From contig PCUW01000040.1 of assembly GCA_002787775.1 (NCBI GenBank), positions 43,334-107,333 of the forward strand: 64,000 nucleotides of DNA, read 5' to 3'. The notes under the pieces were generated by a model. It did not search any database, was not told the DNA's origin, and worked only from the letters and a program-made list of their open reading frames with translations. The position numbers and the translations under genes are program-made. This DNA is from Bdellovibrionales bacterium CG12_big_fil_rev_8_21_14_0_65_38_15 (lineage in GTDB: Bacteria; Bdellovibrionota; Bacteriovoracia; Bacteriovoracales; Bacteriovoracaceae). Position 1 is the first letter of the stretch. The number at the start of each line of letters is the position of its first letter. Below, in pieces: positions 1 through 64,000 of the stretch.

Positions 1-1620
1 ATTAAAGAAGACTCAAACTTTCCTGAGTTCGCCATCAAAGCCTGTTTAGATAAATTCAATTTAAAAATGCAAGATATCGATTCAATTTCCTTTGCTTGGA
101 ATCCATGGAGTAGCCTGTGGTTTTATTTATTAAAAAATTTAAAGCACACAACATTTGATTTCTTGTTCGGTAAACGAATAAACGGAAAGCGCTCAAGAGT
201 TAAAAAGTTTTTAGAGATGATCTTTATTAGATCATATATCAAAAAGACATTTGGCCATTGTCCTAAGCTTAGTTTTAAAGATCACCATACATGTCATTCT
301 TTAACTTCGATCTTTCATTCAGGTTTCACAGACCCATTGAGTCTCGTCATTGATGGTTACGGCGATAGAGCAACCATAAGCTTATACAAATTAAATGGCC
401 GTCATCATCAATTACTTCAAGAAACTTTTTTTCCTGATTCTCTTGGTTTATTTTATTCAATGTTTACACAATTCTTAGGTTTTACTTCAGATATAGATGA
501 ATATAAGTTCATGGGACTTTCTTCATATGGTGAACCAAGTCTTGTCGATAAAATTAATCAAGTCATCTCCTTTGATGAAAATAACTTTGTTAAACTGAAT
601 TTGACATATTTTACATTTCAAAAATCATCCAATGTTTTTTATTCTGATAAACTCATTGAGCTTTTAGGTGATCCAAAAACTTATGATTTCAAACAAAGAA
701 CAGATTTAGCTAAAAGTGTTCAAGTTGTTTTCTCTCAAGTGATTTTAAAAATAATAAAAAATATCAAACAAAAGTACGGACAAGAAACACAGAGCATTTG
801 TTTTTCTGGCGGAGTTTTTCAAAATTGTGTTTTAAATAAAGATATTAGAGATAGTAAGATATTTAAAAATGTATTCTTTACTCCACTTTGTTCTGATCTT
901 GGTACTGCCATTGGAGCTTGCTTGAGCGAGCGTTTATCAAAAGGCTTAAGTCTCAAAAAGCTCAGTCATTTGTATTTAGGTAGTTCTTTTTCTGACACCG
1001 AAATTGAAAAGATTCTGAAATTCTTTAATTTAAACTACACGACCTCTGAAAACCTTACAAAAGATACGGCAAAAATTCTTGAGCAAGAAAATATTATTGG
1101 TTGGTTTCAAGGGGCGAGTGAGCTTGGTTATAGAGCTTTAGGTGCACGCAGCATCTTAGCTGATCCTAGAAAACAAGAAATGAAAGATAAGGTTAATCAC
1201 AAAATAAAAAAACGAGAATCATTTCGTCCTTTTGCTCCTGCTACGACCAATGAGTTTGTTCATAAATTCTTTGAAGTCAGCGGCCAAGAGCTTGGTTATA
1301 TGATTGAGACTGTTGATGCTAAAAAAGAAATGGCAAATGAAATAGCTGCAGTTGTTCATGTTGATTCATCCTCTAGAGTACAAGTCGTTAGCGAGCAGGA
1401 TAATAAGATTTTTTATGATCTGCTCTTAGAATTTGAAAAACAAACAGGCGTTGGCGTTCTCCTTAATACATCTTTTAATATTAAAGATGAGCCTATCGTG
1501 AACTCCCCTCAGGATGCCTTGATCTGTTTTGCTCGTGCCAATCTTGACTACCTCGTTATGGGTCGTTTCATTATACCTGCAAATAGTAATAATCATTTTA
1601 TATCGAGATATCAGTCGTGA
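1..1620 (+). CDS. Carbamoyltransferase, NodU/CmcH family (5' end outside window)
   Basis: The reading frame is open from base 1 and the 22 codons before the first ATG (67) read like the family, so the start lies upstream of the window. Family members transfer a carbamoyl group from carbamoyl phosphate to a sugar or small-molecule hydroxyl. Counting from the ATG at 67, the N-terminal Kae1/ASKHA-type half shows DHHTCH (72-77), LVIDGYGD and SGGVFQNCVLN (247-257). The C-terminal YrdC-like half shows GYRALGARSILADPR, FRPFAPA and LLNTSFN. The metal-binding histidines are present, so it looks active. The next gene overlaps its stop by 4 bp and encodes a membrane protein. This suggests modification of a surface polysaccharide or lipid-linked sugar, but the substrate cannot be read from sequence. 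Confidence 0.93.
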   Translation: MKEDSNFPEFAIKACLDKFNLKMQDIDSISFAWNPWSSLWFYLLKNLKHTTFDFLFGKRINGKRSRVKKFLEMIFIRSYIKKTFGHCPKLSFKDHHTCHSLTSIFHSGFTDPLSLVIDGYGDRATISLYKLNGRHHQLLQETFFPDSLGLFYSMFTQFLGFTSDIDEYKFMGLSSYGEPSLVDKINQVISFDENNFVKLNLTYFTFQKSSNVFYSDKLIELLGDPKTYDFKQRTDLAKSVQVVFSQVILKIIKNIKQKYGQETQSICFSGGVFQNCVLNKDIRDSKIFKNVFFTPLCSDLGTAIGACLSERLSKGLSLKKLSHLYLGSSFSDTEIEKILKFFNLNYTTSENLTKDTAKILEQENIIGWFQGASELGYRALGARSILADPRKQEMKDKVNHKIKKRESFRPFAPATTNEFVHKFFEVSGQELGYMIETVDAKKEMANEIAAVVHVDSSSRVQVVSEQDNKIFYDLLLEFEKQTGVGVLLNTSFNIKDEPIVNSPQDALICFARANLDYLVMGRFIIPANSNNHFISRYQS

Positions 1621-3017
1621 TAAATAAAAATGTAGCTTTTTGGGGGCAAACCCTAATGTGGATACTTCTAGCCTTTTTGATGTCTGTATTCATGTATGAG
1701 CATATTTCTTCTCATTATATTTTTTGGAAAGATCCTACGATTTGGTTTTTTCCTATTTTAATATCGAAGAGCTATATTAATTGGGACTTATCACGTGTTG
1801 TTGCCCACCTGCTAAATGATGCTCCTCTTCTATTGTGGATGCAGATGTCCTCAAATATTAAAATCTTAGCCTATGTTTTCTCTGCTACAGTTTGGTTTTG
1901 GTATTTTGTAAGTTTTCTGTTTTCATTTCTTTATATTTTGAAAAGAGATGAAAGATATCTTTTAGTTCTCTTTCCCATTATCTTAAGCGCCTCTATAAAA
2001 GCTTTTCTTTATACGGAAATTCATTTTATCGCTATTTTAGGTCTTCCAGCTTTATTATTGCTTTTAAGCGAGAAAGAAAAAAGTACTGTTAGACAGATTT
2101 TTTTAAGTATTTTGCTGATCGCATTGGGCTTTACGCACCAGTCAGTCATTTTTTATTACGCCAGTGTAATTTTATTTCTTTTTATTTCTAAAAATATAAA
2201 AATTTTTCCAGGCCTAACGCGGATCATTCCTCTGTTAATTTCTCTTGCCATGCTTATCTATAACTTATTAGTCATTTTTAAACCTAATGATGAAGTATGC
2301 GATGCCTGTATCAGTGATTTTAGAACAACATTGTTTTATATTGGTGGGTATTGGAGCGTTTGGGTGTTTTTAGCTTTCTTTGTTCCTCTTTTTTATCTTT
2401 CGCGCAAAGGATACAAATTCTTAATTCCATTTCTAGCTTTGTATGGGTATTTCTACTCAGTTTCGCTTCAAAAATATAACTACACTGAGCTCTTTGTACA
2501 ATGGAATGGTCGTATTCATATAATTCTTATCTTTAGTATCATGTGTTTTTTAGTTCTTTTGTTGAAATTCCTAAGCAAGATAAATCTTTTAAAAAGAATT
2601 AACGCCTTAACTCCAATATATTGTTGTTTATGTATTGTGAGCTCATTTAGTTATATAAATGTTTGGAAAGATATCAAAATGGATCTCTCGAGCGTTTCAA
2701 ATCGAGTTGACGAAAATAAACCACTAGTGATGCTAACCCTTTCAAATCCTGAATTTAAAATGGCGCCAGTTAATTATAATGCAGTTTTAGCGGCCCGTAA
2801 TATTCAGGATCTCAGTCTCTTTTTTCAGTTAGTTGAAGGCAAGCAGGTCATTCATCGTCTTATAGTTAGAGATTATGACTATAAAAATACCCAAGAAGCC
2901 TTTGATCGACTTGCTCGACTTGAAGATTTGGGGATAACTTTTTCTAAGCCTTTAAGCGATTGTATTGAAGAGTTCGAAGTTAATTTAAAAGATGCCAGCT
3001 GCGTACTTAACTTTTAA
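1617..3017 (+). CDS. Polytopic inner-membrane protein of unknown function
   Basis: The GTG start overlaps the carbamoyltransferase stop (GTGA), so the two are probably translationally coupled. The 466-residue product has about nine or ten hydrophobic segments covering roughly residues 8-350, separated by short loops. A non-membrane tail of about 110 residues follows, probably periplasmic. The layout resembles membrane glycosyltransferases or EpsG/Wzy-like polymerases, but I see no diagnostic motif. Pairing with a carbamoyltransferase suggests a role in making or modifying a surface glycan. This is a context inference only. Confidence 0.75.
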   Translation: MINKNVAFWGQTLMWILLAFLMSVFMYEHISSHYIFWKDPTIWFFPILISKSYINWDLSRVVAHLLNDAPLLLWMQMSSNIKILAYVFSATVWFWYFVSFLFSFLYILKRDERYLLVLFPIILSASIKAFLYTEIHFIAILGLPALLLLLSEKEKSTVRQIFLSILLIALGFTHQSVIFYYASVILFLFISKNIKIFPGLTRIIPLLISLAMLIYNLLVIFKPNDEVCDACISDFRTTLFYIGGYWSVWVFLAFFVPLFYLSRKGYKFLIPFLALYGYFYSVSLQKYNYTELFVQWNGRIHIILIFSIMCFLVLLLKFLSKINLLKRINALTPIYCCLCIVSSFSYINVWKDIKMDLSSVSNRVDENKPLVMLTLSNPEFKMAPVNYNAVLAARNIQDLSLFFQLVEGKQVIHRLIVRDYDYKNTQEAFDRLARLEDLGITFSKPLSDCIEEFEVNLKDASCVLNF

Positions 3018-3046
3018 ACACATATCTATGATTGATCTAAGTGTTT
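3016..3046 (+). terminator. Weak terminator-like hairpin
   Basis: AAACAC (3016-3021) pairs with GTGTTT (3041-3046), with ATC/GAT pairing inside the loop, followed by GATTTT. It begins within the stop codon of the preceding gene. It is AT-rich with a poor U-tract, so it is a weak intrinsic-terminator candidate at best. Confidence 0.3.
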
Positions 3047-3194
3047 GATTTTACGAAGATAATTATCGCTAAAAAATATTTAGAGATCCATCAATACCTA
3101 TAAACTTTACACTTAAACTAACTAATTATGACACAGACCGTCTTTTGGGGGATGTATAGCTAAATCTGTTGCCAATAGTCCAAAGGGGTCTTTA

Positions 3195-4115
3195 ATGAAA
3201 ATGCAACTTATCGCTTCTTGCGCGTTAGTTTTAACCAATGCATCTATCTTCGCTCAAGACATGAGCATACCAAAAGTCATCTACGGTGAAGATAATCGTG
3301 TTGATGTTGCCGATTCGAATAACCCACTTTTTATTAAACTTGCTATGTCGACAGCAGCTCAAATTGAAAAGAGTAAGCTCACAGTAAGAGGTTCAGATGC
3401 TATTTTGTCATTTGAATCACTTGAAAATGGCATGGGTGTTTGTCCAACTGAAAAGTTTGCGGCCCAAAATAGTATCGCAAGATGTTCGGGCTTTTTAATT
3501 GCTAAAGACCTTCTTGTTACAGCAGGACATTGCGTTCGCTCACAAGATGAATGTGATAAATACGCTTGGGTTTTTGACTACAGAGAAGGTGAAGTTAATG
3601 ATGGAAAACTTCCTTCATCAAGCGTTTACTCTTGTAAGAAGATTATTCGCCAAGCTCTTGATCCAATATCAGAAGCTGACTACGCTCTGATTCAACTTGA
3701 TCGTAAAGTTAAAGACAGAAAGCCACTTAAGTTTAGAAAAAGTGGAAGTCCAAGTGTTGGTGACGAGTTAGTTGTGATTGGACATCCTTCAGGATTAACA
3801 ACCAAGATATCTGATGGTGCTAAGGTTATTGAGAACAGCGCTGATCAATATGTCTTAACTGATTTAGATACATATGGTGGAAACTCAGGTTCGGCCGTAT
3901 TCAATGCCACTTCAGGAGCTATTGAAGGTATTCTAGTTCGTGGTGCTAAAGACTATGTCTATGATTGGCAGCAAGGCTGTTACGTTTCAAACGTGTGTGA
4001 GTCTGTTGGCGGCGCAGGTTGTGAAGGTGAAGAAGTTAGCCGTATCAGTAAGGTAAAACTCGGTAAATTTACAGGAATTATTGGATTCTTTAAAAGACTG
4101 TTTGGTCTTCTATAA
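3195..4115 (+). CDS. Exported trypsin-like serine protease (S1 family)
   Basis: The 306-residue protein has a Sec signal peptide (about residues 1-20, cleavage after SIFA). The catalytic triad is complete: His112 in TAGHC, Asp162 in ADYALIQLD and Ser231 in GGNSGSAVF. The short S1 domain resembles V8/glutamyl-endopeptidase-like members more than classical trypsin. A cysteine-containing tail (about 245-280) may form disulfides. About 70 residues lie between the signal and the domain and could be a propeptide. AAGGGG lies just upstream of the ATG. It is likely periplasmic or secreted; specificity is not predictable here. Confidence 0.92.
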   Translation: MKMQLIASCALVLTNASIFAQDMSIPKVIYGEDNRVDVADSNNPLFIKLAMSTAAQIEKSKLTVRGSDAILSFESLENGMGVCPTEKFAAQNSIARCSGFLIAKDLLVTAGHCVRSQDECDKYAWVFDYREGEVNDGKLPSSSVYSCKKIIRQALDPISEADYALIQLDRKVKDRKPLKFRKSGSPSVGDELVVIGHPSGLTTKISDGAKVIENSADQYVLTDLDTYGGNSGSAVFNATSGAIEGILVRGAKDYVYDWQQGCYVSNVCESVGGAGCEGEEVSRISKVKLGKFTGIIGFFKRLFGLL

Positions 4116-4138
4116 TTCATAATGGTTTGGAGATTGAT

Positions 4139-4429
4139 ATGATCGCGAATATTAAAAAATTCAAGTTACTACAAGATAAAGAAGATAGCCTCGTCGAGGG
4201 TCTTGGTGTGACAATGCTTATCAATCTCGCTCACCTTGTATCAGTAAAGCCAATTAATGTGGCTACTCAAGCGGGAGTCGTTCAAGCTTATTGGATTAGA
4301 CTCTCTAATGGGAAAAAGTATAAAGCGACAGAAATCCCTGAAGAACTGTCAGAGCTTTTAAAAAATGATGTCATGAATTTTGCGCAACTTAATGGAAGTG
4401 AGATTGATTCCATTAATGATGTTCACTAA
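4139..4429 (+). CDS. Small hypothetical cytoplasmic protein
   Basis: I start this at ATG 4139 because GGAG (4129-4132) lies six bases upstream. A TTG at 4127 would add four residues but overlaps that ribosome binding site. The product is 96 residues, mostly polar, with no signal peptide or membrane segment. It lies only 23 bp behind the trypsin-like protease on the same strand and may be co-transcribed. I do not recognise a family. A link to the protease is possible by position only, and the lack of a signal peptide argues against a periplasmic inhibitor. Confidence 0.75.
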   Translation: MIANIKKFKLLQDKEDSLVEGLGVTMLINLAHLVSVKPINVATQAGVVQAYWIRLSNGKKYKATEIPEELSELLKNDVMNFAQLNGSEIDSINDVH

Positions 4430-4438
4430 AACTAGTGA
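4423..4438. terminator. Short symmetric hairpin between convergent genes
   Basis: TCACTA (4423-4428) and TAGTGA (4433-4438) are perfect arms around AAAC. The element spans both facing stop codons (ends at 4429 and 4432). It could stall transcription from both sides, but neither strand has a clear U-tract. Confidence 0.3.
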
Positions 4439-5556
4439 TCGAATCTTAGAGTAATTAGATTATTCTCTTCTTTTTCTTCAATTGCTGAAATACTAGCAGG
4501 AATCGGCTTTTTTAAAGAGTTACCGTATAAAATGGTAATCAAGACTTTATCTAAGACTTTAAATTCACCTTTTCGTTTTTCGATAAGGTGAACTTCTTGC
4601 GTCGTAATTTCTTCTATTTGATAAAAAACCTCACTAGAGAATTGTTCCTCTGCAAGCTGACGTTTCAATCCAATTTTTTCTTTTGGCTGATTAAAAAGAA
4701 CAGGCGAGTTAAGGCTGATATCAAATTTAGCTTCGACGTACCAATATTTTGCATATTCAGAGGGCTTATTAAATACAGTTATTTTGGCACTTAATGGTGA
4801 GCTAAGTGAGCTATCTAAAATAGAATGGACGATGATAGAATCGCCCAGTTTAAATTCATTTTTTACAAGTGTTTGAAAAGAAACTCCATGTGTTTCAACT
4901 TCGCTCAAGATATATGTCGATGGCTCTGTAGAAGGCTTTCCTAAAACAACTCTCTTGGTTTTTGTCGTTAATTCACTCAAACCTTCATTTGAAGTCTCTT
5001 TAACAACACCTTTATCTGAGAATGCTAGAGTCGAAGCAGTATCTTTAATTTCTGGTTTTTTAGCAAAAACATAAGAACCAGTTTTTTCTGCAGAGTCTTC
5101 ATCTTTAGGTATGTCTGAGATAGATGTTAGATCCGTATTTATAACTTGAAGGACCTGTGAAATAAGATCTAAATCAGCTTTGTCCATATCATTAGAGTCA
5201 GCATCTGGAGCAAGATCTGATGGTGAAAACTCAGAGAGCTTTAAGACAGTCGTTGGAGCTGATAAAATAATAGCTTCTTTTTCTACTCGCTCAATTTTAC
5301 ATTTAAATATATTCAAAAGGTCTTCGTGAAAGCAGTTGAGGTCTTTAATATTTTTAAGGGCATTTTGATTGGCAGATTTATCAAGCCTAAATTTGAGTTG
5401 TCTTTTATCTTTATCCCAATGAATCAATAAAGAATGCAAAATAATAAGGCGTCCTTCTAAGTGGGTCCAAAGATAACAAGACTCAATAGATTGAGATAAC
5501 TCATCGAGCTGTTGATCAATTTGAGGAATGTCGGCAATCTTATTTTGAAATCTCAC
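4432..5556 (-). CDS. Hypothetical protein with PilZ-like C-terminal region
   Basis: The 374-residue soluble protein has an N-terminal part (about 1-115) of mixed secondary structure, a polar linker rich in Asp/Ser/Lys (about 115-195), and a beta-rich C-terminal half. The segment around 215-290 (ETHGVSFQT, then GDSIIV and a late beta strand) resembles the PilZ fold seen in many Bdellovibrionota c-di-GMP receptors. I cannot point to the canonical RxxxR and DxSxxG residues, so ligand binding is doubtful. It is the last gene of the minus-strand signalling run, 45 bp behind the lone receiver, which suggests an output or modulator role. Confidence 0.6.
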   Translation of the reverse strand: MRFQNKIADIPQIDQQLDELSQSIESCYLWTHLEGRLIILHSLLIHWDKDKRQLKFRLDKSANQNALKNIKDLNCFHEDLLNIFKCKIERVEKEAIILSAPTTVLKLSEFSPSDLAPDADSNDMDKADLDLISQVLQVINTDLTSISDIPKDEDSAEKTGSYVFAKKPEIKDTASTLAFSDKGVVKETSNEGLSELTTKTKRVVLGKPSTEPSTYILSEVETHGVSFQTLVKNEFKLGDSIIVHSILDSSLSSPLSAKITVFNKPSEYAKYWYVEAKFDISLNSPVLFNQPKEKIGLKRQLAEEQFSSEVFYQIEEITTQEVHLIEKRKGEFKVLDKVLITILYGNSLKKPIPASISAIEEKEENNLITLRFDH

Positions 5557-5601
5557 TAAAAGAGTATAGCAAAACTTCTAGGTCTTTAATATCAGGGTAA
5601 A

Positions 5602-5991
5602 TTATTTTTTACCTAAGGCCTTGATCACCGCTTTTAAAAGACCTTGGCGAGTGAAAGGCTTAATTAAAAAGCATTTAACTCCCAAATTAATGGCTTTAAG
5701 GGCATGCTCGTTTTGCATGGCCCCAGACATAAAGATAATCTTATGCTTTCTAGAGCCAAGAGTCATTACGAGGTTTTCAATCATATTAAGACCATCTTTA
5801 TCTGGCATTTGATTATCAATAATTAAAAGATCAAATTCTTGATTTCGAACTTTTTGAAGCGCAACCGTTGAAGAAGTCGAGGAGACAATAAAAGAGAAAA
5901 TATTAAAGCTTTTAAGCATGACTTCAATGAGGTCACAGATATGCTGTTCATCATCAACAACTAGAACAGAGAGCTTTTTACTTTCACTCAT
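5602..5991 (-). CDS. Single-domain response regulator (CheY-like receiver)
   Basis: This 129-residue receiver domain has no output domain. The acidic pocket is in VVDDE (residues 12-14), the phosphoacceptor is Asp59 in LLIIDNQMP, the Ser/Thr switch residue lies in FMSGA, and the conserved lysine is Lys111 in LIKPF. Its start overlaps the end of the hybrid kinase gene by 8 bp, so that kinase is the obvious phosphodonor. With no effector domain it probably acts by protein contact or in a phosphorelay with the kinase's own receiver. Assignment is firm; output unknown. Confidence 0.92.
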   Translation of the reverse strand: MSESKKLSVLVVDDEQHICDLIEVMLKSFNIFSFIVSSTSSTVALQKVRNQEFDLLIIDNQMPDKDGLNMIENLVMTLGSRKHKIIFMSGAMQNEHALKAINLGVKCFLIKPFTRQGLLKAVIKALGKK

Positions 5992-7504
5992 TTGAGGCTC
6001 CTAGGACTTTAGAAATGGCTTCTAAAACTTGGGAATTATTAAATGGCTTGGTAATAAAAGTTGAGATGTTTAATGTCTCTTTATCTTTTTGGAATGTTTC
6101 TTTTCCATTAAGCGCACCACTTAAATAAATAATAGGAATATCTTCTTCAAGAGCTCTAATTTTTTGTGCCAGCTCACTACCTGAAAATTTAGGCATGGCT
6201 AGATCTGTGATGACAAGATCAATCTCCGTTTGAATGAGAATATGAAGTGCATCATCACCACCTGTAGATCCTACTACAGAATAGCCTGCAGCTTGTAGCA
6301 TTTCATCGAGTTCATTTAGAACTGCTGGATCATTATCGACGATAAGAATCTTCTTTTGATCACCTTCTCCGATTTCAGGCCCAAAACCACCAGAAGTAAT
6401 CATACTACTCATTTCCATCGTTGGAAGTTGAATAGAAAAACAGACACCTTGCTTTTGATTCTCGAAGGTGAGTGTGCCTTGATGCTTTTCAATAAGTCTC
6501 TTGCTGATAGAAAGTCCAAGTCCCGAACCCTTTCCTATATCTTTTGTCGTAAAAAAAGGCTGGAAAACATTATCTCCAATTGATGAATCAATTCCTGGGC
6601 CGTTATCAGTAATAGAAAAGCCTACAAAATGATCAGCTTTAGTAAAAGAAATAGTAACGCTGGGATTTTTAACTTGGTTATCTAAAAGTGCATCAAATGA
6701 GTTTTTCAAAAGATTAACAATCACTTGTTCAAGCTCAACTGGATTCGCTTGAATGATTAATGGTTCATCGATTTCATTAATCTCCATTTTAATTAAGTCT
6801 TTTCGAGATCCTGTATGTGTAAGTTCACAGGCACCTTTTGTCACTTTCTGTAGATCACAAAATTGACGATGATCATCATTTGTTCGAACATAGGATTTCA
6901 TATTATTGATAATCGATGAAATTTTTTCAAGAGATGTCGTAACTCTATTGATAGAGGTAATAACTTCTTCTTTATTCAAACTCGCATTCTCTTTTAATTC
7001 CCATTCAATATTTTGAGCATACCCATAAGCGACTGTTAAAGGATTATTAATTTCATGTGAGATGCCAGCAGAGAGTTCACCTAACGTGGCTAGCTTATCT
7101 GTTTGTAGTATCTTTTCATGTGTTTTCTTGATCTCTTCAAGTTGAATCTTGTATTTATCATATAGATTACGTTCAACAGTAAGGTCATTGAAGGAGAGTA
7201 TGATGTTATCCTCTTCCTTAATCGCCTTTATTACAACTGTAATGGGACCATAACCTTGAGTTGTAAACAGAATTGATTCTTCTGAGATGCCAGTTGTATT
7301 TTTTTGAGCTCCCTCAAAAACTTTGGTAATGACTTCTTTTTTATCAAAAAGCTCTGAAAATTGCTTTGTATTCTTAAGAACACGAGGGGATGACTGGATA
7401 AGAACTAAAAAAGCTTGATTGAAATATACGATGGATTGATTGTTATCGATAACAACGACTCCAGATAATAGATCATCAAAAAGTTTATACTTTTCTGTAC
7501 TCAT
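5984..7504 (-). CDS. Hybrid histidine kinase (PAS-HisKA-HATPase-REC)
   Basis: The 506-residue protein has no obvious membrane segment and so is probably a cytoplasmic sensor. A PAS-like domain (about 5-115) precedes the HisKA helix pair with phosphorylatable His150 in SAGISHEINNPL. The ATPase domain shows the N box (VNLLKNSFDAL, about 263-273), DNGPGI (300-305) and GKGSGLGLS (about 324-332). A C-terminal receiver (about 384-500) has Asp390/Asp392, phosphoacceptor Asp434 in VITDLAMP and KPF. All catalytic residues are present. It sits between the STAS gene (5 bp gap) and a lone receiver (8 bp overlap), so it likely feeds or reads the SpoIIE/STAS switch. Confidence 0.95.
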   Translation of the reverse strand: MSTEKYKLFDDLLSGVVVIDNNQSIVYFNQAFLVLIQSSPRVLKNTKQFSELFDKKEVITKVFEGAQKNTTGISEESILFTTQGYGPITVVIKAIKEEDNIILSFNDLTVERNLYDKYKIQLEEIKKTHEKILQTDKLATLGELSAGISHEINNPLTVAYGYAQNIEWELKENASLNKEEVITSINRVTTSLEKISSIINNMKSYVRTNDDHRQFCDLQKVTKGACELTHTGSRKDLIKMEINEIDEPLIIQANPVELEQVIVNLLKNSFDALLDNQVKNPSVTISFTKADHFVGFSITDNGPGIDSSIGDNVFQPFFTTKDIGKGSGLGLSISKRLIEKHQGTLTFENQKQGVCFSIQLPTMEMSSMITSGGFGPEIGEGDQKKILIVDNDPAVLNELDEMLQAAGYSVVGSTGGDDALHILIQTEIDLVITDLAMPKFSGSELAQKIRALEEDIPIIYLSGALNGKETFQKDKETLNISTFITKPFNNSQVLEAISKVLGASNE

Positions 7505-7509
7505 GAAAC

Positions 7510-7971
7510 CTACTTTATAAAATTAAAATACTGAGCTTCAAGAGCATCAAACTCAAGTTCAGTTCCCGAATCATTTTTCTTAATGGGTGCTTTTTTGTTA
7601 GAAACTTCCTGAATTCTTAGAAGAACTTTAATCTCCTCGTCAGCGTCAGGATCAAAATAGGGAGCGTAAAAGCTTTCAATTGAAGCATTTGCTGGCAAAA
7701 AGCCTTCAACCATATTCATCTGCTCAATCATAATTTGCGGGCAGCTTTTATAAATAATCTTCGCCTTTTGATTTAGAGCAGTAACGAGATTAATGAGCTC
7801 TCTAACGCCACAAGAATTAATTAGGTTTACACCTGAAAAATTCAAATGAAATACGTTCGCCTCACAAGATGTTAATGCCTCAAAATTAGCATCTTCATCA
7901 ATTCGTCCCGTCAAAATGACTTCAGCAACATTATTTTCTAGATTAACTTTAATATCCAGACCTGAACTCAT
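7510..7971 (-). CDS. STAS-domain protein with Cys at the phosphoacceptor position
   Basis: This 153-residue protein has an anti-sigma-factor-antagonist-like STAS fold in about residues 1-105. The motif that is normally D-S-S-G in SpoIIAA-type antagonists reads NSCG (52-55), so the usual phosphoserine is Cys54 while Ser53 remains. A polar tail of about 45 residues follows. The start overlaps the SpoIIE gene stop by 4 bp (ATGA), so the pair is translationally coupled. The expected role is partner switching with the SpoIIE phosphatase and its C-terminal kinase-like domain. The Cys substitution suggests it may be an unphosphorylated adaptor instead. The family call is sound; the mechanism is inferred. 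Confidence 0.8.
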   Translation of the reverse strand: MSSGLDIKVNLENNVAEVILTGRIDEDANFEALTSCEANVFHLNFSGVNLINSCGVRELINLVTALNQKAKIIYKSCPQIMIEQMNMVEGFLPANASIESFYAPYFDPDADEEIKVLLRIQEVSNKKAPIKKNDSGTELEFDALEAQYFNFIK

Positions 7972-10415
7972 GAAATCTCCCTAACCTTGAAATGAAAAGA
8001 GGTGACTCTTCCCTTAAAATTCTTGTATCGCTTTGTAGCTTCTAAAACACATTTAATCGTAGTTGATTGATTCTTATGAATATCAATCCAAATTTGATTA
8101 GTGGATTGATAGACGAGGTATAAGCCTAATCCGGCTCCACGACCATCTTGCTTTGGAGATTGTGTTTCTTTTGCTCTTTTAAAGGCCTGTAATATCTGGT
8201 CTTTTGTCAGCATACCCTTGTTGTCTTGGACTTCAATCATAATGAAAGAATCATCGACACTGAGGTTAACTGAAACGATGGAATCTTTATCGCTAAAGGC
8301 ATTAGTAACAAGCTCGTCTCCAATTAAAGAAAGATAGTCTCTTGGACTTTGAAACCATCCAGGAAATTCTTTTGTTTTTAAAAAGAGATCAATTTCATTT
8401 CTATATTCTTCTAATTTCTGGCCCTGCCAAGAAAATAGTGGGGTTCCTATTGACGGAGCATTGAGTTCAATTTCGTGACTTAAAATTGGTGAGTTATGTC
8501 CAATTAAATGATCAACGTTTGTATTCTCACAAAGAAAGTCGATACTTTCTTTTGCATCGAGGTGACTAATGACAGTGTTGTTATTAATAAATTCAATGTC
8601 TTTAGTCGTATGGGTAGAAACCAAACGACAAAGGACTAATGTAACATCGTCATCACTTGGTGTGCCGCCACTAAAAGTCAGAGCTTCACTACTTATAGCA
8701 CTTTGCCATAACTTAAGATTAGAATTCTTATTCTGTGTAATACTGGTGTGGAACTTACGATCACCATACGGCTTATTTTCTTTATTTGTGTTTTCAACAA
8801 TTCCATCGGTATACAAGACGAGAAGGTCACCTTCTTCATATGAAATCTGCTTATTCTCAAAGGTTGAATGATGCTCTTTTCCTAGGTGAGCAGATGGCTC
8901 ACTTAAAAGAGGAATAAGATCTTGCCTAGAAGGTTGATCGATTTTCGCACTCAAAAGATAAGGAGGGTTGTGAGCTGCATTTGACCAAGTTAGTGTTTTC
9001 GTCTCTTTATCAACCACTGTACATAGCATTGTCATATACAATTGTTTACCAGCACCGCAGATGGCCTTATTAAACCACTCAAGCATGGCATTGGGCTTAA
9101 CTATCAGTTCTGGTTGTGTCTTTAACAATTCTTCTAGCGTATGTAGGGCGCAATTAGCTGTCGCTGTAATCAGAGCAGCAGGAACGCCATGTCCAGTTGC
9201 ATCAGCGATAAAAATAGCACTTTTACCGTTTGATTCTATATATCCCCACCAATCTCCGCCGCATTCAGATGCTGGCGCATAGAAAGCCGAAAACTCAGCA
9301 CCTTGAATAGTTCCTTCAAAATTGGGAAAAAATGAATCTTGAACTAATTTTGCAACTTCAACTTCTCGCTCGAGGCGTACTTTCTCTTTCATTTGCTCCA
9401 TGAATTGAACAATTTTTTTCCCCATATAATTAAAGGAATCAGAAAGGGCACCAATCTCATCTCTAGACTTTACTTCAACACTATTTTCAAAATCTCCAGC
9501 GACAAACTTTTGTGTACCTTCAAAAAGTGTTTCTAAAGACTTGGTTAATGATCTTGAAAAAAGAATACCGATGATAATGGCTAAACTTAAGAGGAAGACA
9601 GCGTAAATATAAGACTGCTTAATCAGTTTATCGGCTACTGAAAAAGCTGCTGATTTTTTTATGATAGATATTGAAATCGGATTCGTAAGATTTTCTTGTT
9701 CAAAAGAGATAAGGCTTAATTGGTCGTTGAAGTTTGCTTCGAAAACACCTTTTTTGATGCCTTTAGCGAGATATTCATCTTTAAGCTGCTTTAAAATACC
9801 TGGGGCTGATTGATCTGTTAATGTTTCAAATCCTGGAGACATGATTAGATTATCTATTTCGTTATTCTTTTGAACTAAGCTTTCGACTAGAGAAATTTGT
9901 GCAATTTGTATGGATTCATTGAGTTTTGTTACGATGGTAATAACGGGTTTATTTTTAAAAAAGTAGAAAAATGTTTTGTCAGCTGATGAAGTTATTTGTC
10001 CCCAGTTTTGATCAATCGCTTTATCAATATCCTGCCTAGAAAGAGATAATTTAGATAAGCCGGTATGATCAAGGATTCCAGTCGTAAATTTATTTTTTGA
10101 AAGATCAAAGATACGGTAATCAATAAAAGAGGGAGAAGAATCAAAAATATTCTTAATATCCTCACTCTTAGTAAGTAGTCCCATGATATGTAATGTTCTT
10201 TTTGATTCTTGAATTGTATTTAAAATATCTCTTGAGATAGACCTTGAAGAATCTTGAACTGAATTAAAAATATATGCAGATTTATCTTCGATGAACTTAG
10301 TTAAAGCATATTGTGCATAAGCAGCAAGGCTTATAAGTAATACCAATGAGAATAAGCTTATAAGCTTGAGTTTCAAAGGAAAGAGAATAGGTCTTTGAAG
10401 TTGTTTAATTTCCAT
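7968..10415 (-). CDS. Membrane SpoIIE-family phosphatase with HAMP and C-terminal HATPase domain
   Basis: Domain order in 815 residues: TM1 (about 13-35), a periplasmic sensor region (about 36-265), TM2 (about 268-288), HAMP (about 290-345), a PP2C-like SpoIIE domain (about 360-600) and a GHKL/HATPase domain (about 690-790). The phosphatase shows SECGGDWWGY, DATGHGVPAAL and LYTDGIVE. The ATPase shows DELVTNAF and GRGAGLGLYL, as in serine-kinase anti-sigma factors. It thus combines opposing PP2C-phosphatase and kinase-like modules in one receptor, as in RsbU/RsbW partner-switching systems. It leads the minus-strand operon with STAS, hybrid kinase and receiver. The promoter must lie in or near the 37 bp gap to the divergent FecR-domain gene. 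Confidence 0.92.
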   Translation of the reverse strand: MEIKQLQRPILFPLKLKLISLFSLVLLISLAAYAQYALTKFIEDKSAYIFNSVQDSSRSISRDILNTIQESKRTLHIMGLLTKSEDIKNIFDSSPSFIDYRIFDLSKNKFTTGILDHTGLSKLSLSRQDIDKAIDQNWGQITSSADKTFFYFFKNKPVITIVTKLNESIQIAQISLVESLVQKNNEIDNLIMSPGFETLTDQSAPGILKQLKDEYLAKGIKKGVFEANFNDQLSLISFEQENLTNPISISIIKKSAAFSVADKLIKQSYIYAVFLLSLAIIIGILFSRSLTKSLETLFEGTQKFVAGDFENSVEVKSRDEIGALSDSFNYMGKKIVQFMEQMKEKVRLEREVEVAKLVQDSFFPNFEGTIQGAEFSAFYAPASECGGDWWGYIESNGKSAIFIADATGHGVPAALITATANCALHTLEELLKTQPELIVKPNAMLEWFNKAICGAGKQLYMTMLCTVVDKETKTLTWSNAAHNPPYLLSAKIDQPSRQDLIPLLSEPSAHLGKEHHSTFENKQISYEEGDLLVLYTDGIVENTNKENKPYGDRKFHTSITQNKNSNLKLWQSAISSEALTFSGGTPSDDDVTLVLCRLVSTHTTKDIEFINNNTVISHLDAKESIDFLCENTNVDHLIGHNSPILSHEIELNAPSIGTPLFSWQGQKLEEYRNEIDLFLKTKEFPGWFQSPRDYLSLIGDELVTNAFSDKDSIVSVNLSVDDSFIMIEVQDNKGMLTKDQILQAFKRAKETQSPKQDGRGAGLGLYLVYQSTNQIWIDIHKNQSTTIKCVLEATKRYKNFKGRVTSFHFKVREIS

Positions 10416-10452
10416 TATTTAATTCGTAGATATTATCTCAAAGACCACTATA

Positions 10453-12894
10453 ATGAACAAGAAGACACTTTTTGACGAAGGGAGAATGAAAAGTTCCAAG
10501 TTAGACTGGATATTAGTCGGATTTTTTTCCATCGTGGCCGTATGGAGCGCTAAAATTTTATACTGGCCATCATCGCTAGACTCGTCTGGCACGGGCTCTT
10601 TCGCTAAAATTGAAAGCTTGAGTAATATTGTTAAGAGTAAATCAGTTGGAAATTTAGCTTGGAATGATGTGCAAGTAGGACAAACCTTTAAGCGGAAAGA
10701 TTTACTTTTTACCTATGATAAATCACGCGCCAAGTTAATTCTTGAGCGCGGTGAGAACCTTGAGCTCTTGCCAAATTCCTTAATCGAGCTTGATCAATTC
10801 TCCGGTGGCTTAGCCATTCAAGTTAAAGAGGGACTAATTTATCTTGATATTAAAGAAGGTGAATCAGTTAAAGTGAATTTAGGTGGCAAGCAGATTTCTT
10901 TAAGTTCAAAAAATGCAAAGGTGAAGTTATCCACTTCAAATGGAATTTCAAAACTTGAAACTTCTAATGGCGATGTATCAGTTCAGTCTTCAACTGGTGA
11001 AACTTTTAAACTAGATCAAGATAACCAAATCGAAGTTAATGATTCTAGTGAAATTAAACTTAGTGAAAAGTTCGTAAAGCTTCTTTCTCCAAAAGATGGA
11101 GCGCAGATATCTATTGATGAAGATGCCATTGAAGTTGAATATCAATGGGAGTTTACTAGCCAGTCTTATCGCACTAATCCTGAGATAGAGATCTCGCAAA
11201 GTTCAATATTCGAATCAGAAAAATTGATCGATGATGATGATGATATTGGAGTTGGAACATATTTTTGGCGTGCCGTTAATGATGAAGGTGTCGTTTTATC
11301 AAGCACCAATACTTTTGAAATAATAAAAAATCAAAAGATTGAAAAGATCGATCCAGCTCCTGTTTTACAACTTCTTACCCCTGCTGATTTGGCCGAAATA
11401 AATGTAAGTCGCCCCGGAGATAATGTTGAGTTTAGCTTTTCTGGGCAAGCAATCATTGAAATTGCCAAAGATCAGAAATTTGACGACATTGTTGTTTCAG
11501 CTGACGTAGACAATTCATTCTTATGGAAAGTTGAAAGCTTGGGGCGTTTTTACTGGCGAATCAAAAAGGATTCAATTTATTCAGAGATTAGAGAAATCAA
11601 TATTAAGCCTGGTGCTATTTTACCCGCACCAGATCTGGAGCGAGCTCCAAGTGAGTTAAAACTTATCCCACTGAAACCTCAAAGTTTTATTTATTCATTA
11701 ATAAGCAATGCCTATGCTCAAGATTTTTCCGCTGAGTTTGAATGGAGTGAAGTTGATGGTGCACAGGCTTATATCATTGAGATCTTTGCTGATAAAAATC
11801 AAAGTAAAATTCTCAGTAGACAAAAAGTTAATGATAACCAATTCATTTGGATTGGAGCACCTCTAAGACAAGTTTGGTGGCGTGTAAAGGCGATTGATCA
11901 GTGGCAGCGCGAGGGAGTTCCAAGTGCATTAGTGCAAACGGCGTTAATCCCACCAAATGGTTGGGAAGAGACAGAGATTGAGCTAGATTCACCAAGGCAT
12001 CGAAGCGAGTTTAAGCAAAATAATTCCGTAGAATTTGAATGGGACAGTAAACCTGGTGTAAAGGATTGGATATTTTTATTATCAAAGGATTTAGATTTTA
12101 AGAAACCCGTTAAATCTCAAAAAATATCTTCAAATGAAATTGTCTTAAATGATCTGCCGGTAGGTGAGTGGTATTGGAGAATTAAAGCCTTTGATAGCTT
12201 AGGTAGAGAACTTTTAAGTAAAAGAAGAAAAATTATTATAACTGCATTAGATGTCGTTGAGGTGGCCAAAGAAGAAACAAGAGTGAACGAATATAAACTT
12301 AGACTCAATCTAAGGTCTCCTTTTGATATTGATATCGGATTACAAGCTTCCAAGCCCAATTATGAACTTAAGAAGGGAAGACAGGATTTTAATCTGACAG
12401 GGATGACGGCCAGTGGTTTTAATTTAAATCTATCACGCGAACTAAGTCACTATCGCCTTTTTTCTAATCTAAGTTGGGTCAGTGGTAAGGCCTTTGATTC
12501 GCTTGGTTACCAAGACAGTTCATTAAATCTTGGTCTTCAAAAAAGTTATGATTGGAATTTATCTTTTCCTGTTTGGGTTGGAGCTGGTTTATCGCTAAAC
12601 AGGCTTTCATCTTATGAGCGAGCAGCCAATTCAAATACGTTGTCAGATTCAACGATTTCAACCTTTTCATTGCACTCATCTTTATTAGCTCAGCCCTTTG
12701 TCTGGGATAATAAATATATTGAAACTCAACTCGATCTAAGTCTTCTGGGTCAAATGGCTTTTGGTCTTCACGCCAAATATTTTGTCGGAAAATGGTTTTA
12801 TGGTGTTGGTTTTAAAAATCAGACGATTGAAAAAGAAGGTGATTATAGCGTTACGACTTTAATGCTTCACTTTGGTTATCGTTGGCAGCGCTAA
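10453..12894 (+). CDS. FecR-domain protein with Fn3-like repeats and C-terminal beta-barrel-like region
   Basis: The 813-residue protein starts with an uncleaved TM or signal-anchor (about 17-38). A FecR-type beta-helical domain follows (about 45-185; LLPNSLIELDQF, then a run of short beta repeats). Several Fn3/Ig-like units end in W-R-[IV]-K-A-type strands (FYWRIKK, VWWRVKAID, WYWRIKAFD) between about 210 and 600. The last 200 residues alternate polar and hydrophobic residues with many aromatics and Gly, as in outer-membrane barrels. AAGGGAG lies almost against an internal ATG at 10486; starting there would remove 11 residues and keep the TM. Not an anti-sigma factor gene: no sigma factor or TonB receptor is adjacent. 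The 3' end overlaps the convergent glycine-rich gene by 36 bp. Confidence 0.8.
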   Translation: MNKKTLFDEGRMKSSKLDWILVGFFSIVAVWSAKILYWPSSLDSSGTGSFAKIESLSNIVKSKSVGNLAWNDVQVGQTFKRKDLLFTYDKSRAKLILERGENLELLPNSLIELDQFSGGLAIQVKEGLIYLDIKEGESVKVNLGGKQISLSSKNAKVKLSTSNGISKLETSNGDVSVQSSTGETFKLDQDNQIEVNDSSEIKLSEKFVKLLSPKDGAQISIDEDAIEVEYQWEFTSQSYRTNPEIEISQSSIFESEKLIDDDDDIGVGTYFWRAVNDEGVVLSSTNTFEIIKNQKIEKIDPAPVLQLLTPADLAEINVSRPGDNVEFSFSGQAIIEIAKDQKFDDIVVSADVDNSFLWKVESLGRFYWRIKKDSIYSEIREINIKPGAILPAPDLERAPSELKLIPLKPQSFIYSLISNAYAQDFSAEFEWSEVDGAQAYIIEIFADKNQSKILSRQKVNDNQFIWIGAPLRQVWWRVKAIDQWQREGVPSALVQTALIPPNGWEETEIELDSPRHRSEFKQNNSVEFEWDSKPGVKDWIFLLSKDLDFKKPVKSQKISSNEIVLNDLPVGEWYWRIKAFDSLGRELLSKRRKIIITALDVVEVAKEETRVNEYKLRLNLRSPFDIDIGLQASKPNYELKKGRQDFNLTGMTASGFNLNLSRELSHYRLFSNLSWVSGKAFDSLGYQDSSLNLGLQKSYDWNLSFPVWVGAGLSLNRLSSYERAANSNTLSDSTISTFSLHSSLLAQPFVWDNKYIETQLDLSLLGQMAFGLHAKYFVGKWFYGVGFKNQTIEKEGDYSVTTLMLHFGYRWQR

Positions 12895-13932
12895 ACTTAA
12901 AAACAAAATTAAAAAAAATGTTAAAAATTGATCGCCTGAAGAATTATGATCACTATCAATTGAGCCGCATCCAGTGGCAAGTTTTCCTTGAAATGAATTG
13001 GTAAACAGATCAGAGGTCTCAACGTTAACTCCTGAAGTAATTGTAATACCTGAAGTGTTGATATTTGAGCCACCGGAAGTTTCAATGCGGATTCGTCCAA
13101 CACCACCAGCCCCACCAGCGTTGGCACTTGGCCCAACACCCGCAGTTCCACCAGCCAAATTAACAGTGCCGTTAATATCCACTCCACTTAAAGCTTGAAT
13201 CAGAATTGTTCCACCAGAGCCGCCGCCGCCGCCGCCAGAACGTGTATCTCCGTTTCCACCATTTCCACCATTCGCATTAATTGTTCCGGCAACGCTAATT
13301 GAAGTGGCCGATCGTAAAGTTAAGAAACCACCGCCACCACCGCCAACACCTGGTGCATAACTAAAGACACTGTCGTCTCCAGCTCCACCAGCTCCACCGC
13401 CAGAGCCACCAGCTAGTGAAGAAGAAGAGCTTCCTCCACTACCAGCGATACCACTTCCAGCAGCTCCTGAAGTACCGGCACTACCGTTACCGCCACCACC
13501 TGCTCCGGCGCCAGAAAAAACGACTGAAATTTGACCTGTACCGCCGCCGCCGGGAGTATTTCCATTACCAGCGCGGCCACTTCGTTCACCATTACCAATC
13601 CCACCAAGGTAACTGCCGCCAATATTTCCACCAGCACCACCTAGAGCTCCACTAGTATCAATAGCCGCACCATTGGCACCGTTAGCACCGTTGAGTCCGT
13701 TTAAACTAATTGAGCCTGTAATGTCGATTGAAGATCGAGACAAAATAACAACAGCTGATTGGCCTGCATTAAAAGTAACGGCGCCAGTAATGGTTACGCT
13801 ATCGCATTGATAGGTTCCACCATTTCCAGCTGCAAACGTGGCGTTAGTACAACTACCAAGAGAGCCGTTACCAAAATCAATGGCAAACGCCATTATTGGA
13901 AAGAAAAGAATGATAAGAGATAATTGCTTCAC
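12859..13932 (-). CDS. Exported glycine-rich repetitive protein with C-terminal hydrophobic anchor
   Basis: The 357-residue protein has a signal peptide (about 1-17, ending AFA). A short beta-rich head with two Cys (about 28-43) precedes a Gly/Ala/Ser-rich body (about 75-300) of GGxGGxG and GGAGG clusters. These alternate with beta strands such as SISVAGTINANGG, a pattern of parallel beta-helix or filamentous surface proteins. A Cys-Gly segment followed by a hydrophobic stretch (about 333-350) and a basic end suggests C-terminal membrane retention or a sorting tail. The DNA is more GC-rich than its neighbours because of Gly codons. No enzymatic motif is visible; a surface or matrix role is inferred. 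Confidence 0.75.
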   Translation of the reverse strand: MKQLSLIILFFPIMAFAIDFGNGSLGSCTNATFAAGNGGTYQCDSVTITGAVTFNAGQSAVVILSRSSIDITGSISLNGLNGANGANGAAIDTSGALGGAGGNIGGSYLGGIGNGERSGRAGNGNTPGGGGTGQISVVFSGAGAGGGGNGSAGTSGAAGSGIAGSGGSSSSSLAGGSGGGAGGAGDDSVFSYAPGVGGGGGGFLTLRSATSISVAGTINANGGNGGNGDTRSGGGGGGSGGTILIQALSGVDINGTVNLAGGTAGVGPSANAGGAGGVGRIRIETSGGSNINTSGITITSGVNVETSDLFTNSFQGKLATGCGSIDSDHNSSGDQFLTFFLILFLSLALPTITKVKH

Positions 13933-13970
13933 TCTTAAAGTGTATCAAGAGTGAAGCGAGCTTGAAAATC

Positions 13971-15554
13971 TTAATTAAGTTTGACGATTTTGATCTGACT
14001 ATAGACTTCGTTTTCACCAAACCCAGAGGCATAACCAAAACCATAAGCGTGAGAGCCACCACAACGATGTTCAAGTCTAATAATCGTCTGCTGCGTCAGG
14101 GTAAATGTTCCCTTAAGTACAGACTGAGTCATTGAAGCAGCACCATTATTACTAAAGCCAGTAGCACCAACTAAAACAGTCCCACCGCTAATAGAATCGA
14201 CTAATCTTGTCTTGTGTTGAGAACTTAAAAAAGCTGGAACGATTCCATCAATTTCGTATTTACCTGGCTCAAGAACAAAATTACTTCCACTAAGACTTAC
14301 AATGGAAGAATCACCTTCAACAGTATTGAGATCTCTCGTGATCCAAGAACCAGCAGTACAAGCTCCGCCGTGAACACCTGAAGCCTTAATATCTTTTACG
14401 TAAGCAATCGCCGCTGATCCACCACCTGCGCTATCAGGAAGTAAGCTTGCTGCAATTTTTCCATCCACGCCAACTTGAACAATTTGACCAGGACCAGTTC
14501 CAATATCAACAACAGCATCACTACCTGCCGGACCTTGTAATCCTTGAAGACCCTGTAAACCTTGAGGACCCATTGGACCCGCAACACCTGCAGGACCTTG
14601 CGCGCCAGTATCGCCTTTATCACCCTTGTCGCCCTTATCACCTTTTAGGCCTTGAGGACCTTGTGCTCCAGTAGCACCGGCAACACCAGCAGGACCTTGA
14701 GGTCCAATCGCACCGGTTGCACCAACTGCTCCCGTAATACCAGCTGGACCTTGTGGACCGACTGGACCTGCAACCCCAGCGGGACCTTGCGCACCTGTGT
14801 CGCCTTTATCACCTTTTAATCCTTGAGGGCCTTGAGCACCATCTGCTCCCGCAATACCAGCTGGACCTTGAGGACCAACGGCACCGGCCGCACCGGCAGG
14901 ACCTTGTGCTCCCGTATCACCTTTATCACCCTTGTCGCCCTTATCACCTTTTAAGCCTTGTGGACCTATTGGACCTTGAGCACCAACAGAACCATTCACA
15001 CCCGCTGGACCTTGTGGACCGGCCGGACCTTGAATTGTTGTCGCCGCTGTATTTTGAACAGAGCCATCAGGAAAAATAATACCGTCACCGCTAACTAAGA
15101 AACCATCAACGGCCATATCGCCATCATCATTGATAAATGGAATCTGCCCCGCACTCGTTCCGATATTAACTTCTAAAACACCTTTTTCAGTAATAACTCC
15201 ACCTGCTTGACCGTTAGCAAGTAAACCAACTCCAGCAGTAATTTCTAGATCAGAACCACCGCCATGACTTGGACGATCGATCCAACGATGACCATCCCAA
15301 ACAAGTTGATCGCCAGATTTATTGCCGCGACCTGGGTTATCCCAATAAGCATATTGCACTGGAACCCAACGAAATCCATTCCAAGTAATAATCTGTCCTG
15401 CCTTAGGACGACGAACTAGCGGTCTAAAAATTTTCGCTAGAGCTGAAGCGATAGATTTCTTGTGATCTTTATGATCTTTGTGATCATCTTTAGCGCTCAC
15501 TGTGTGAGAAGTGAGTAAAAGCATCATTGTCATGAATAGGCTTAATGTCTTCAT
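13971..15554 (-). CDS. Exported collagen-like protein with tail-fibre-like head and jelly-roll-like tail
   Basis: I start at ATG 15554 with AAGG ten bases upstream; the GTG at 15563 would overlap it. Residue numbers count from that GTG. The protein has a signal peptide (to about 24), a His/Asp/Lys-rich patch ([11 protein letters not shown]), and two W-rich repeats ([11 protein letters not shown] and [11 protein letters not shown]) like those of phage tail fibres. A beta-rich segment (about 105-175) is followed by 57 uninterrupted Gly-X-Y triplets (179-349) rich in GPQGPAG and [10 protein letters not shown] Cys-containing C-terminal domain of about 145 residues resembles C1q-like or tail-tip trimer caps. 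It is probably a trimeric fibrous surface protein. Confidence 0.88.
14517..15029 (-). repeat. Collagen Gly-X-Y repeat tract (57 triplets)
   Basis: Internal coding repeat of 57 consecutive Gly-X-Y triplets. Near-identical blocks recur, for example [18 protein letters not shown] twice in full and once in a shortened form lacking two GDK triplets, which shows expansion or contraction by recombination. Lys-Gly-Asp triplets are typical stabilisers of bacterial collagen helices that lack hydroxyproline. Confidence 0.9.
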
Positions 15555-15701
15555 ACGTACCACGCCTTTATATATTTCAATTAGGATAACCCCTGAACTT
15601 CAAAGAAAATTTAACTGTTTGAAATTAGGAAGGAGCTAAACAAATAAGCAGTACCTAAATGGCTATTTCACAAGAAAAGGTGGCGATTTTTTAAGTGAGT
15701 T

Positions 15702-16061
15702 TTAAGATTTTGGGTACTTAGCTGGATCGATATCAAGATCATTCTCGCGCTTGAACTCTTCGCGAAAACTATCTGGTATGACATCAATACCAATTCGTTT
15801 TCCAAAGGTAACGAGAAATGGAATCGTTAATGGAGCGAATGGAAGAACAGCAAAAACACCAAGACCAATAGTTTTTAAAAAATCTTGAAATTGAAGATTA
15901 GCATCCTTCATTTCTTCTTCAGTCGCTAAACCTCTAGAGAATTTTAGATAGGTCATGATCATATCTTTTGTTTCGATACTTTCACGCTCAAGAGCTCTTC
16001 TTATTTTTTTTAAAACAAGAACGAGACGTCTGGGAACAAAGACCGGCTTTTGTTTTTCCAT
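15702..16061 (-). CDS. LETM1-like hypothetical protein
   Basis: The 119-residue protein has a basic helical N-terminus, then a helical segment ending in a hydrophobic stretch (VLPFAPLTIPFLVTFGKRIGI, about 82-101) and an acidic/basic tail. The Pro-rich hydrophobic segment followed by a short PDSFREE-type helix resembles the core of LETM1-like ribosome-binding domains. I assign that resemblance weakly. It sits 3 bp behind the next upstream minus-strand gene and is probably co-transcribed with it. Function unknown. Confidence 0.65.
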   Translation of the reverse strand: MEKQKPVFVPRRLVLVLKKIRRALERESIETKDMIMTYLKFSRGLATEEEMKDANLQFQDFLKTIGLGVFAVLPFAPLTIPFLVTFGKRIGIDVIPDSFREEFKRENDLDIDPAKYPKS

Positions 16062-16064
16062 GTT

Positions 16065-16322
16065 TTAATCTTGATCTTGTTTGTTACAGCAGCCCACATG
16101 AGAGTCGAGTTCATCTTCTAGTTCGTGGCGAAGTGTTGCTAGATCTTCTTCGTTAACACCTAGGCTTTTGGCCAAGGATTCAGGAAGACTAGGGGAGACA
16201 ATTCTAACTTCAATACCAATGGCTTCCATATCGCGGGCATAGTTCCAGGCTTTTTGCGCATCTTGCAAACTACACTGGAACAGAACCTGGTCTTGCTCAT
16301 CGAGCACTTTGACGTCAGACAT
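16065..16322 (-). CDS. Small acidic hypothetical protein
   Basis: I start at ATG 16322 (MSDVKVLDEQ...) because a longer version from 16382 would run into the start of the divergent gene at 16377 and adds a non-conserved-looking leader. The 85-residue product has an alpha/beta start, then an acidic helical end with a CC pair (GCCNKQD) near the C-terminus. The segment EVRIVSPSLPESLAKSLGV has the look of a small DUF-type domain I cannot name. It is probably co-transcribed with the LETM1-like gene. Confidence 0.6.
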   Translation of the reverse strand: MSDVKVLDEQDQVLFQCSLQDAQKAWNYARDMEAIGIEVRIVSPSLPESLAKSLGVNEEDLATLRHELEDELDSHVGCCNKQDQD

Positions 16323-16376
16323 AACCAAACTGTACCATCGCTTTAACAAAAAACCATCAGCTATTGGGAGACAAAG

Positions 16377-16709
16377 ATGCAAAAGAAGATGGTTGTCTAC
16401 GTCGAAAAAGAAAAATTTCTTCGAGAATTAATGGAAAAAGCGATTAGTGGCGCTGGTTTTGATATTTATAGCTACCCAGATCACGATTGCATGCACTTTA
16501 TCGATGATTTAAAACCAGATCTTCTCATCCTTGATGGCCAAACAATTTCTAAAGAATTTATTGAACGACTAGATGCGCATATTCCAGTGATTCTTACTGG
16601 TGATCTTCCTGCGCTAGAAAGCCTTTCAAGGCCGATTCACACCCATATAGAAAAACCATTAGGTCCATTTGATTTAGTGGCAATTGTCTCTAAAATTTTA
16701 CAACAGTAA
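16377..16709 (+). CDS. Degenerate receiver-domain protein
   Basis: This 110-residue protein has a CheY-like fold: strand 1 VVYVEKEK, a strand-3 aspartate in LLILDGQ (about residue 53) and a late EKPL loop. The first acidic pair, normally DD after strand 1, is replaced by Glu-Lys, so metal-dependent phosphorylation is doubtful. GGGAG at 16365-16369 sits seven bases before the ATG. It is divergent from the small gene starting at 16322 and convergent with hflX. It is likely a pseudo-receiver acting by protein contact. Confidence 0.75.
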   Translation: MQKKMVVYVEKEKFLRELMEKAISGAGFDIYSYPDHDCMHFIDDLKPDLLILDGQTISKEFIERLDAHIPVILTGDLPALESLSRPIHTHIEKPLGPFDLVAIVSKILQQ

Positions 16710-16867
16710 TTCTTCAAAACTGTTTTAGAATAACGCTCGAAGCACCGATGGATACTGGTCTTTGAAACAATTTTACAATTGGAGTAGAGCTTTGGATCAT
16801 CGAGAATTTTTCCAATTCTGTTTTAATTTTTCGATGAGTGTCGCGGTGGTTCTCGGTTCGTATTGGT

Positions 16868-18211
16868 TTAAGTACTACTATCTGAGTTGAAGTCCATGTG
16901 GTTGTAGATTTCACTATCAGGCGCCAAGATATATTTATTCATTCTTAAAGAATCAAAAATAAAAGCTGGCACTCTCACGCGATAAAAAATACCTGTTTCA
17001 TGGTTATGTGTTGAGAGAATATTCGTTTTTCCTGCCACAACTGAGTGAGCTTCACCGTCTTCATATGGCACGAAAAGATCATACTTATTTTGTTTTTCTA
17101 AAAACCAATTCACCACATGGCTACGAAGCGCTTTGATATCTTCAGGATTAAAAGAACTGACAACAAAAGAGCCGGCGTGACTTCTTTTAATAATCTTCTC
17201 TTTGATCGGATCATTAAGGAGATCTTTTTTATTAAAGACAATCAGCTGTTCTTTATCGTGAACACCCAGTTCATTTAAAACTTCACGAGTGACTTTAAGC
17301 TGTTTCTCATAATGAGGATCGCTAATGTCTGCGACCAGAATAAGAAGATCAGCTTCTAGAGCAGATTCTAATGTGGTTTTAAAACCTTCAATTAATGTAT
17401 TAGGAAGATTTGAAATAAATCCCACCGTATCAATCAAAATCATTGGTGGGTGAGTGTCAGGATTTAATGTTCTAAAGGTTGAGTCTAGCGTGGCAAATAG
17501 CTTATTCTCTTCAAGAATACTTACTCGACACATTCTATTCATCAAAGAGCTTTTACCAGCGTTGGTATAACCAACAAGGGCCGCTGTAACAGCTTTGTTT
17601 TGGCGCTTCTTTTTTTGTTGTTCACGAGACTTTTTAATCGTTTCTAATTCTTTTTTATGAAATTCAATTCGATCGCGAATAATACGACGATCCAGCTCGA
17701 TTTGTTTTTCACCTTCACCGCCCAGAACACCAACACCACCACGCTGACGGTTTAAGTGGGACCAAAAGCCCATAAGTCGCGGAAGAAGATATTGAAGCCT
17801 GGAAATTTCAATTTGAATCTTGGCTTCTCTGGTTCTTGCGTGTCTGGCAAAAATTTCTAAAATAACGTGAACGCGATCGATGACTGACATACCAGTAATC
17901 TTTCGAATATTTCTTACCTGCGACGCTGACAGTTCGAAGTCAAAAACTAATAAGTCTGAGCCTTCGTCTTTGGCCTGCTTGGCCACTTCTTCAAGTTTTC
18001 CAGAGCCTAAGAAAGTTGCCGCATCAATTTGTTTTTTATTTTGAATAATTTCACTCATGGCCTTAATGCCAAGGGTGCGAAGGAGTTCTCTAAGCTCTGT
18101 TAAAGAGCGCTGACTTTCTTGAATCGTTCGATGTTCATCGAGCTGTGGAGCGACTAAAGAAACTAATGTTGCCTGAGACGAGATATTAATATGAAATTCG
18201 TTATCTAACAT
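16868..18211 (-). CDS. hflX: GTPase HflX (ribosome-associated)
   Basis: HflX binds the ribosome and splits stalled subunits. The N-terminal domain carries FLGSGKLEE, and a conserved glycine-rich linker (RQRGGVGVLGGEGEKQIELDRR) precedes the GTPase. The G domain has P-loop GYTNAGKSS, DTVGFI (G3), NKKD (G4) and a later Ser-containing G5 region. I start at ATG 18211, with GGAG four bases upstream; a TTG at 18223 is less likely. The start overlaps the panC stop by 11 bp, so hflX is the last gene of the pantothenate operon. Length (447 aa) is normal for the family. Confidence 0.95.
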   Translation of the reverse strand: MLDNEFHINISSQATLVSLVAPQLDEHRTIQESQRSLTELRELLRTLGIKAMSEIIQNKKQIDAATFLGSGKLEEVAKQAKDEGSDLLVFDFELSASQVRNIRKITGMSVIDRVHVILEIFARHARTREAKIQIEISRLQYLLPRLMGFWSHLNRQRGGVGVLGGEGEKQIELDRRIIRDRIEFHKKELETIKKSREQQKKKRQNKAVTAALVGYTNAGKSSLMNRMCRVSILEENKLFATLDSTFRTLNPDTHPPMILIDTVGFISNLPNTLIEGFKTTLESALEADLLILVADISDPHYEKQLKVTREVLNELGVHDKEQLIVFNKKDLLNDPIKEKIIKRSHAGSFVVSSFNPEDIKALRSHVVNWFLEKQNKYDLFVPYEDGEAHSVVAGKTNILSTHNHETGIFYRVRVPAFIFDSLRMNKYILAPDSEIYNHMDFNSDSST

Positions 18212-19040
18212 TGAGCTCCACAATTTTATTATCTAAGAGTCGGGTTTTGCCCATAAAGACAGCACCGACTAAGACAAAAAATTTATCACCGCTTTGAGGT
18301 GCTCGCAAGCTATTAGCCTCGAGTATTTCAAGGTAATCCCAGACAGGATTCTTGGTAATGTCGTTAATCTGACTTAAAACAGCGCTTAGACCCTCTTGAT
18401 TTAAGACAGAGCTCAACTGCTCGATGGTTCTTGGCAATATAAGGGCATCTTGGCGTTGATTGTCATTGAGATATTGGTTTCGCGATGAAAGCGCCAAACC
18501 GTCGTGGTCTCTTATGATTGGTAGCATCTTAATATGGGCCGTAAGTCTAAGATCTTTAGTCATGCGCTCAATGATTTTAACTTGCTGATAATCTTTTTGA
18601 CCAAAGTAAGCTAGCTCAGGCTTTACTAAAGTAAAGAGCTGATAAACAACTGTGGTCACACCAGCAAAATGAGTCGGTCTAGATTTTCCACAGAGAATTT
18701 TAGAAAGTTCTGGAAGTGCAATTTGAGTTTGAAATCCTTCAGGATAAATTTCACTATTATCTTTTGGGGCAAAAACAATAATGTCACCGTCAAGTGTCTT
18801 AAGTTTTTCTAAATCGTCATCCAAAGTTCTTGGATATTGCTCATAATCTTCACCGGGTCCAAATTGTTTTGGATTAACAAAGATGGTGACAACAGTACAT
18901 TCATTTTCTTTTACCGACTGTTCAACAAGGCTTAGATGACCAGAATGAAGATTACCCATGGTTGGAACAAGGCCAACAGAGCGACTAATAGAATTTCTCC
19001 ACGAAATAAATTCAGACGTGGAGGCTATGAGTTTGATCAT
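18201..19040 (-). CDS. panC: Pantothenate synthetase
   Basis: PanC condenses pantoate with beta-alanine using ATP to give pantothenate. The adenylation signature is clear: PTMGNLHSGH (HIGH motif), FVNPKQF, the GQKDYQQV stretch and LSSRNQYL (KMSKS equivalent). I start at ATG 19040 (MIKLIAS...), which gives 279 residues, the family norm; the TTG at 19070 would lie deeper in coaBC. The gene overlaps coaBC by 29 bp on its 5' side and hflX by 11 bp on its 3' side. Confidence 0.95.
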   Translation of the reverse strand: MIKLIASTSEFISWRNSISRSVGLVPTMGNLHSGHLSLVEQSVKENECTVVTIFVNPKQFGPGEDYEQYPRTLDDDLEKLKTLDGDIIVFAPKDNSEIYPEGFQTQIALPELSKILCGKSRPTHFAGVTTVVYQLFTLVKPELAYFGQKDYQQVKIIERMTKDLRLTAHIKMLPIIRDHDGLALSSRNQYLNDNQRQDALILPRTIEQLSSVLNQEGLSAVLSQINDITKNPVWDYLEILEANSLRAPQSGDKFFVLVGAVFMGKTRLLDNKIVELNVR

Positions 19041-20250
19041 GCCTAATTGATTCCAAAATTTTATGAGCAAGTTGCTCTTTTGTTAATGTACCCTGAAATA
19101 CGATATTCTGATTACCGCGATAAAAAATATATTCAGGCGCAGTATCACCAAAGCCCTGATTAAAACCAACTTTCGTGCCAATCAATAAATCAACAGGCTT
19201 ATCGTTCCATTTCTTATCAAGCGTTGTCACAGAGAGATCTGTTTCTGCTGCAAAACCAATCATGGTCTGCTCAGAACTTCTAAGACTTAAGAGATGTTTT
19301 AAAATATCTTGAGACTTTTCAAAGGGGAGTGATCCACTAAGTTGATCTTTTTTTAATTTTGATGCGCTTGTGTGAAAAGCAATGTCACCAATGGCCGCAC
19401 TTGAAATATAAGCACTCGCGTCTTTAAAAGAAGCTGTAACGGTTTCAAACATCTCTTGCGTAGTTGCTACTCTATCAATCAAGACTCGTGGATGATCAAT
19501 AAGCAAATCAATTTTTGAAGTAGAGTATTTCGCGCCGACTAAGTGGACTTGATATCCAAGGCGTAAAGCTTCAACGGCAAGCCAATAACCAGTTTCTCCA
19601 GAACTCGCGTTGGTCACAAATCGAACAGGATCAATCGGTGCAATCGTGGCACCTGTTGTGATTAACACTTTCTTTTGAAGTGCTTTATGCTCAAAACTTT
19701 GAATCAACGTTAACATTTCTTCAACGCTTGCTAGTTTACCGTCCCCATTTTCACCACAAATCATTTCACCACTCATCGTTGAGTGCATATAAGTGAGTGG
19801 AAGAGAACTTAGTGTTTCACGGTTCTTTTTAACAATGGCATTGTCCCACATAGCAGGATTCATGGCCGGAAATAAAAGAACAGATACTTCAGGTTTTAAA
19901 GCTAAAAATAAACACGAAAGTAAATCATCAGCTAGACCATGACCTAATTTGTTTAATGTATTAGCACTCAGTGGAGCGATAACAACTTTTTGCGCCCATC
20001 TGGCCAGAGCGATATGTAAGACTTGATCATGCTCAAGTCCGTTGAACATTTCTTTTGTAGGGTTGTGATCATCTTGAGGTAAGTAAACATAGTCAGCACC
20101 CAAGTGCTTAAAAATTTCTGGCTTAATAAAATCCAGAGCACCCTGAGTTAAAACAACTCGTACATTATGTTTAAGCTTAGTCAGTCCTCGAACAAGATCG
20201 AAGGCTTTATAGCAGGCAATGGATCCGGTAACGGCCACAATGATATTCAT
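19012..20250 (-). CDS. coaBC: Bifunctional phosphopantothenoylcysteine decarboxylase / phosphopantothenate-cysteine ligase
   Basis: CoaBC (Dfp) makes phosphopantothenoylcysteine and decarboxylates it to 4'-phosphopantetheine. The N-terminal flavoprotein domain starts with VAVTGSIACYKA and contains APLSANT, PAMNPAMW and the MICGENGDGKL loop with the catalytic cysteine. The C-terminal CoaB domain begins about residue 195 with ITTGATIAPIDPVR and NASSG. Length (412 aa) is typical. It sits in the middle of a complete-looking pantothenate/CoA operon, 22 bp behind coaX. Confidence 0.96.
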   Translation of the reverse strand: MNIIVAVTGSIACYKAFDLVRGLTKLKHNVRVVLTQGALDFIKPEIFKHLGADYVYLPQDDHNPTKEMFNGLEHDQVLHIALARWAQKVVIAPLSANTLNKLGHGLADDLLSCLFLALKPEVSVLLFPAMNPAMWDNAIVKKNRETLSSLPLTYMHSTMSGEMICGENGDGKLASVEEMLTLIQSFEHKALQKKVLITTGATIAPIDPVRFVTNASSGETGYWLAVEALRLGYQVHLVGAKYSTSKIDLLIDHPRVLIDRVATTQEMFETVTASFKDASAYISSAAIGDIAFHTSASKLKKDQLSGSLPFEKSQDILKHLLSLRSSEQTMIGFAAETDLSVTTLDKKWNDKPVDLLIGTKVGFNQGFGDTAPEYIFYRGNQNIVFQGTLTKEQLAHKILESIRHDQTHSLHV

Positions 20251-20272
20251 AAGGGCGAGAATCGCATAATCC

Positions 20273-20986
20273 CTACATTATTCCTAGTTCATATGCTTTC
20301 TTAAGGCAGAAGTGCAGGGAGTGATGGATAAGGTGTGGCTCACTCATACAACCGGGAAACAGGGGTTTAAGCAGTTCGCCGTGGCCACCGGTGATCATAA
20401 TGCTTTGCGCATCATTGTCCTTAAGCTCGTCTTGAATTTTATGCAGTAAAAAATTGTAGCCCTGGGCAATAGCATCAAAGGTGTTAAGCGCTTTAATCGT
20501 AGGCTCCGCCTGAATGTTAACTTGATCAAGACTCAGTCTTGGAAGCTTGGCTCCTTTAAGTTTGAACACATCAAGATAGGTTTCAAAGCCTGGAATAATA
20601 ATTCCACCGCTGTGACCATTTTCACTGAGTAGATCAATCGTCGTAAAGGTACCAGCATCAATCACGGCGCGAATATTTTTATATTCATGATGAAGATAAT
20701 AAATCTGAACTAAGCGATCAGCCCCTAAGGTCCCCGCGTACTTTAAAGGCATCTTTAAAAAATCTTTAAAGGTTCGCCACTCCATGACTTCAATTGGAGA
20801 AAGCCATGAGTGATCAAAGTCATGACCCACTTTTGAGGTAATCGATTGAACTTTTTTAGCACCTACGGCATCGATACTTTGCTCATTAACAGCATCAAGT
20901 CTGGTGACTTGTTTAAGGCTTCCGTCAATAAACCATCCAACATGAGGGTTTGTGTTGCCTATATCAAAAGTAAGGATGAGTTCCAT
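20273..20986 (-). CDS. coaX: Type III pantothenate kinase
   Basis: CoaX phosphorylates pantothenate, the first committed CoA step. Type III signatures of the ASKHA fold are present: DIGNTN (residues 8-13), GTLGADR and DAGTFTTID. A late GGHGELL matches the ITGGHG loop. At 237 residues it is slightly short of the 250-260 usual but complete. It lies 5 bp behind panB and 22 bp before coaBC. No feedback-regulated CoaA is seen in the window. Confidence 0.93.
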   Translation of the reverse strand: MELILTFDIGNTNPHVGWFIDGSLKQVTRLDAVNEQSIDAVGAKKVQSITSKVGHDFDHSWLSPIEVMEWRTFKDFLKMPLKYAGTLGADRLVQIYYLHHEYKNIRAVIDAGTFTTIDLLSENGHSGGIIIPGFETYLDVFKLKGAKLPRLSLDQVNIQAEPTIKALNTFDAIAQGYNFLLHKIQDELKDNDAQSIMITGGHGELLKPLFPGCMSEPHLIHHSLHFCLKKAYELGIM

Positions 20987-20991
20987 GATTA

Positions 20992-21804
20992 TTATTGGGC
21001 TGGAATATTTTTAGAAAATCTACTTTTAGTGACTTCACGACTCTGCTTAAGATAATTTTCAATCAAAGTCTTTTTTGTTTCAAATAAATTGGCCACAGGT
21101 TTTACAAACTTTGGCGTATTATCTTCAGCCAATCCTAAAAGATCGTTAAGCACTAAGACTTGGCCATCGACTTGATCGCCACTACCAATTCCGATTGTTG
21201 GGATATTGAGCTTTTCTGTAATGATAGCTGAAGTCGTGGCATCTACACATTCAAGTACAACGGCGAATGCCCCAGCTTGTTCAAGCTTAATAGCTTCAGC
21301 TAGCAAACGATGAGCTGAATCTGTGGTTTTACCGTGAGTGAAATATCCACCAAGTTCGTGAACTGATTGAGGAGTTAGGCCAATATGTCCCATCACCGCG
21401 ACACCAGTTTCACTTAATCTTTTTATCATTGATAAAACGTGATCAGTAGCACCTTCAATTTTTAATGACTCGGCACCTGTTGCTCTAAAAAGCTCAACAG
21501 CATTTTTAATACCGTCATCAAAAGTCGCTGTCGCTCCAAATGGAAGATCAACCACAAGGAATTTATTTTTAGCGCCACGACGAACGGCACTTCCAAAAGT
21601 GATCATGTCTTGGATTGTCACAGGAACGGTTGTGTCGTAACCAAGCACAACGTTACCAACAGAGTCGCCGACCAAAATAAGATCAACAGAAGTTTGCTCG
21701 AGCATCTTAGCTGTTTGAAAATCATAACAAGTCAGCATCTGAAGAGATTCAGCTCCGCTAGAGGCTTTTCTTTTTCTAATCTGTCTTGTTGTTAGGGCTT
21801 TCAT
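20992..21804 (-). CDS. panB: 3-methyl-2-oxobutanoate hydroxymethyltransferase
   Basis: PanB transfers a hydroxymethyl group from methylene-THF to ketoisovalerate, giving ketopantoate. I see LTCYDFQTA, VGDSVGNVVLGYDTT (metal-binding Asp), VVDLPFG, the GAESLKIEG stretch with the active-site lysine region, GHIGLTPQ and IGIGSGDQVDGQVLVL. I start at ATG 21804 with GAGG six bases upstream; the TTG at 21816 is unneeded. It lies 1 bp behind the KARI-like gene, whose product would act on the PanB product. Confidence 0.96.
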   Translation of the reverse strand: MKALTTRQIRKRKASSGAESLQMLTCYDFQTAKMLEQTSVDLILVGDSVGNVVLGYDTTVPVTIQDMITFGSAVRRGAKNKFLVVDLPFGATATFDDGIKNAVELFRATGAESLKIEGATDHVLSMIKRLSETGVAVMGHIGLTPQSVHELGGYFTHGKTTDSAHRLLAEAIKLEQAGAFAVVLECVDATTSAIITEKLNIPTIGIGSGDQVDGQVLVLNDLLGLAEDNTPKFVKPVANLFETKKTLIENYLKQSREVTKSRFSKNIPAQ

Positions 21805-21805
21805 A

Positions 21806-22735
21806 TTAATCCTCAAACAATTGTGATTTTAATTTCAGGTGAGTTTGTTGCAAACTACTATGGCCCCACTCGTCGGCTATAGCTTCACGCAGAGCTGAAA
21901 AATCAGCGTCACTGGCTTGTTTGTAAAAGGTTCCCCGATCGATATCTTCAAAGAGAGTTTCTAATTTATTTTGATACGCTTTGTCAAAAAGCAGTTTGTC
22001 AGCCTTATAACCCCCTAAAAGGGCGTTAGGTGAAATCAACTTAAAGAACTCAGTGGGACCTAACTTAACGAGAGTGTTCGCTATGAGTTTCATCTCATAC
22101 CAACATTCTAAGTAGGCGAGCTCTTCACTGATGCCATTTTTTCTAAGTAGATTAAAACTAAGTTCAGCGGCCCTAGGTAAGACGGAACATAATATGGATT
22201 GCTCAGAAAAAAGATCAGCTTTAGTTTCTTCTTCAAAGGTTGCCGGATAAGGTCCTGCGTTGATACCCAAAGCTTTGGCCAATTCAAAAATCCATTCTTT
22301 TGTTTGTTCTTTATTCTGTGCAAATTCTACGGAGTAAACGGCAGCGAGTTTTCCTTTCGTTTCATAAAGAAAACGAAGTTCGCTGGCAATCGCTTTTGGT
22401 GCAAACAAGATAATTTCAGCGCCAAGTTTATCTCCGTCAATGAGCTTGCTCTCAATGGAATAGCCATGGGCGAAGATAAGTCTAGAGCCTTTTAAAAAGG
22501 TAATACCTTTTAAGACTTCATGATGAAGATGGTCCGGTGTTAGATTAACAAAGTCTCCAACATTTAGAGCCGCTTGCTCTAAAGTCGTGACATGTAGGCC
22601 GAGTTTAAGCGCTAGATCTTTTGATGGGCTTTCAGGTTTTAAGCAAACTTGAACATTCCAGCCAGAATCTTTTAGATTCATGGCCCATGCCTTTGCTTGA
22701 TTACCAAAGCCAATCAATGTGATAGTTTTATTCAT
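21806..22735 (-). CDS. KARI (IlvC)-family reductase, probable ketopantoate reductase
   Basis: This 309-residue protein has an N-terminal Rossmann fold (GFGNQAKAWAMNLKDSG). The C-terminal helical domain carries the ketol-acid reductoisomerase metal ligands: DLFSEQ (Asp and Glu), LECWYEMKLI (two Glu) and the substrate serine in ISPNALLG. The classical PanE fold is not seen. The gene leads the pan/coa operon, 1 bp before panB. That is the position expected for the ketopantoate-to-pantoate step, which IlvC can catalyse in several bacteria. No ilvB/N/D is nearby, so I infer ketopantoate reductase. A branched-chain KARI role remains possible. Start at ATG 22735; the TTG at 22771 would overlap the divergent gene. 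Confidence 0.85.
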   Translation of the reverse strand: MNKTITLIGFGNQAKAWAMNLKDSGWNVQVCLKPESPSKDLALKLGLHVTTLEQAALNVGDFVNLTPDHLHHEVLKGITFLKGSRLIFAHGYSIESKLIDGDKLGAEIILFAPKAIASELRFLYETKGKLAAVYSVEFAQNKEQTKEWIFELAKALGINAGPYPATFEEETKADLFSEQSILCSVLPRAAELSFNLLRKNGISEELAYLECWYEMKLIANTLVKLGPTEFFKLISPNALLGGYKADKLLFDKAYQNKLETLFEDIDRGTFYKQASDADFSALREAIADEWGHSSLQQTHLKLKSQLFED

Positions 22736-22761
22736 GGATAAATAAGTACCATGGAGTAAGC

Positions 22762-23487
22762 GTGGCGACAAAGTTAGCTTTCACGACCCTTAGAGAGGAT
22801 CAAGGCGAACCATTATTTTGGTCGATGCATTGGCAGCGCCTACTCAAGTCATGGAAATACTTTGGCTTACCATCCGTTCCCAACGAAAAAGAGCTCTTTT
22901 TAAAAGTCTGCCAATTTTTTAAAGAACAACCAGATCAGATTTTAAGAATAGATTTACTGAATGATCAACGTTTTGAATTTAATTCAAGACCACTCGTTTG
23001 CCGTGATAGTGAAGCTCTTCTTAAGTTATCGCTAAGTCAAAATAGACTTATGAAACGATCGATTCCACCTTGGTTAAAAGCGGGGGATTATTCTTGGAGA
23101 ATGAGTCAGCGTGAATTGGCTAGAAAGAAAAACTTTGATGACTATCTGTATTTAGATGAGCAAGAAAAGATAGCTGAAGCAACTGTGTCGAATCTTATTT
23201 GGTGTAAAGGCTCGACATTTTTCACACCACAGGTGAGTGAATATATCTTGCAAGGAATTACAGTTTCTCTTTTTTTAGAAAACCATAAAAATAATTTTAC
23301 TTGTTCAATATTTGATTTAAATGATTTGTTGGGCGCTGATGCAGCATGGCTAGTGAATGCAGTTACTGGGCCACAGAGAATTGCTAGTCTTGATCAACAT
23401 AAGTTTAGCTCAAAACTTCCCCAAGTGGATTTGGATCAGCTATACTGGGGACTCGTAAAACAGGATAGGAAAACTAGAAGTGAATAA
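22762..23487 (+). CDS. Class IV PLP-dependent aminotransferase / aminodeoxychorismate lyase-like
   Basis: The family includes branched-chain and D-amino acid aminotransferases and PabC. The PLP lysine is in the KAGDYSWR segment (about residue 107). The downstream hallmark reads EATVSNLIWCKGSTFFTP, then ILQGITVS. At 241 residues it is short, closer to PabC (about 270) than to IlvE (about 300), so 4-amino-4-deoxychorismate lyase for folate synthesis is the best guess. The GTG start has GGAG at 22753-22756, five bases upstream. It heads a run with yacG and an inositol phosphatase family gene. Confidence 0.8.
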   Translation: MATKLAFTTLREDQGEPLFWSMHWQRLLKSWKYFGLPSVPNEKELFLKVCQFFKEQPDQILRIDLLNDQRFEFNSRPLVCRDSEALLKLSLSQNRLMKRSIPPWLKAGDYSWRMSQRELARKKNFDDYLYLDEQEKIAEATVSNLIWCKGSTFFTPQVSEYILQGITVSLFLENHKNNFTCSIFDLNDLLGADAAWLVNAVTGPQRIASLDQHKFSSKLPQVDLDQLYWGLVKQDRKTRSE

Positions 23488-23704
23488 AGTGATGATGATT
23501 AAATGCGGACAATGCAAAACGGAATTTGATTATTATTCGTCAAAGTTTCGTCCCTTTTGTTGTGAACGCTGTAAGATGATCGATCTTGGTCATTGGTTTG
23601 CTGAAACCTATACCATTGCTTCAAAAGAACCTCTTAAAGAATCTGAAATGGAATTAGTAATTGAACATCAGCGTCTAAATGGAAATATGTCAGATGATGA
23701 GTAA
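23480..23704 (+). CDS. yacG: Zinc-binding DNA gyrase inhibitor YacG
   Basis: YacG is a small zinc protein that binds GyrB and blocks DNA binding. The four zinc cysteines follow the family pattern: Cys9/Cys12 (CGQC), then Cys27 and Cys31 in FCCERCKMIDLGHWF. The diagnostic IDLG-x-W-x-x-E-x-Y is present. An extra Cys28 replaces the usual Ser. Starts at GTG 23480, or ATG 23492/23495, are possible; the upstream gene overlap favours coupling. An acidic helical tail follows. Confidence 0.92.
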   Translation: MNKVMMIKCGQCKTEFDYYSSKFRPFCCERCKMIDLGHWFAETYTIASKEPLKESEMELVIEHQRLNGNMSDDE

Positions 23705-24527
23705 AAAAGAGATTAGAGACACACTTTTGTCTACGATCGAATTGGCCGAAAAAGCTGGGCAGAAACTTACTCGTTTTCAAAAAAAGATAGGCACATTAAA
23801 AGTCACTCATAAACAAGCTCTAGGTGTTGCTAGTGAAGCTGATGTAGCCGTAGAAAATTTTATAATTAAATCCTTAAAGTTAAAGTACCCAACGATGGAT
23901 GTTTTAGCAGAAGAAAATTATTACGAAAGTTTTGGTAATAAAAAACATGCTTATAAACATTATCAAGAGATTCCGTGGTGCTGGGTCGTTGATCCGTTAG
24001 ATGGAACAAACAATTTTTTAAGTGGGCTTGAGTACTACGGTGTTTGTATCGCCCTTACTCATTTTGGAAAACCAGTGCTTGGCGTTGTTCATCAGCCAGC
24101 AACAGGCTTCACTTATTATGCATGCGAAGGGCAGGGTGCCTTTAAAATTGTTCCTGGTAAGAAACCCAAAAAAATGACTGCTGTTGGAAAAAAACTACCA
24201 AACGCAATGCTGGCGACAGGATTTGCGACTGAAAAAGGAAAGGTTTTTGATCGGGAATTCGCTCTATTTAAAAATCTTATGGGCAAGAGCCGTGGCATTC
24301 GAAGAATGGGAAGCGCAGCTCTTGATTTGTGTTATGTCGCAGAAGGAATCTTTGATGGCTTTTGGGAAACAGGGCTTGCACCATGGGATGTAGCGGCTTC
24401 AGGGCTGATTTGCAAAGAATCAGGAGTTGAAGTGACAGACTATAGGGGCACTGATTTTCATCCGTTTCAAGAAACCATCGTTGCCGCTAGAAAGCCCTTG
24501 TATTTTGATCTGATTAAACTCGTCTGA
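23694..24527 (+). CDS. Inositol monophosphatase-family phosphatase
   Basis: The 277-residue protein carries all metal-binding motifs of the FIG superfamily: LAEEN (first Glu), WVVDPLDGTNNF and GLAPWDVAASGL. GSAALDLCYVAEG matches the family's C-terminal half. Members hydrolyse inositol-1-phosphate, PAP (CysQ) or sugar bisphosphates, and SuhB also works in rRNA antitermination. I cannot choose among these by sequence. The start is placed at ATG 23694, overlapping yacG by 11 bp; ATG 23697 is equally possible. Confidence 0.9.
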   Translation: MMSKKEIRDTLLSTIELAEKAGQKLTRFQKKIGTLKVTHKQALGVASEADVAVENFIIKSLKLKYPTMDVLAEENYYESFGNKKHAYKHYQEIPWCWVVDPLDGTNNFLSGLEYYGVCIALTHFGKPVLGVVHQPATGFTYYACEGQGAFKIVPGKKPKKMTAVGKKLPNAMLATGFATEKGKVFDREFALFKNLMGKSRGIRRMGSAALDLCYVAEGIFDGFWETGLAPWDVAASGLICKESGVEVTDYRGTDFHPFQETIVAARKPLYFDLIKLV

Positions 24528-24542
24528 CATATATGTTCTAAG

Positions 24543-24573
24543 GTTGACACGAATGGGGTCAACTCCCTATAAT
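24543..24573 (+). promoter_or_regulatory. Sigma-70 promoter overlapped by an inverted repeat
   Basis: TTGACA (24544-24549) and TATAAT (24568-24573), both perfect, are separated by 18 bp. GTTGAC (24543-24548) and GTCAAC (24558-24563) form a perfect 6 bp inverted repeat covering the -35 box and spacer, a likely operator. It drives the membrane-anchored coiled-coil gene starting at 24612. Confidence 0.75.
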
Positions 24574-24611
24574 TTTCATAGGATAACACGTGTTTCCAAG
24601 GAAGGATTGTC

Positions 24612-25592
24612 GTGACCGAGACTCTAAAATTGATCGTGACTAAGTTCACGGATGAAGCCATTACTATCACCAGTTTAGTTCTACTATTCGTTTTAGCAGT
24701 TCTTATTGTTTACTGGTTATATAACCGTAGAAAATTTAGAAAACTCACTCATCAAATTCCAGCCAGTGTTGTTAAAAATTATCTCGATAGTATTATTCAA
24801 AACTCTAGTTCACTAAAGTCATCTTTATTTCGCGGTAGCGGATTAGATCTTGGAGAAGGTATCCCTTCTGTGATGCCACTTAAAGATCTGCCAGTTTCAG
24901 GTGTTAATATTGGTGGGCAAGATAGTGAGTCACTTAATCAAAAAGTGGCGGAAGTGAATTCTCTAAAAGGAATGCTTTCTGATAAAGATAGAGTCATTAG
25001 TGAACTTGAAAAAAGACTTGAAGCTGGAATGGACGGTGATGCTTCTGAGCAAATCGATATCTATAAAAAAGAACTCACAGGTCTTAAAGAAAAACTAAAA
25101 CTTAAAGATGATGAGATTTCAGCAGCAAGATCTGCGGCTTCTGGCGGCGGAGCTGATACTTCAGATCTTGAAGCTCGCCTCGCTGCTTTATCAAAAGAGC
25201 GCGATGAAATGCGCGAAAGACTCGCAGAGTTTGAAATTATTTCGGAAGATCTTGCTGATATGAAGCGTATTAGACAAGAAAATGAGCAACTTAAAAATGA
25301 ATTAGATGCTCTTCGTGGTGGTAAAGCTCCAGCAGCAAAACCAGTAGAAGAAACTCCTGAAGAAATAGATGTTGCTGATGAGATTATCGAACAGGTTGCC
25401 AGTGAACCTGAAGAGGCCGCAGAAACAAACGCACTAGATGATTTTGAGCAAATGATCTCAAGTTCTGGTGATGAAGCTGAGGAGCCAGAATCAGATCCTG
25501 TTAAAGACAAAGAGATGGTTGGTAAGCAAGAAAAAGGTGAACAACGTTCAGCCGAAGAGCTACTAAGTGAATTTGAAAAAATGTTAGGCTAG
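24612..25592 (+). CDS. Membrane-anchored acidic coiled-coil protein
   Basis: The GTG start is supported by GAAGGA five bases upstream. The 326-residue product has one TM segment (about 17-37) followed by a basic patch. It then has a Gly/Ser linker, long heptad-rich coiled coil (about 110-235) and an Ala/Glu/Asp-rich disordered tail ending in a helix (ELLSEFEKMLG). A near-copy of that ending motif (DDFEQMISS) occurs about 40 residues earlier, possibly a repeated interaction peptide. The family is not recognised. It has its own strong promoter and is followed 9 bp later by an exported HEAT-like protein. Confidence 0.8.
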   Translation: MTETLKLIVTKFTDEAITITSLVLLFVLAVLIVYWLYNRRKFRKLTHQIPASVVKNYLDSIIQNSSSLKSSLFRGSGLDLGEGIPSVMPLKDLPVSGVNIGGQDSESLNQKVAEVNSLKGMLSDKDRVISELEKRLEAGMDGDASEQIDIYKKELTGLKEKLKLKDDEISAARSAASGGGADTSDLEARLAALSKERDEMRERLAEFEIISEDLADMKRIRQENEQLKNELDALRGGKAPAAKPVEETPEEIDVADEIIEQVASEPEEAAETNALDDFEQMISSSGDEAEEPESDPVKDKEMVGKQEKGEQRSAEELLSEFEKMLG

Positions 25593-25601
25593 GAGAGTTT
25601 A

Positions 25602-26402
25602 ATGCGTACAGCATTTTTAGCAGTCTTTTTGATCAGTATGGCGATTGCCTCTGTCACTCATGCTTCTCCTAAACATACTGATGCCAGTAAAGTTGTTGCT
25701 GATGTCGCAAAAGAATTACGTGTTGATGGCTTAAAGCCTAGATTTCTTCGTGAGTATTCAAGCAAAGAAGCTTCAGCTTGGAAGTCTTTAAGACACGACA
25801 CACTTCGCGCCGGCGGAAAATCAGTTCCCGTTCTTTTAGAAGTCATGAAGTCTGATAGCTACCCAGATAAAAGTCGTTGGCTTGCAACATTTTTGCTCGG
25901 TCAGATCATGGGTAAAAAAGCGTCTTCTCTACTTGTGAAGTTTACACAGCATCCTCATTGGGTACTAAGAATGGCTTCGCTTAAAACGCTGCTAGCTCTT
26001 AAAGATAAAGAAAATGCTAAAATATTTGCAAAATCTCTTCGCGATAAAAGTTTTCTTGTAAGAAGACAGGCGTTAGAGAACATCTCTCATATGGGATTAA
26101 GAGAATACGCTCCTCATGTTTGGGCCATGCTTTATGATAAAAGAAATTATTATGAAGGGAAGCCTGGTGACAAAGAAGGAACCAACCTAGTTAAAAAAGC
26201 CGTAAGAGTTGTAGGCGAACTAAAGTTTGAAAAAGCTCTGAAGCCTCTTTTTTCAATGCTTCAAAAAGATAAATACCAAGACATTCACACTGATATTAGA
26301 TATGCATTAGAAAAAATTACTGGAAAAGTAACTCCTGATGCTTCAGCTGATATTCAAAAGAGATTTTGGAAACAAACCGCTTTATCTTATCAATCAATTT
26401 AA
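25602..26402 (+). CDS. Exported HEAT-repeat-like protein
   Basis: The signal peptide covers about residues 1-22 (ending SVTHA). The rest of the 266 residues is alpha-helical with HEAT-like units, for example WLATFLLGQIMGKKASSLL, WVLRMASLKTLLALKD and FLVRRQALENISHMG. It looks like a periplasmic scaffold rather than an enzyme. GGAG lies seven bases before the ATG. The 9 bp gap to the coiled-coil gene suggests one transcript and perhaps an envelope complex of the two. Confidence 0.8.
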   Translation: MRTAFLAVFLISMAIASVTHASPKHTDASKVVADVAKELRVDGLKPRFLREYSSKEASAWKSLRHDTLRAGGKSVPVLLEVMKSDSYPDKSRWLATFLLGQIMGKKASSLLVKFTQHPHWVLRMASLKTLLALKDKENAKIFAKSLRDKSFLVRRQALENISHMGLREYAPHVWAMLYDKRNYYEGKPGDKEGTNLVKKAVRVVGELKFEKALKPLFSMLQKDKYQDIHTDIRYALEKITGKVTPDASADIQKRFWKQTALSYQSI

Positions 26403-26414
26403 TTTTTTTAGAAT

Positions 26415-26945
26415 TTAGAAGCTAGCTTCAAGCTCTTTGGCTTTTTCTTTCTCAATCTTCTTAAGCTTCTTATCAATCGAGAGAAGTCTTTCAACACGGT
26501 AAAGAAGTGACTGCTCAAGAATTCCATCAGTTGGCTTAACTTTCCAACCTTGAAGGAAATCTTGTTCAACCAATTGACGTTTAAAGATGGTGACCTTGCT
26601 CACTTCACCGTCACCTCTAAAGCCTTTAACGACATTAATAATGAGTTTAAAGCGGGCAGCCTTAACTGCATCATTACCACCAAAACTATCAGCGAAATTG
26701 ACTTCTAAGGTATTGTCGATCCAGCGAGTTTTAATCACACCGGCTTCTTGATTTTTAAGCTCAAGGTCATACCTGGCCATAATCTGCAAAACGGCCTGCC
26801 ATGTTTGCGGATAGTCTGCGTTAAAAACCTTGCTTGGGATTTCAAATTCTTCAGTGACGTAGCGAAATTGGTCATAAGATGCACAGCCTCCAAGACCAAT
26901 AAGGCTTGATACTAGAAGGGCTTTAAATAATGACGCTTTGACCAT
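26415..26945 (-). CDS. Putative lipoprotein
   Basis: I start at ATG 26945 (MVKASLFKA...), because the longer frame to 27092 would cover the start of kdsD. The 176-residue product has a lipoprotein signal with lipobox LGGC (Cys about residue 21). The body contains an amphipathic beta region (EVNFAD, then FKLIINVVKG) and a long Lys/Glu-rich helix at the C-terminus. It resembles small NlpB/BamC-like lipoproteins only in outline. It is convergent with the HEAT-like gene (12 bp gap) and divergent from kdsD. Confidence 0.8.
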   Translation of the reverse strand: MVKASLFKALLVSSLIGLGGCASYDQFRYVTEEFEIPSKVFNADYPQTWQAVLQIMARYDLELKNQEAGVIKTRWIDNTLEVNFADSFGGNDAVKAARFKLIINVVKGFRGDGEVSKVTIFKRQLVEQDFLQGWKVKPTDGILEQSLLYRVERLLSIDKKLKKIEKEKAKELEASF

Positions 26946-27030
26946 AACTTCGCTATCGTGATAGAAATTTAATACTTTTACTATTGTAGCCGAAATCTTC
27001 GCCGTTACCAAATGCGAAGAGGATGAATTC

Positions 27031-28020
27031 ATGAATAAACCTGACTCATTAAATATTTTAAAAAGTGTCCTTGATGCCGAAGCCAAGGCCATTACGATGT
27101 TAAAAGATCGTCTAACTCAGGAACAATCGGATTCTTTGGTCTCGATTTTTGAAGAACTGACTAAAAACTCAGCTCAATTAGTATTTTGTGGAGTGGGAAA
27201 GTCGGGTCATATCGCTACAAAACTTTCAGCCACCTTTTCCTCCCTTGGACTTCGCTCTCAATTTCTTCATCCAACCGAAGCCTTGCATGGTGACTTAGGA
27301 CGTGTTGGGCCGAACGATGCCATCGTGGTTATCAGTAAGTCAGGCACCACAGAAGAAATTCAAAAACTTCTACCATTTTTAGATATTCCAAAACATAGAA
27401 TGATCGGACTTTTAGGCTCTATCAAATCACCTCTTGCTAACGCAGTCGGTGTTGCACTTGATTGCTCTGTTGAAAAAGAAGCTTGTCTTAATAATCAAGC
27501 ACCAACAACAAGTACAACAGCCGCCCTAGCGATGGGTGATGCTATGGCCGTGCTTTTTGAAGCCTGTGTTGGATTATCCAAAGAAGGCTTTGCGGTTAAT
27601 CATCCTGGCGGATGGCTTGGTAAACAGCTTAGAGTTAAAGTGAAAGATTTAATGCGTCCAAAAGATCAATGTCCACAAGTTCAAATGGATAGCGTTCTTA
27701 AAGATGTCATCCTTGCTATGACTAAACTTCCTGTTGGCGGCTGTGCGATTTTAGAAAAATCCGAGCTTAAAGGAATTATTGTTGAAGGTGATATCAGAAG
27801 AACCTTTGCCAAAGATTTAGGCGGCGTTGATTCAAAAGTCCAAGACATCATGACGAGTTCACCAATGGTTATTCAATCAGAATCTTTGGCCATTGAAGCT
27901 TTAGAAATGATGGAGACAAAGGGTAAGTCTATTGGTGTCTTGCCTGTCGTTAATAAAAACGGTGATTTTTTAGGAATGGTAACGTTACACGATCTCGTGC
28001 GCGAGGGATTTACGCGTTAA
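27031..28020 (+). CDS. kdsD: Arabinose-5-phosphate isomerase (KDO pathway)
   Basis: This enzyme converts ribulose-5-P to arabinose-5-P for KDO and lipopolysaccharide synthesis. The N-terminal SIS domain (about 35-175) has CGVGKSGHIATKL, the HPTEALHGDLG segment and ISKSGTTEEI. NHPGGWLGKQL follows. Two CBS domains (about 205-262 and 270-329) are complete. Length 329 matches E. coli KdsD/GutQ. The 3' end overlaps the convergent lnt gene by 36 bp. A full LPS role fits Lnt and MurA in the same window. Confidence 0.95.
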   Translation: MNKPDSLNILKSVLDAEAKAITMLKDRLTQEQSDSLVSIFEELTKNSAQLVFCGVGKSGHIATKLSATFSSLGLRSQFLHPTEALHGDLGRVGPNDAIVVISKSGTTEEIQKLLPFLDIPKHRMIGLLGSIKSPLANAVGVALDCSVEKEACLNNQAPTTSTTAALAMGDAMAVLFEACVGLSKEGFAVNHPGGWLGKQLRVKVKDLMRPKDQCPQVQMDSVLKDVILAMTKLPVGGCAILEKSELKGIIVEGDIRRTFAKDLGGVDSKVQDIMTSSPMVIQSESLAIEALEMMETKGKSIGVLPVVNKNGDFLGMVTLHDLVREGFTR

Positions 28021-29616
28021 TTTTCCAATCCCCAAAACAATAACAGTAAAAATTAACCAAAAAATCCATACCACAGCTAAGCCTAGTTTTTGAAAAACAG
28101 TAACATTACTGATTCTTTTATTTAATGACAGTTCTAATGTTGTTTTCTCATTAATTGCTGTTTGTTTTGATTCAGTCCCATCTTCATAAATGATTGATGT
28201 CACACCAGTATTAGTTGATCTCACCATCGGAAGAGCAAACTCAACAGCACGCCATTTGGCCAAAAATAAATGTTGATAAGGCTCACTTGTATCACCGTAC
28301 CAAGAATCGTTGGTTAGATTTAAAATAAAATCTGGTTTGTCGCCTTGATCTCTAAGCGTATTTAAATATTCACGAATAAATGTTGAAAATAAAGCCTCAT
28401 AACAAATGATCGAGGAGAACTTAAAGCCTTGATCTGTTTCAAACAGAGTAAACTCTGTACCAGCAGCAAAGAATGAAACATTAGATAAAACTTTTGATAA
28501 AGGTTTATTGAGTGGGCCAAACGGAAGACCCTCACCAAAGGGAATAAGTAATTGCTTTCTATAAACATTTTTTAAACGATAGTCTTTACCAAAATGAAAA
28601 GCAGCATTGTATTCTCCCATAAACCTGCCCGCAGATTCAGGGTTCATATCATAGCCACCGATAATTAATTCGGACTCAGTTTCATCAATGATTTCTTTAA
28701 ATAATCTTGGTGTGACTTTTGGATGAAGTTTCATCATCGTGCCACGAAGCATATGAGGAAAAGCAGTTTCAGGCCAAATAATCAAATCTGGCTTAGTTGC
28801 TCCATTCACACTAAGTTCTTTATAACTTTCAAAAACAGTACGAATCGAATCAAATCCGCCATTTTCTGAATCAAGTTTTAAAAAATTTCCAATATTAGGC
28901 TGAACGATTCTAAGATTAAGTTTCGTTTCGGATTCAGGTGCGACTTTAAGTGGAATAATCGTATTTAAAAAGACAAAGCAAAGACCGCTAGCAACTCCAA
29001 ACCAATCTTGTTTTTGATTGAGTGGTTGGCGGGCACAAAAAGCTAACCAATAACTAAAAAAAGAAAATAATGGAGCGCCACCAATGGGAGCTAGTCCTAA
29101 GTGCGGCGCCATCTCCATCCAAGCGTGTCCTGGGTGAGCAGGAAATTGCTGAGGAACCACATACTCAAGAGTGGTAAGTGTAATAGCAAAAAATAAATGA
29201 CGAACAGTCGGTGAGATAACATGATTATTAAAAAGTCCGTGCTGTCTGCGATTAAGCCAAGTTAAGCCTAAAAGAAAAATCCAGTACTGAGGCAGGATTA
29301 CAAGAGCAAAGGCCACACCTAAAAGATGGCTGACGATAACAGGAAGCTGTCCAAAAACTTGAAGAGTATGAGGAATCCAGTAAAAACCAAAACAAGCGTG
29401 ACCTAATGAAAAGGCGAAAATATAAAGTGCTCTAGTTTTAAAAGAAGTGTTCTTGGTATTTTCGATATCGAGCAGCCAAAAAAGAATGGCCAAACCAAAA
29501 ATTGGTCCTACGATAAGCACAGGGGCAAATTGGTTGGGAAAACCAAGCGCGTAGAGAACCCCTCCAAAAATTGAAATGAAAAAAGATCGAAGCTGTAGGG
29601 GCATTTTATTAAGCAT
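27985..29616 (-). CDS. lnt: Apolipoprotein N-acyltransferase
   Basis: Lnt adds the third acyl chain to lipoproteins in the inner membrane of Gram-negatives. The N-terminal half has about six TM helices. The nitrilase-like periplasmic domain has the triad Glu in IWPETAFPH, Lys in YRKQLLIPFGEGLP and Cys in SIICYEALF, plus LTNDSWYG. A last TM (near residues 508-530) anchors the C-terminus. GGAAAG precedes ATG 29616 by three bases. The convergent 36 bp overlap with kdsD makes the two 3' ends mutually antisense. Confidence 0.95.
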   Translation of the reverse strand: MLNKMPLQLRSFFISIFGGVLYALGFPNQFAPVLIVGPIFGLAILFWLLDIENTKNTSFKTRALYIFAFSLGHACFGFYWIPHTLQVFGQLPVIVSHLLGVAFALVILPQYWIFLLGLTWLNRRQHGLFNNHVISPTVRHLFFAITLTTLEYVVPQQFPAHPGHAWMEMAPHLGLAPIGGAPLFSFFSYWLAFCARQPLNQKQDWFGVASGLCFVFLNTIIPLKVAPESETKLNLRIVQPNIGNFLKLDSENGGFDSIRTVFESYKELSVNGATKPDLIIWPETAFPHMLRGTMMKLHPKVTPRLFKEIIDETESELIIGGYDMNPESAGRFMGEYNAAFHFGKDYRLKNVYRKQLLIPFGEGLPFGPLNKPLSKVLSNVSFFAAGTEFTLFETDQGFKFSSIICYEALFSTFIREYLNTLRDQGDKPDFILNLTNDSWYGDTSEPYQHLFLAKWRAVEFALPMVRSTNTGVTSIIYEDGTESKQTAINEKTTLELSLNKRISNVTVFQKLGLAVVWIFWLIFTVIVLGIGKLTRKSLAHEIV

Positions 29617-29656
29617 CTTCTTTCCATTTTAGCGGTGTGACGCTTACAATGGAAGT

Positions 29657-30295
29657 ATGAACATTGAACAAAATTATTCAATCTCACTTAGAAATGATTT
29701 ACCACCAGCAATTCCTAGAAAAAGCTGTGCTTTTTGTGGATCGGTCTTCGTTACCAATCAAGAATGTGAAAGCTGTGGCAGACAATTTAACAAAGAGACA
29801 TTAGGTGCTCCAGGCGGAGAAAAAAGCTTCTACGCCACCAAAGAGCGCTACAAAAAAGATGTAGGCTCATTCTTACTTCGTTTTGATGAATTCTTGGCTA
29901 AGGATTCGAGCTATAGAACTCGTTATCTTTCGCTTTTAAAGAAAAGATATATGACCTTACTTGATCACTTTCAGCGTCCAGGTCGAACGGCCGTTGATTG
30001 TCACGCCTATTTAGTCGAATTTAGAGATCTTGTGGCAGAAATGCAGCGAATGAAGATCAGCTCTGATTATATGTATGATTTAGTTGATCTCGATGAGACT
30101 GGACCTTTAACTCATAAACTTAGAACAATTCTTAACGAAGAATATTCTAGCCATAGTTCAAATGCTTTAAGAAGTTTTTGGCGCTATAGAGTAGCTGAAG
30201 GCCCACGACTTGGATTTATTCTATCTTTAGTCTTGGGCTACGGCGGTCTGTGCTTATGTGCAATTTATCTTTTTTCTTATTTAGCTAAGCGATAA
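29657..30295 (+). CDS. Zinc-ribbon protein with C-terminal TM anchor
   Basis: The 212-residue protein begins with a polar leader and a double-CxxC zinc ribbon (CAFCGSVF near 24, CESCGRQF near 38). A mostly helical, basic/aromatic middle follows (about 55-180). One hydrophobic segment near the C-terminus (about 189-208) ends in a short basic tail, giving tail-anchored topology with the ribbon in the cytoplasm. I do not recognise the family. It is divergent from lnt and overlaps the convergent subtilase gene by 19 bp. Confidence 0.75.
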   Translation: MNIEQNYSISLRNDLPPAIPRKSCAFCGSVFVTNQECESCGRQFNKETLGAPGGEKSFYATKERYKKDVGSFLLRFDEFLAKDSSYRTRYLSLLKKRYMTLLDHFQRPGRTAVDCHAYLVEFRDLVAEMQRMKISSDYMYDLVDLDETGPLTHKLRTILNEEYSSHSSNALRSFWRYRVAEGPRLGFILSLVLGYGGLCLCAIYLFSYLAKR

Positions 30296-31422
30296 ACAAT
30301 CTTACCTTTAACGGCTTTCTTCTTTTGTGAGCCTGGATCGCGTTGAGCAACTTTGCGTCCAGAGATCTCTTGTGAATCAGTCGTGATCGCTTTAGCTGCA
30401 TCAAGACGTCCACCTGATAAACATTTTCCTGCAAGAGTTGTCTCTTTTCTAGCTGAAGCGACAATGATCTGCTTCATTTGAGCTGCACTTAGGTTTGGCT
30501 CTTGTGACTTAAGCATGGCTGCTACACCAGAAACAAATGCTGTGGCTTGGCTCGTTCCCGTTAAGAAACCTGAACGACCACCTGGAAGTGCAGATTTAAT
30601 TCTGTAACCTGGAGCAGAGATATCAACACTCTTGGCTCCGTAGTTTGATGATGAAAGCATATGTAGGCTTTGATCATGGGCCGTAACAGTAATGATATTC
30701 GATAAACCGTAGCTTGCTGGGTAGTAAGCATTCTTTTTAATATCAATATTTGATTCTTCGTTACCAGCTGCTGCTACAACCAAGATGCCTTTTCTTTCAG
30801 CTTCTTTAAGGATGCGCAGTTCTTCAATGGCCGGCTCTGGACCGCCACCTGAGTAATTAATGATATCGACGTTAGCTTCAACAGCATAACGAAGAGCTTT
30901 AATCGTTGAATCCAGGTTGTCTTGTCCTGAAGCTCTTGGGTTGTAGTATTTAAGACTTAGGATTTTAACATCAGGGAATACACTCTTAATGATACCTGAT
31001 ACGTGAGTGCCGTGACCGTGCTGATCGATGGGCTGATGCTCATTAACAGCTGACTTTGAAAAATCCATTCCATAATCAGTACTTGAAGCTGAACCTTTAG
31101 CGCCTTTAAGATTATCTTTTAAGAAAGGGTGAGCTGGATCGATACCAGTATCGATAACCGCAACAACCACTTCTTGTTTCTTACTAAACTTTTTCCACGC
31201 ATCAACTAAGTTAATCGAAGAGCTTTCTTGAGGCATCACACCCCAACTTGCGTACGGAGAATTTAAAATATCAAGCTCAGCACTTGATGGAGCTGATTTT
31301 GTGACCTTCTTAAGTAGTTCTGGGCGAATAGTACTGACTCTCGATTGAGAAAAAGCACTATTAAAGCCTAATAAACTAATTAGGATAGATAGGACTGAGA
31401 CTTTGGATAAGTTTATTTTCAT
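30277..31422 (-). CDS. Exported subtilisin-like serine protease (S8)
   Basis: I start at ATG 31422; ATG 31425 leaves only one base after GGAAG. Numbering from there: signal peptide about 1-26, catalytic Asp91 in AVIDTGID, His137 in HGHGTHVSG, oxyanion Asn221 in AAAGNE, and Ser291 in GTSQATAF. Only about 50 residues separate the signal from the catalytic domain, too few for a full I9 pro-domain, so maturation may be unusual. A basic Lys-rich tail closes the protein. It is probably secreted or periplasmic, as in many predatory bacteria. Confidence 0.94.
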   Translation of the reverse strand: MKINLSKVSVLSILISLLGFNSAFSQSRVSTIRPELLKKVTKSAPSSAELDILNSPYASWGVMPQESSSINLVDAWKKFSKKQEVVVAVIDTGIDPAHPFLKDNLKGAKGSASSTDYGMDFSKSAVNEHQPIDQHGHGTHVSGIIKSVFPDVKILSLKYYNPRASGQDNLDSTIKALRYAVEANVDIINYSGGGPEPAIEELRILKEAERKGILVVAAAGNEESNIDIKKNAYYPASYGLSNIITVTAHDQSLHMLSSSNYGAKSVDISAPGYRIKSALPGGRSGFLTGTSQATAFVSGVAAMLKSQEPNLSAAQMKQIIVASARKETTLAGKCLSGGRLDAAKAITTDSQEISGRKVAQRDPGSQKKKAVKGKIVYRLAK

Positions 31423-31595
31423 CATGCTTCCATATTCTCCGAGGCGGTGCCCATTTTGACATGAATCCTCGGACACAGGGGAATAAAGGCTTCCACCGTG
31501 GTCAAGTTTTCATAGCTTCTTAAAGCAAGGATCTGGCCAAAAAAGCCTCTATGATATTGGGAGGTTACATAGGATTTGTCGCAAAATGTGGCATC

Positions 31596-31625
31596 AACTT
31601 TGGACATATGTATAAACTTTGGACA
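31596..31625. repeat. Tandem direct repeat AACTTTGGACA, 19 bp period
   Basis: Two exact 11 bp copies start 19 bp apart, about two helical turns, so both face the same side of the DNA. They lie roughly 105-135 bp upstream of the sigma-54-type promoter, the distance typical of enhancer-binding activator sites. Confidence 0.6.
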
Positions 31626-31730
31626 ATTTTGCGCAAAAACCGCCTCAAATTTTTGACACTAGTGTTGGGGTCTTCTTGACGCCAGAGCCACTAATTCCCA
31701 TTTAACTCATTGAAATGACTATCATAAAAC

Positions 31731-31746
31731 TGGCAAGCGACTTGCT
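31731..31746 (+). promoter_or_regulatory. Sigma-54-type (-24/-12) promoter
   Basis: TGGCAA, five bases, TTGCT matches the consensus TGGCAC-N5-TTGCW with one mismatch. The GG (31732-31733) and GC (31744-31745) are exactly 12 bp apart. A start about 12 bp after the GC would give a leader of about 45 nt before the small exported-peptide gene. An overlapping TATACT (31748-31753) exists but has no good -35 partner. Confidence 0.65.
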
Positions 31747-31760
31747 TTATACTTAGGCAA

Positions 31761-31782
31761 GATCACCACGGATAAGGTGATC
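31761..31782 (+). promoter_or_regulatory. Leader hairpin before the ribosome binding site
   Basis: GATCACC (31761-31767) and GGTGATC (31776-31782) form a perfect 7 bp stem with an 8-base loop, seven bases before the AGGAGGG ribosome binding site. It could stabilise the message or control translation. Confidence 0.55.
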
Positions 31783-31801
31783 CTAATTCCAGGAGGGAAG
31801 T

Positions 31802-31990
31802 ATGAGTCGAGTAATCCTATTAATGACTGTTCTTTGTTCGGCCCAAGCTTTTGCTGATACTTACGAGGCGAATTTTGAAAATCAAATTGCTGAGCTGACT
31901 AAAAAGACATCAGAAATTACGAAAGATATTAAGGCCCAAGAACTTGGGATTGAAGATCTAGAAACAATGAGACAAGTGATTGAGAGTTAA
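31802..31990 (+). CDS. Small exported peptide, 62 residues
   Basis: A strong AGGAGGG site precedes the ATG by about five bases. The product has a signal peptide (about 1-18, cleavage after AFA). The mature peptide of about 44 residues is charged, predicted helical and rich in Glu/Lys/Thr, without cysteine. It could form a short amphipathic helix or coiled coil. It is driven by a sigma-54-type promoter with a leader hairpin, an investment that argues it is a real, regulated gene. Function is unknown. It converges on the DksA-like gene with a 4 bp overlap. Confidence 0.8.
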   Translation: MSRVILLMTVLCSAQAFADTYEANFENQIAELTKKTSEITKDIKAQELGIEDLETMRQVIES

Positions 31991-32352
31991 ACGGCTTTTT
32001 GGCTTTGTACACGTTCAAATTCTTCGGCATGGGTAATACAAAGTGTTGCCCATGGCTGATTTTCTAAACGTTTCATTCCGATAGAATCATCGCACTCTTC
32101 ACAATGACCATAGCCACCATTTTCGATACGATATAAAGCTTCATTAATAGCTCTAAGCTTATTAAGTTCACGGTGTCTCATATTCATGGAGACGTGTTGA
32201 TTGATAACGTTGGAAGCGATATCGCTTTCATCTGCTAGATCATCACTTGAAATATGCAGATCATCTTTAGACGTTAAAATCGTACCGTTTTGGATACGCA
32301 TCTTGTGCTCGAGTAATAATGTTTTAAATTTTTCAGTATCAATCTTGCTCAT
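31987..32352 (-). CDS. DksA/TraR-family zinc-finger protein with Cys-Cys-Cys-His finger
   Basis: DksA-type proteins insert into the RNA polymerase secondary channel. The 121-residue product (start ATG 32352, four bases after AGGA) has an N-terminal coiled-coil region, then the finger CEEC (84-87) and CITH (105-108). The fourth ligand, normally Cys, is His. The coiled-coil tip carries ADESD in place of the DksA DxxDxA motif, so polymerase activity may differ. It resembles the short DksA-like family more than E. coli DksA. It likely binds zinc through three Cys and one His. Confidence 0.88.
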   Translation of the reverse strand: MSKIDTEKFKTLLLEHKMRIQNGTILTSKDDLHISSDDLADESDIASNVINQHVSMNMRHRELNKLRAINEALYRIENGGYGHCEECDDSIGMKRLENQPWATLCITHAEEFERVQSQKAV

Positions 32353-32488
32353 CATATCCTCGCTTGTCGCTTTTTATGAAGCGGTGCTTATCTATATATT
32401 TTAGCCAATCAAAGGTCTTTGATTCAACAACGAGGATTATTGAGGCAGATTTTGCCTCCACTCTTAATAGAGTCAGGCTGATAAACTA

Positions 32489-32773
32489 ATGATTATGGAT
32501 AGTGAACTGATTAAAAAAATTGAAGCCTGCCAAGACCCAATCAAATTGGCCAAGATGAGTGAAGAAGCGCCTGAAGCTCAGCGCTTAATTGCAAGTCATA
32601 TTAAAGCTGAAGCGGGATTACTTAGAAGACTATCTGTGCACGGGGACAAGTACGTTCGTTACCATGTTGCCCAGAATACTAATACGGATGAGATGACATT
32701 AAAAAAATTGGCGAGTGATCACGAAGTGATTATTCGTGAAGCAGCTCGCCTCAATCTCATTCTTAAGCGTTAA
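32489..32773 (+). CDS. Small LRV/HEAT-like helical-repeat protein
   Basis: The 94-residue (or 92 from ATG 32495) soluble protein is all alpha-helical. The C-terminal half reads VRYHVAQNTNTDEMTLKKLA and VIIREAARLN, which matches the leucine-rich-repeat-variant signature seen near Fe-S or nitrogen-fixation genes and in HEAT-like scaffolds. There is no catalytic motif. It is likely a protein-interaction adaptor. The 3' end overlaps the convergent YtfJ-like gene by 11 bp. Confidence 0.7.
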   Translation: MIMDSELIKKIEACQDPIKLAKMSEEAPEAQRLIASHIKAEAGLLRRLSVHGDKYVRYHVAQNTNTDEMTLKKLASDHEVIIREAARLNLILKR

Positions 32774-33293
32774 TATTAGCGTCGATAACGGCGATAGCCT
32801 TTTTAATCTCAGCGTCTTCCATTTTTCCATCAAAACGATAAAGAACTTTTCCAGTCTTATCCATAATGACAACAACACTGTTGTCATCGCTTAGACCCCA
32901 TTTCTTTACAAAGTTCTTTCTAAGATCCATCACGTAAACTACGCGAGGGTATGTTTTTTGTTTTTCAGCCAATGAAGCTTCAATAGCAAAGTTTGGAAGC
33001 CAAGTCGCTGCCATATTAATCACAGCATATGAGCCGTACTTATCAAGGCTATAGTTTTTCTTAGCAAGCACTTGGCTAAAGCCTTCGTTAAGATCTTTTA
33101 CATCTGGATCAACGTAGAAAAGCACAGCGATTTTGCCTTTCATTGAATCTGTATCAAAAGCGCCGCCGCCATCAACTTTCTTACCTTCTCCGTATTCTAA
33201 AAGAAGATTCGTGACCATATCGCCAGGAGCTACCGCCCAAGCATTATGAATTAAAAAACTTAGTACAAGTGCGAAAATCATTTTCATCTTCAT
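32763..33293 (-). CDS. YtfJ-family exported thioredoxin-fold protein
   Basis: I start at ATG 33293, with GGAG six bases upstream (the ATG at 33305 overlaps that site). The 176-residue product has a signal peptide (about 1-17, ending AWA) and a thioredoxin-like fold lacking CxxC. The C-terminal signature (KQKTYPRVVYVMD, then SVVVIMDKTGKVLY and G-K) matches periplasmic YtfJ. Function is unknown; a redox role is unlikely without cysteines. It is the last gene of the ruvX-mltG-ytfJ run. Confidence 0.8.
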   Translation of the reverse strand: MKMKMIFALVLSFLIHNAWAVAPGDMVTNLLLEYGEGKKVDGGGAFDTDSMKGKIAVLFYVDPDVKDLNEGFSQVLAKKNYSLDKYGSYAVINMAATWLPNFAIEASLAEKQKTYPRVVYVMDLRKNFVKKWGLSDDNSVVVIMDKTGKVLYRFDGKMEDAEIKKAIAVIDANINA

Positions 33294-33305
33294 CGATAAC
33301 TCCAT

Positions 33306-34322
33306 TTAGTTTTTCTGTAGATCTCTCCAAGACTTTCCTCGTCTTGCACTTGGATTTTTTTGGAAATCCTCTACAGCTTTTAAGTGATCTTTATAACTTT
33401 TAGTGAATACGTGAGTACCATCATTACGACTGACAAAATAAAGAAAGCTATGTTCTTCAGGTGTAAGTGCTGCCTGAATAGCCTCTAGTCCTGGATTGCA
33501 AATCGGTCCTTTTGGAAGCGCTGGAATTTTATAAGTATTATATTCCGTTAGCTCAAGCAGATCTGCTTTTCTAAGATTGCCATTAAAGCGTTCCCAAATG
33601 CCGTAAATCGTCGTCGGATCACTTTGCAAACGCATACGCTTGTTGAGACGATTATGAAAAACACCAGAGATCCGTGGACGCTCTTGTGCTGCACCAGTTT
33701 CTTTTTCAATCATTGACGCCAAAATAATATCTTGATGAGTAAGGTTTAGACCTTCAGTTTTATTTCTAAAATGCGCCACCATCGCTTTAATGACATCTTT
33801 AGCCGGAGTATTTGGCGAGAACTGATAAGTATCAGGGTAGAGATAACCTTCGGCGCGCTCAGCAGGAATTCCTAACTCTTTCATCAGTTCAGGATCTTTT
33901 GCGGCAGCCACAAAATCGGCTGCTTTGGTAATTCCACTTTCTTCAAACTCTGCACCAATTTCAAAAAGATTTTTACCTTCTGGCAGAGTGACTTTTGTCT
34001 GAATCGGCGTGCCCTTAACGAGAGTGTCGACCACACCAAGCATCGTCATGCCTTGTTTGATTTCAAATTTTCCCGCCTGAAACTTCGTCATCAAGCCTTG
34101 AACTTGAGAGTAGCGGTGAAAAAGTTTGGCCGAATCAATGATGCCTTGTTTTTTTAAGCGACCATTCACACTGGCAAAGCCTTCGCCCGGTTTAACTTCG
34201 AACACGATGGCCGGTCCTGGGTATTGCCACATATTGAGCGAGTAATAAATTCTAAGACCAGCAGCAAAGATGGCCAAAATAGGAGCTAGAATGAGTAGTG
34301 CAAAAGCTGATTTTTTAGTCAT
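33306..34322 (-). CDS. mltG: Endolytic murein transglycosylase
   Basis: MltG cuts nascent glycan strands and sets their length. One N-terminal TM (about 7-27) anchors a YceG-like domain with the LysM-like start region and the catalytic segment ASMIEKETG (Glu), followed by the SGVFHNRL and LQSDPTTIYG signatures. The 338-residue length is standard. It lies 13 bp behind ruvX, a frequent neighbour in many genomes. Confidence 0.95.
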   Translation of the reverse strand: MTKKSAFALLILAPILAIFAAGLRIYYSLNMWQYPGPAIVFEVKPGEGFASVNGRLKKQGIIDSAKLFHRYSQVQGLMTKFQAGKFEIKQGMTMLGVVDTLVKGTPIQTKVTLPEGKNLFEIGAEFEESGITKAADFVAAAKDPELMKELGIPAERAEGYLYPDTYQFSPNTPAKDVIKAMVAHFRNKTEGLNLTHQDIILASMIEKETGAAQERPRISGVFHNRLNKRMRLQSDPTTIYGIWERFNGNLRKADLLELTEYNTYKIPALPKGPICNPGLEAIQAALTPEEHSFLYFVSRNDGTHVFTKSYKDHLKAVEDFQKNPSARRGKSWRDLQKN

Positions 34323-34335
34323 GATATCAAATGTC

Positions 34336-34797
34336 CTAATCTTGATGTCGGATAAAATCCTCTAAAATTATTGTGGCAGCTAAAGCATCCAATTGTTTTG
34401 GATCAACTTTAAAACCATAACGAGGAGAGTTTTTCATTCTCTCCTGGGCGGTAAAACTGCTTAATGTTTCGTCCTGAAAGTGTAGCTCAGCATCTGCAAT
34501 TGTGGCACTAAGATGCGCAGCAAAAGAGCGCACGCGCTTGGTCATTTCTGAATCCGTACCATCAGCATATAAAGGAAGACCTACAACAATCACGTCGCAG
34601 GCTTCATCATCGTAAATTGTTTTAATTTCTTGGCAGACCTGATCGTCGTTTTGATAGATGATTTTCCCATATGGACCGGGAAAGGGTTCACGTCCCACGC
34701 CCCAAAAGGCAAGGCCTGTAACTTTAGTGCCGTAATCGACTGATAAAATCGTCTTGCCCTTAAATTGGTCAAATCTCGGATATTCTTCAAAATTCAT
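34336..34797 (-). CDS. ruvX: RuvX/YqgF-family nuclease
   Basis: YqgF/RuvX proteins are RNase H-fold enzymes involved in rRNA 16S 5'-end maturation and/or Holliday junction cleavage. The first acidic motif is in LSVDYGTKVTGLA, the second in VVGLPLYADG, the third in DALAATIILED. I start at ATG 34797 (153 aa, typical length); the frame extends to 34845 with a hydrophobic stretch that the family lacks. No strong ribosome binding site is seen for any start. Confidence 0.9.
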   Translation of the reverse strand: MNFEEYPRFDQFKGKTILSVDYGTKVTGLAFWGVGREPFPGPYGKIIYQNDDQVCQEIKTIYDDEACDVIVVGLPLYADGTDSEMTKRVRSFAAHLSATIADAELHFQDETLSSFTAQERMKNSPRYGFKVDPKQLDALAATIILEDFIRHQD

Positions 34798-34882
34798 ATT
34801 CAGCATTATACATAGGAGGATGAGTAATAGGACGGCCAATTTCAAAAATATTTATAAAGAATACCTGTGTGAATCAATCAGC

Positions 34883-34910
34883 TTGACTTACAGCTCAGGC
34901 AAGTTAATAT
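34883..34910 (+). promoter_or_regulatory. Promoter upstream of rho
   Basis: TTGACT (34883-34888) and TAATAT (34905-34910) with a 16 bp spacer make a plausible sigma-70 promoter. The leader to the rho ATG would be about 140 nt, long enough for control. Confidence 0.6.
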
Positions 34911-34923
34911 GACTTATCCCATT

Positions 34924-34957
34924 AAATTCGACCGAATTTCAAAGACCAATCGTCTTT
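34924..34957 (+). promoter_or_regulatory. Two tandem hairpins in the rho leader
   Basis: AAATTC (34924-34929) pairs with GAATTT (34934-34939) around GACC, and AAAGAC (34941-34946) pairs with GTCTTT (34952-34957) around CAATC. Both are perfect and only one base apart. They lie within the predicted rho mRNA leader. No U-tract follows, so they are not ordinary terminators. Other species autoregulate rho through the leader. Confidence 0.55.
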
Positions 34958-35057
34958 AAAATAAATAGAGGGCTATCTAGTTTAATTAATTATCAACTGA
35001 CTTCATATCCATGAACGTCACTAATCCCAAAAACGTAATCATCAGGGGACCTATTCC

Positions 35058-36305
35058 ATGCATTTGAACGATCTGCGCGAGATGGACATTAAAGAGCTTA
35101 ACAAGCTCGCCGAAGAACTTAACATTGAAAATGCTTCAGCGCTTAGACGCCACGAAGTTATCTTTGGTGTTTTAAAAGCGAAAGCCAGCAATGACGAAGA
35201 AATCTTCGGCGGTGGCGTTCTAGAAATTCTACCTGATGGTTTTGGATTTTTAAGATCACCTTTATATAACTACTTGCCGGGTGCCGATGATATATACGTC
35301 TCACCAAGCCAGATTCGTCGTTTCGGTCTTAGAAAAGGCGACACGATTGAAGGTTCAATTCGTCCACCAAAAGACGGTGAACGTTATTTTGCTCTTCTAA
35401 AAGTTTCAAGCATCAATGACCAGTCACCAGAAGATCATAAAAAGACTGTTCTCTTTGATAACTTGACTCCACTTTATCCTGAAAAGAAAATTGAACTTGA
35501 AAGTAAGCCAACAAACTACTCAACTCGTATTATTGATATGTTTGTTCCTCAAGGTTTCGGTCAACGTTGTTTGATCGTTGCTCCTCCAAAAGCTGGTAAA
35601 ACAGTTTTACTTCAAGATATCGCTAACTCAGTTTCTGATAACCATCCTGAAGCCGTTTTGATCGTTCTTTTGATTGACGAACGTCCGGAAGAAGTTACAG
35701 ATATGCGTCGTAACGTTAAAGCTGAAGTTGTTTCAAGTACATTTGATGAACCAGCTAACCGTCACGTTCAAGTGGCCGAGATGGTTCTTGAAAAAGCAAA
35801 ACGTATGACTGAAGCAGGTAAGGATGTTGTTATCCTTCTTGATTCGATCACTCGTCTAGCTCGTGCTTACAACACTGTTGTTCCACCGTCTGGTAAGATT
35901 CTTTCTGGTGGTGTTGACTCAAACGCACTTCACCGTCCAAAAAGATTTTTCGGTGCTGCTAGAAATATTGAGCAAGGTGGATCTCTTACGATCATCGCTA
36001 CAGCTCTTATCGATACAGGTTCAAGAATGGACGAAGTTATCTTTGAAGAATTCAAAGGTACTGGTAACTCAGAAATTCAACTTGATCGTAAGCTTCTTGA
36101 AAAACGTATTTTCCCAACTCTTGACATCAACAAGTCTTCAACTCGTAAAGAAGACCTCTTGATGGATACCAATGATATGCAGCGTGTATACCTGCTTAGA
36201 AAAGTTCTTCACCCAATGAGTACAATTGACTCGATGGAGTTCCTACTAAGTCGTATTACTAAGTCTAAGACCAATGCTGAATTCATGGATTCAATGAACG
36301 GGTAA
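35058..36305 (+). CDS. rho: Transcription termination factor Rho
   Basis: Rho is a hexameric RNA-dependent ATPase helicase that ends transcription. The N-terminal SAP-like helical part (MHLNDLREM...) is followed by the cold-shock-like RNA-binding domain ([18 protein letters not shown]). The ATPase core has Walker A (APPKAGKT), Walker B ([13 protein letters not shown]) and the [10 protein letters not shown]-loop region. All 415 residues match standard length, without the inserted linker found in some phyla. It is followed by prfA, prmC and murA on the same strand. Confidence 0.97.
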
Positions 36306-36358
36306 GTTCGTAAAGGCTTGCTAAGACATTTAGATTTTTTCTAGATTTGAGTGAAGCA

Positions 36359-36413
36359 AGCTGGAACGACTGAGGCGTACGTAATGTACGACGCAAGGAG
36401 AGACAGCGCAGCT
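36359..36413 (+). promoter_or_regulatory. Nested-hairpin element between rho and prfA
   Basis: Outer arms AGCTG (36359-36363) and CAGCT (36409-36413) enclose inner arms CGTAC (36377-36381 region) and GTACG (36386-36390). Purine-rich GGAACGA and AGGAGAGACA flank the inner stem. This layout, CGTAC-N-GTACG inside a longer pairing, is like small repeated elements known between translation genes in other bacteria. Only one copy is visible in this window. Confidence 0.5.
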
Positions 36414-36438
36414 GAACTCCAAGATAGGAAAAAGATAG

Positions 36439-37512
36439 ATGTCTATTTATGACAAACTTGAAGGTGCGGTTAGACGCTTTGAACAGCTCACTGAGAAGAT
36501 GGGGGATCCCACTCTCTATGACCGCCAAGATGAGTTTAAAAAACTCTCAACTGAGCGCTCGCACTTAGAAGAGATTGTCGTAGTCTATAGAGAATTCAAA
36601 AAAGTTCGTGAAGATATTGATGAAGCCAAGAAGATTCTTCGTGATGAAAAAGACGAAGATATGCGTGAGATGGCCAAAGAAGAGCTCTCTGAAAAAGAAG
36701 AGCAGATTCCCATCTATGAGCAACGTCTGCAGCTTCTTATGCTGCCAAAAGATCCCCTAGACGATAAAAACGTGATGGTTGAAATTCGCGCCGGTGCCGG
36801 TGGAGATGAAGCTTCTATTTTTGTTGGCGATGTTTGGCGTATGTATACCAATTTTTGTAAAGAGCTCGGATTTTCAACCAATATGGTTTCAATCTCTGAA
36901 GGCGATCAAGGTATTAAAGAAGTTATCTTTAAAGTGACCGGTGATCAGGTTTATTCAAAATTAAAATTTGAAAGTGGTGTGCATAGAGTTCAGCGCGTTC
37001 CTAAAACGGAAGCTCAAGGACGTATTCACACTTCAACTATTACTGTTGCGGTTATGCCTGAAGCAGAAGATGTTGATATCGACGTTCAAGCAAAAGATCT
37101 TCAAATTGATGTTTTTAGATCATCGGGTGCTGGTGGACAGTCGGTTAACACCACTGACTCTGCCGTTCGTATTACCCACCTTCCAACTGGTCTTCAGGTT
37201 GCTTGTCAGCAAGAAAGATCACAGCTTAAAAACAAAGAACTCGCCATGGCGATTTTAAAGTCACGCCTTCTCGATCAAAAAGTTCAAGCGGCGAATGCGG
37301 CTGAAGCGGCCGAGCGTAAAAGCTTAGTTGGAACAGGCGATCGCTCGGAGCGTATTAGAACTTATAACTATCCTCAAGGTCGTGTGACCGATCACCGTAT
37401 TGGACTCACACTTTATAATCTTGAGCGTATTATCGCTGGGGATTTGGGTGAAGTGACCAATGCACTGATCGCGCATAACCAGGCCGAGCTCCTTAAAGGC
37501 GAGGACGAATAG
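36439..37512 (+). CDS. prfA: Peptide chain release factor 1
   Basis: RF1 reads UAA and UAG stops. The anticodon tripeptide region is RVPKTEAQGR (Pro-Lys-Thr at 188-190) and the GGQ motif is at 232-234 in SSGAGGQSVN. The 357-residue length is normal. AGGA lies about nine bases before the ATG. It is followed by prmC, whose product methylates the GGQ glutamine, a conserved pairing. Confidence 0.97.
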   Translation: MSIYDKLEGAVRRFEQLTEKMGDPTLYDRQDEFKKLSTERSHLEEIVVVYREFKKVREDIDEAKKILRDEKDEDMREMAKEELSEKEEQIPIYEQRLQLLMLPKDPLDDKNVMVEIRAGAGGDEASIFVGDVWRMYTNFCKELGFSTNMVSISEGDQGIKEVIFKVTGDQVYSKLKFESGVHRVQRVPKTEAQGRIHTSTITVAVMPEAEDVDIDVQAKDLQIDVFRSSGAGGQSVNTTDSAVRITHLPTGLQVACQQERSQLKNKELAMAILKSRLLDQKVQAANAAEAAERKSLVGTGDRSERIRTYNYPQGRVTDHRIGLTLYNLERIIAGDLGEVTNALIAHNQAELLKGEDE

Positions 37513-37538
37513 GTGGGAAACCATCTCTCAAGGCATCT

Positions 37539-38390
37539 TTGCGTTCTATGATTTCCCTATTAGTCGATCAAATTAAAAAATTCTATTTAAGTCATGAAAG
37601 CTTACTTCAAAGCCTTCACCCAGGTTTAAACCTTCATACTCTAACTAGAGAAATCGAATGGTTTGATACGCTTCAAAGTAGTAAGCTTAATCCAAAAGAA
37701 ATTTTTGATGAGCTCTTAAGCGGAAAACCGTTAGCCTTTATTTTAGGTCATCAATTTTTTTATGATAGTTTTTTTAAAGTGAATGACTCCACTCTGATTC
37801 CAAGACTTGAAACAGAACTCATCATTGAGAGAGCTTTAGAACTTATTAAAAAAAATAATCTAAAAGAAATCGCAGACATTGGTTGTGGTAGCGGCATTAT
37901 TGGCTTAACTCTCGCTAAAAACGCTGATCTAAACAGTGTCATGCTGACTGATATCTCTAAAGGTGCCATTGAGCTTTCAAAAGAAAATGCTTATCTGCAT
38001 CAGTATCAATTACCTAAAACTGTAAAAATTGATTTTCATCTTGGTGATCGTCTAGATGGAATTACCAAACAATTTGATTTCATCGTCTCTAACCCTCCTT
38101 ATATTAAAAAACAGGCGGATCAAGCGTTAGTGCACCCACAAGTTTTAAGCTATGAGCCAAGCTCTGCCTTATTTTTAGAAGACGCTGAGTATAACCAGTG
38201 GTTTAAACTCTTTTTTGAACAAGTTCTAAAGCATTTAACCCCTGGCGGATACTTCTTGATGGAAGGCCATGAGGCGCACCTAGACGAATTGGCGGCGCTT
38301 ATGGGATCGTTAACGGGCTTTAGCGATATTAATATTATTAACGACCTGACTGGTCGAGCTCGATTTATAGAAAGTAGGAAAAATGGATAA
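37539..38390 (+). CDS. prmC: Release-factor glutamine methyltransferase
   Basis: PrmC (HemK) N5-methylates the GGQ glutamine of RF1/RF2. A helical N-terminal domain is followed by the SAM-binding IADIGCGSGIIGLTLA and the catalytic FIVSNPPYIKK motif. The TTG at 37539 has AAGG five bases upstream; the ATG at 37548 is the alternative. The 3' end overlaps murA by 8 bp. Length (283 aa) is typical. Confidence 0.95.
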   Translation: MRSMISLLVDQIKKFYLSHESLLQSLHPGLNLHTLTREIEWFDTLQSSKLNPKEIFDELLSGKPLAFILGHQFFYDSFFKVNDSTLIPRLETELIIERALELIKKNNLKEIADIGCGSGIIGLTLAKNADLNSVMLTDISKGAIELSKENAYLHQYQLPKTVKIDFHLGDRLDGITKQFDFIVSNPPYIKKQADQALVHPQVLSYEPSSALFLEDAEYNQWFKLFFEQVLKHLTPGGYFLMEGHEAHLDELAALMGSLTGFSDINIINDLTGRARFIESRKNG

Positions 38391-39648
38391 ATTAATCATC
38401 AATGGTACCAAGGTTTTAAACGGTGAAGTTAAAGTTTCACGCGCTAAAAACGCCTACCTTCCAATTCTTGCTGCGCTTTTACTGTCAGATCAAAAAATTG
38501 AACTCGAAGATGTCCCAAATCTAAGAGACATTCGAACCATGTGGCAGCTGCTTAAAAACTTAGGTGTTAAAACTGAAGTGAACGGTAATATCACCACCGT
38601 CGATGCTTCAAATATTACGTCTCAAGAAGCTACCTATGAATTAGTTAAAACCATGCGCGCTTCAATCTTTGTGCTAGGCCCTTTATTGTCTCGCTTTAAG
38701 CGCGCCAAGGTTTCTCTTCCAGGTGGCTGCGCCATTGGAACGCGCCCGATTGATCTGCATCTAAAAAATCTAGAAAAAATGGGTGCAAAGATCGTCATGC
38801 AAAACGGATACGTAGAAGCCACTTGTGATCAATTGATCGGTACGAAACTAGTTCTAGATTTTCCAAGTGTGGGTGCGACTGAAAACTTATTAATGGCCGG
38901 TGTTTTTGCAAAAGGCGAAACCATTATTGATAACGCCGCTCTTGAGCCAGAAATTGATGACCTTGCTAATTTCTTAATCTCAATGGGCGTTCCTGTTAGT
39001 GGAATCGGTACTAAAACCTTAAAAGTGACTGGCGTGACTTCTGTTAAAGCGACTAAGTACCGTGCCATTGGTGATCGTATTGAAGCTGGTACCTACTTAA
39101 TGGCCGCACTCATGACAAAAGGTGAAGTTAAAGTCACTGGCTTTAATCCGAATCACTTAAGTAACGTTAGTGAAAAACTGCGTGAAATGGGGGCGGAAAT
39201 TACTGAACTTGAAAATGGCATTATCGCCAAATACATTGGAGAGTTAAAAGCTGTTGATGTTTCAACCGAACCATTCCCTGGCTTTCCAACTGATCTTCAA
39301 GCACAAATGATGGCCGTCATGACTCAAGCCACTGGTACATCGGTCATGACTGAAAATATTTTTGAAAATCGTTTCATGCACGTACCTGAACTTGTTCGCC
39401 TCGGTGCTAAAATCAAACTTAAAGGCAACTCCGCTATCGTTAAAGGTGCCACTCCACTTACTGGTGCTCCAGTCATGTGTACAGATCTTAGAGCGTCGGC
39501 AGCTTTAGTTCTTGCTGCACTTGCTTCAACTGGCACAACTGATGTTCTTCGTGTTTATCACTTAGATCGTGGCTATGAGCAGTTGGATCAGAAGCTGATG
39601 GCTCTAGGTGGGCGTATCGAGCGCGCCGTCGAAAAAGAAATGATCTAA
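38383..39648 (+). CDS. murA: UDP-N-acetylglucosamine 1-carboxyvinyltransferase
   Basis: MurA starts peptidoglycan precursor synthesis by adding enolpyruvate to UDP-GlcNAc. Lys22 and Asn23 (AKNA) and the active-site Cys116 in PGGCAIGTRPIDLHL are present, so the usual fosfomycin target residue is kept. The turn before Lys22 reads SRAKNAYLP where most species have SGAKNAALP. Length (421 aa) is typical. It ends the rho-prfA-prmC-murA run. Confidence 0.96.
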   Translation: MDKLIINGTKVLNGEVKVSRAKNAYLPILAALLLSDQKIELEDVPNLRDIRTMWQLLKNLGVKTEVNGNITTVDASNITSQEATYELVKTMRASIFVLGPLLSRFKRAKVSLPGGCAIGTRPIDLHLKNLEKMGAKIVMQNGYVEATCDQLIGTKLVLDFPSVGATENLLMAGVFAKGETIIDNAALEPEIDDLANFLISMGVPVSGIGTKTLKVTGVTSVKATKYRAIGDRIEAGTYLMAALMTKGEVKVTGFNPNHLSNVSEKLREMGAEITELENGIIAKYIGELKAVDVSTEPFPGFPTDLQAQMMAVMTQATGTSVMTENIFENRFMHVPELVRLGAKIKLKGNSAIVKGATPLTGAPVMCTDLRASAALVLAALASTGTTDVLRVYHLDRGYEQLDQKLMALGGRIERAVEKEMI

Positions 39649-39805
39649 CTCGTGATCTTGTAAATACTCCATCTCCATTGTGGCCATGGTCAGCTTGGAA
39701 ACGTCTTCGCTTCCTAGAGTCTGTTGCATTTCAAAGATCACGAAATACAAAATAAAAATTGTGGTATAATAAAAAGTTAAAAAATACATTATTTAGGTCA
39801 AACAA

Positions 39806-40762
39806 ATGATTAAAACAAAGAACGCTTCTATATTTTTGTCCTTATTATTTCTTGGTTTTGTAAGCTTGGTGGCTTCTTGTAACAAAGCTGAACCCACCAA
39901 AAAAGAGAATAAAGATGTAAAAGTTGAACAAAAAGATGCGATCAAACAGACAACTTTCAATCCCATGTTTAGTTACGCTTTGATTCGTGGTCCAGTTAAC
40001 AAGAATAGCTATTTAACCGTTCTAAATTATTGGGAAGATAATTGTAAAATTGAAAAACATAAATTTATTACCGTCTTTGAAAATGGCGAAATCGCAACTG
40101 ATAATATTTTAAAAATGGAAATAATAAGTAACACGGTTGAATACAGTAATTTCGGTGAAGATGAGCAAGGTGATTGCTTTGCTAAATTTAAGATGCCTGA
40201 TAATATCAATTCAATTCCGATTATCATTTTAACTGATGTTGAAAGTGTCACAAATGTTGAAAAAGCTAATTGGACTGCTGTTTCTAAAGAGAAATTTGAT
40301 ACATCAATGCTATTAAATAAGCATAAGTTTAAAACAAGGTTAGGATGTGGGTATAAGTGGTTTATAAAGGATAAAAAGCTTGTTTATGGAAATGAATATA
40401 CAAATTCTGGATTTGATAGATGTGATATTTTCCAGAGTTTTGGTGTTTTATCTTTAATGTGCGGTGGAGATAATGGTTCTTTTTTTCAAAATGGTGCAGA
40501 AGTTGTTTGTGGGGAAGATGCGGTCGTTAGAGATAATTTACTTGCTGAAAATACCTTTTGGGGCAGGCTAACTATTAATAATATAAATATGTATTTATTT
40601 TTTACAACTCTTAGTAGTGGGCACTCTGCGGTTAGTGAGGCTGTTTTTACTAATGCCAATGATCCGATGTTGCTTTATGGAACTCAAGTTAACCCGGATC
40701 AATTTTTCAAGACTTTTTTTATGAATCATCGAAAAAGTTTTAAAGAAAGTAAAAGAAGATAA
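39806..40762 (+). CDS. Putative lipoprotein of unknown function
   Basis: The signal peptide ends in lipobox VASC (Cys about residue 25), then a Lys/Glu-rich linker. The remaining 318-residue product is beta-rich with several Cys (KIEKHKF, DRCDIF, VVCGEDAVVR regions), possibly disulfide-bonded, with no catalytic motif. The DNA is more AT-rich than the murA operon upstream and opens the accessory stretch. Family not recognised. Confidence 0.75.
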   Translation: MIKTKNASIFLSLLFLGFVSLVASCNKAEPTKKENKDVKVEQKDAIKQTTFNPMFSYALIRGPVNKNSYLTVLNYWEDNCKIEKHKFITVFENGEIATDNILKMEIISNTVEYSNFGEDEQGDCFAKFKMPDNINSIPIIILTDVESVTNVEKANWTAVSKEKFDTSMLLNKHKFKTRLGCGYKWFIKDKKLVYGNEYTNSGFDRCDIFQSFGVLSLMCGGDNGSFFQNGAEVVCGEDAVVRDNLLAENTFWGRLTINNINMYLFFTTLSSGHSAVSEAVFTNANDPMLLYGTQVNPDQFFKTFFMNHRKSFKESKRR

Positions 40763-40781
40763 TTTATCATGAGGAAAGTGC

Positions 40782-41045
40782 TTAAGCGGAGCGGGCTTTC
40801 ATCGCGCGATTTAAATCCCAAGTACTTTGTAGATTCATCCATAGATTAGGAGAGGTTTTAAGCGCCTTGGCCAGATCAAGAGCCGTTTCAGCCGTTATAC
40901 CGCGCTTACCTTTGATCAGTTCGTTAAGTTTCGCCTTAGTCCAACCAAGTTTTTCAGCTAAAGCAGCTTGAGTCGTATTCATCGGTTTAAGAAATTCCTC
41001 TAAAAGAATCTCACCAGGATGAAATGGATTTTTAGGTTGCTTCAT
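40782..41045 (-). CDS. higA: Orphan HigA-type antitoxin (XRE family)
   Basis: The 87-residue protein begins with HPGEILLEEFL, the HigA-family signature, then an HTH (TQAALAEKLGWTKAKLNELIKGKRGI) and a helical tail. The second ATG (41045) is five bases after AAGGAG. Its cognate higB is not intact: only the last codons remain just upstream. It shares the fold with the complete HigA at 42378-42638, which suggests paralogous modules. It may still repress promoters. Confidence 0.85.
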   Translation of the reverse strand: MKQPKNPFHPGEILLEEFLKPMNTTQAALAEKLGWTKAKLNELIKGKRGITAETALDLAKALKTSPNLWMNLQSTWDLNRAMKARSA

Positions 41046-41054
41046 CATTACTCC

Positions 41055-41102
41055 TTATTGGTAATCAACAATAGAGACTTCATGGGTATTTCCCTCAAAA
41101 GA
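41055..41102 (-). pseudogene. higB toxin remnant (C-terminal end only)
   Basis: On the minus strand, codons from 41102 down to 41058 read S-F-E-G-N-T-H-E-V-S-I-V-D-Y-Q, then stop (41057-41055). This matches the end of HigB toxins and aligns with FKNGEFFDVKVENYH at the end of the intact HigB at 42079. The fragment is immediately preceded by the stop codon of the membrane-protein gene (41103), marking a recombination junction that removed the rest of higB. Confidence 0.7.
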
Positions 41103-41852
41103 TTATTTTTTCTTTGCCCAAGCAAGCATAAAAACACAGCACATATAAATCCAAACCATGTTAAACAATAATCCCGTTGCGAAGTACCATTCTTGTTCTT
41201 TGCCTTTACTTTGATCTTTGATTTCTTTTATTATCGATAGCTCAATAATTGTAACACTTGCACCTAAGATCGCTCCTACTAGAGCAAGTACAAATGAGGT
41301 TACTGTTGATGGCTCTAGCATTGATTGCCAGTCTAGAAATAGTATTCCCATAATGGCGTTGTAACCAATGATCAATAAACTAAGACTTATTATAAATTGT
41401 AAAAAAACTATAAAGTAGTTTGAAATTTTCCCATTGGTTAGTACTGATAGTATGAGACAAGATATTATTGTAATAAAAGTACTTGCTGCAGCATTTAAGA
41501 TTAAGCCAGATCCAATACGATCGAAAACAGCACTGAATGAACCATAAAAAATTCCTATAGATAATGCAAAGACTACCGCTATTGCGGGATGAAGCTTAAG
41601 TTTTTTGATAGAAATCGTTGATAATATAATTGTTAAGAATGGTGATAAAAAAATGATCCAAGCCTCAAGTGATCCACTTAATTGCCCATACTTGGATTTT
41701 GTAACGATTACTGACCATGTCCATATAGCAACAACCAAGGACAAGATTGTTAATAACAAACATTTGAGTGCGACACTTCTTATTGAAAGTTTTTTTGAAT
41801 CAATAGTTCTTTCTTCAATATTGAAGAACGGATTTTGAATATAATTTTTCAT
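41103..41852 (-). CDS. Hypothetical polytopic membrane protein
   Basis: The 249-residue protein has about seven hydrophobic segments and a polar N-terminal leader of about 25 residues (NPFFNIEERTIDSKK). The last helix ends in a Lys-rich tail. No motif identifies a transporter or enzyme. The codon use is AT-rich. Its stop codon abuts a higB remnant, which suggests the gene arrived by recombination into an older higBA module. Confidence 0.7.
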   Translation of the reverse strand: MKNYIQNPFFNIEERTIDSKKLSIRSVALKCLLLTILSLVVAIWTWSVIVTKSKYGQLSGSLEAWIIFLSPFLTIILSTISIKKLKLHPAIAVVFALSIGIFYGSFSAVFDRIGSGLILNAAASTFITIISCLILSVLTNGKISNYFIVFLQFIISLSLLIIGYNAIMGILFLDWQSMLEPSTVTSFVLALVGAILGASVTIIELSIIKEIKDQSKGKEQEWYFATGLLFNMVWIYMCCVFMLAWAKKK

Positions 41853-42009
41853 TTAGGTAGTATAAGTGCATTTACTTGATCCAAAATAAATTTCTGTAAT
41901 TTAATATTTAAAGTTGTAACCACTTAATAATTCAGTTTTGATAACAAGAGTCCTTATTAGATTCTTTCATTAGACAGATAGCCAAACTTCATTCAAATGA
42001 TTGATAAGA

Positions 42010-42059
42010 CTGTCATTTTGACAGGATTTACAATTGTTACACTATGTGGTATAGTGTAA
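42010..42059 (+). promoter_or_regulatory. higBA promoter with two palindromic operators
   Basis: The -35 TTGACA (42018-42023) lies inside CTGTCA-TTT-TGACAG (42010-42024), a perfect repeat. TTACACTAT (42037-42045) and ATAGTGTAA (42051-42059) form perfect 9 bp arms around GTGGT and cover the -10 region. Autorepression by HigA, with or without HigB, is the usual scheme for this family. Confidence 0.7.
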
Positions 42060-42078
42060 TGGCTTTCAAGGAGAAGGC

Positions 42079-42375
42079 ATGATTGTTAGCATAGACGGTA
42101 AGATCACAAATGATATTTGGTTTACGAACCAATCCAAGTCCTTACCAAAAGAGTTATGGATAAGAACCAAAGCACTACTGACAATAATGCATTCAACCAG
42201 CACCTTAAATGACTTAAAAATTAAAGGTGAGCCACCACATATTCGACTTCATAAGCTCAAGGGCGATAGAAAAGAATGTTGGAGCGTAACGATTAAGTTG
42301 CCTTGGTGTATAACGTTTAGATTTAAAAATGGAGAATTCTTCGACGTTAAAGTTGAGAATTATCATAGAGGTTGA
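42079..42375 (+). CDS. higB: HigB-type mRNA-interferase toxin (RelE superfamily)
   Basis: HigB cleaves mRNA on the ribosome. The 98-residue protein shows the family pattern: a beta strand, helical middle, LHKLKGDRKECWSVTIK and the C-terminal FRFKNGEFFDVKVENYH. AAGGAG lies about five bases before the ATG. It precedes its antitoxin gene, the reversed order typical of higBA, with a 4-base overlap region. Confidence 0.92.
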   Translation: MIVSIDGKITNDIWFTNQSKSLPKELWIRTKALLTIMHSTSTLNDLKIKGEPPHIRLHKLKGDRKECWSVTIKLPWCITFRFKNGEFFDVKVENYHRG

Positions 42376-42377
42376 TT

Positions 42378-42638
42378 ATGATTCAAAACCCTTTACCACT
42401 TCACCCTGGAAAAGTACTTTCTGAAGTTTATATGGCAGAGATGAACCTTAATCAGACCACTTTGGCAGCTCTGTGTGAGTGCTCACCAAGAAAGATCAAT
42501 GAGATCGTTAATGGTAAAAGAGGAATTTCGCCTTCTTTTGCAATCACCCTTGAAGATAAGCTTGGTACCACGGCCGAGATGTGGGTCAGAATGCAAGCTG
42601 AGTACGATCTTTGGGAAGCAAGACAGAAGATTGCTTAA
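42378..42638 (+). CDS. higA: HigA-type antitoxin (XRE family)
   Basis: The 86-residue protein starts LPLHPGKVL and has an HTH (LNQTTLAALCECSPRKINEIVNGKRGI). I start at ATG 42378, six bases after GAGG; a TTG at 42372 would overlap that site. It neutralises HigB and likely represses the palindromic promoter upstream. It forms a complete module with higB. Confidence 0.92.
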   Translation: MIQNPLPLHPGKVLSEVYMAEMNLNQTTLAALCECSPRKINEIVNGKRGISPSFAITLEDKLGTTAEMWVRMQAEYDLWEARQKIA

Positions 42639-42740
42639 ACCCTTCGCTATTTCATTATTGAAAAGATCTTGAGTTTTAATCCTTATATTTAGACATGATC
42701 TGCAAAGTTTTTCATGATGCACTCTCAAACAGGAGGCTTT

Positions 42741-43802
42741 ATGAAATATCTATTAATGCTCAGCTCACTTCTTCTTATCGGTTGTGGCAAAAGCAATACA
42801 ACAGCAAAAAATGGTAATGTCAGATACTTTGAACCTGAAGCAGTCTCAGCCAGTGAAAAAGTTGATCTAGAGGCGAATTTAAAGATCACGATGTTTTCAG
42901 GAAACCTAATTCAAACGGAGAGCTTTGATTTAAAAGCAGCACCACTTGAGCAGGCTAGAGACTCAAAAACTGCAGATGCTCAATCGGTTAAAACAAAAGA
43001 CTTTGTTTTTTATATTAATGATCTCGATAAACGCATGGACTTTATTAAAAACATGAATGCTTCTAGTCTGACGATGGCAGAGATTCAGATTCAAAAACCA
43101 AAGAATAAGAATTTAGCCGGAACTTGGGGATGGCTCAGTCATGACGGGGCGATTACTCAAAAAGAAGCTCTAAAATCAAATAGTCTTGAAGAGAAGATCG
43201 TTTTAAAGATCGATAACAAGTCTGTTGTTGAATCTCTTTTAAAAAATAAACTTATCTTTTCACTATGGTTAGAAAATCTTGAGTTCGAATCAAGTCTTGA
43301 TCAACTTGGAAGCATTAAAGTTCAACCGCTTGTTTATCAAAAAACTTTTGAAGTCGATCGCGATCAAGAGCTAGGTCAGTTTGGATATCTTCAACTTAAG
43401 GCGGTAAAAAGAAGCTTTAAGGCTCATCAATACGATCAGGTTATTCGTTATACCTATTGGGAAGAAACTCGTGGCAGACACGATAAAGGTTGGATTAAGC
43501 GAACAGGGACTTGTCATGTTCGCATGCAAGGTGTCTCAGTTGCGAGTGAGCAGGAAGTTAATCTTAATGAGCAAATTGAAATTAATTATCAAGCCGTCAG
43601 TGATCATTGGATTAAAAGTGAGGAAGCTACAAGTATTAACTTTATTAACCCAATCGCTTCAAGTGCTACGACTGTAGGATTAATCTCAAAAGGAAGCTGT
43701 CACGATAAATCCGATTTTATCGACAGCATTCCTGGAAGTTCACAACAAAATAGCGCTGATAGAATTGTAATTAAGGCTAATGTTTACGAGCGATTGCCGT
43801 GA
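42741..43802 (+). CDS. Putative lipoprotein, beta-rich
   Basis: The start at ATG 42741 has AGGAGG five bases upstream. The signal peptide ends in lipobox LIGC (Cys at residue 17 after the start). The 353-residue product is beta-rich and polar with scattered Cys in the last third (TCHVRMQG, KGSCHDKS). No enzymatic motif is seen. It overlaps the convergent gene's 3' end by 19 bp. Confidence 0.8.
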   Translation: MKYLLMLSSLLLIGCGKSNTTAKNGNVRYFEPEAVSASEKVDLEANLKITMFSGNLIQTESFDLKAAPLEQARDSKTADAQSVKTKDFVFYINDLDKRMDFIKNMNASSLTMAEIQIQKPKNKNLAGTWGWLSHDGAITQKEALKSNSLEEKIVLKIDNKSVVESLLKNKLIFSLWLENLEFESSLDQLGSIKVQPLVYQKTFEVDRDQELGQFGYLQLKAVKRSFKAHQYDQVIRYTYWEETRGRHDKGWIKRTGTCHVRMQGVSVASEQEVNLNEQIEINYQAVSDHWIKSEEATSINFINPIASSATTVGLISKGSCHDKSDFIDSIPGSSQQNSADRIVIKANVYERLP

Positions 43803-44554
43803 GCATTAATACCGTCAAAAAGAGCCGCTAGTGTGGCTTTTTGAAGACGAGTTAAGCTTGCAACCTTTGCCATCATAAGCACTGGGCTTTTTAAGATAGT
43901 AACAGTTGCCACTAGTTCGCCTTTGTCAGTATCAAAAGCTACGAATTCAAGACCAGCGTGAAAGCTGCTTTCATAATGTTTCATGACTTGATCAGAAAAA
44001 TCATCACCAGGAAGGGGAGAAGGTAGAATCTCTCCTTCCACTTTAACTTTGATGAGTTTGTCTTTTTCATGCTCTTTTGTAGCTTTTTTAAGATCGTTAA
44101 AAATAACAGTTAAGCTTGAAGTGCCCAGGTTTGATCTCAGGATGAACCACAGCTCTTCAAAAAACGCCGTACGATCAGCATGCAAAAGAGTCGTCATATG
44201 ATCGATAGTGGCAAATAGATTTTCCATCAACGATAGGTTGTTATTCAAAACCCAGTTATCACGAGTCTTCGTAAACACGGTTTGCATTTGTTCAAAATTC
44301 ATTGATTCAAACTGATCAATAGCAAAACCAATTTCTTTATCACTTTTAATGGGAGCAAATTTCTTCACATCAGATAAAACTGAGATCAGGCTTTGAGACT
44401 GATTAAGCTCTTCTGGGTAGATCACGGCCTGAACAGGAGTTGTCGCCAAGTCTTCAAGGTCTAAGATCTTGCCCTTGTTATCGCTTGTACCTGAAACAAA
44501 TTCTTTTAGTAAAAATTGGTTTTCGTTTTTGATATAGCCAAAACTTAAGTTCAT
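43784..44554 (-). CDS. Hypothetical cytoplasmic protein
   Basis: I start at ATG 44554 (MNLSFGYIK...), with AGAGG six bases upstream; a longer frame to 44635 has no site. The 256-residue protein is a soluble alpha/beta mix, with helical segments around 90-130 and an acidic/Lys-rich middle. I see no motif. Its 3' end overlaps the lipoprotein gene by 19 bp. Confidence 0.7.
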   Translation of the reverse strand: MNLSFGYIKNENQFLLKEFVSGTSDNKGKILDLEDLATTPVQAVIYPEELNQSQSLISVLSDVKKFAPIKSDKEIGFAIDQFESMNFEQMQTVFTKTRDNWVLNNNLSLMENLFATIDHMTTLLHADRTAFFEELWFILRSNLGTSSLTVIFNDLKKATKEHEKDKLIKVKVEGEILPSPLPGDDFSDQVMKHYESSFHAGLEFVAFDTDKGELVATVTILKSPVLMMAKVASLTRLQKATLAALFDGINAHGNRS

Positions 44555-44664
44555 TGATGACCTCTTTTCAAGAATACCGTGAACGATCATCCTACCGTGT
44601 TCATCGGGTATCGGGAAGCCTTTGCGCCTGTGCACAACACCAATTTTTAAGCTAAAATAGGTAA

Positions 44665-45300
44665 ATGCTTAAATTATTAGCCCTATTTACGCTCTTTATG
44701 GCCTCAAATTCTGGATATGCTCAGGATGAGCGCTTTATTCGAAAGCTGCTCTCAGGCGACCTTGGCGTCGAGGGAGTAGAGGAAAATAAGCCCAAACCAC
44801 ATTTTCACGTGGCTTCGGCCATGTATGAGATTGATCTTAACAGTGACAATCGAGTTGAATCCATCGTTATTGAAAAGAAAGATTCTGAAGACTGGCTGCA
44901 TATTCAAAATTACGAAAGACAGATCATCTACTCTCTAAAATTTGTTCGAAAAGGTTGGGAGTCTGATGTCTATAAAATCAATCTTAGAAAGCTTTCTGAT
45001 AATACCCATGTGCTACTTGTTCGCTATTACGAAGGACATAACCAAGGTGATAATTTCACAGGCACGGCAAGACTTTATACAATTTCTTGGGAAAATAACG
45101 ATCTCACAAAAATTTCTTCACTTCGTGGACCAGAAATTTGGGATGAGTTTCGGGATTCGAAAATTCATTATCATCAACGACCACAACTAATAAGTCTCAA
45201 TGATCTCGATGGCGACGGTTACAAAGAAATTAGTATTCGCCATCATCTGTCGACAAAAGTCATGAAATACCTAGGAAAGGGCGAGTGGCAGCTTAGATAG
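44665..45300 (+). CDS. Exported protein with FG-GAP/VCBS-like C-terminal unit
   Basis: The signal peptide covers about residues 1-19 (SGYA). The body is beta-rich and its C-terminal part has DLDGDGYKEISI, a calcium-binding-like loop seen in FG-GAP and VCBS repeats. An earlier DLNSDNRVESIVI is a second, weaker copy. At 211 residues it could hold part of a small beta-propeller. An extracytoplasmic role is likely; the partner is unknown. Confidence 0.75.
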   Translation: MLKLLALFTLFMASNSGYAQDERFIRKLLSGDLGVEGVEENKPKPHFHVASAMYEIDLNSDNRVESIVIEKKDSEDWLHIQNYERQIIYSLKFVRKGWESDVYKINLRKLSDNTHVLLVRYYEGHNQGDNFTGTARLYTISWENNDLTKISSLRGPEIWDEFRDSKIHYHQRPQLISLNDLDGDGYKEISIRHHLSTKVMKYLGKGEWQLR

Positions 45301-45304
45301 TTTA

Positions 45305-45328
45305 GGCCATTTTAAGAAGCTTTTGGCC
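45305..45328. terminator. Hairpin between convergent genes
   Basis: GGCCA (45305-45309) and TGGCC (45324-45328) flank a 14-base loop that includes AAGCTT. It lies between and within the facing 3' ends. There is no convincing U-tract on either strand, so the terminator call is weak. Confidence 0.3.
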
Positions 45329-45701
45329 AGTGCTGATCATCGTCTTCGTCATTTGAAGATGAAGGCTCTTTTGCTACCACAGTAAGACTTGGTCTTGCCG
45401 TTGGAGCTTCAGAATTAACAGGTGTGGCATCTGGAAGTGCTCTCATCACCCCAAACCAAACGATGAACGGAAGCGAAGAAGCAAAAATGAGAAATGCTAC
45501 AGTCGTCATTGTTAGACTTGTATCAGTTGGAGCTTTCTCGAAAAATGTATCTGTTTGATTAAAGTCAAATCCACGTCCAGGTTGAGGCGTCGTCTCATTG
45601 TATTCTTCAATAGAAATACCTGTGACTGGCTCGACGGCCGGGCCGCGACTGGCAAAGAGGGAACTTGAGATTGAAAATAGTAATAAGAAAATGATTTTCA
45701 T
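45312..45701 (-). CDS. Small exported or membrane hypothetical protein
   Basis: The 129-residue protein has a signal peptide (about 1-17) and a TM segment near 65-88, with a polar segment between and a short acidic C-terminal tail (SSSNDEDDDQHW). It would sit in the inner membrane with a small periplasmic N-terminal part. GGA lies four bases before the ATG. Family not recognised. Confidence 0.65.
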   Translation of the reverse strand: MKIIFLLLFSISSSLFASRGPAVEPVTGISIEEYNETTPQPGRGFDFNQTDTFFEKAPTDTSLTMTTVAFLIFASSLPFIVWFGVMRALPDATPVNSEAPTARPSLTVVAKEPSSSNDEDDDQHWPKAS

Positions 45702-45803
45702 GATGTCCTATCGTCTAACTGTCGCCAATCCTTTAGCGAACGTAATTTCAGGTACTTGTTGCAGTGAATTAATTTCACAGATGACCAAGTAAGACCCTAC
45801 ACC

Positions 45804-47012
45804 ATGATACAAAATCAACGTTTTAACTACAAGACGGAAGAAGTGACTACCACTATGAAAGACAACATCAATATCAGACGCGCTAACGTTAATGATCGTG
45901 AAGAGCTTTTGTCATTGTATCTCAATGTTTACGGTGATGATTATCCGTTAGAGCTCGGAACAAATAAACAATTAATGACTAAGCTGCTTGAGAACCAAGA
46001 TTGTGCTTTTTGGTTTGTCGCAGAGATTAGCGATCGACCAGGTATCGCCGCTTCTTGTGTCGTAGAGCTTGAACCTGAATTTAAAATTGGAAAAGTCACA
46101 GGGGCTGCCGTTCACCCACTATGTACTGGCTTAGGTTTATCAACGAGATTAATTGGTCACGCAGTTTCAACTGTCATGGAAAAAGCTCCGAGCATAAATA
46201 CTCTTTATGCAACTACCAGAACAGTGACTATGGCTTCGCAAAAGATGCTTCTATCCAATGGTTTTAAGCCACTTGGTATTTTTCCTAACGCTAGAAAAAT
46301 TAAAACATATGAAACATTAACGCTTATGGGATATTTTAGAGAAGGCGTTCTTGAAAAAAGATCTCCTGTTCAAAAAATACCACCAAGCCTAGTTGAATTA
46401 TATCTGCAAACGAATAAATCAATCGGTGATATTCGTCCGGTTGAGCTGGTGGAAGACTGTCCGGCATTTTCAACTGATACTGCCCATGCAGATTCAAAAT
46501 GGGAATTCATTCAGGCACCAGAGTTTGTTGAAAAAAGATTTAATGAAATTTTCAGCAATGATAGAGAATCAACATTCTATCCATTTCATAAACCAAATCT
46601 CATCATATCAAATAGAGATTTGGGCGTAGAAATGTTTGCAAGCTTTAACAAGAAAGATCACTACTGTGTGATTATTAGTGCCAATAAGCCGATTACAACG
46701 ATTAATGGACACTTTAAGCAGTTGGCTTTTTCATTTAAAGAAATCGGTGTTTATTACCTTGAAACATTAGTTCGACTTGATTCGTTTGAGGCGATTTGCT
46801 TTTTAGGTGCAAATAGATTCTTACCATCAGCATATTATCCGGCCATGCGTGAGATTGATAATGTCGCACACGATTATGTCTTAATGACTCGTACCATGGT
46901 TCCACTCGACTTTAGTGAAAGCCAGATCGCACCAGAATTCACTCCTTTTGTTAAAGAGTATGTTCGCCAATGGATTGACTTGAACCTTAGTACGGTGGGA
47001 GTTCATTTGTGA
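45804..47012 (+). CDS. GNAT acetyltransferase-like protein with extra C-terminal domain
   Basis: The N-terminal GNAT fold (about 20-175) carries the acetyl-CoA motif GAAVHPLCTGLGLSTRLIG. A further 200 residues (about 200-402), alpha/beta in outline, form an unassigned C-terminal domain. Starts at ATG 45804 or 45855 are possible; neither has a strong site. The stop overlaps the LuxE GTG start (GTGA). It is the first gene of the lux-like operon and could modify an amino group on the pathway substrate or product, or act on a carrier. The role is inferred from context only. Confidence 0.8.
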   Translation: MIQNQRFNYKTEEVTTTMKDNINIRRANVNDREELLSLYLNVYGDDYPLELGTNKQLMTKLLENQDCAFWFVAEISDRPGIAASCVVELEPEFKIGKVTGAAVHPLCTGLGLSTRLIGHAVSTVMEKAPSINTLYATTRTVTMASQKMLLSNGFKPLGIFPNARKIKTYETLTLMGYFREGVLEKRSPVQKIPPSLVELYLQTNKSIGDIRPVELVEDCPAFSTDTAHADSKWEFIQAPEFVEKRFNEIFSNDRESTFYPFHKPNLIISNRDLGVEMFASFNKKDHYCVIISANKPITTINGHFKQLAFSFKEIGVYYLETLVRLDSFEAICFLGANRFLPSAYYPAMREIDNVAHDYVLMTRTMVPLDFSESQIAPEFTPFVKEYVRQWIDLNLSTVGVHL

Positions 47013-48148
47013 GTTATACGATTCCATCAAAAGATGAGTTGTCGCATATTGAACAGCTTTGTTTGATGGAAAATCCGTACGATAATTTTGAAGAAACCCG
47101 TGAGCTTTTCAAGAAAGCCATGAAAGAAAATATCCTATGGCATAGCGAACGCTCAGAATTCTATCGAAAATTTCTTGTAGGTAACAATTTTGATTTAAAC
47201 ACTGATTTAGAGCTATCAAAAGTTCCGGGTATTATAGCCACTTTCTTTAAACGAAATGAGATTCGATCTATTGATGAAAAAGATGTTTCTTTACACCTGA
47301 CAAGCTCAGGAACGACTGGTCAAAAGTCGCAAATGTTCTTTGATGAATGGACGATTGGCTCGGCCCAAGACATGGTGGCCAAGATTTTTAAGCATAATGG
47401 CTGGGTCAGTGATCAACCCGTGAACTATATGCTTTATACCTATGAAACAGAGAAAGATAGTAAGCTTGGAACTTCATTTACAGATCATTTTTTAGCAAGC
47501 TTTGCACCTTCTAATAAAGTCGAGCTAGCGCTTAAGCTTGGACGAAATAATAAACACCGCTTTGATCTTCATGGTGTGATTAAAGCTTTTCAAGACTATA
47601 ACGAAGACGGACTACCTGTTCGTATCTTCGGTTTTCCAGCTTTCTTTCATGCCACGTTAGAAGAGATGAAAATTCGCGGTATTAAATTAAACCTTCATCC
47701 TGAGAGCCTTGTCTTTCTGGGCGGGGGATGGAAAGGACTTGCTGATAAGCAAGTTGATAAAAAAGAAACTTATCTGTTAGCCACTGAAGTTCTTGGTATT
47801 CCAGACGGGCAGCTTCGTGATGGTTTTGGTTCGGTTGAACATTGTATTCCTTATGTGGAATGTGAAAATCATGAATTTCATCTGCCGATTTGGTCACATA
47901 TTGAAATTCTTGATGTGAAGACAAGAGCGCCACTTGGTTTTGGAGAGAAAGGCTTTTTAAAGTTGATGTCTCCTTATATTACATCCGTTGCCGCCAATGC
48001 CGTGATCATGACAGATAAAGCGTCTTTGCATCAGGCGAGTGAATGTGATTGTAAAACCAAGACGCCATTTTTTAGACTTTATGGCAGAGCAGGCGTTTCA
48101 AAATCTAAATCATGTGCTGTTGCGGCAGCAGAGCTGTTGGGGGAATGA
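47009..48148 (+). CDS. LuxE-family acyl-protein synthetase
   Basis: LuxE activates a fatty acid as acyl-AMP and holds it on a C-terminal Cys before passing it to LuxC. The 379-residue protein has the adenylation loop LTSSGTTGQKS (97-107) and a Cys at 369, ten residues from the end, the position of the acyl-acceptor Cys in luminous bacteria. A GGGWKG segment and DGFGSVEH also match the family. The GTG start overlaps the GNAT stop by 4 bp. Its acceptor would be the downstream LuxC domain. No luxAB lies in the window. Confidence 0.9.
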   Translation: MSYTIPSKDELSHIEQLCLMENPYDNFEETRELFKKAMKENILWHSERSEFYRKFLVGNNFDLNTDLELSKVPGIIATFFKRNEIRSIDEKDVSLHLTSSGTTGQKSQMFFDEWTIGSAQDMVAKIFKHNGWVSDQPVNYMLYTYETEKDSKLGTSFTDHFLASFAPSNKVELALKLGRNNKHRFDLHGVIKAFQDYNEDGLPVRIFGFPAFFHATLEEMKIRGIKLNLHPESLVFLGGGWKGLADKQVDKKETYLLATEVLGIPDGQLRDGFGSVEHCIPYVECENHEFHLPIWSHIEILDVKTRAPLGFGEKGFLKLMSPYITSVAANAVIMTDKASLHQASECDCKTKTPFFRLYGRAGVSKSKSCAVAAAELLGE

Positions 48149-50379
48149 TGAAAAATCTCATTGCTCCTAATGTTTTAGAGCTACTTAAAAAAATTGATTT
48201 AATGAAATCGAAAGTACCATCTGAAGTTCAAGCCTTTTTTGATTCAGCTTTATGGGAAGCAAGATTTCGCCGTGAAACAGGACGTGACTTAAGAGATTTA
48301 TGCCTAAGACGTGATCGAAGCTCTACTCATGATGCTATTTTTGAAAGTGTCAGACCTCTTGGGTTAATTGGTCATATCATGCCAGGAAATTCTGATTGGA
48401 CACCGCTATTGGCGATCCTTGAAACTTCCATTACAGGTAACACTTCCTGGGTGAAATTGCCTTCTGGAAGTTCGACTGAAGTTATTTTGAGTCAGCTAAA
48501 AGAATTAGGGCTTGATGAGTCTGTTGCTGTTTATACTGAAAGAAATGATATCGAAGAGCTTTATAAAAAGTCAGATGCCATTTCAGCTTGGGGTAATGAG
48601 TCTTCATTAGATGAAATTCGCTCAAAGATCTCATCACAGACACGCTTTATTGCTTGGGGCCATCGTATCAGTTTCTCCTATCTAACAAAATGGGATGATG
48701 CTGCCTCTGATTTAGCTGCGGCCATTGTTAAATATGAACAACAAGCTTGCTCTTCTCCTCAAGTTGTCTACCTAGAAGAAGCTAGTTTTGATGAAGCAGT
48801 AAGCTTTGCTAAAGAGTTAAGTCAAAAACTACAATCCTATTCATCAAGCTTTCCTGATATTGATGACTCAAGCTGGGCCGAGCTTTCAAACTTCAGTGAA
48901 ACACATTTCGCGGAATCATTTTTAAAAGAAAAGATGATAATTGAAGCAGAAGATAAGAGTTTCAGAATTGTTGTGGATACGAATACTGCGTTTGAAGCCA
49001 GCATACTTCACCGCTCAATTTTTATTAAAACTATTAAGAAAAATGAAATAAAAGAAGTCTTAAGACCTCATCGTCGTCTTTTACAAAGTGCTGGCATCAA
49101 CGCTAATCCGCAAGATATTGCCGGACTATGTGAAGAGCTATTCGACGCCGGAGTTTCTAGGGTTTGTACTATTTCTCAAATGCAAGAAGCTCATCCAATG
49201 GAATCTCATGATGGTGAGTTCTCTCTTTCAAGATTTGTAAAAAGAGTCACTCTTTCAAATCCTAGTCTGACTGTAAATGCACTCAACTTGGCGCAAGTAG
49301 ATGTGGCTAAAACGTCTACGATTTCAACCAAGTCTGATTTTTCAGCGCAAAAAGTGGAAAACGCCCATTATTACTTTAAAAGCGGTGGCTCAACCAGTGC
49401 ACCAGTCTTATCTCCCTTTATGCTGCAAGATTATCATTTGCAAATGCAGGTTGCAGCTGATGGACTTATCGCTGCTGGCTTAAATCCAAAAACTGATCGC
49501 TGTATGAACTTATTCTTTGGTGGCGGTCTCTATGGTGGATTTATTAGTTTCACAGATATCTTAGAGAAAATTGCAGCTATCCAATACCCTATGGCCGGCT
49601 ATGTCGATACTGATTTCGTACTAGATATGATCGTTAAAGAAAATGTTAACGTCTTACTTGGAATGCCAAGCTATTTGATAAATCTATTTAAACTTGCTGA
49701 GGAAAAAAATATTCGTCTGCCTGTTAAAAAGATTTATTTTGGCGGTGAACCTTTTTCTGAATCTCAACGAAATTGGTTGAAAAACATCGGTGTAGAAATT
49801 ATTAATTCTGCTTCATATGGCTCTGTTGATGCAGGGCCTTTGGGTTATCAGTGTCAGTCGTGTGATCCTGGTGTCCACCACGTTAATACCACAATTCAAA
49901 AAATTGAAATCGTCGATCTTGAAAAAGATGAACCTGTTCTTGATGGTCAAGTAGGGCGAGTGCTAGTTTCTTCTTTAGCTCGCTCTGGTATATCAATTCA
50001 GCGCTATCAGATCGGTGATACAGCAAAATGGATTAATGGTTCTTGTGAATGCGGTGATCCTTCTCCAAGGCTTTTGCTCGCTGGTCGTGTAGGGGATATT
50101 TTCAAATTTGGTGGCAGTTTTATTAATGCCCAAAGCATTATGAAAAAGCTTGAGGTCAAAGAACTTCAAATTGAACTTAAGCATATTGATCTTAAAGACT
50201 GCTTAATAATAAACTCACCTGATGTTAATACGGGCGCGTTAGCAAGTCTTCTTGAACTTCATGATCTGCATGAAGTGGTTGAATTAGAGAAAACAGCTTC
50301 TATAGAATTTAAAAATACACCATTTATTAAAGCAATATCTGGTAAACAGCCATTAGTGGTAGATCACCGTCATGGATGA
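48145..50379 (+). CDS. LuxC acyl reductase fused to PaaK-like adenylate-forming domain
   Basis: Residues about 1-385 match LuxC: GHIMPGNSDWT, WGHRISFSY and the catalytic Cys202 in EQQACSSPQ, which forms the acyl-thioester reduced by NADPH to an aldehyde. Residues about 395-744 match phenylacetate-CoA-ligase-like enzymes: YYFKSGGSTSAP, FGGEPFSE, SYGSVDAGPLGY, YQIGDTAKW and SGKQPLVVDHR near the end. I start at ATG 48145, overlapping the LuxE stop; ATG 48148 is possible. The fusion places an acid-activating enzyme on the reductase. I know of no standard architecture of this kind. The substrate may be a fatty or aromatic acid. Confidence 0.88.
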   Translation: MMKNLIAPNVLELLKKIDLMKSKVPSEVQAFFDSALWEARFRRETGRDLRDLCLRRDRSSTHDAIFESVRPLGLIGHIMPGNSDWTPLLAILETSITGNTSWVKLPSGSSTEVILSQLKELGLDESVAVYTERNDIEELYKKSDAISAWGNESSLDEIRSKISSQTRFIAWGHRISFSYLTKWDDAASDLAAAIVKYEQQACSSPQVVYLEEASFDEAVSFAKELSQKLQSYSSSFPDIDDSSWAELSNFSETHFAESFLKEKMIIEAEDKSFRIVVDTNTAFEASILHRSIFIKTIKKNEIKEVLRPHRRLLQSAGINANPQDIAGLCEELFDAGVSRVCTISQMQEAHPMESHDGEFSLSRFVKRVTLSNPSLTVNALNLAQVDVAKTSTISTKSDFSAQKVENAHYYFKSGGSTSAPVLSPFMLQDYHLQMQVAADGLIAAGLNPKTDRCMNLFFGGGLYGGFISFTDILEKIAAIQYPMAGYVDTDFVLDMIVKENVNVLLGMPSYLINLFKLAEEKNIRLPVKKIYFGGEPFSESQRNWLKNIGVEIINSASYGSVDAGPLGYQCQSCDPGVHHVNTTIQKIEIVDLEKDEPVLDGQVGRVLVSSLARSGISIQRYQIGDTAKWINGSCECGDPSPRLLLAGRVGDIFKFGGSFINAQSIMKKLEVKELQIELKHIDLKDCLIINSPDVNTGALASLLELHDLHEVVELEKTASIEFKNTPFIKAISGKQPLVVDHRHG

Positions 50380-51553
50380 TTTTCTCCATAATATTCAAAA
50401 GAATTCACCGTTTTATAAGAAGCTTTGGAGCAATTCACCATTAGATTTGTCTAAGCTACCAATTATAGACCAAGAAGAGTTTTGGGATGCTAATGATTGG
50501 AAAGATAATACTTTGTTAACAGACTCAAATCGAAGTGGAGTTGTATTCAAGAGTGGCGGCACAACAGGTCGTCCAAAATTTTCTATTTTCACTAAAGCTG
50601 AATGGCATGAATTTACTAAAATCTTTGGTGAATCGATGGATGCTGTTTTAGATGACGGTGATCGTGTTGCTAATATGTTTTACTCTGGTGAGCTCTATGC
50701 CAGCTTTCTTTTTATTGAGAAATCGTTAGAGCAGTCAAAAAAAGAGACCTTAACTTTTCCAGTTGCAGGTTCGACCAGCCTTAAGGAAATGGTTAAGATT
50801 ATCAACGACTACGATATTAATGTACTAGCAGGTGTTCCAACTTCACTTATGGCTTTAGCTGAATATCTTTTAAGTGAAAAAATTGAACTTAAGGTCACAA
50901 AGATTCTTTTTGGTGGTGAATCGCTATTTGACGACCAACGCCCCTTACTGAATAAAGCCTTTAATGAACCCGCTATTCATTCCGTAGGGTATGCCAGTGT
51001 CGATGCTGGTCATCTTGGGGGTTCAATGCCACATCATAGTTCAAAGGCCCACAAGGTACTTGATGGTACTGTCATGCAAATTGTTGATGATGAAGACAAT
51101 TTAATCACAAAGCCAGGCGTTAGTGGTCGTTTATTAATGACGAATCTTACCAGAACTCTAATGCCAATTATTCGCTATCCTGTAGGGGATTTGGCCGAGT
51201 GGATAGAACCAAATACAAGTTTTTTGATTTTAGGTCGATCCAATGAAGGTGCCAGAGTAGGTCCAGTAACTGTTAATCGTGATGATCTAGGTTCCATATT
51301 TTTGCAACTAGAGGCTGATATAAATTTTCAATTATTGATTGAACGTATTGAAGGTAAAGACCTCTTGAGTATTTGTTACGTTGGACAAGTTGATGAAGCG
51401 AAAGCTCTTAAACTCTTATTAGCACAACGAAAGATGCTGGTTGATTCAATTGAAAAAGGACTGATATTAACGCCGAAATTTGTTAAAGTAAAAGAGTTAG
51501 AAAAGAATGCAAGAACGGGCAAATTAAAATTTGTGGTGGATAAACGTTTTTAA
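50372..51553 (+). CDS. PaaK-like adenylate-forming enzyme
   Basis: The 393-residue protein has FKSGGTTGRPK (60-70; the Gly-rich P-loop-like motif), FGGESLFD, GYASVDAGHLGG, YPVGDLAEW and a C-terminal NARTGKLKFVVDKR with the expected catalytic Lys. It is a stand-alone relative of the C-terminal half of the preceding LuxC fusion, with which it overlaps by 8 bp. The two differ in the residue after SGG (STS against TTG). It probably activates a carboxylic acid as an AMP ester or CoA thioester in the same pathway. Confidence 0.88.
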   Translation: MDDFLHNIQKNSPFYKKLWSNSPLDLSKLPIIDQEEFWDANDWKDNTLLTDSNRSGVVFKSGGTTGRPKFSIFTKAEWHEFTKIFGESMDAVLDDGDRVANMFYSGELYASFLFIEKSLEQSKKETLTFPVAGSTSLKEMVKIINDYDINVLAGVPTSLMALAEYLLSEKIELKVTKILFGGESLFDDQRPLLNKAFNEPAIHSVGYASVDAGHLGGSMPHHSSKAHKVLDGTVMQIVDDEDNLITKPGVSGRLLMTNLTRTLMPIIRYPVGDLAEWIEPNTSFLILGRSNEGARVGPVTVNRDDLGSIFLQLEADINFQLLIERIEGKDLLSICYVGQVDEAKALKLLLAQRKMLVDSIEKGLILTPKFVKVKELEKNARTGKLKFVVDKRF

Positions 51554-52386
51554 CGCTGAAGCATCATATTGCCATCGACGCCAATGATTTCACCCACTGA
51601 CATTTCATTCCAGATATTTTCACCTTGAAGCGGCTCACTTGAGAAAATTAAGTGGTTAACTTTTCCGTCAACTGTTGGTTTTTCACAAGAAGATGAAAGG
51701 CTAGGACAGGTGTCTCTTTCAGGACAAAGAGTTTTCCACGTTGACCAATGAAGCCGTTGTCCACCTTGGTGGGCGATCATGCTGTTGCCATTGGTTAGAA
51801 TGATGGTGAGATAGTTCTCAACGGCACCTTTGCCTTCTTCATGATAAATCTCTCCAGAGATAGAAGTGATTTGATTAATGGTCTCAACCAATGAAGATTT
51901 AATTAAATGAAAGTCTGTATTGGTCTGTGAAAGATCAACTTTGTTAGAAAGATTAGTTAGTAAAAGATAAAATATAATTTCACTGTCAGTATCGCCCAAG
52001 ATAAAGCGTCGTAAATTTGGGGTAACCAAATTCAAAAGGGTCGCTCGATGTTTATCAAAGTCTTTTATATTTCCATTATGAGCAAAGATCCAAGGCCCAA
52101 ATTGAAATGGGTGGGCATTTAATATTGTATGGTGTCCTTGGGTGGCTTTTCTAATGTGCGCAACTACAGTCTGAGAACTTACGATTCCTGAAACCCTTTT
52201 AAAGAGATGATCATCTAAAGCAGATTCTTTGGATTTAATAACGTGTGGGGCACCGGCTTGATAGTAAGCGACGCCCCAACCGTCGGGGTGTTTTTCACTT
52301 TGACCTTGTAGGGCGTTTTCGGCATGAACAAGAGAGCTATGTACTTGGCTTTGTAAAACTGATCTGAAACCAAAAAGTCTACACAC
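51550..52386 (-). CDS. Class II glutamine amidotransferase (YafJ-like)
   Basis: The catalytic Cys2 follows the start Met in MCRLFGF, and NTn-hydrolase features include HPDGWGVAYY, VVAHIRKATQG and HPFQFGPWIFAHNGN. The 278-residue protein is a lone glutaminase domain like YafJ, without a synthase partner, and its acceptor is unknown. It overlaps the TetR gene by 8 bp and the convergent PaaK-like gene by 4 bp. Its role beside an RND pump is unclear. Confidence 0.9.
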   Translation of the reverse strand: MCRLFGFRSVLQSQVHSSLVHAENALQGQSEKHPDGWGVAYYQAGAPHVIKSKESALDDHLFKRVSGIVSSQTVVAHIRKATQGHHTILNAHPFQFGPWIFAHNGNIKDFDKHRATLLNLVTPNLRRFILGDTDSEIIFYLLLTNLSNKVDLSQTNTDFHLIKSSLVETINQITSISGEIYHEEGKGAVENYLTIILTNGNSMIAHQGGQRLHWSTWKTLCPERDTCPSLSSSCEKPTVDGKVNHLIFSSEPLQGENIWNEMSVGEIIGVDGNMMLQR

Positions 52387-53011
52387 TCTCTATCTTCTCC
52401 CATTCTTCGCTTTGAATATGTGCCAGGAAACTTCTCACCGTATGCTTTAAGCTTTTGGCTTGATATTCCTTTTCGAACAGATCCATTTTACCACAATGCT
52501 GCTTAGTCCAGCTAGAACTGACTAATAATGCCATATGGACGATCTGATTAAAGATCGCCCTTGTCGTCCAAATTTTGGCCTTTTCAGTAGCATTATCACC
52601 AACTTCGCGGTTGATAGCGGCTAATAATACGATTCCGCCGGGTGGACCAATATTCTCTTCTTCCACATTATTGATCTCAGCATGCCCGTCTGTTTCAGTT
52701 AAAATAACTTTAAATGAGTTCATCATTTCATGACGTCGCTCGATAAAATAATCAAAAATGCGCTGAACAAGCACTTCTACGGTTGGTTCATCTAAAGCAA
52801 GCTTGGCCACATCAGCTTCCATACGATCGCAGTTGGCTTCCATAACGTTATAGTAAAGGTTTAGTTTATTTTGAAAGTGATAGTTCACAGCAGCTAGATT
52901 CACTCCTGCCTCTTTTGCAATTTCACGAATAGAAGCCCCTTCGTATCCGTGCCTTGCAAAAAGTTCTGTCGCGACTTCTAGAATTTTTTGTTTCGTATCG
53001 TTTTCGCTCAT
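52379..53011 (-). CDS. TetR-family transcriptional regulator
   Basis: The N-terminal HTH is ILEVATELFARHGYEGAS, then IREIAKEAGVNLAAVNYHF. The rest is a helical ligand-binding domain of about 140 residues. It overlaps the RND gene stop by 4 bp and lies last but one in the TolC-RND-TetR-amidotransferase run, so it likely represses the operon at the palindrome 57637-57672. The ligand would be an exported compound. Confidence 0.92.
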   Translation of the reverse strand: MSENDTKQKILEVATELFARHGYEGASIREIAKEAGVNLAAVNYHFQNKLNLYYNVMEANCDRMEADVAKLALDEPTVEVLVQRIFDYFIERRHEMMNSFKVILTETDGHAEINNVEEENIGPPGGIVLLAAINREVGDNATEKAKIWTTRAIFNQIVHMALLVSSSWTKQHCGKMDLFEKEYQAKSLKHTVRSFLAHIQSEEWEKIESV

Positions 53012-56000
53012 TTCACATCTCCAACAAAGGATGAGTTATCGCTACTTGAAACTTTAGCCCCAGTAATTTTTAGTTTAACACGCTCAAGAAATGCCACCCA
53101 GTCTTCAAGTATAGCGTAGGCAGGTGGAATCCAGATTAGAGTTAGAATTGTACCACTGGTAAGTCCCCAAGCCATTGCAAGAGTCATTGGAATCAACATG
53201 GCATCGGCTCCACCAATTCCATACGCTGTAGGGATAAGTCCCGAGATGGTTGTTAGTGAAGTAACCATAACAGCTCTTAAGCGAAGTCTTGAGGCTTTAG
53301 CTAAAATCTCATTAAGAGGCAGTTTTCCTTCGGCCCTCATTTCATCAATGAATGAAATCAAAACGATACCAGAGTTAACAATAATACCACCTAGGCCAAT
53401 GATACCAATTAATGCCAAGAAACTTACAGGTCTATTGTGTAGATAGAAGGCGACAGCAAAACCAAGTAATCCTAGTGGAATTGTCGTCATGATAATGAAT
53501 GGGCGAAGGTAACTTCTAAACAAGAAAACCATTAGGGCGAAGATACCAATGAGAGAAAGAACTAGAGCGTTAAATAATGATTGCAAGGAATCATTAGTAC
53601 TTTCAGCAACACCACCAAATTTTATGGAAACAGTTGGGTGAGTGTCTTCAATTTTTTTCCATTCTTCAAGAAGTTTAGCGTTGGCTTTTACCGCTGTGAT
53701 TTTTGTTTCATCAACACTACCTAGTAGCGTTTTTGATCGTTTAAAGTCATAGCGTTTAATAAATGGAGTTCCATTTTCTTTTCTAAAGCTAGCCACTGTT
53801 GACAGTGGAACCAAGTTGCCTTGATTATCCATGATTTGGACTTTACTTAAATCCATTAGGTCTTTTCTGTCTTGAGGTTTAAAACGCACAAGTAAATCGA
53901 CATCTTTATTGTTCAAAGTTACATCAGAAGCGATGACGCCTGCCCCAGCAATCTTTACTGCGTCACCTATAGATTTAACGGTTAAACCAAGTCTATTAGC
54001 TTCAGCATAGTTAACATCAATCCAGATCTCATCATCCGAGACAACATCGTCACTTTTAATATCGAGTACGCCATCAAATTCGGCCATTTTAACTTTTAAC
54101 TTGTTAACGGCATCATTAAGTTCTTCGTTACTATTTGATCTAAATGTTGCTTCAATTGGGTTACCAACTGGTGGGCCATTGATTTGTTCTTCAAACGTAA
54201 GTTTGCCGTTAACATTATAGTCGTGATTTCTAAGACGCTCTAAAATTTCAGTATAATAGATATTATTTTTTGCGTAATCTGAAACGTAGATCATGAGCAT
54301 CCCTACGTTATCAGAGTCTTGTGCCTTAGGGTCGTCTGGGCGAACTTTTGATGTGCCGGCGCGACCAATAATATGATCTGCATCTTCTCCAAGAACTTCT
54401 TTTACTTGCTTGGCAATTGCATCCATTTCGTCTTGAGTTGTCTCAAGTTTGTTGCCAATAGGGGCTTGAAGTCTAGCGATATATAGCTCAGTTTGTTCAG
54501 CTGGAAAGAGGATGAATTTGTTCGCTACACCAATTAAGAAAATTGAGGTGAAGAGAATGGCAAAAAAGCCGACTAGAACAAAGTATCTTCTTTTAACAAC
54601 CACATTCATAAAGTTTTCAAACTTTTCTTCAAGTTTGTTAAACCAATCTTGCTTCACTTCTTGGCCGTCAGCGCTTCCGATTTTAGCGTTTACTAAAACG
54701 AGTCTCATTGGAAGGAAAAGGAAAGATTCAAATAATGAGAGGATTAGGGAAGCAGTAACAATCACTGGGATATACTTAATGAACTGTCCCATGACTCCAG
54801 TAGTAACAAGCATCGGCAAGAAGGCTGCAATTGTAGTGAAAGCTGTTGCCGTGATTGGAAGCCAAAGAGATTTGATTGACTCAGTGGCAGCATCTTGAGC
54901 ATTCATTCCATCTTTTCTAAGACGTGTGAAGTTTTCTGCAATAACAACGGCGTTATCAACAAGCATACCAAGAGCGATAATCAATGCAAGGATTGTAATA
55001 GAGTTAAGAGTATATCCAAGAGCACTCATCACGGCGAGTGTTCCAAGAACGGCTAATGGCAATGATAAAGAAGCCATAAGACCGATTTTTCCGGGTAGGA
55101 AAATGAAAAGGAAAACCACAACGAGTAGCAAGCCTTGAACAGCGTTACTCTCAAGTACATCAAGTTTATCTTGAACTTTTTCAGCCTCATCATGGAAAGC
55201 ATAGAATTGATGTGTTTCGCCGTAGCGTTTTCTAAAATTTTCTACTTTGGCTTTAAGGTCGCGAACCATTTGTAGAGTATCTGTTCCACCTTTTTTATTA
55301 GCAATAACAAGTGTTGCAGGTTGGCCAGCATATTGAGCGAGAGTATTGATTTCTTCAGCACCATCTTCAACTTGAGCAACATCTTTGACTTGAATTTTCT
55401 TACCATTAAAGTTTGTACGGATGATAATGTCTTCGATATCAGAGGTGTTTTGAACCTTACCTTCTAGGCGAATTAATGTTTGCGATTCATTCTTTTGTAA
55501 TTCACCGCCTGGAATATTTAAATTTCTGGCTTGAATTTTTCCAAGAACTTCATTCGTACCAATATGATAGAAATCCAATTTCTTTTGATCTAAGTGAACA
55601 ATAAAGCGGCGATTAGAATAACCGGTTAAACGTGCTTCTTTCACAGCACTATTATCTTCCATTTCTTCCTTAAGAAGATCGGCGATCAAGTCACGTTGGC
55701 GTTTATCATTTGGTCCAGTTACGGCAACCTCATAAACGGGGAACTCTTCACTCTTAACTTCAGTAAAAGTAGGTTTTTCTTCAAGGTCAGTTGGAAGGCC
55801 TTGTGCACGGTCAACTGCTTTTTGAAGATCATTCATGGCCTTAACAACATCAGCATTATCAATATCAACACGGATATAAATAGTAGATATGCCCGGTTGT
55901 GAGACAGACTTAACGTCTTTTAGACCTATGACTCCGCGAATTTCATCTTCAATTGGCTTTGTAATCTTCGCTTCAATATCTTCTGCTGATGCGCCCCTGT

Positions 56001-56154
56001 AGACTGTTGTGACAATCGCTTGAGCAAAATCTACAGTTGGATAACTTTCAGCATTCATGCCTTTTAAGCCTTGAACACCCATAATCAGCATCCCAAATGA
56101 TAGAACGATGGTGAGTTTGTAATTTCGTATAAAAAAGTTAGCTATATTTTCCAT
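53008..56154 (-). CDS. RND-family efflux pump inner-membrane protein
   Basis: The 1048-residue protein has the RND layout: N-terminal TM, large periplasmic loop, TM2-6 (LLLVVVFLFIFLP, LALIIALGMLVDNAVVIAENF), a second large loop and TM7-12. The TM4 segment has one Asp (VDN) where many drug pumps have two. It resembles HAE1-type pumps. It is flanked by a TolC-like gene 9 bp upstream and by tetR. No membrane-fusion protein is next to it. The substrate is unknown. Confidence 0.95.
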   Translation of the reverse strand: MENIANFFIRNYKLTIVLSFGMLIMGVQGLKGMNAESYPTVDFAQAIVTTVYRGASAEDIEAKITKPIEDEIRGVIGLKDVKSVSQPGISTIYIRVDIDNADVVKAMNDLQKAVDRAQGLPTDLEEKPTFTEVKSEEFPVYEVAVTGPNDKRQRDLIADLLKEEMEDNSAVKEARLTGYSNRRFIVHLDQKKLDFYHIGTNEVLGKIQARNLNIPGGELQKNESQTLIRLEGKVQNTSDIEDIIIRTNFNGKKIQVKDVAQVEDGAEEINTLAQYAGQPATLVIANKKGGTDTLQMVRDLKAKVENFRKRYGETHQFYAFHDEAEKVQDKLDVLESNAVQGLLLVVVFLFIFLPGKIGLMASLSLPLAVLGTLAVMSALGYTLNSITILALIIALGMLVDNAVVIAENFTRLRKDGMNAQDAATESIKSLWLPITATAFTTIAAFLPMLVTTGVMGQFIKYIPVIVTASLILSLFESFLFLPMRLVLVNAKIGSADGQEVKQDWFNKLEEKFENFMNVVVKRRYFVLVGFFAILFTSIFLIGVANKFILFPAEQTELYIARLQAPIGNKLETTQDEMDAIAKQVKEVLGEDADHIIGRAGTSKVRPDDPKAQDSDNVGMLMIYVSDYAKNNIYYTEILERLRNHDYNVNGKLTFEEQINGPPVGNPIEATFRSNSNEELNDAVNKLKVKMAEFDGVLDIKSDDVVSDDEIWIDVNYAEANRLGLTVKSIGDAVKIAGAGVIASDVTLNNKDVDLLVRFKPQDRKDLMDLSKVQIMDNQGNLVPLSTVASFRKENGTPFIKRYDFKRSKTLLGSVDETKITAVKANAKLLEEWKKIEDTHPTVSIKFGGVAESTNDSLQSLFNALVLSLIGIFALMVFLFRSYLRPFIIMTTIPLGLLGFAVAFYLHNRPVSFLALIGIIGLGGIIVNSGIVLISFIDEMRAEGKLPLNEILAKASRLRLRAVMVTSLTTISGLIPTAYGIGGADAMLIPMTLAMAWGLTSGTILTLIWIPPAYAILEDWVAFLERVKLKITGAKVSSSDNSSFVGDVK

Positions 56155-56163
56155 AATGTTCTC

Positions 56164-57618
56164 TTATTGGTTTAGGCTACAAGGTGTTTTGTTAAAGACA
56201 GAAAAATAATCGAGTAGTGTAGTTACAACCGTTAATTTTGTTGTGACTTCATCGAGATTACTTCTTAGAAGTAAATCTTGGTCAGCAATGAGCTCTCTAA
56301 AACTTAGTCTGGCTTGATTAAATTTCTTTTGTGCAGACTTTAAACTTGTTTCAAGGTCTTTGGTGTTTTGACCTTGGGTTCTTACAGCACTTTGAAGAAG
56401 TTCAATATTTGTTAGCGTTTGTGAATGATACGCATTCATTTTTGCTACAATCATTTCTTTTTCTGCCAAAAATCTTTTCTCATCAACGATTTTCATTGTT
56501 TCTTCTGTTGCTGATTTGGTGCTATCGAGAGGGATATTTAATTGAAGACCAACACTATAACGACGCTGTTGATCATCACTAAAGCCGTCGACTGATTCAG
56601 AAAAGCCACGCTCTTTACCGAAATACTTCGCTTCTCCATTTAATTTAAGATCCCAACCATCGGTTGAGTCAGTCATCGCTTTCTTTTCTTTATAAGCTTC
56701 ATTAACGAGCTCTAAGACTTCATCGTATTGAGTAAATTCAAGTGGTGTTTGGCGATGCTTTTCAATGATTGTAGTACAGCTTAAAACATCAACTACAGCT
56801 TGAGTTAAATCAACCTTTGATAGAACAACTTTTTTGTCTGCAATTGTAGGTAACTGCTCTTTAAGCAATTGAAGCTGTGATTCGCGTTGGTACTCTAATA
56901 GTAGAATAGTAGCTTTTCTTGAAGCGACTTGAGAGCGGCTTCTAGCTACATCTCCCTCATCCGCGACATTACTCTTGCGTCTTTTTTCTGTGTCTTTTAA
57001 CTGACTTAAAGAAGTATTTAAAAGCCCTTGAGATATTTTAATTTGTTCTTCCGTGGCTACAATCGCCCAAAAGATTTTACGAAGACTTTGAAGAAAAGCT
57101 TTTTGTTGAATTTCATTTTCAAGATCAGCTTTTTTACTAAGGGCTTCAGCATTTCTAAGTTGTGATCTTGAAAGCTTGCCGAACAAGTTCTTCATCAAAT
57201 CTACTGATAGATTCAAACCAAAACCTGTATCTGTGGCATCTTGAATAAAAGTATTTGTCGTCTGGTTACTAAAGGCTGAAAGACCAACAGATAAACCAGT
57301 ACTAAATGGCTTAATCACAGCAGCTTGAATTTGTGTGACGTCAGTTGTGACTGGCGCAAACTGAGCAAGAGCTTTCTCTTTTGCGTTTAAATAAGTCGCA
57401 TCAGTTTGTAGGCGCCAATGATATTGATCTTCAATTGAGTCACGAACCAATTTCGTGTTTTGCATTGTCGCTTCAATCTGTCTGATGCCAGGAGAGCTTT
57501 CAATAGCGATTTTAGTCAGCATCGATTCATCAAGTTTGATGATCTGTTGTTCTTGGGCCTTCGGCTTGGTTTGACACAAAAGCGTTGTTGGAATGAGGAG
57601 GAGCAAAAGCCAGCGCAT
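56164..57618 (-). CDS. TolC-like outer membrane efflux protein
   Basis: The 484-residue protein has a signal peptide (about 1-15) and two repeated TolC-type halves of long coiled-coil helices (residues about 25-240 and 290-470). It has the usual Gln/Lys/Ala heptads and a beta-strand segment in each half. The signal end reads TTLLCQ, so a lipoprotein is conceivable though the residue before Cys is atypical. AAGGA lies seven bases before the ATG. It leads the operon and pairs with the RND pump. Confidence 0.88.
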   Translation of the reverse strand: MRWLLLLLIPTTLLCQTKPKAQEQQIIKLDESMLTKIAIESSPGIRQIEATMQNTKLVRDSIEDQYHWRLQTDATYLNAKEKALAQFAPVTTDVTQIQAAVIKPFSTGLSVGLSAFSNQTTNTFIQDATDTGFGLNLSVDLMKNLFGKLSRSQLRNAEALSKKADLENEIQQKAFLQSLRKIFWAIVATEEQIKISQGLLNTSLSQLKDTEKRRKSNVADEGDVARSRSQVASRKATILLLEYQRESQLQLLKEQLPTIADKKVVLSKVDLTQAVVDVLSCTTIIEKHRQTPLEFTQYDEVLELVNEAYKEKKAMTDSTDGWDLKLNGEAKYFGKERGFSESVDGFSDDQQRRYSVGLQLNIPLDSTKSATEETMKIVDEKRFLAEKEMIVAKMNAYHSQTLTNIELLQSAVRTQGQNTKDLETSLKSAQKKFNQARLSFRELIADQDLLLRSNLDEVTTKLTVVTTLLDYFSVFNKTPCSLNQ

Positions 57619-57636
57619 AGGGTATTCCTTTGATTA

Positions 57637-57699
57637 TTCAAACGTTCGTTTTAATTCATACGTATGTTTGAATTGTATAGATATTCCTTATAGATGCAA
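57637..57699 (-). promoter_or_regulatory. Promoter and TetR-type operator upstream of the pump operon
   Basis: On the minus strand a -35 TTGCAT (57699-57694) and -10 TACAAT (57677-57672) are 16 bp apart. Just downstream TTCAAAC (57637-57643) and GTTTGAA (57666-57672) form perfect arms; AACG-TT-CGTT (57641-57650) and CATACGTATG (57657-57666) lie inside. The overlap with the -10 box is typical of TetR repression. Confidence 0.7.
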
Positions 57700-57846
57700 T
57701 ATATATTTTTTATTTAAGTACATGAAATTACGTTTGTATAAATGAAGAATAGGCAAATAAATCCCATTGATATTTATAAAGTACTGAAATGCTATCATTG
57801 AATGGTGCGCTGCGAATTACTCGCAAAATTTGTTTAGGACTATTTT

Positions 57847-58500
57847 TTGAAATTACCCGCTATTGCAGCCAAATCTTTCAATCAATACCAAAACCATCCG
57901 GTTTATCGCTCTATCTTTCAACAAACACTCAATCAACTTCGTCAAATTTTCTCTCCGATTGCTCGAGCCAAAACAGTCCATGCAAAAATAGAAGAGCATT
58001 TAAAGAAAAATCTCAGTGATCCAGTTGTAGCTAAACATATTAGCTGTAAAAAAGGCTGTACGGCCTGCTGCCATACCCAAGTATCGATAAGTCATGATGA
58101 AGCAGAGCTTTTATCAAATAAGATTTTAAGCGGCACCATCAAAATTAATATTGATAGACTTGCTCATCAGGCCCAGGCAGCTGATGACTCAACAAAGTGG
58201 TACAAACTTGATTATCAATCTAGGCAGTGCGTCTTCTTAGATAGTGAAGGTAGTTGTTCTGTTTATGCTGATAGACCAAGTGTTTGTAGGTCGAATTACT
58301 CTATAAGTGATGCATCTTTTTGTTCAACTGAAGATGGCGTCGAAAAACCACACCGACTCCTCAATACTCATCATTCCAATATGGTTTTAACTGCTGGATA
58401 CTACGCAGCTAAAGGCGGAGGCGCATTGCCTCATTTATTATGGAATAAGATCACTTCGAAATTTGACAAAAAATCTAGGTCAAACGAAAACAATCCTTAA
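57847..58500 (+). CDS. YkgJ-family cysteine cluster protein
   Basis: The TTG start is supported by AGGA seven bases upstream. The 217-residue protein has the CxxxCxxCC cluster (CKKGCTACCH, near 60) and a second cluster (CVFLDSEGSCSVYADRPSVCR) with further Cys (SFC), a pattern of the YkgJ zinc/iron-binding domain. Such proteins are thought to chelate metal; function is unproven. A helical N-terminal region precedes the domain. It is separate from the TolC operon. Confidence 0.88.
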   Translation: MKLPAIAAKSFNQYQNHPVYRSIFQQTLNQLRQIFSPIARAKTVHAKIEEHLKKNLSDPVVAKHISCKKGCTACCHTQVSISHDEAELLSNKILSGTIKINIDRLAHQAQAADDSTKWYKLDYQSRQCVFLDSEGSCSVYADRPSVCRSNYSISDASFCSTEDGVEKPHRLLNTHHSNMVLTAGYYAAKGGGALPHLLWNKITSKFDKKSRSNENNP

Positions 58501-58559
58501 CTAGAAATAGTTCAATTAAACATTTAAGCTATAGAAGAATTTTTCTTAAGGAATAGAAG

Positions 58560-58901
58560 ATGCTTAAAGTTTATGGAATTAAAAATTGCGATACAGTTAA
58601 AAAAGCCCTTGTCGCCTTAGACAAAACAAAGCTCGACTATGAATTTATCGACTTTAAAAAAGAAAAACCAACTAAAGAGTTAATTTTAAAGTGGAAAGAC
58701 TTCATGAAAGATTGGCCTGTCAATACCAGAGGTCCAACTTATAGAAAAATAAAAGAAGACTTTGAAAAAGCAACTGATACAAAAAAAATAGCACTTCTCA
58801 TTGAAGCTTCTTCAGCGATCAAAAGACCGCTAATCGAAAAAAATGGTAAACCAAAGATTGCAGGCTTTGATGAAGAAGCGATCAAGAAGTTAAAAGCATG
58901 A
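58560..58901 (+). CDS. yffB: ArsC/Spx-family protein YffB
   Basis: The 113-residue protein has a thioredoxin-fold ArsC-like domain with GIKNCDTVKKA (Cys at residue 10) as in YffB, and RGPTYRK and KRPLIEKNG segments. Without the Spx CxxC pair or a second arsenate-reductase Cys, it probably acts as a glutathione-linked reductase or a small adaptor. AAGGA lies seven bases before the ATG. The next gene overlaps it by 4 bp. Confidence 0.85.
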   Translation: MLKVYGIKNCDTVKKALVALDKTKLDYEFIDFKKEKPTKELILKWKDFMKDWPVNTRGPTYRKIKEDFEKATDTKKIALLIEASSAIKRPLIEKNGKPKIAGFDEEAIKKLKA

Positions 58902-59233
58902 ATGTATTAATTGTTGATGATAGTGAAGAGCTTCTTATGCTGCTTAATGCTGTACTTAAGAAATTAGGCTGCAATCCATTGTGTTGTAGTGGAATCGCTC
59001 AAGCAAGTGCTGTTAAAGAGTTTGATCTTGCACTTGTGGATTGGAACTTAGAAGACGGTAATGGCGTTGATTTTTTAGCTAAACTTAGAAATAAAAATCC
59101 CAATGCAAGCCTTTATTTAATGTCGGCAACTAAGCCTGATGAAACGATTAAGCGCAAGCTTGATCAAATAGGGGCTTTTTACGAAGCTAAGCCTTTAAGC
59201 CCTATTCGCTTAAAACAACTAATCGATCTTTAA
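58898..59233 (+). CDS. Single-domain response regulator (CheY-like)
   Basis: The 111-residue receiver has the acidic pair in LIVDDSE, the phosphoacceptor Asp in ALVDWNLED, and the lysine in EAKPLS. All are intact. It has no output domain and no adjacent kinase, so the donor is unknown. It overlaps yffB by 4 bp and precedes a GreAB-like gene by 11 bp, an unusual partnership. Confidence 0.88.
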   Translation: MNVLIVDDSEELLMLLNAVLKKLGCNPLCCSGIAQASAVKEFDLALVDWNLEDGNGVDFLAKLRNKNPNASLYLMSATKPDETIKRKLDQIGAFYEAKPLSPIRLKQLIDL

Positions 59234-59244
59234 TTGAGACGAAA

Positions 59245-59721
59245 ATGAAAAAGAAAATTATTGAAGAACTTCTTTTAAAAGTTCGAACCGAACTTTCAGC
59301 GCTTGAATCAGCAAGTAAGTCAGCTAAAGCTTACGTGACTGATGGTGATATCAAATCAGATGGAAAATATGACACTAGAGGGATTGAAGCTGGTTACCTT
59401 GCAGGTGCTCAAGAAAAACGCGTTGAAGAGCTTAAACTAGAACTTCAAATGCTTGAAGAAATTCCTATTAGAGATTTTTCAAAAGGTGAAGAAGTTGGAA
59501 TTGGAAGCTTAGTGGATTTAACTTTTAAAGGACAAACGAGAAGATATTTTATTGCACCGACTGCTGGTGGGACAATGCTAAATATTGATGGTACTCCTAT
59601 ACTAGTTATCTCAACATTTTCCCCAATCGGAGATGCTGTTTTTGGTACATCTTTAGGCGAAGAATTTGAATTAGAAACTCCTCAAGAATTAAGACACTAT
59701 AAAGTGGAAGCGATTAGTTAA
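59245..59721 (+). CDS. GreA/GreB-family-like protein
   Basis: The 158-residue protein has a helical N-terminal half (LLLKVRTELSALESA, then KYDTRGIEAGYLAGAQ) and a C-terminal domain with FSPIGDAVFGTSLGEEFELE, the GreA/GreB C-terminal FKBP-like signature. The N-terminal acidic tip differs from E. coli GreA, so cleavage activity is uncertain. It belongs to the short GreAB-like group. GAG lies six bases before the ATG. Confidence 0.8.
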   Translation: MKKKIIEELLLKVRTELSALESASKSAKAYVTDGDIKSDGKYDTRGIEAGYLAGAQEKRVEELKLELQMLEEIPIRDFSKGEEVGIGSLVDLTFKGQTRRYFIAPTAGGTMLNIDGTPILVISTFSPIGDAVFGTSLGEEFELETPQELRHYKVEAIS

Positions 59722-59722
59722 A

Positions 59723-61240
59723 ATGCTTGATGTTGAAATCCTTTTAATTTCTGGCTCCTTTTTACTCATTGCTTGCGTGCTGATGAGTAAACTAACTGGT
59801 CGAGTTGGTATTCCAACTCTCTTGGTTTTTATCGGCGTTGGTATGCTTGCTGGTTCAGAAGGAATCGGCGGTATTCTTTTTGATGATCACTCACTTGCTC
59901 AAACGATCGGTATTATTTCACTCGTGCTCATTTTGTTTTCAGGTGGACTTGATACCGAATGGAAGAGAATTAAGCCTTATATTCCGCATGGATTATCTCT
60001 CGCTACATTTGGAGTTTTGATTACATGTGGCTTAGTCGGTGTCTTTGGAAAGTATGCTTTAAACTTTTCTTGGCTCGAAGCACTTTTACTTGGAGCGATT
60101 GTTTCTTCAACTGATGCGGCTGCCGTTTTTACAGTCCTTAGAGCAAGAGGATTGTCTTTTACTACCGGACTTCGAGAAGTTTTGGAGCTCGAATCAGGTA
60201 GCAATGATCCGATGGCCGTGTTTTTGACACTGCTTTTTATTCAACTTCTTGGCGCTAAAGATCTATCTTACCCAGCTTTATTCGCCTCATTCTTTTTACA
60301 GATGGGAATCGGATTCATTGTTGGGGCGGGTGTTGGACGTTGGCTTCGAGTCCTTCTTAATAAAGTCAGACTTGAGTTTGAAGGGTTATATCCTGTCTTA
60401 ACTATTTCTTTTGCCCTTTTAACATACGCTATTACCCAGCGTCTTGGTGGAAACGGTTTCTTAGCCGTTTATATTGCAGCTTTGATTCTTGGCCGATCGA
60501 CTTTTATCCACAAAAAAAGTTTGATTCTTTTTCATGATTCCATTGCTTGGTTGATGCAGATTCTAATGTTCTTAGCGCTTGGACTGCTTGTTTATCCATC
60601 AGATCTTGTAAATGTCACAAGTGATGGAGTTATCTTAGCGATCTTTATGCTTTTAATCGCAAGACCAGTTGCTGTTTTTGTAACGATGGCTCCAACTAGT
60701 TTTAATTGGCGTGAAAAAATGATGATCTCTTGGATGGGATTAAGAGGTGCAGTTCCTATTGTATTATGTACATATGCCTTATCGGCCGAAGCCAGTAAGA
60801 GTGGCCTTATTTTTAATATCGTCTTCTTTGTCGTCTTAGTATCGACATTGGTTCAAGGATTTACGTTGAAGCCACTTGCAAGCCTTTTAAAAGTAGCGGT
60901 TGAAGTTAAAAAGAAGATTCGTTTTCCTTTTGAATACGTCTCGGGCTCTGAAATGCAGGACGAACTTAAAGAAATCGAAATTCCAAGAGATTCGATCGTT
61001 GTAGGTAAAGCCATTGCCGAATTAAATCTTCCTCAAAAACTTTTAATCGTATTACTAAGAAGAGGAGAAGACGTCTTTGCCCCAAGAGGCTCAACTGTCT
61101 TTCAACCCTTAGACTCACTTTTAATTTTGGCCGAAACAGTTGAATATGACTTTTTAATCAATCTTGTTACTCAAATCTCTCAAGAAGAAAGTATTGCACT
61201 TAAAGCAACTGAGCCAGTTCACGGGGAAGTTGAACTATGA
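59723..61240 (+). CDS. Cation/proton antiporter with TrkA_C domain (NhaP2/CvrA-like)
   Basis: About 12 TM helices span residues 1-385, with the CPA1 motifs SSTDAAAVFTVLRARGL and ESGSNDPMAVFLT (Asp-Asp type ion site). A cytosolic TrkA_C-like domain (about 400-490) follows. The 505-residue length fits K+/H+ antiporters of the NhaP2 group, with cation choice unproven. The stop overlaps the next gene by 4 bp. Confidence 0.93.
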   Translation: MLDVEILLISGSFLLIACVLMSKLTGRVGIPTLLVFIGVGMLAGSEGIGGILFDDHSLAQTIGIISLVLILFSGGLDTEWKRIKPYIPHGLSLATFGVLITCGLVGVFGKYALNFSWLEALLLGAIVSSTDAAAVFTVLRARGLSFTTGLREVLELESGSNDPMAVFLTLLFIQLLGAKDLSYPALFASFFLQMGIGFIVGAGVGRWLRVLLNKVRLEFEGLYPVLTISFALLTYAITQRLGGNGFLAVYIAALILGRSTFIHKKSLILFHDSIAWLMQILMFLALGLLVYPSDLVNVTSDGVILAIFMLLIARPVAVFVTMAPTSFNWREKMMISWMGLRGAVPIVLCTYALSAEASKSGLIFNIVFFVVLVSTLVQGFTLKPLASLLKVAVEVKKKIRFPFEYVSGSEMQDELKEIEIPRDSIVVGKAIAELNLPQKLLIVLLRRGEDVFAPRGSTVFQPLDSLLILAETVEYDFLINLVTQISQEESIALKATEPVHGEVEL

Positions 61241-62220
61241 CAAAAATGAAAGTCTCCATTATTGGATACGGCTTATCTGGAAAGTCTTTTCATGCCCCAT
61301 TAATCAAGGCGTGCCCAGAGCTTGATATTGTCGCCATCGTAAGTTCAAGGACTGATGAAATTAAGAAAGATTTTCCAAAAGCAAAACAATGTAATTTCGA
61401 AGAAGCCCTTAATCTCTGTGATCTTGTCATCATCACAACACCTCATCAATTTCATTTTGAGCAAGCTAAAGCAGCGCTTCTTGCTGGTAAGCATGTTGTA
61501 GTTGAAAAGCCATTTACAGCAACAACTCAAGAGGCTACTGAGCTTTTTAAATTAGCCAAGCAAAACAAGTGCAGCTTAAAAGTCTTTTTTAATCGCCGCT
61601 TTGATGCTGATTTTTTAACACTAAAGAACATGATTGAATCTGGCACGCTCGGTGACATTATTACGATTGAATCTCATTTCGATCGTTTTAGACCAACTCT
61701 CAAAGAAAATGCCTGGAGAGAAAAACCAGGATCACAGTCTGGTGTTTGGTGGGATCTGGGCCCTCACCTTATTGATCAGGCAGCACAATTAATGGGGATT
61801 CCTGATGATATTGATTTTGATATAGGATCACAACGCCAAACCGATACCGATGATTTCTTTAATATTACATTTAAGTATAGCTGTGGAAGACGAGTTCATC
61901 TTCGTGCTTCATGTATCGTCAAAGACTTTGGTTTTCGTTTTAGAGTTCATGGTACAAAGGGTAGTGTTGTTTTTGAAACACTTGATGTTCAAGAAAACCA
62001 GCTGCGATCATGTATGAGTGTGGATGATCCTGAATTTGGTATTTATCCTACGAGATCAATCAAAGTCAGTGAGGGAATAAAAATTCATCCTGAAAAAGGC
62101 CGTTATCTAAACTTTTATAAAGACGTTATTTCTTCGATTAAAGAAAATAAATCAAATGATGAACTAGAAAAAGAAATTCTCTTTAATACTAAAGTCCTGC
62201 TTGGCAATAAGAACTTCTAA
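61237..62220 (+). CDS. Gfo/Idh/MocA-family oxidoreductase
   Basis: The Rossmann N-terminal half has IIGYGLSGKSFH and VEKPFTAT (the EKP motif). The C-terminal half has VWWDLGPHLIDQ with the GxH-type catalytic His. The 327-residue length is typical. The family uses NAD(P) on sugar or inositol substrates. It overlaps the antiporter by 4 bp (ATGA) and the convergent gene's end by 32 bp. Confidence 0.92.
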   Translation: MTKMKVSIIGYGLSGKSFHAPLIKACPELDIVAIVSSRTDEIKKDFPKAKQCNFEEALNLCDLVIITTPHQFHFEQAKAALLAGKHVVVEKPFTATTQEATELFKLAKQNKCSLKVFFNRRFDADFLTLKNMIESGTLGDIITIESHFDRFRPTLKENAWREKPGSQSGVWWDLGPHLIDQAAQLMGIPDDIDFDIGSQRQTDTDDFFNITFKYSCGRRVHLRASCIVKDFGFRFRVHGTKGSVVFETLDVQENQLRSCMSVDDPEFGIYPTRSIKVSEGIKIHPEKGRYLNFYKDVISSIKENKSNDELEKEILFNTKVLLGNKNF

Positions 62221-62947
62221 TACTTTTATTTTGCTGATTTTCTTTTACTTTTCCTAAGTAGGGGACAACATCCCCATAACTTGGTGTCTCAAAACTTCTA
62301 TCACCAAAACGATAGCGATAAGAAATAGGGTAGCGGTAGTTTGAATCGATAATTTTTAAATCATAACCATCGCTCATCTTTTGCATATCGGTAACTAGCC
62401 AACTATGAGCGGTAATACCTTTGATTTGAAGTTTGAGATAGGCAATATTGCTCTGTCTTTTAACATAATCGTAAAGGTGTTCAACTCGTGCTTTCATTTT
62501 TTGAGCAGGAAGGCGATGCCAACCCCATAATCCAACAACCCATTGCTGTCTTATAAATCCGTCGTATCGTTGCCACGACTCGAGCTCTTTTTGAATTAAT
62601 TCTTCATTGATGCGGCTAAATTCTTTTAAATTAGCGTAACCATTTATCGTGATAACTTTGTCACCTTTTCTAATCGCTTTGATGATCTCTTTCGTTTGCT
62701 TTTCACTTTCTGCAACTGCATTTGGATTAAACTTAGCTTTGTAAATCGCATTTCGAGTAAACCTTGAATGCCACCAACAAACACCACCACCCAAAAGTCC
62801 ACCTTGATTGGTAAAGCTTAGACGATTGTTGCTTTCGCTAAGAACTGTCGCGCTGAAGTCAGGGCTTCGACTAGCGTCACAAAAACGTGTCGTTGACCAA
62901 GAGTTTTGGGCCATCAATAGCAAGGTGATAAGGACGTATTTTTTCAT
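62189..62947 (-). CDS. Exported protein with possible papain-like fold
   Basis: The signal peptide covers about 1-18. A CWWH segment at 57-60 could hold a nucleophile Cys57 followed by Trp, with His181 in ITAHSWLV and Asp201/Asn203 in IIDSNYR completing a Cys-His-Asx arrangement. Order and spacing fit papain-like NlpC/transglutaminase-type folds, but I recognise no named family. The 252-residue protein is likely periplasmic. It overlaps the oxidoreductase gene by 32 bp at the 3' ends. Confidence 0.7.
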   Translation of the reverse strand: MKKYVLITLLLMAQNSWSTTRFCDASRSPDFSATVLSESNNRLSFTNQGGLLGGGVCWWHSRFTRNAIYKAKFNPNAVAESEKQTKEIIKAIRKGDKVITINGYANLKEFSRINEELIQKELESWQRYDGFIRQQWVVGLWGWHRLPAQKMKARVEHLYDYVKRQSNIAYLKLQIKGITAHSWLVTDMQKMSDGYDLKIIDSNYRYPISYRYRFGDRSFETPSYGDVVPYLGKVKENQQNKSIRSSYCQAGL

Positions 62948-63107
62948 CTCTCTATTGTGGGAAGATCACAATGGATCGGCTAGCTATGATAATAAATGTT
63001 AGGATGTTGGAGCTAAATGGTCGGTTTTATTCAACTGAGTGTTTGTCTAACTAGGTAAGCTTTCTAAATCCCTTTACCAGTGAAACCGCTCAGGGTAGGT
63101 GTAGCCC

Positions 63108-63995
63108 ATGAAAAACCTCTTAATTCTTATACTTATGTTTGCTTCGTCATCGATTTTTGCAAAATCTGTGACTCTTACTTTTAATGATTCTGTTAGAAAA
63201 GATGTCAAAGTGGAGTTGCCACGAAAGTTCGATAAAAAAGACAAATGGCCTTTGATCATCTCTCTTCATGGTTATGGTGGAACATCTCGTTTACAAAACT
63301 ATTATATTCGCCTTGGTGCATTTCAAAATGATTTTGGTTTCGTCTACGCCGCACCAGATGGACTTAAAGATTCAAACGGTAAAGGCTATTGGAATGCCAG
63401 TGAATTTTGCTGTGATTTTGATAATAGCCAAGTCAATGATCTTGAGTTCATAAAAAACTTAATTGAATCGATTAAAAACTCTGATCAAATTGGACGAATC
63501 GATACAGATAAAATTTTTCTGATTGGTTACTCAAATGGTGCTTTTCTTGCTTCAACAATTGCGTGCAGTAGCGAAATCAATATCGCTGGGATTGTAACAA
63601 TTTCTGGAACAAGTGATCTTAGAAATCCAATGGGTGAGTTAGTTGATGAAAACCAATTAAACTGTGAGCATCAGCGTCCTATTCCAGTTCTTCATGTTCA
63701 CGGAGATGCTGACAAAACGATCACTTATGATGGTTTTGATAATGGTCGAACTGCTCATGTGGGTGCTGTGGCTCAACTTAAACGTTGGGGAATTCATAAT
63801 GGATGCGATGAAGGTTTAGTAAAAATTGAATCGGTCATCAATGCGACCAATTTTGTAAAAGGCAAAGAGACACAACATTTTGAAATGAAAAACTGTCTTG
63901 CACCTGTCGAGCACTTCAAAGTTCAGGGTGGAGTTCATTTTGGAATTTATAAAAAGAGTTTCACGAAAAGAATTTTAAATTTTTTGTTAGATTAA
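63108..63995 (+). CDS. Exported esterase/PHB-depolymerase-like alpha/beta hydrolase
   Basis: The 295-residue protein has a signal peptide (about 1-18, ending IFA), oxyanion-side SLHGYGG (52-58) and nucleophile Ser142 in LIGYSNGA. Asp in HVHGDADKT and His in GGVHFGI complete the likely triad. The adjacent NASEFCCDF matches the LpqC/feruloyl-esterase-like group. It is likely secreted or periplasmic. The last five bases (ATGGC at 63996) may begin another gene. Confidence 0.9.
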   Translation: MKNLLILILMFASSSIFAKSVTLTFNDSVRKDVKVELPRKFDKKDKWPLIISLHGYGGTSRLQNYYIRLGAFQNDFGFVYAAPDGLKDSNGKGYWNASEFCCDFDNSQVNDLEFIKNLIESIKNSDQIGRIDTDKIFLIGYSNGAFLASTIACSSEINIAGIVTISGTSDLRNPMGELVDENQLNCEHQRPIPVLHVHGDADKTITYDGFDNGRTAHVGAVAQLKRWGIHNGCDEGLVKIESVINATNFVKGKETQHFEMKNCLAPVEHFKVQGGVHFGIYKKSFTKRILNFLLD

Positions 63996-64000
63996 ATGGC

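Follow-up and report, generated by a model that had tools for sequence, protein, structure and literature searches.

A divergent leupABCD-like operon in a Bdellovibrionota genome

Sequence comparisons indicate that a four-gene operon in a Bdellovibrionota genome is a divergent relative of leupABCD, a system whose core is already published. As such a relative, the operon probably directs the synthesis of a short N-acylated peptide aldehyde that would inhibit proteases, a reading to which we assign a probability of roughly 0.8. leupABCD is the leupeptin operon reportedly described by Li et al. in 2020 in Xenorhabdus, Photorhabdus and Klebsiella michiganensis, and the product expected of such an operon is Ac-Leu-Leu-argininal or a close analogue.

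The operon lies in a 64,000-nucleotide stretch of DNA (the window) on contig PCUW01000040.1, which belongs to an assembly of 68 contigs that is 92.7% complete. Its features, numbered from the first base of the window, are:

45804..47012, + strand, GNAT gene (402 aa, ORF call), first in the operon
47009..48148, + strand, LuxE gene (379 aa, GTG start)
48113-48115, + strand, codon of the LuxE acyl-acceptor Cys369
48145..50379, + strand, LuxC-PaaK fusion gene (744 aa from the ATG overlapping the LuxE stop)
48316..49242, + strand, LuxC reductase domain of the fusion (residues 58-366)
48748-48750, + strand, codon of the LuxC catalytic Cys202 (motif QQACSSPQ)
49303..50376, + strand, PaaK-type adenylation domain of the fusion (residues about 387-744)
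50372..51553, + strand, stand-alone PaaK gene (393 aa)

The mechanical open reading frame of the fusion begins at 48112, and we used the ATG at the LuxE stop instead. An earlier note on this DNA had read four overlapping genes here (GNAT, LuxE, LuxC-PaaK and PaaK), and the open reading frames, the successive overlaps of 4, 4 and 8 bp and the Pfam matches confirm them. LuxE matches PF04443 at 6.6e-33. A single protein, the fusion, matches both PF05893 (LuxC) at 9.8e-52 and PF00501 (AMP-binding) at 2.5e-7; the stand-alone PaaK matches PF00501 at 2.9e-7, and the tandem GNAT of 402 aa matches Acetyltransf_1 at 1.1e-4.

The two cysteines named in the earlier note as catalytic are kept on alignment: Cys369 of LuxE is invariant in 85/85 aligned cassette proteins and Cys202 of LuxC in 109/109. 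Lys734 of the fusion PaaK domain is present in the window and kept in 108/109. The alignments behind these cysteine, lysine and (below) glycine counts hold one row per locus, are length-filtered and include the window. Searches of the window's own genome returned a single LuxE and, for LuxC, one strong match plus a weaker 30-bit match on a different contig.

Assignment of LeupA and LeupB

The genes behind the leup names can be identified from published primers. In the text available from PMC8283571, the leup cluster of Klebsiella CAV1374 is placed at 315,353-321,183, primers are given for both leupA and leupB, and leupAB is described as a marker of K. michiganensis. The reverse complement of leupB_r encodes EQLKDH, which stands at residue 47 of a K. 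michiganensis LuxC-PaaK fusion (P0261) and is held by 66/120 proteins listed in a search with gammaproteobacterial fusions, many K. michiganensis proteins being among the matches. Read from its third base, leupA_f encodes EDSDSQ, which occurs in one of 360 fetched proteins, at residue 19 of a LuxE (P0167). P0167 is tied to Klebsiella by this primer peptide alone. Read from its first base, the same primer gives MKIAIHN, which would imply that LeupA is not LuxE; this peptide occurs in 0/360 proteins, and the reading was rejected.

The coordinates can be compared as well. A leupA start at 315353, P0167 and a 1-bp gap between leupA and leupB, taken from a Salmonella plasmid copy and from X. bovienii, predict primer sites at 315407 (leupA) and 316620 (leupB). 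The latter equals the coordinate given for leupB_r in the consulted part of PMC8283571. The former equals the third base of leupA_f if the end coordinate in that part, 315,425, is correct; we used the end coordinate because the printed coordinates overshoot by two: they cover 23 bases, and the primer has 21. Because primer peptides and coordinates agree, we assign LeupA to LuxE and LeupB to the LuxC-PaaK fusion. A search for the primer gave 0/392 in the family of the genome carrying locus L038 and 0/7 in one genus, probably because the genomes sampled did not include K. michiganensis.

Evidence from other genera points the same way. The Photorhabdus cassette, measured between the first start codon of LuxE and the stop codon of GNAT, is 5,759 bp long in 10/12 genomes and 5,757 and 5,765 bp in the others. 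We take the antiSMASH flank for a leupeptin region to be 10 kb per side. With 10-kb flanks on both sides, the 5,759-bp cassette matches the 25,759 bp that an excerpt of PMC12542766 gives for the region called 'Leupeptin' by antiSMASH in Photorhabdus khanii. X. bovienii leupeptin is attributed to a non-NRPS pathway with separate AMP-dependent ligases and a reductase (PMC11212599, in part), and X. bovienii T228 has a single LuxE match, which lies inside the cassette. Among the NCBIfam models matched by the cassettes of Salmonella and X. bovienii, none carries a leup name. By these sequence criteria, the leup operon of Klebsiella is a cassette of this kind.

The operon in the window shares with leupABCD a LuxE gene followed by the LuxC-PaaK fusion and then PaaK, plus a GNAT gene, in one array. 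It differs in that GNAT comes first and belongs to another subfamily, whereas in leupABCD GNAT comes last. The earlier note had proposed a novel system and an unusual fusion. The published leupABCD has an equivalent gene set, and LeupB is itself a published fusion with a known product. Nor is the fusion family rare: a scan of named public genomes gave 435 places with a relative. Our literature search on LuxC/LuxE/PaaK cassettes found no paper on the cassette among the items listed; it barely covered leup in Bdellovibrionota, for which we claim no absence from print. The portions of PMC9177418, PMC10676414, PMC13273461 and PMC11194217 that we consulted added nothing on the genes.

Comparison with the luminous Lux system

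In luminous bacteria LuxE and LuxC use fatty acids, and the earlier note had looked to a signal or envelope lipid as the product. Such a pathway would turn fatty acids into a fatty aldehyde, an envelope lipid or a lipid signal, and part of the text of PMC4875605 also places LuxE/LuxC in islands for flagellin glycosylation that carry fatty acid genes as well. The window LuxE is nonetheless closer to LeupA (45% identity to P0167, the LuxE with the leupA primer peptide, over 373 residues and 337 bits) than to the luminous LuxE of Photorhabdus (22% identity, 67 bits). It also scores 97.5 bits in NCBIfam against a LuxE cut-off of 550, and the fusion scores 52.5 bits against a LuxC cut-off of 750. 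Of ten proteins in and around the operon scanned with Pfam, none matched an acyl carrier family or a family of fatty acid synthesis. The match of the cassette to leup displaced a fatty-aldehyde or lipid product from first place among the explanations, and we now regard such a product as very unlikely.

The earlier note had also argued that, with luciferase missing, the aldehyde would serve a purpose other than light. Genome-wide, no member of the luciferase family PF00296 was found in this 92.7% complete assembly, in a search whose control was positive in 10/14 genomes. LuxD (PF02273) gave zero matches in the assembly, and the control likewise gave zero in 14 genomes. The operon differs from the luminous LuxC-LuxE reductase (7xc6) in scores far below the cut-offs, in the luciferase not found and in the fusion of LuxC to PaaK. 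Overall, the earlier note has stood on the gene identities, the catalytic cysteines, the luciferase not found in the assembly and a fate of the aldehyde other than light, and its novelty and lipid direction have not stood. Our data suggest that, outside luminous bacteria, a gene that bears the name LuxE or LuxC can encode an enzyme of peptide-aldehyde synthesis.

Predicted product and mechanism

Under the mechanism that we consider most likely, peptide assembly would require neither a ribosome nor an NRPS nor a carrier protein. Two PaaK modules, the stand-alone enzyme and the one in the fusion, would activate amino acids or the growing peptide by adenylation and form the amide bonds that link them. 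Acylation of the free alpha-amine by the tandem GNAT would provide the cap. LuxE would adenylate the C-terminal carboxylate and hold the peptide acid as a thioester on Cys369; the peptide acyl group would then move to Cys202 of LuxC, which would use NAD(P)H to release it as an aldehyde. This scheme agrees with two suggestions of the earlier note, the probable activation of more than one acid and a reduced or amidated acyl compound as the product, since leupeptin is both. NRPS-made peptide aldehydes of the antipain type would share the product class, but the four operon proteins contain no NRPS condensation or carrier domain detectable by Pfam.

PaaK-family ligases are the best solved relatives of the stand-alone PaaK, and both window adenylating parts share fold and sequence relation with such ligases (4r1l, 2y4o, ClxA 9s45). 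Phenylacetate-CoA ligases form thioesters, whereas for the window PaaK parts we predict amide bond formation; the fold matches include the amide-forming McbA and GH3 proteins, alongside many CoA ligases. The stand-alone PaaK is 33-41% identical to its counterparts in Xenorhabdus, Salmonella and Streptantibioticus (33-35% for X. bovienii and Salmonella), and by operon position it is the counterpart of the third leup gene, LeupC.

The peptide aldehyde could instead be an intermediate, with a derived pyrazinone signal as the product that acts externally. PMC11480411, in the part available, connects leup operons with Leu-Arg pyrazinones in Photorhabdus and Klebsiella, and genes for SpoIIE and RsbW-type partner-switching proteins adjoin the cassette in some relatives. 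Those relatives are distant and the partner-switching genes are not in the window; moreover, the window operon contains no protease or oxidase gene. We consider a pyrazinone end product quite unlikely here.

Divergence of the window operon

Several features count against a leup-type product. The window fusion is only 33% identical to P0261, the K. michiganensis protein with the leupB primer peptide, over residues 41-742, and is about 60 residues shorter. Its phosphate loop reads SGGSTSAP, with Ser418 at a position where 106/109 proteins have Gly. The structure model of the fusion has a pLDDT of 85, and residues 415-418 are the sole stretch listed below pLDDT 50. Together, Ser418 and the low local confidence suggest that the PaaK domain of the fusion may be altered or weak.

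In a tree of 49 rows, the window fusion pairs with Halobacteriovorax sp. SP4097 (63% identity) within a set made up largely of Bdellovibrionota rows, and sits on a stem 1.42 changes per column long; the leup rows from proteobacteria form the sister group of Actinomycetota. The tree was built by a quick method with SH-aLRT support only and carries warnings on long rows and on uneven letter make-up in many rows. The window LeupB is short and fast-evolving, with a changed phosphate loop.

The GNAT is divergent too. It is 24% identical to the GNAT of the X. bovienii leup cassette across 148 residues and has an insignificant 24-residue match to the Salmonella counterpart. hhalign relates it to the LeupD type at a probability of 96%, in the N half alone, and a fold comparison barely covered the C half of the model. 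LeupD is assigned to the GNAT of the leup operon by operon position. The window GNAT seems to belong to another subfamily than the characterised LeupD, whose role we predict it would fill. A search of the window genome, run without a positive control, found no LeupD-type GNAT. Each of three more distant Bdellovibrionota clusters (L116, L117 and L119) contains relatives of both GNAT kinds, and so the two kinds look like separate lineages.

The long stem, the 33% LeupB identity, Ser418 and the divergent GNAT were all counted against the leup-type reading, as was the flanking sequence, where Pfam found no MFS gene among six ORFs scanned. An alternative is that the operon, with its changed phosphate loop and short LeupB, has drifted: one ligase would be idle and the product would be an amide or an amino aldehyde, or there would be no product at all. 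Ser418, the low local model confidence and the long stem favour drift. Against it, all four frames are open, the cysteines and Lys734 are conserved, and the 13 close relatives of the fusion (57-92% identity) hold their length at 739-744 aa. We judge drift unlikely and retain the N-acylated peptide aldehyde as the predicted product.

Distribution of the cassette

At least 455 relatives of the fusion came out of a search through 5.8 billion proteins in which 7998 candidates were scored. We kept the best 80 of the 435 loci in named public genomes. LuxE is present in 78 of these 80, a second PaaK in 79 and a GNAT of either kind in 76 (63 of the window type, 13 of the other); all four genes occur in 73, which is beyond chance and makes this a conserved cassette. 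A gene from three MFS clusters, for which Pfam was shown per cluster representative, occurs in 46. ORFs at these loci were called mechanically, which leads to shadow ORFs in GC-rich Streptomyces clusters, and loci L084-L113 are short, which lowers the GNAT counts there.

The best 80 loci carry eight phylum labels: Actinomycetota (38), Bdellovibrionota (22), Pseudomonadota (12) and, with one locus each, Candidatus Melainabacteria, Myxococcota, Elusimicrobiota, Bacteroidota and Nitrospirota; three are unlabelled. The Elusimicrobiota and Nitrospirota loci lie outside the 73, one (L027) having no clustered LuxE and the other (L068, on a short contig) no GNAT. Within the phylum of the window, 99/368 genomes match the fusion at E 1e-30 or better, some across the PaaK part only. 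Leupeptin-type gene sets are thus found beyond the gammaproteobacteria, in Bdellovibrionota, Actinomycetota and other phyla, and an orphan-looking 'Lux' cluster gains a testable product class.

We tentatively propose, as a possibility somewhat short of even odds, that a carrier-free, non-ribosomal Lux/PaaK peptide-aldehyde machine is spread across many phyla, well outside the pathogens from which it is known, and that a re-tooled variant in this Bdellovibrionota lineage, with another GNAT and a short, fast-evolving LeupB, makes a new aldehyde. Its residues or cap would be unlike those of leupeptin, and the cell would use it to control trypsin-like proteases secreted by itself or by prey and grazers. 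The window genome has eight trypsin-family matches, one of them inside the window, and these suggest possible home targets for an inhibitor of secreted proteases.

Leupeptins from actinomycetes appear in a 1969 title in the reference list of PMC11212599, and Streptomyces leupeptin is counted among NRPS products in a passage of PMC10548850. Xenorhabdus loci (L029, L062) have the order LuxE, fusion, PaaK, GNAT. In clusters of the Streptomyces type (L023, L028) the order is PaaK, MFS, GNAT, LuxE, fusion, and a non-NRPS route to leupeptin becomes testable in Streptomyces.

Gene neighborhood of the cassette

The operon is met by a tightly packed, convergently transcribed array whose large open reading frame resembles an RND efflux pump gene. 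The EgtC-like gene of this array also lies close to the cassette in nine further clustered loci. Elsewhere in the window, a trypsin-family gene and two short, mutually overlapping open reading frames, which resemble a HigB/HigA-type toxin-antitoxin pair, were identified.

3195-4115, +: open reading frame with a trypsin-family match at 3477-3935 (family search of the genome)
42079-42638, +: two short, mutually overlapping open reading frames
51550-53011 and 53008-56154, -: EgtC-like class II amidotransferase, TetR regulator and large open reading frame

The genome contains eight trypsin-family matches, and the one inside the window is a possible target of the protease inhibitor that the operon is predicted to produce.

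Partner-switching domains adjoin the cassettes of three loci (L118, L034 and L078). An RsbW-like ATPase domain is fused to the GNAT protein in L034 and L118. In L118 and L078, the cassette adjoins SpoIIE phosphatases that carry sensor domains. The order PaaK-MFS-GNAT-LuxE-LuxC/PaaK is found in L023, L028 and further Streptomyces-type loci; these clusters are candidates for a non-NRPS route to leupeptin in Streptomyces.

Variant and plasmid-borne forms

L114 and L115 represent a diverged form that retains GNAT, LuxE and LuxC-PaaK. No second PaaK was found in either cluster, and the next gene encodes a protein of ~378 aa for which Pfam gave no convincing match. The database protein P0078 is a 1011-aa fusion with a stretch, inserted after the first PaaK, that resembles the second PaaK of the cassette, a sequence arrangement hinting that both PaaK parts act together. 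In a genome of the window's phylum (G195:C16, 48341-50349), the LuxC and PaaK matches occupy separate neighboring open frames that are 460 and 398 aa long; the gene is either frameshifted here or present as a split form.

In Salmonella enterica, the whole cassette (LuxE, LuxC-PaaK, PaaK and GNAT) resides on a conjugative plasmid (L126, CP054717.1, 3489-9247). One more plasmid record shows a match, which covers part of the fusion gene.
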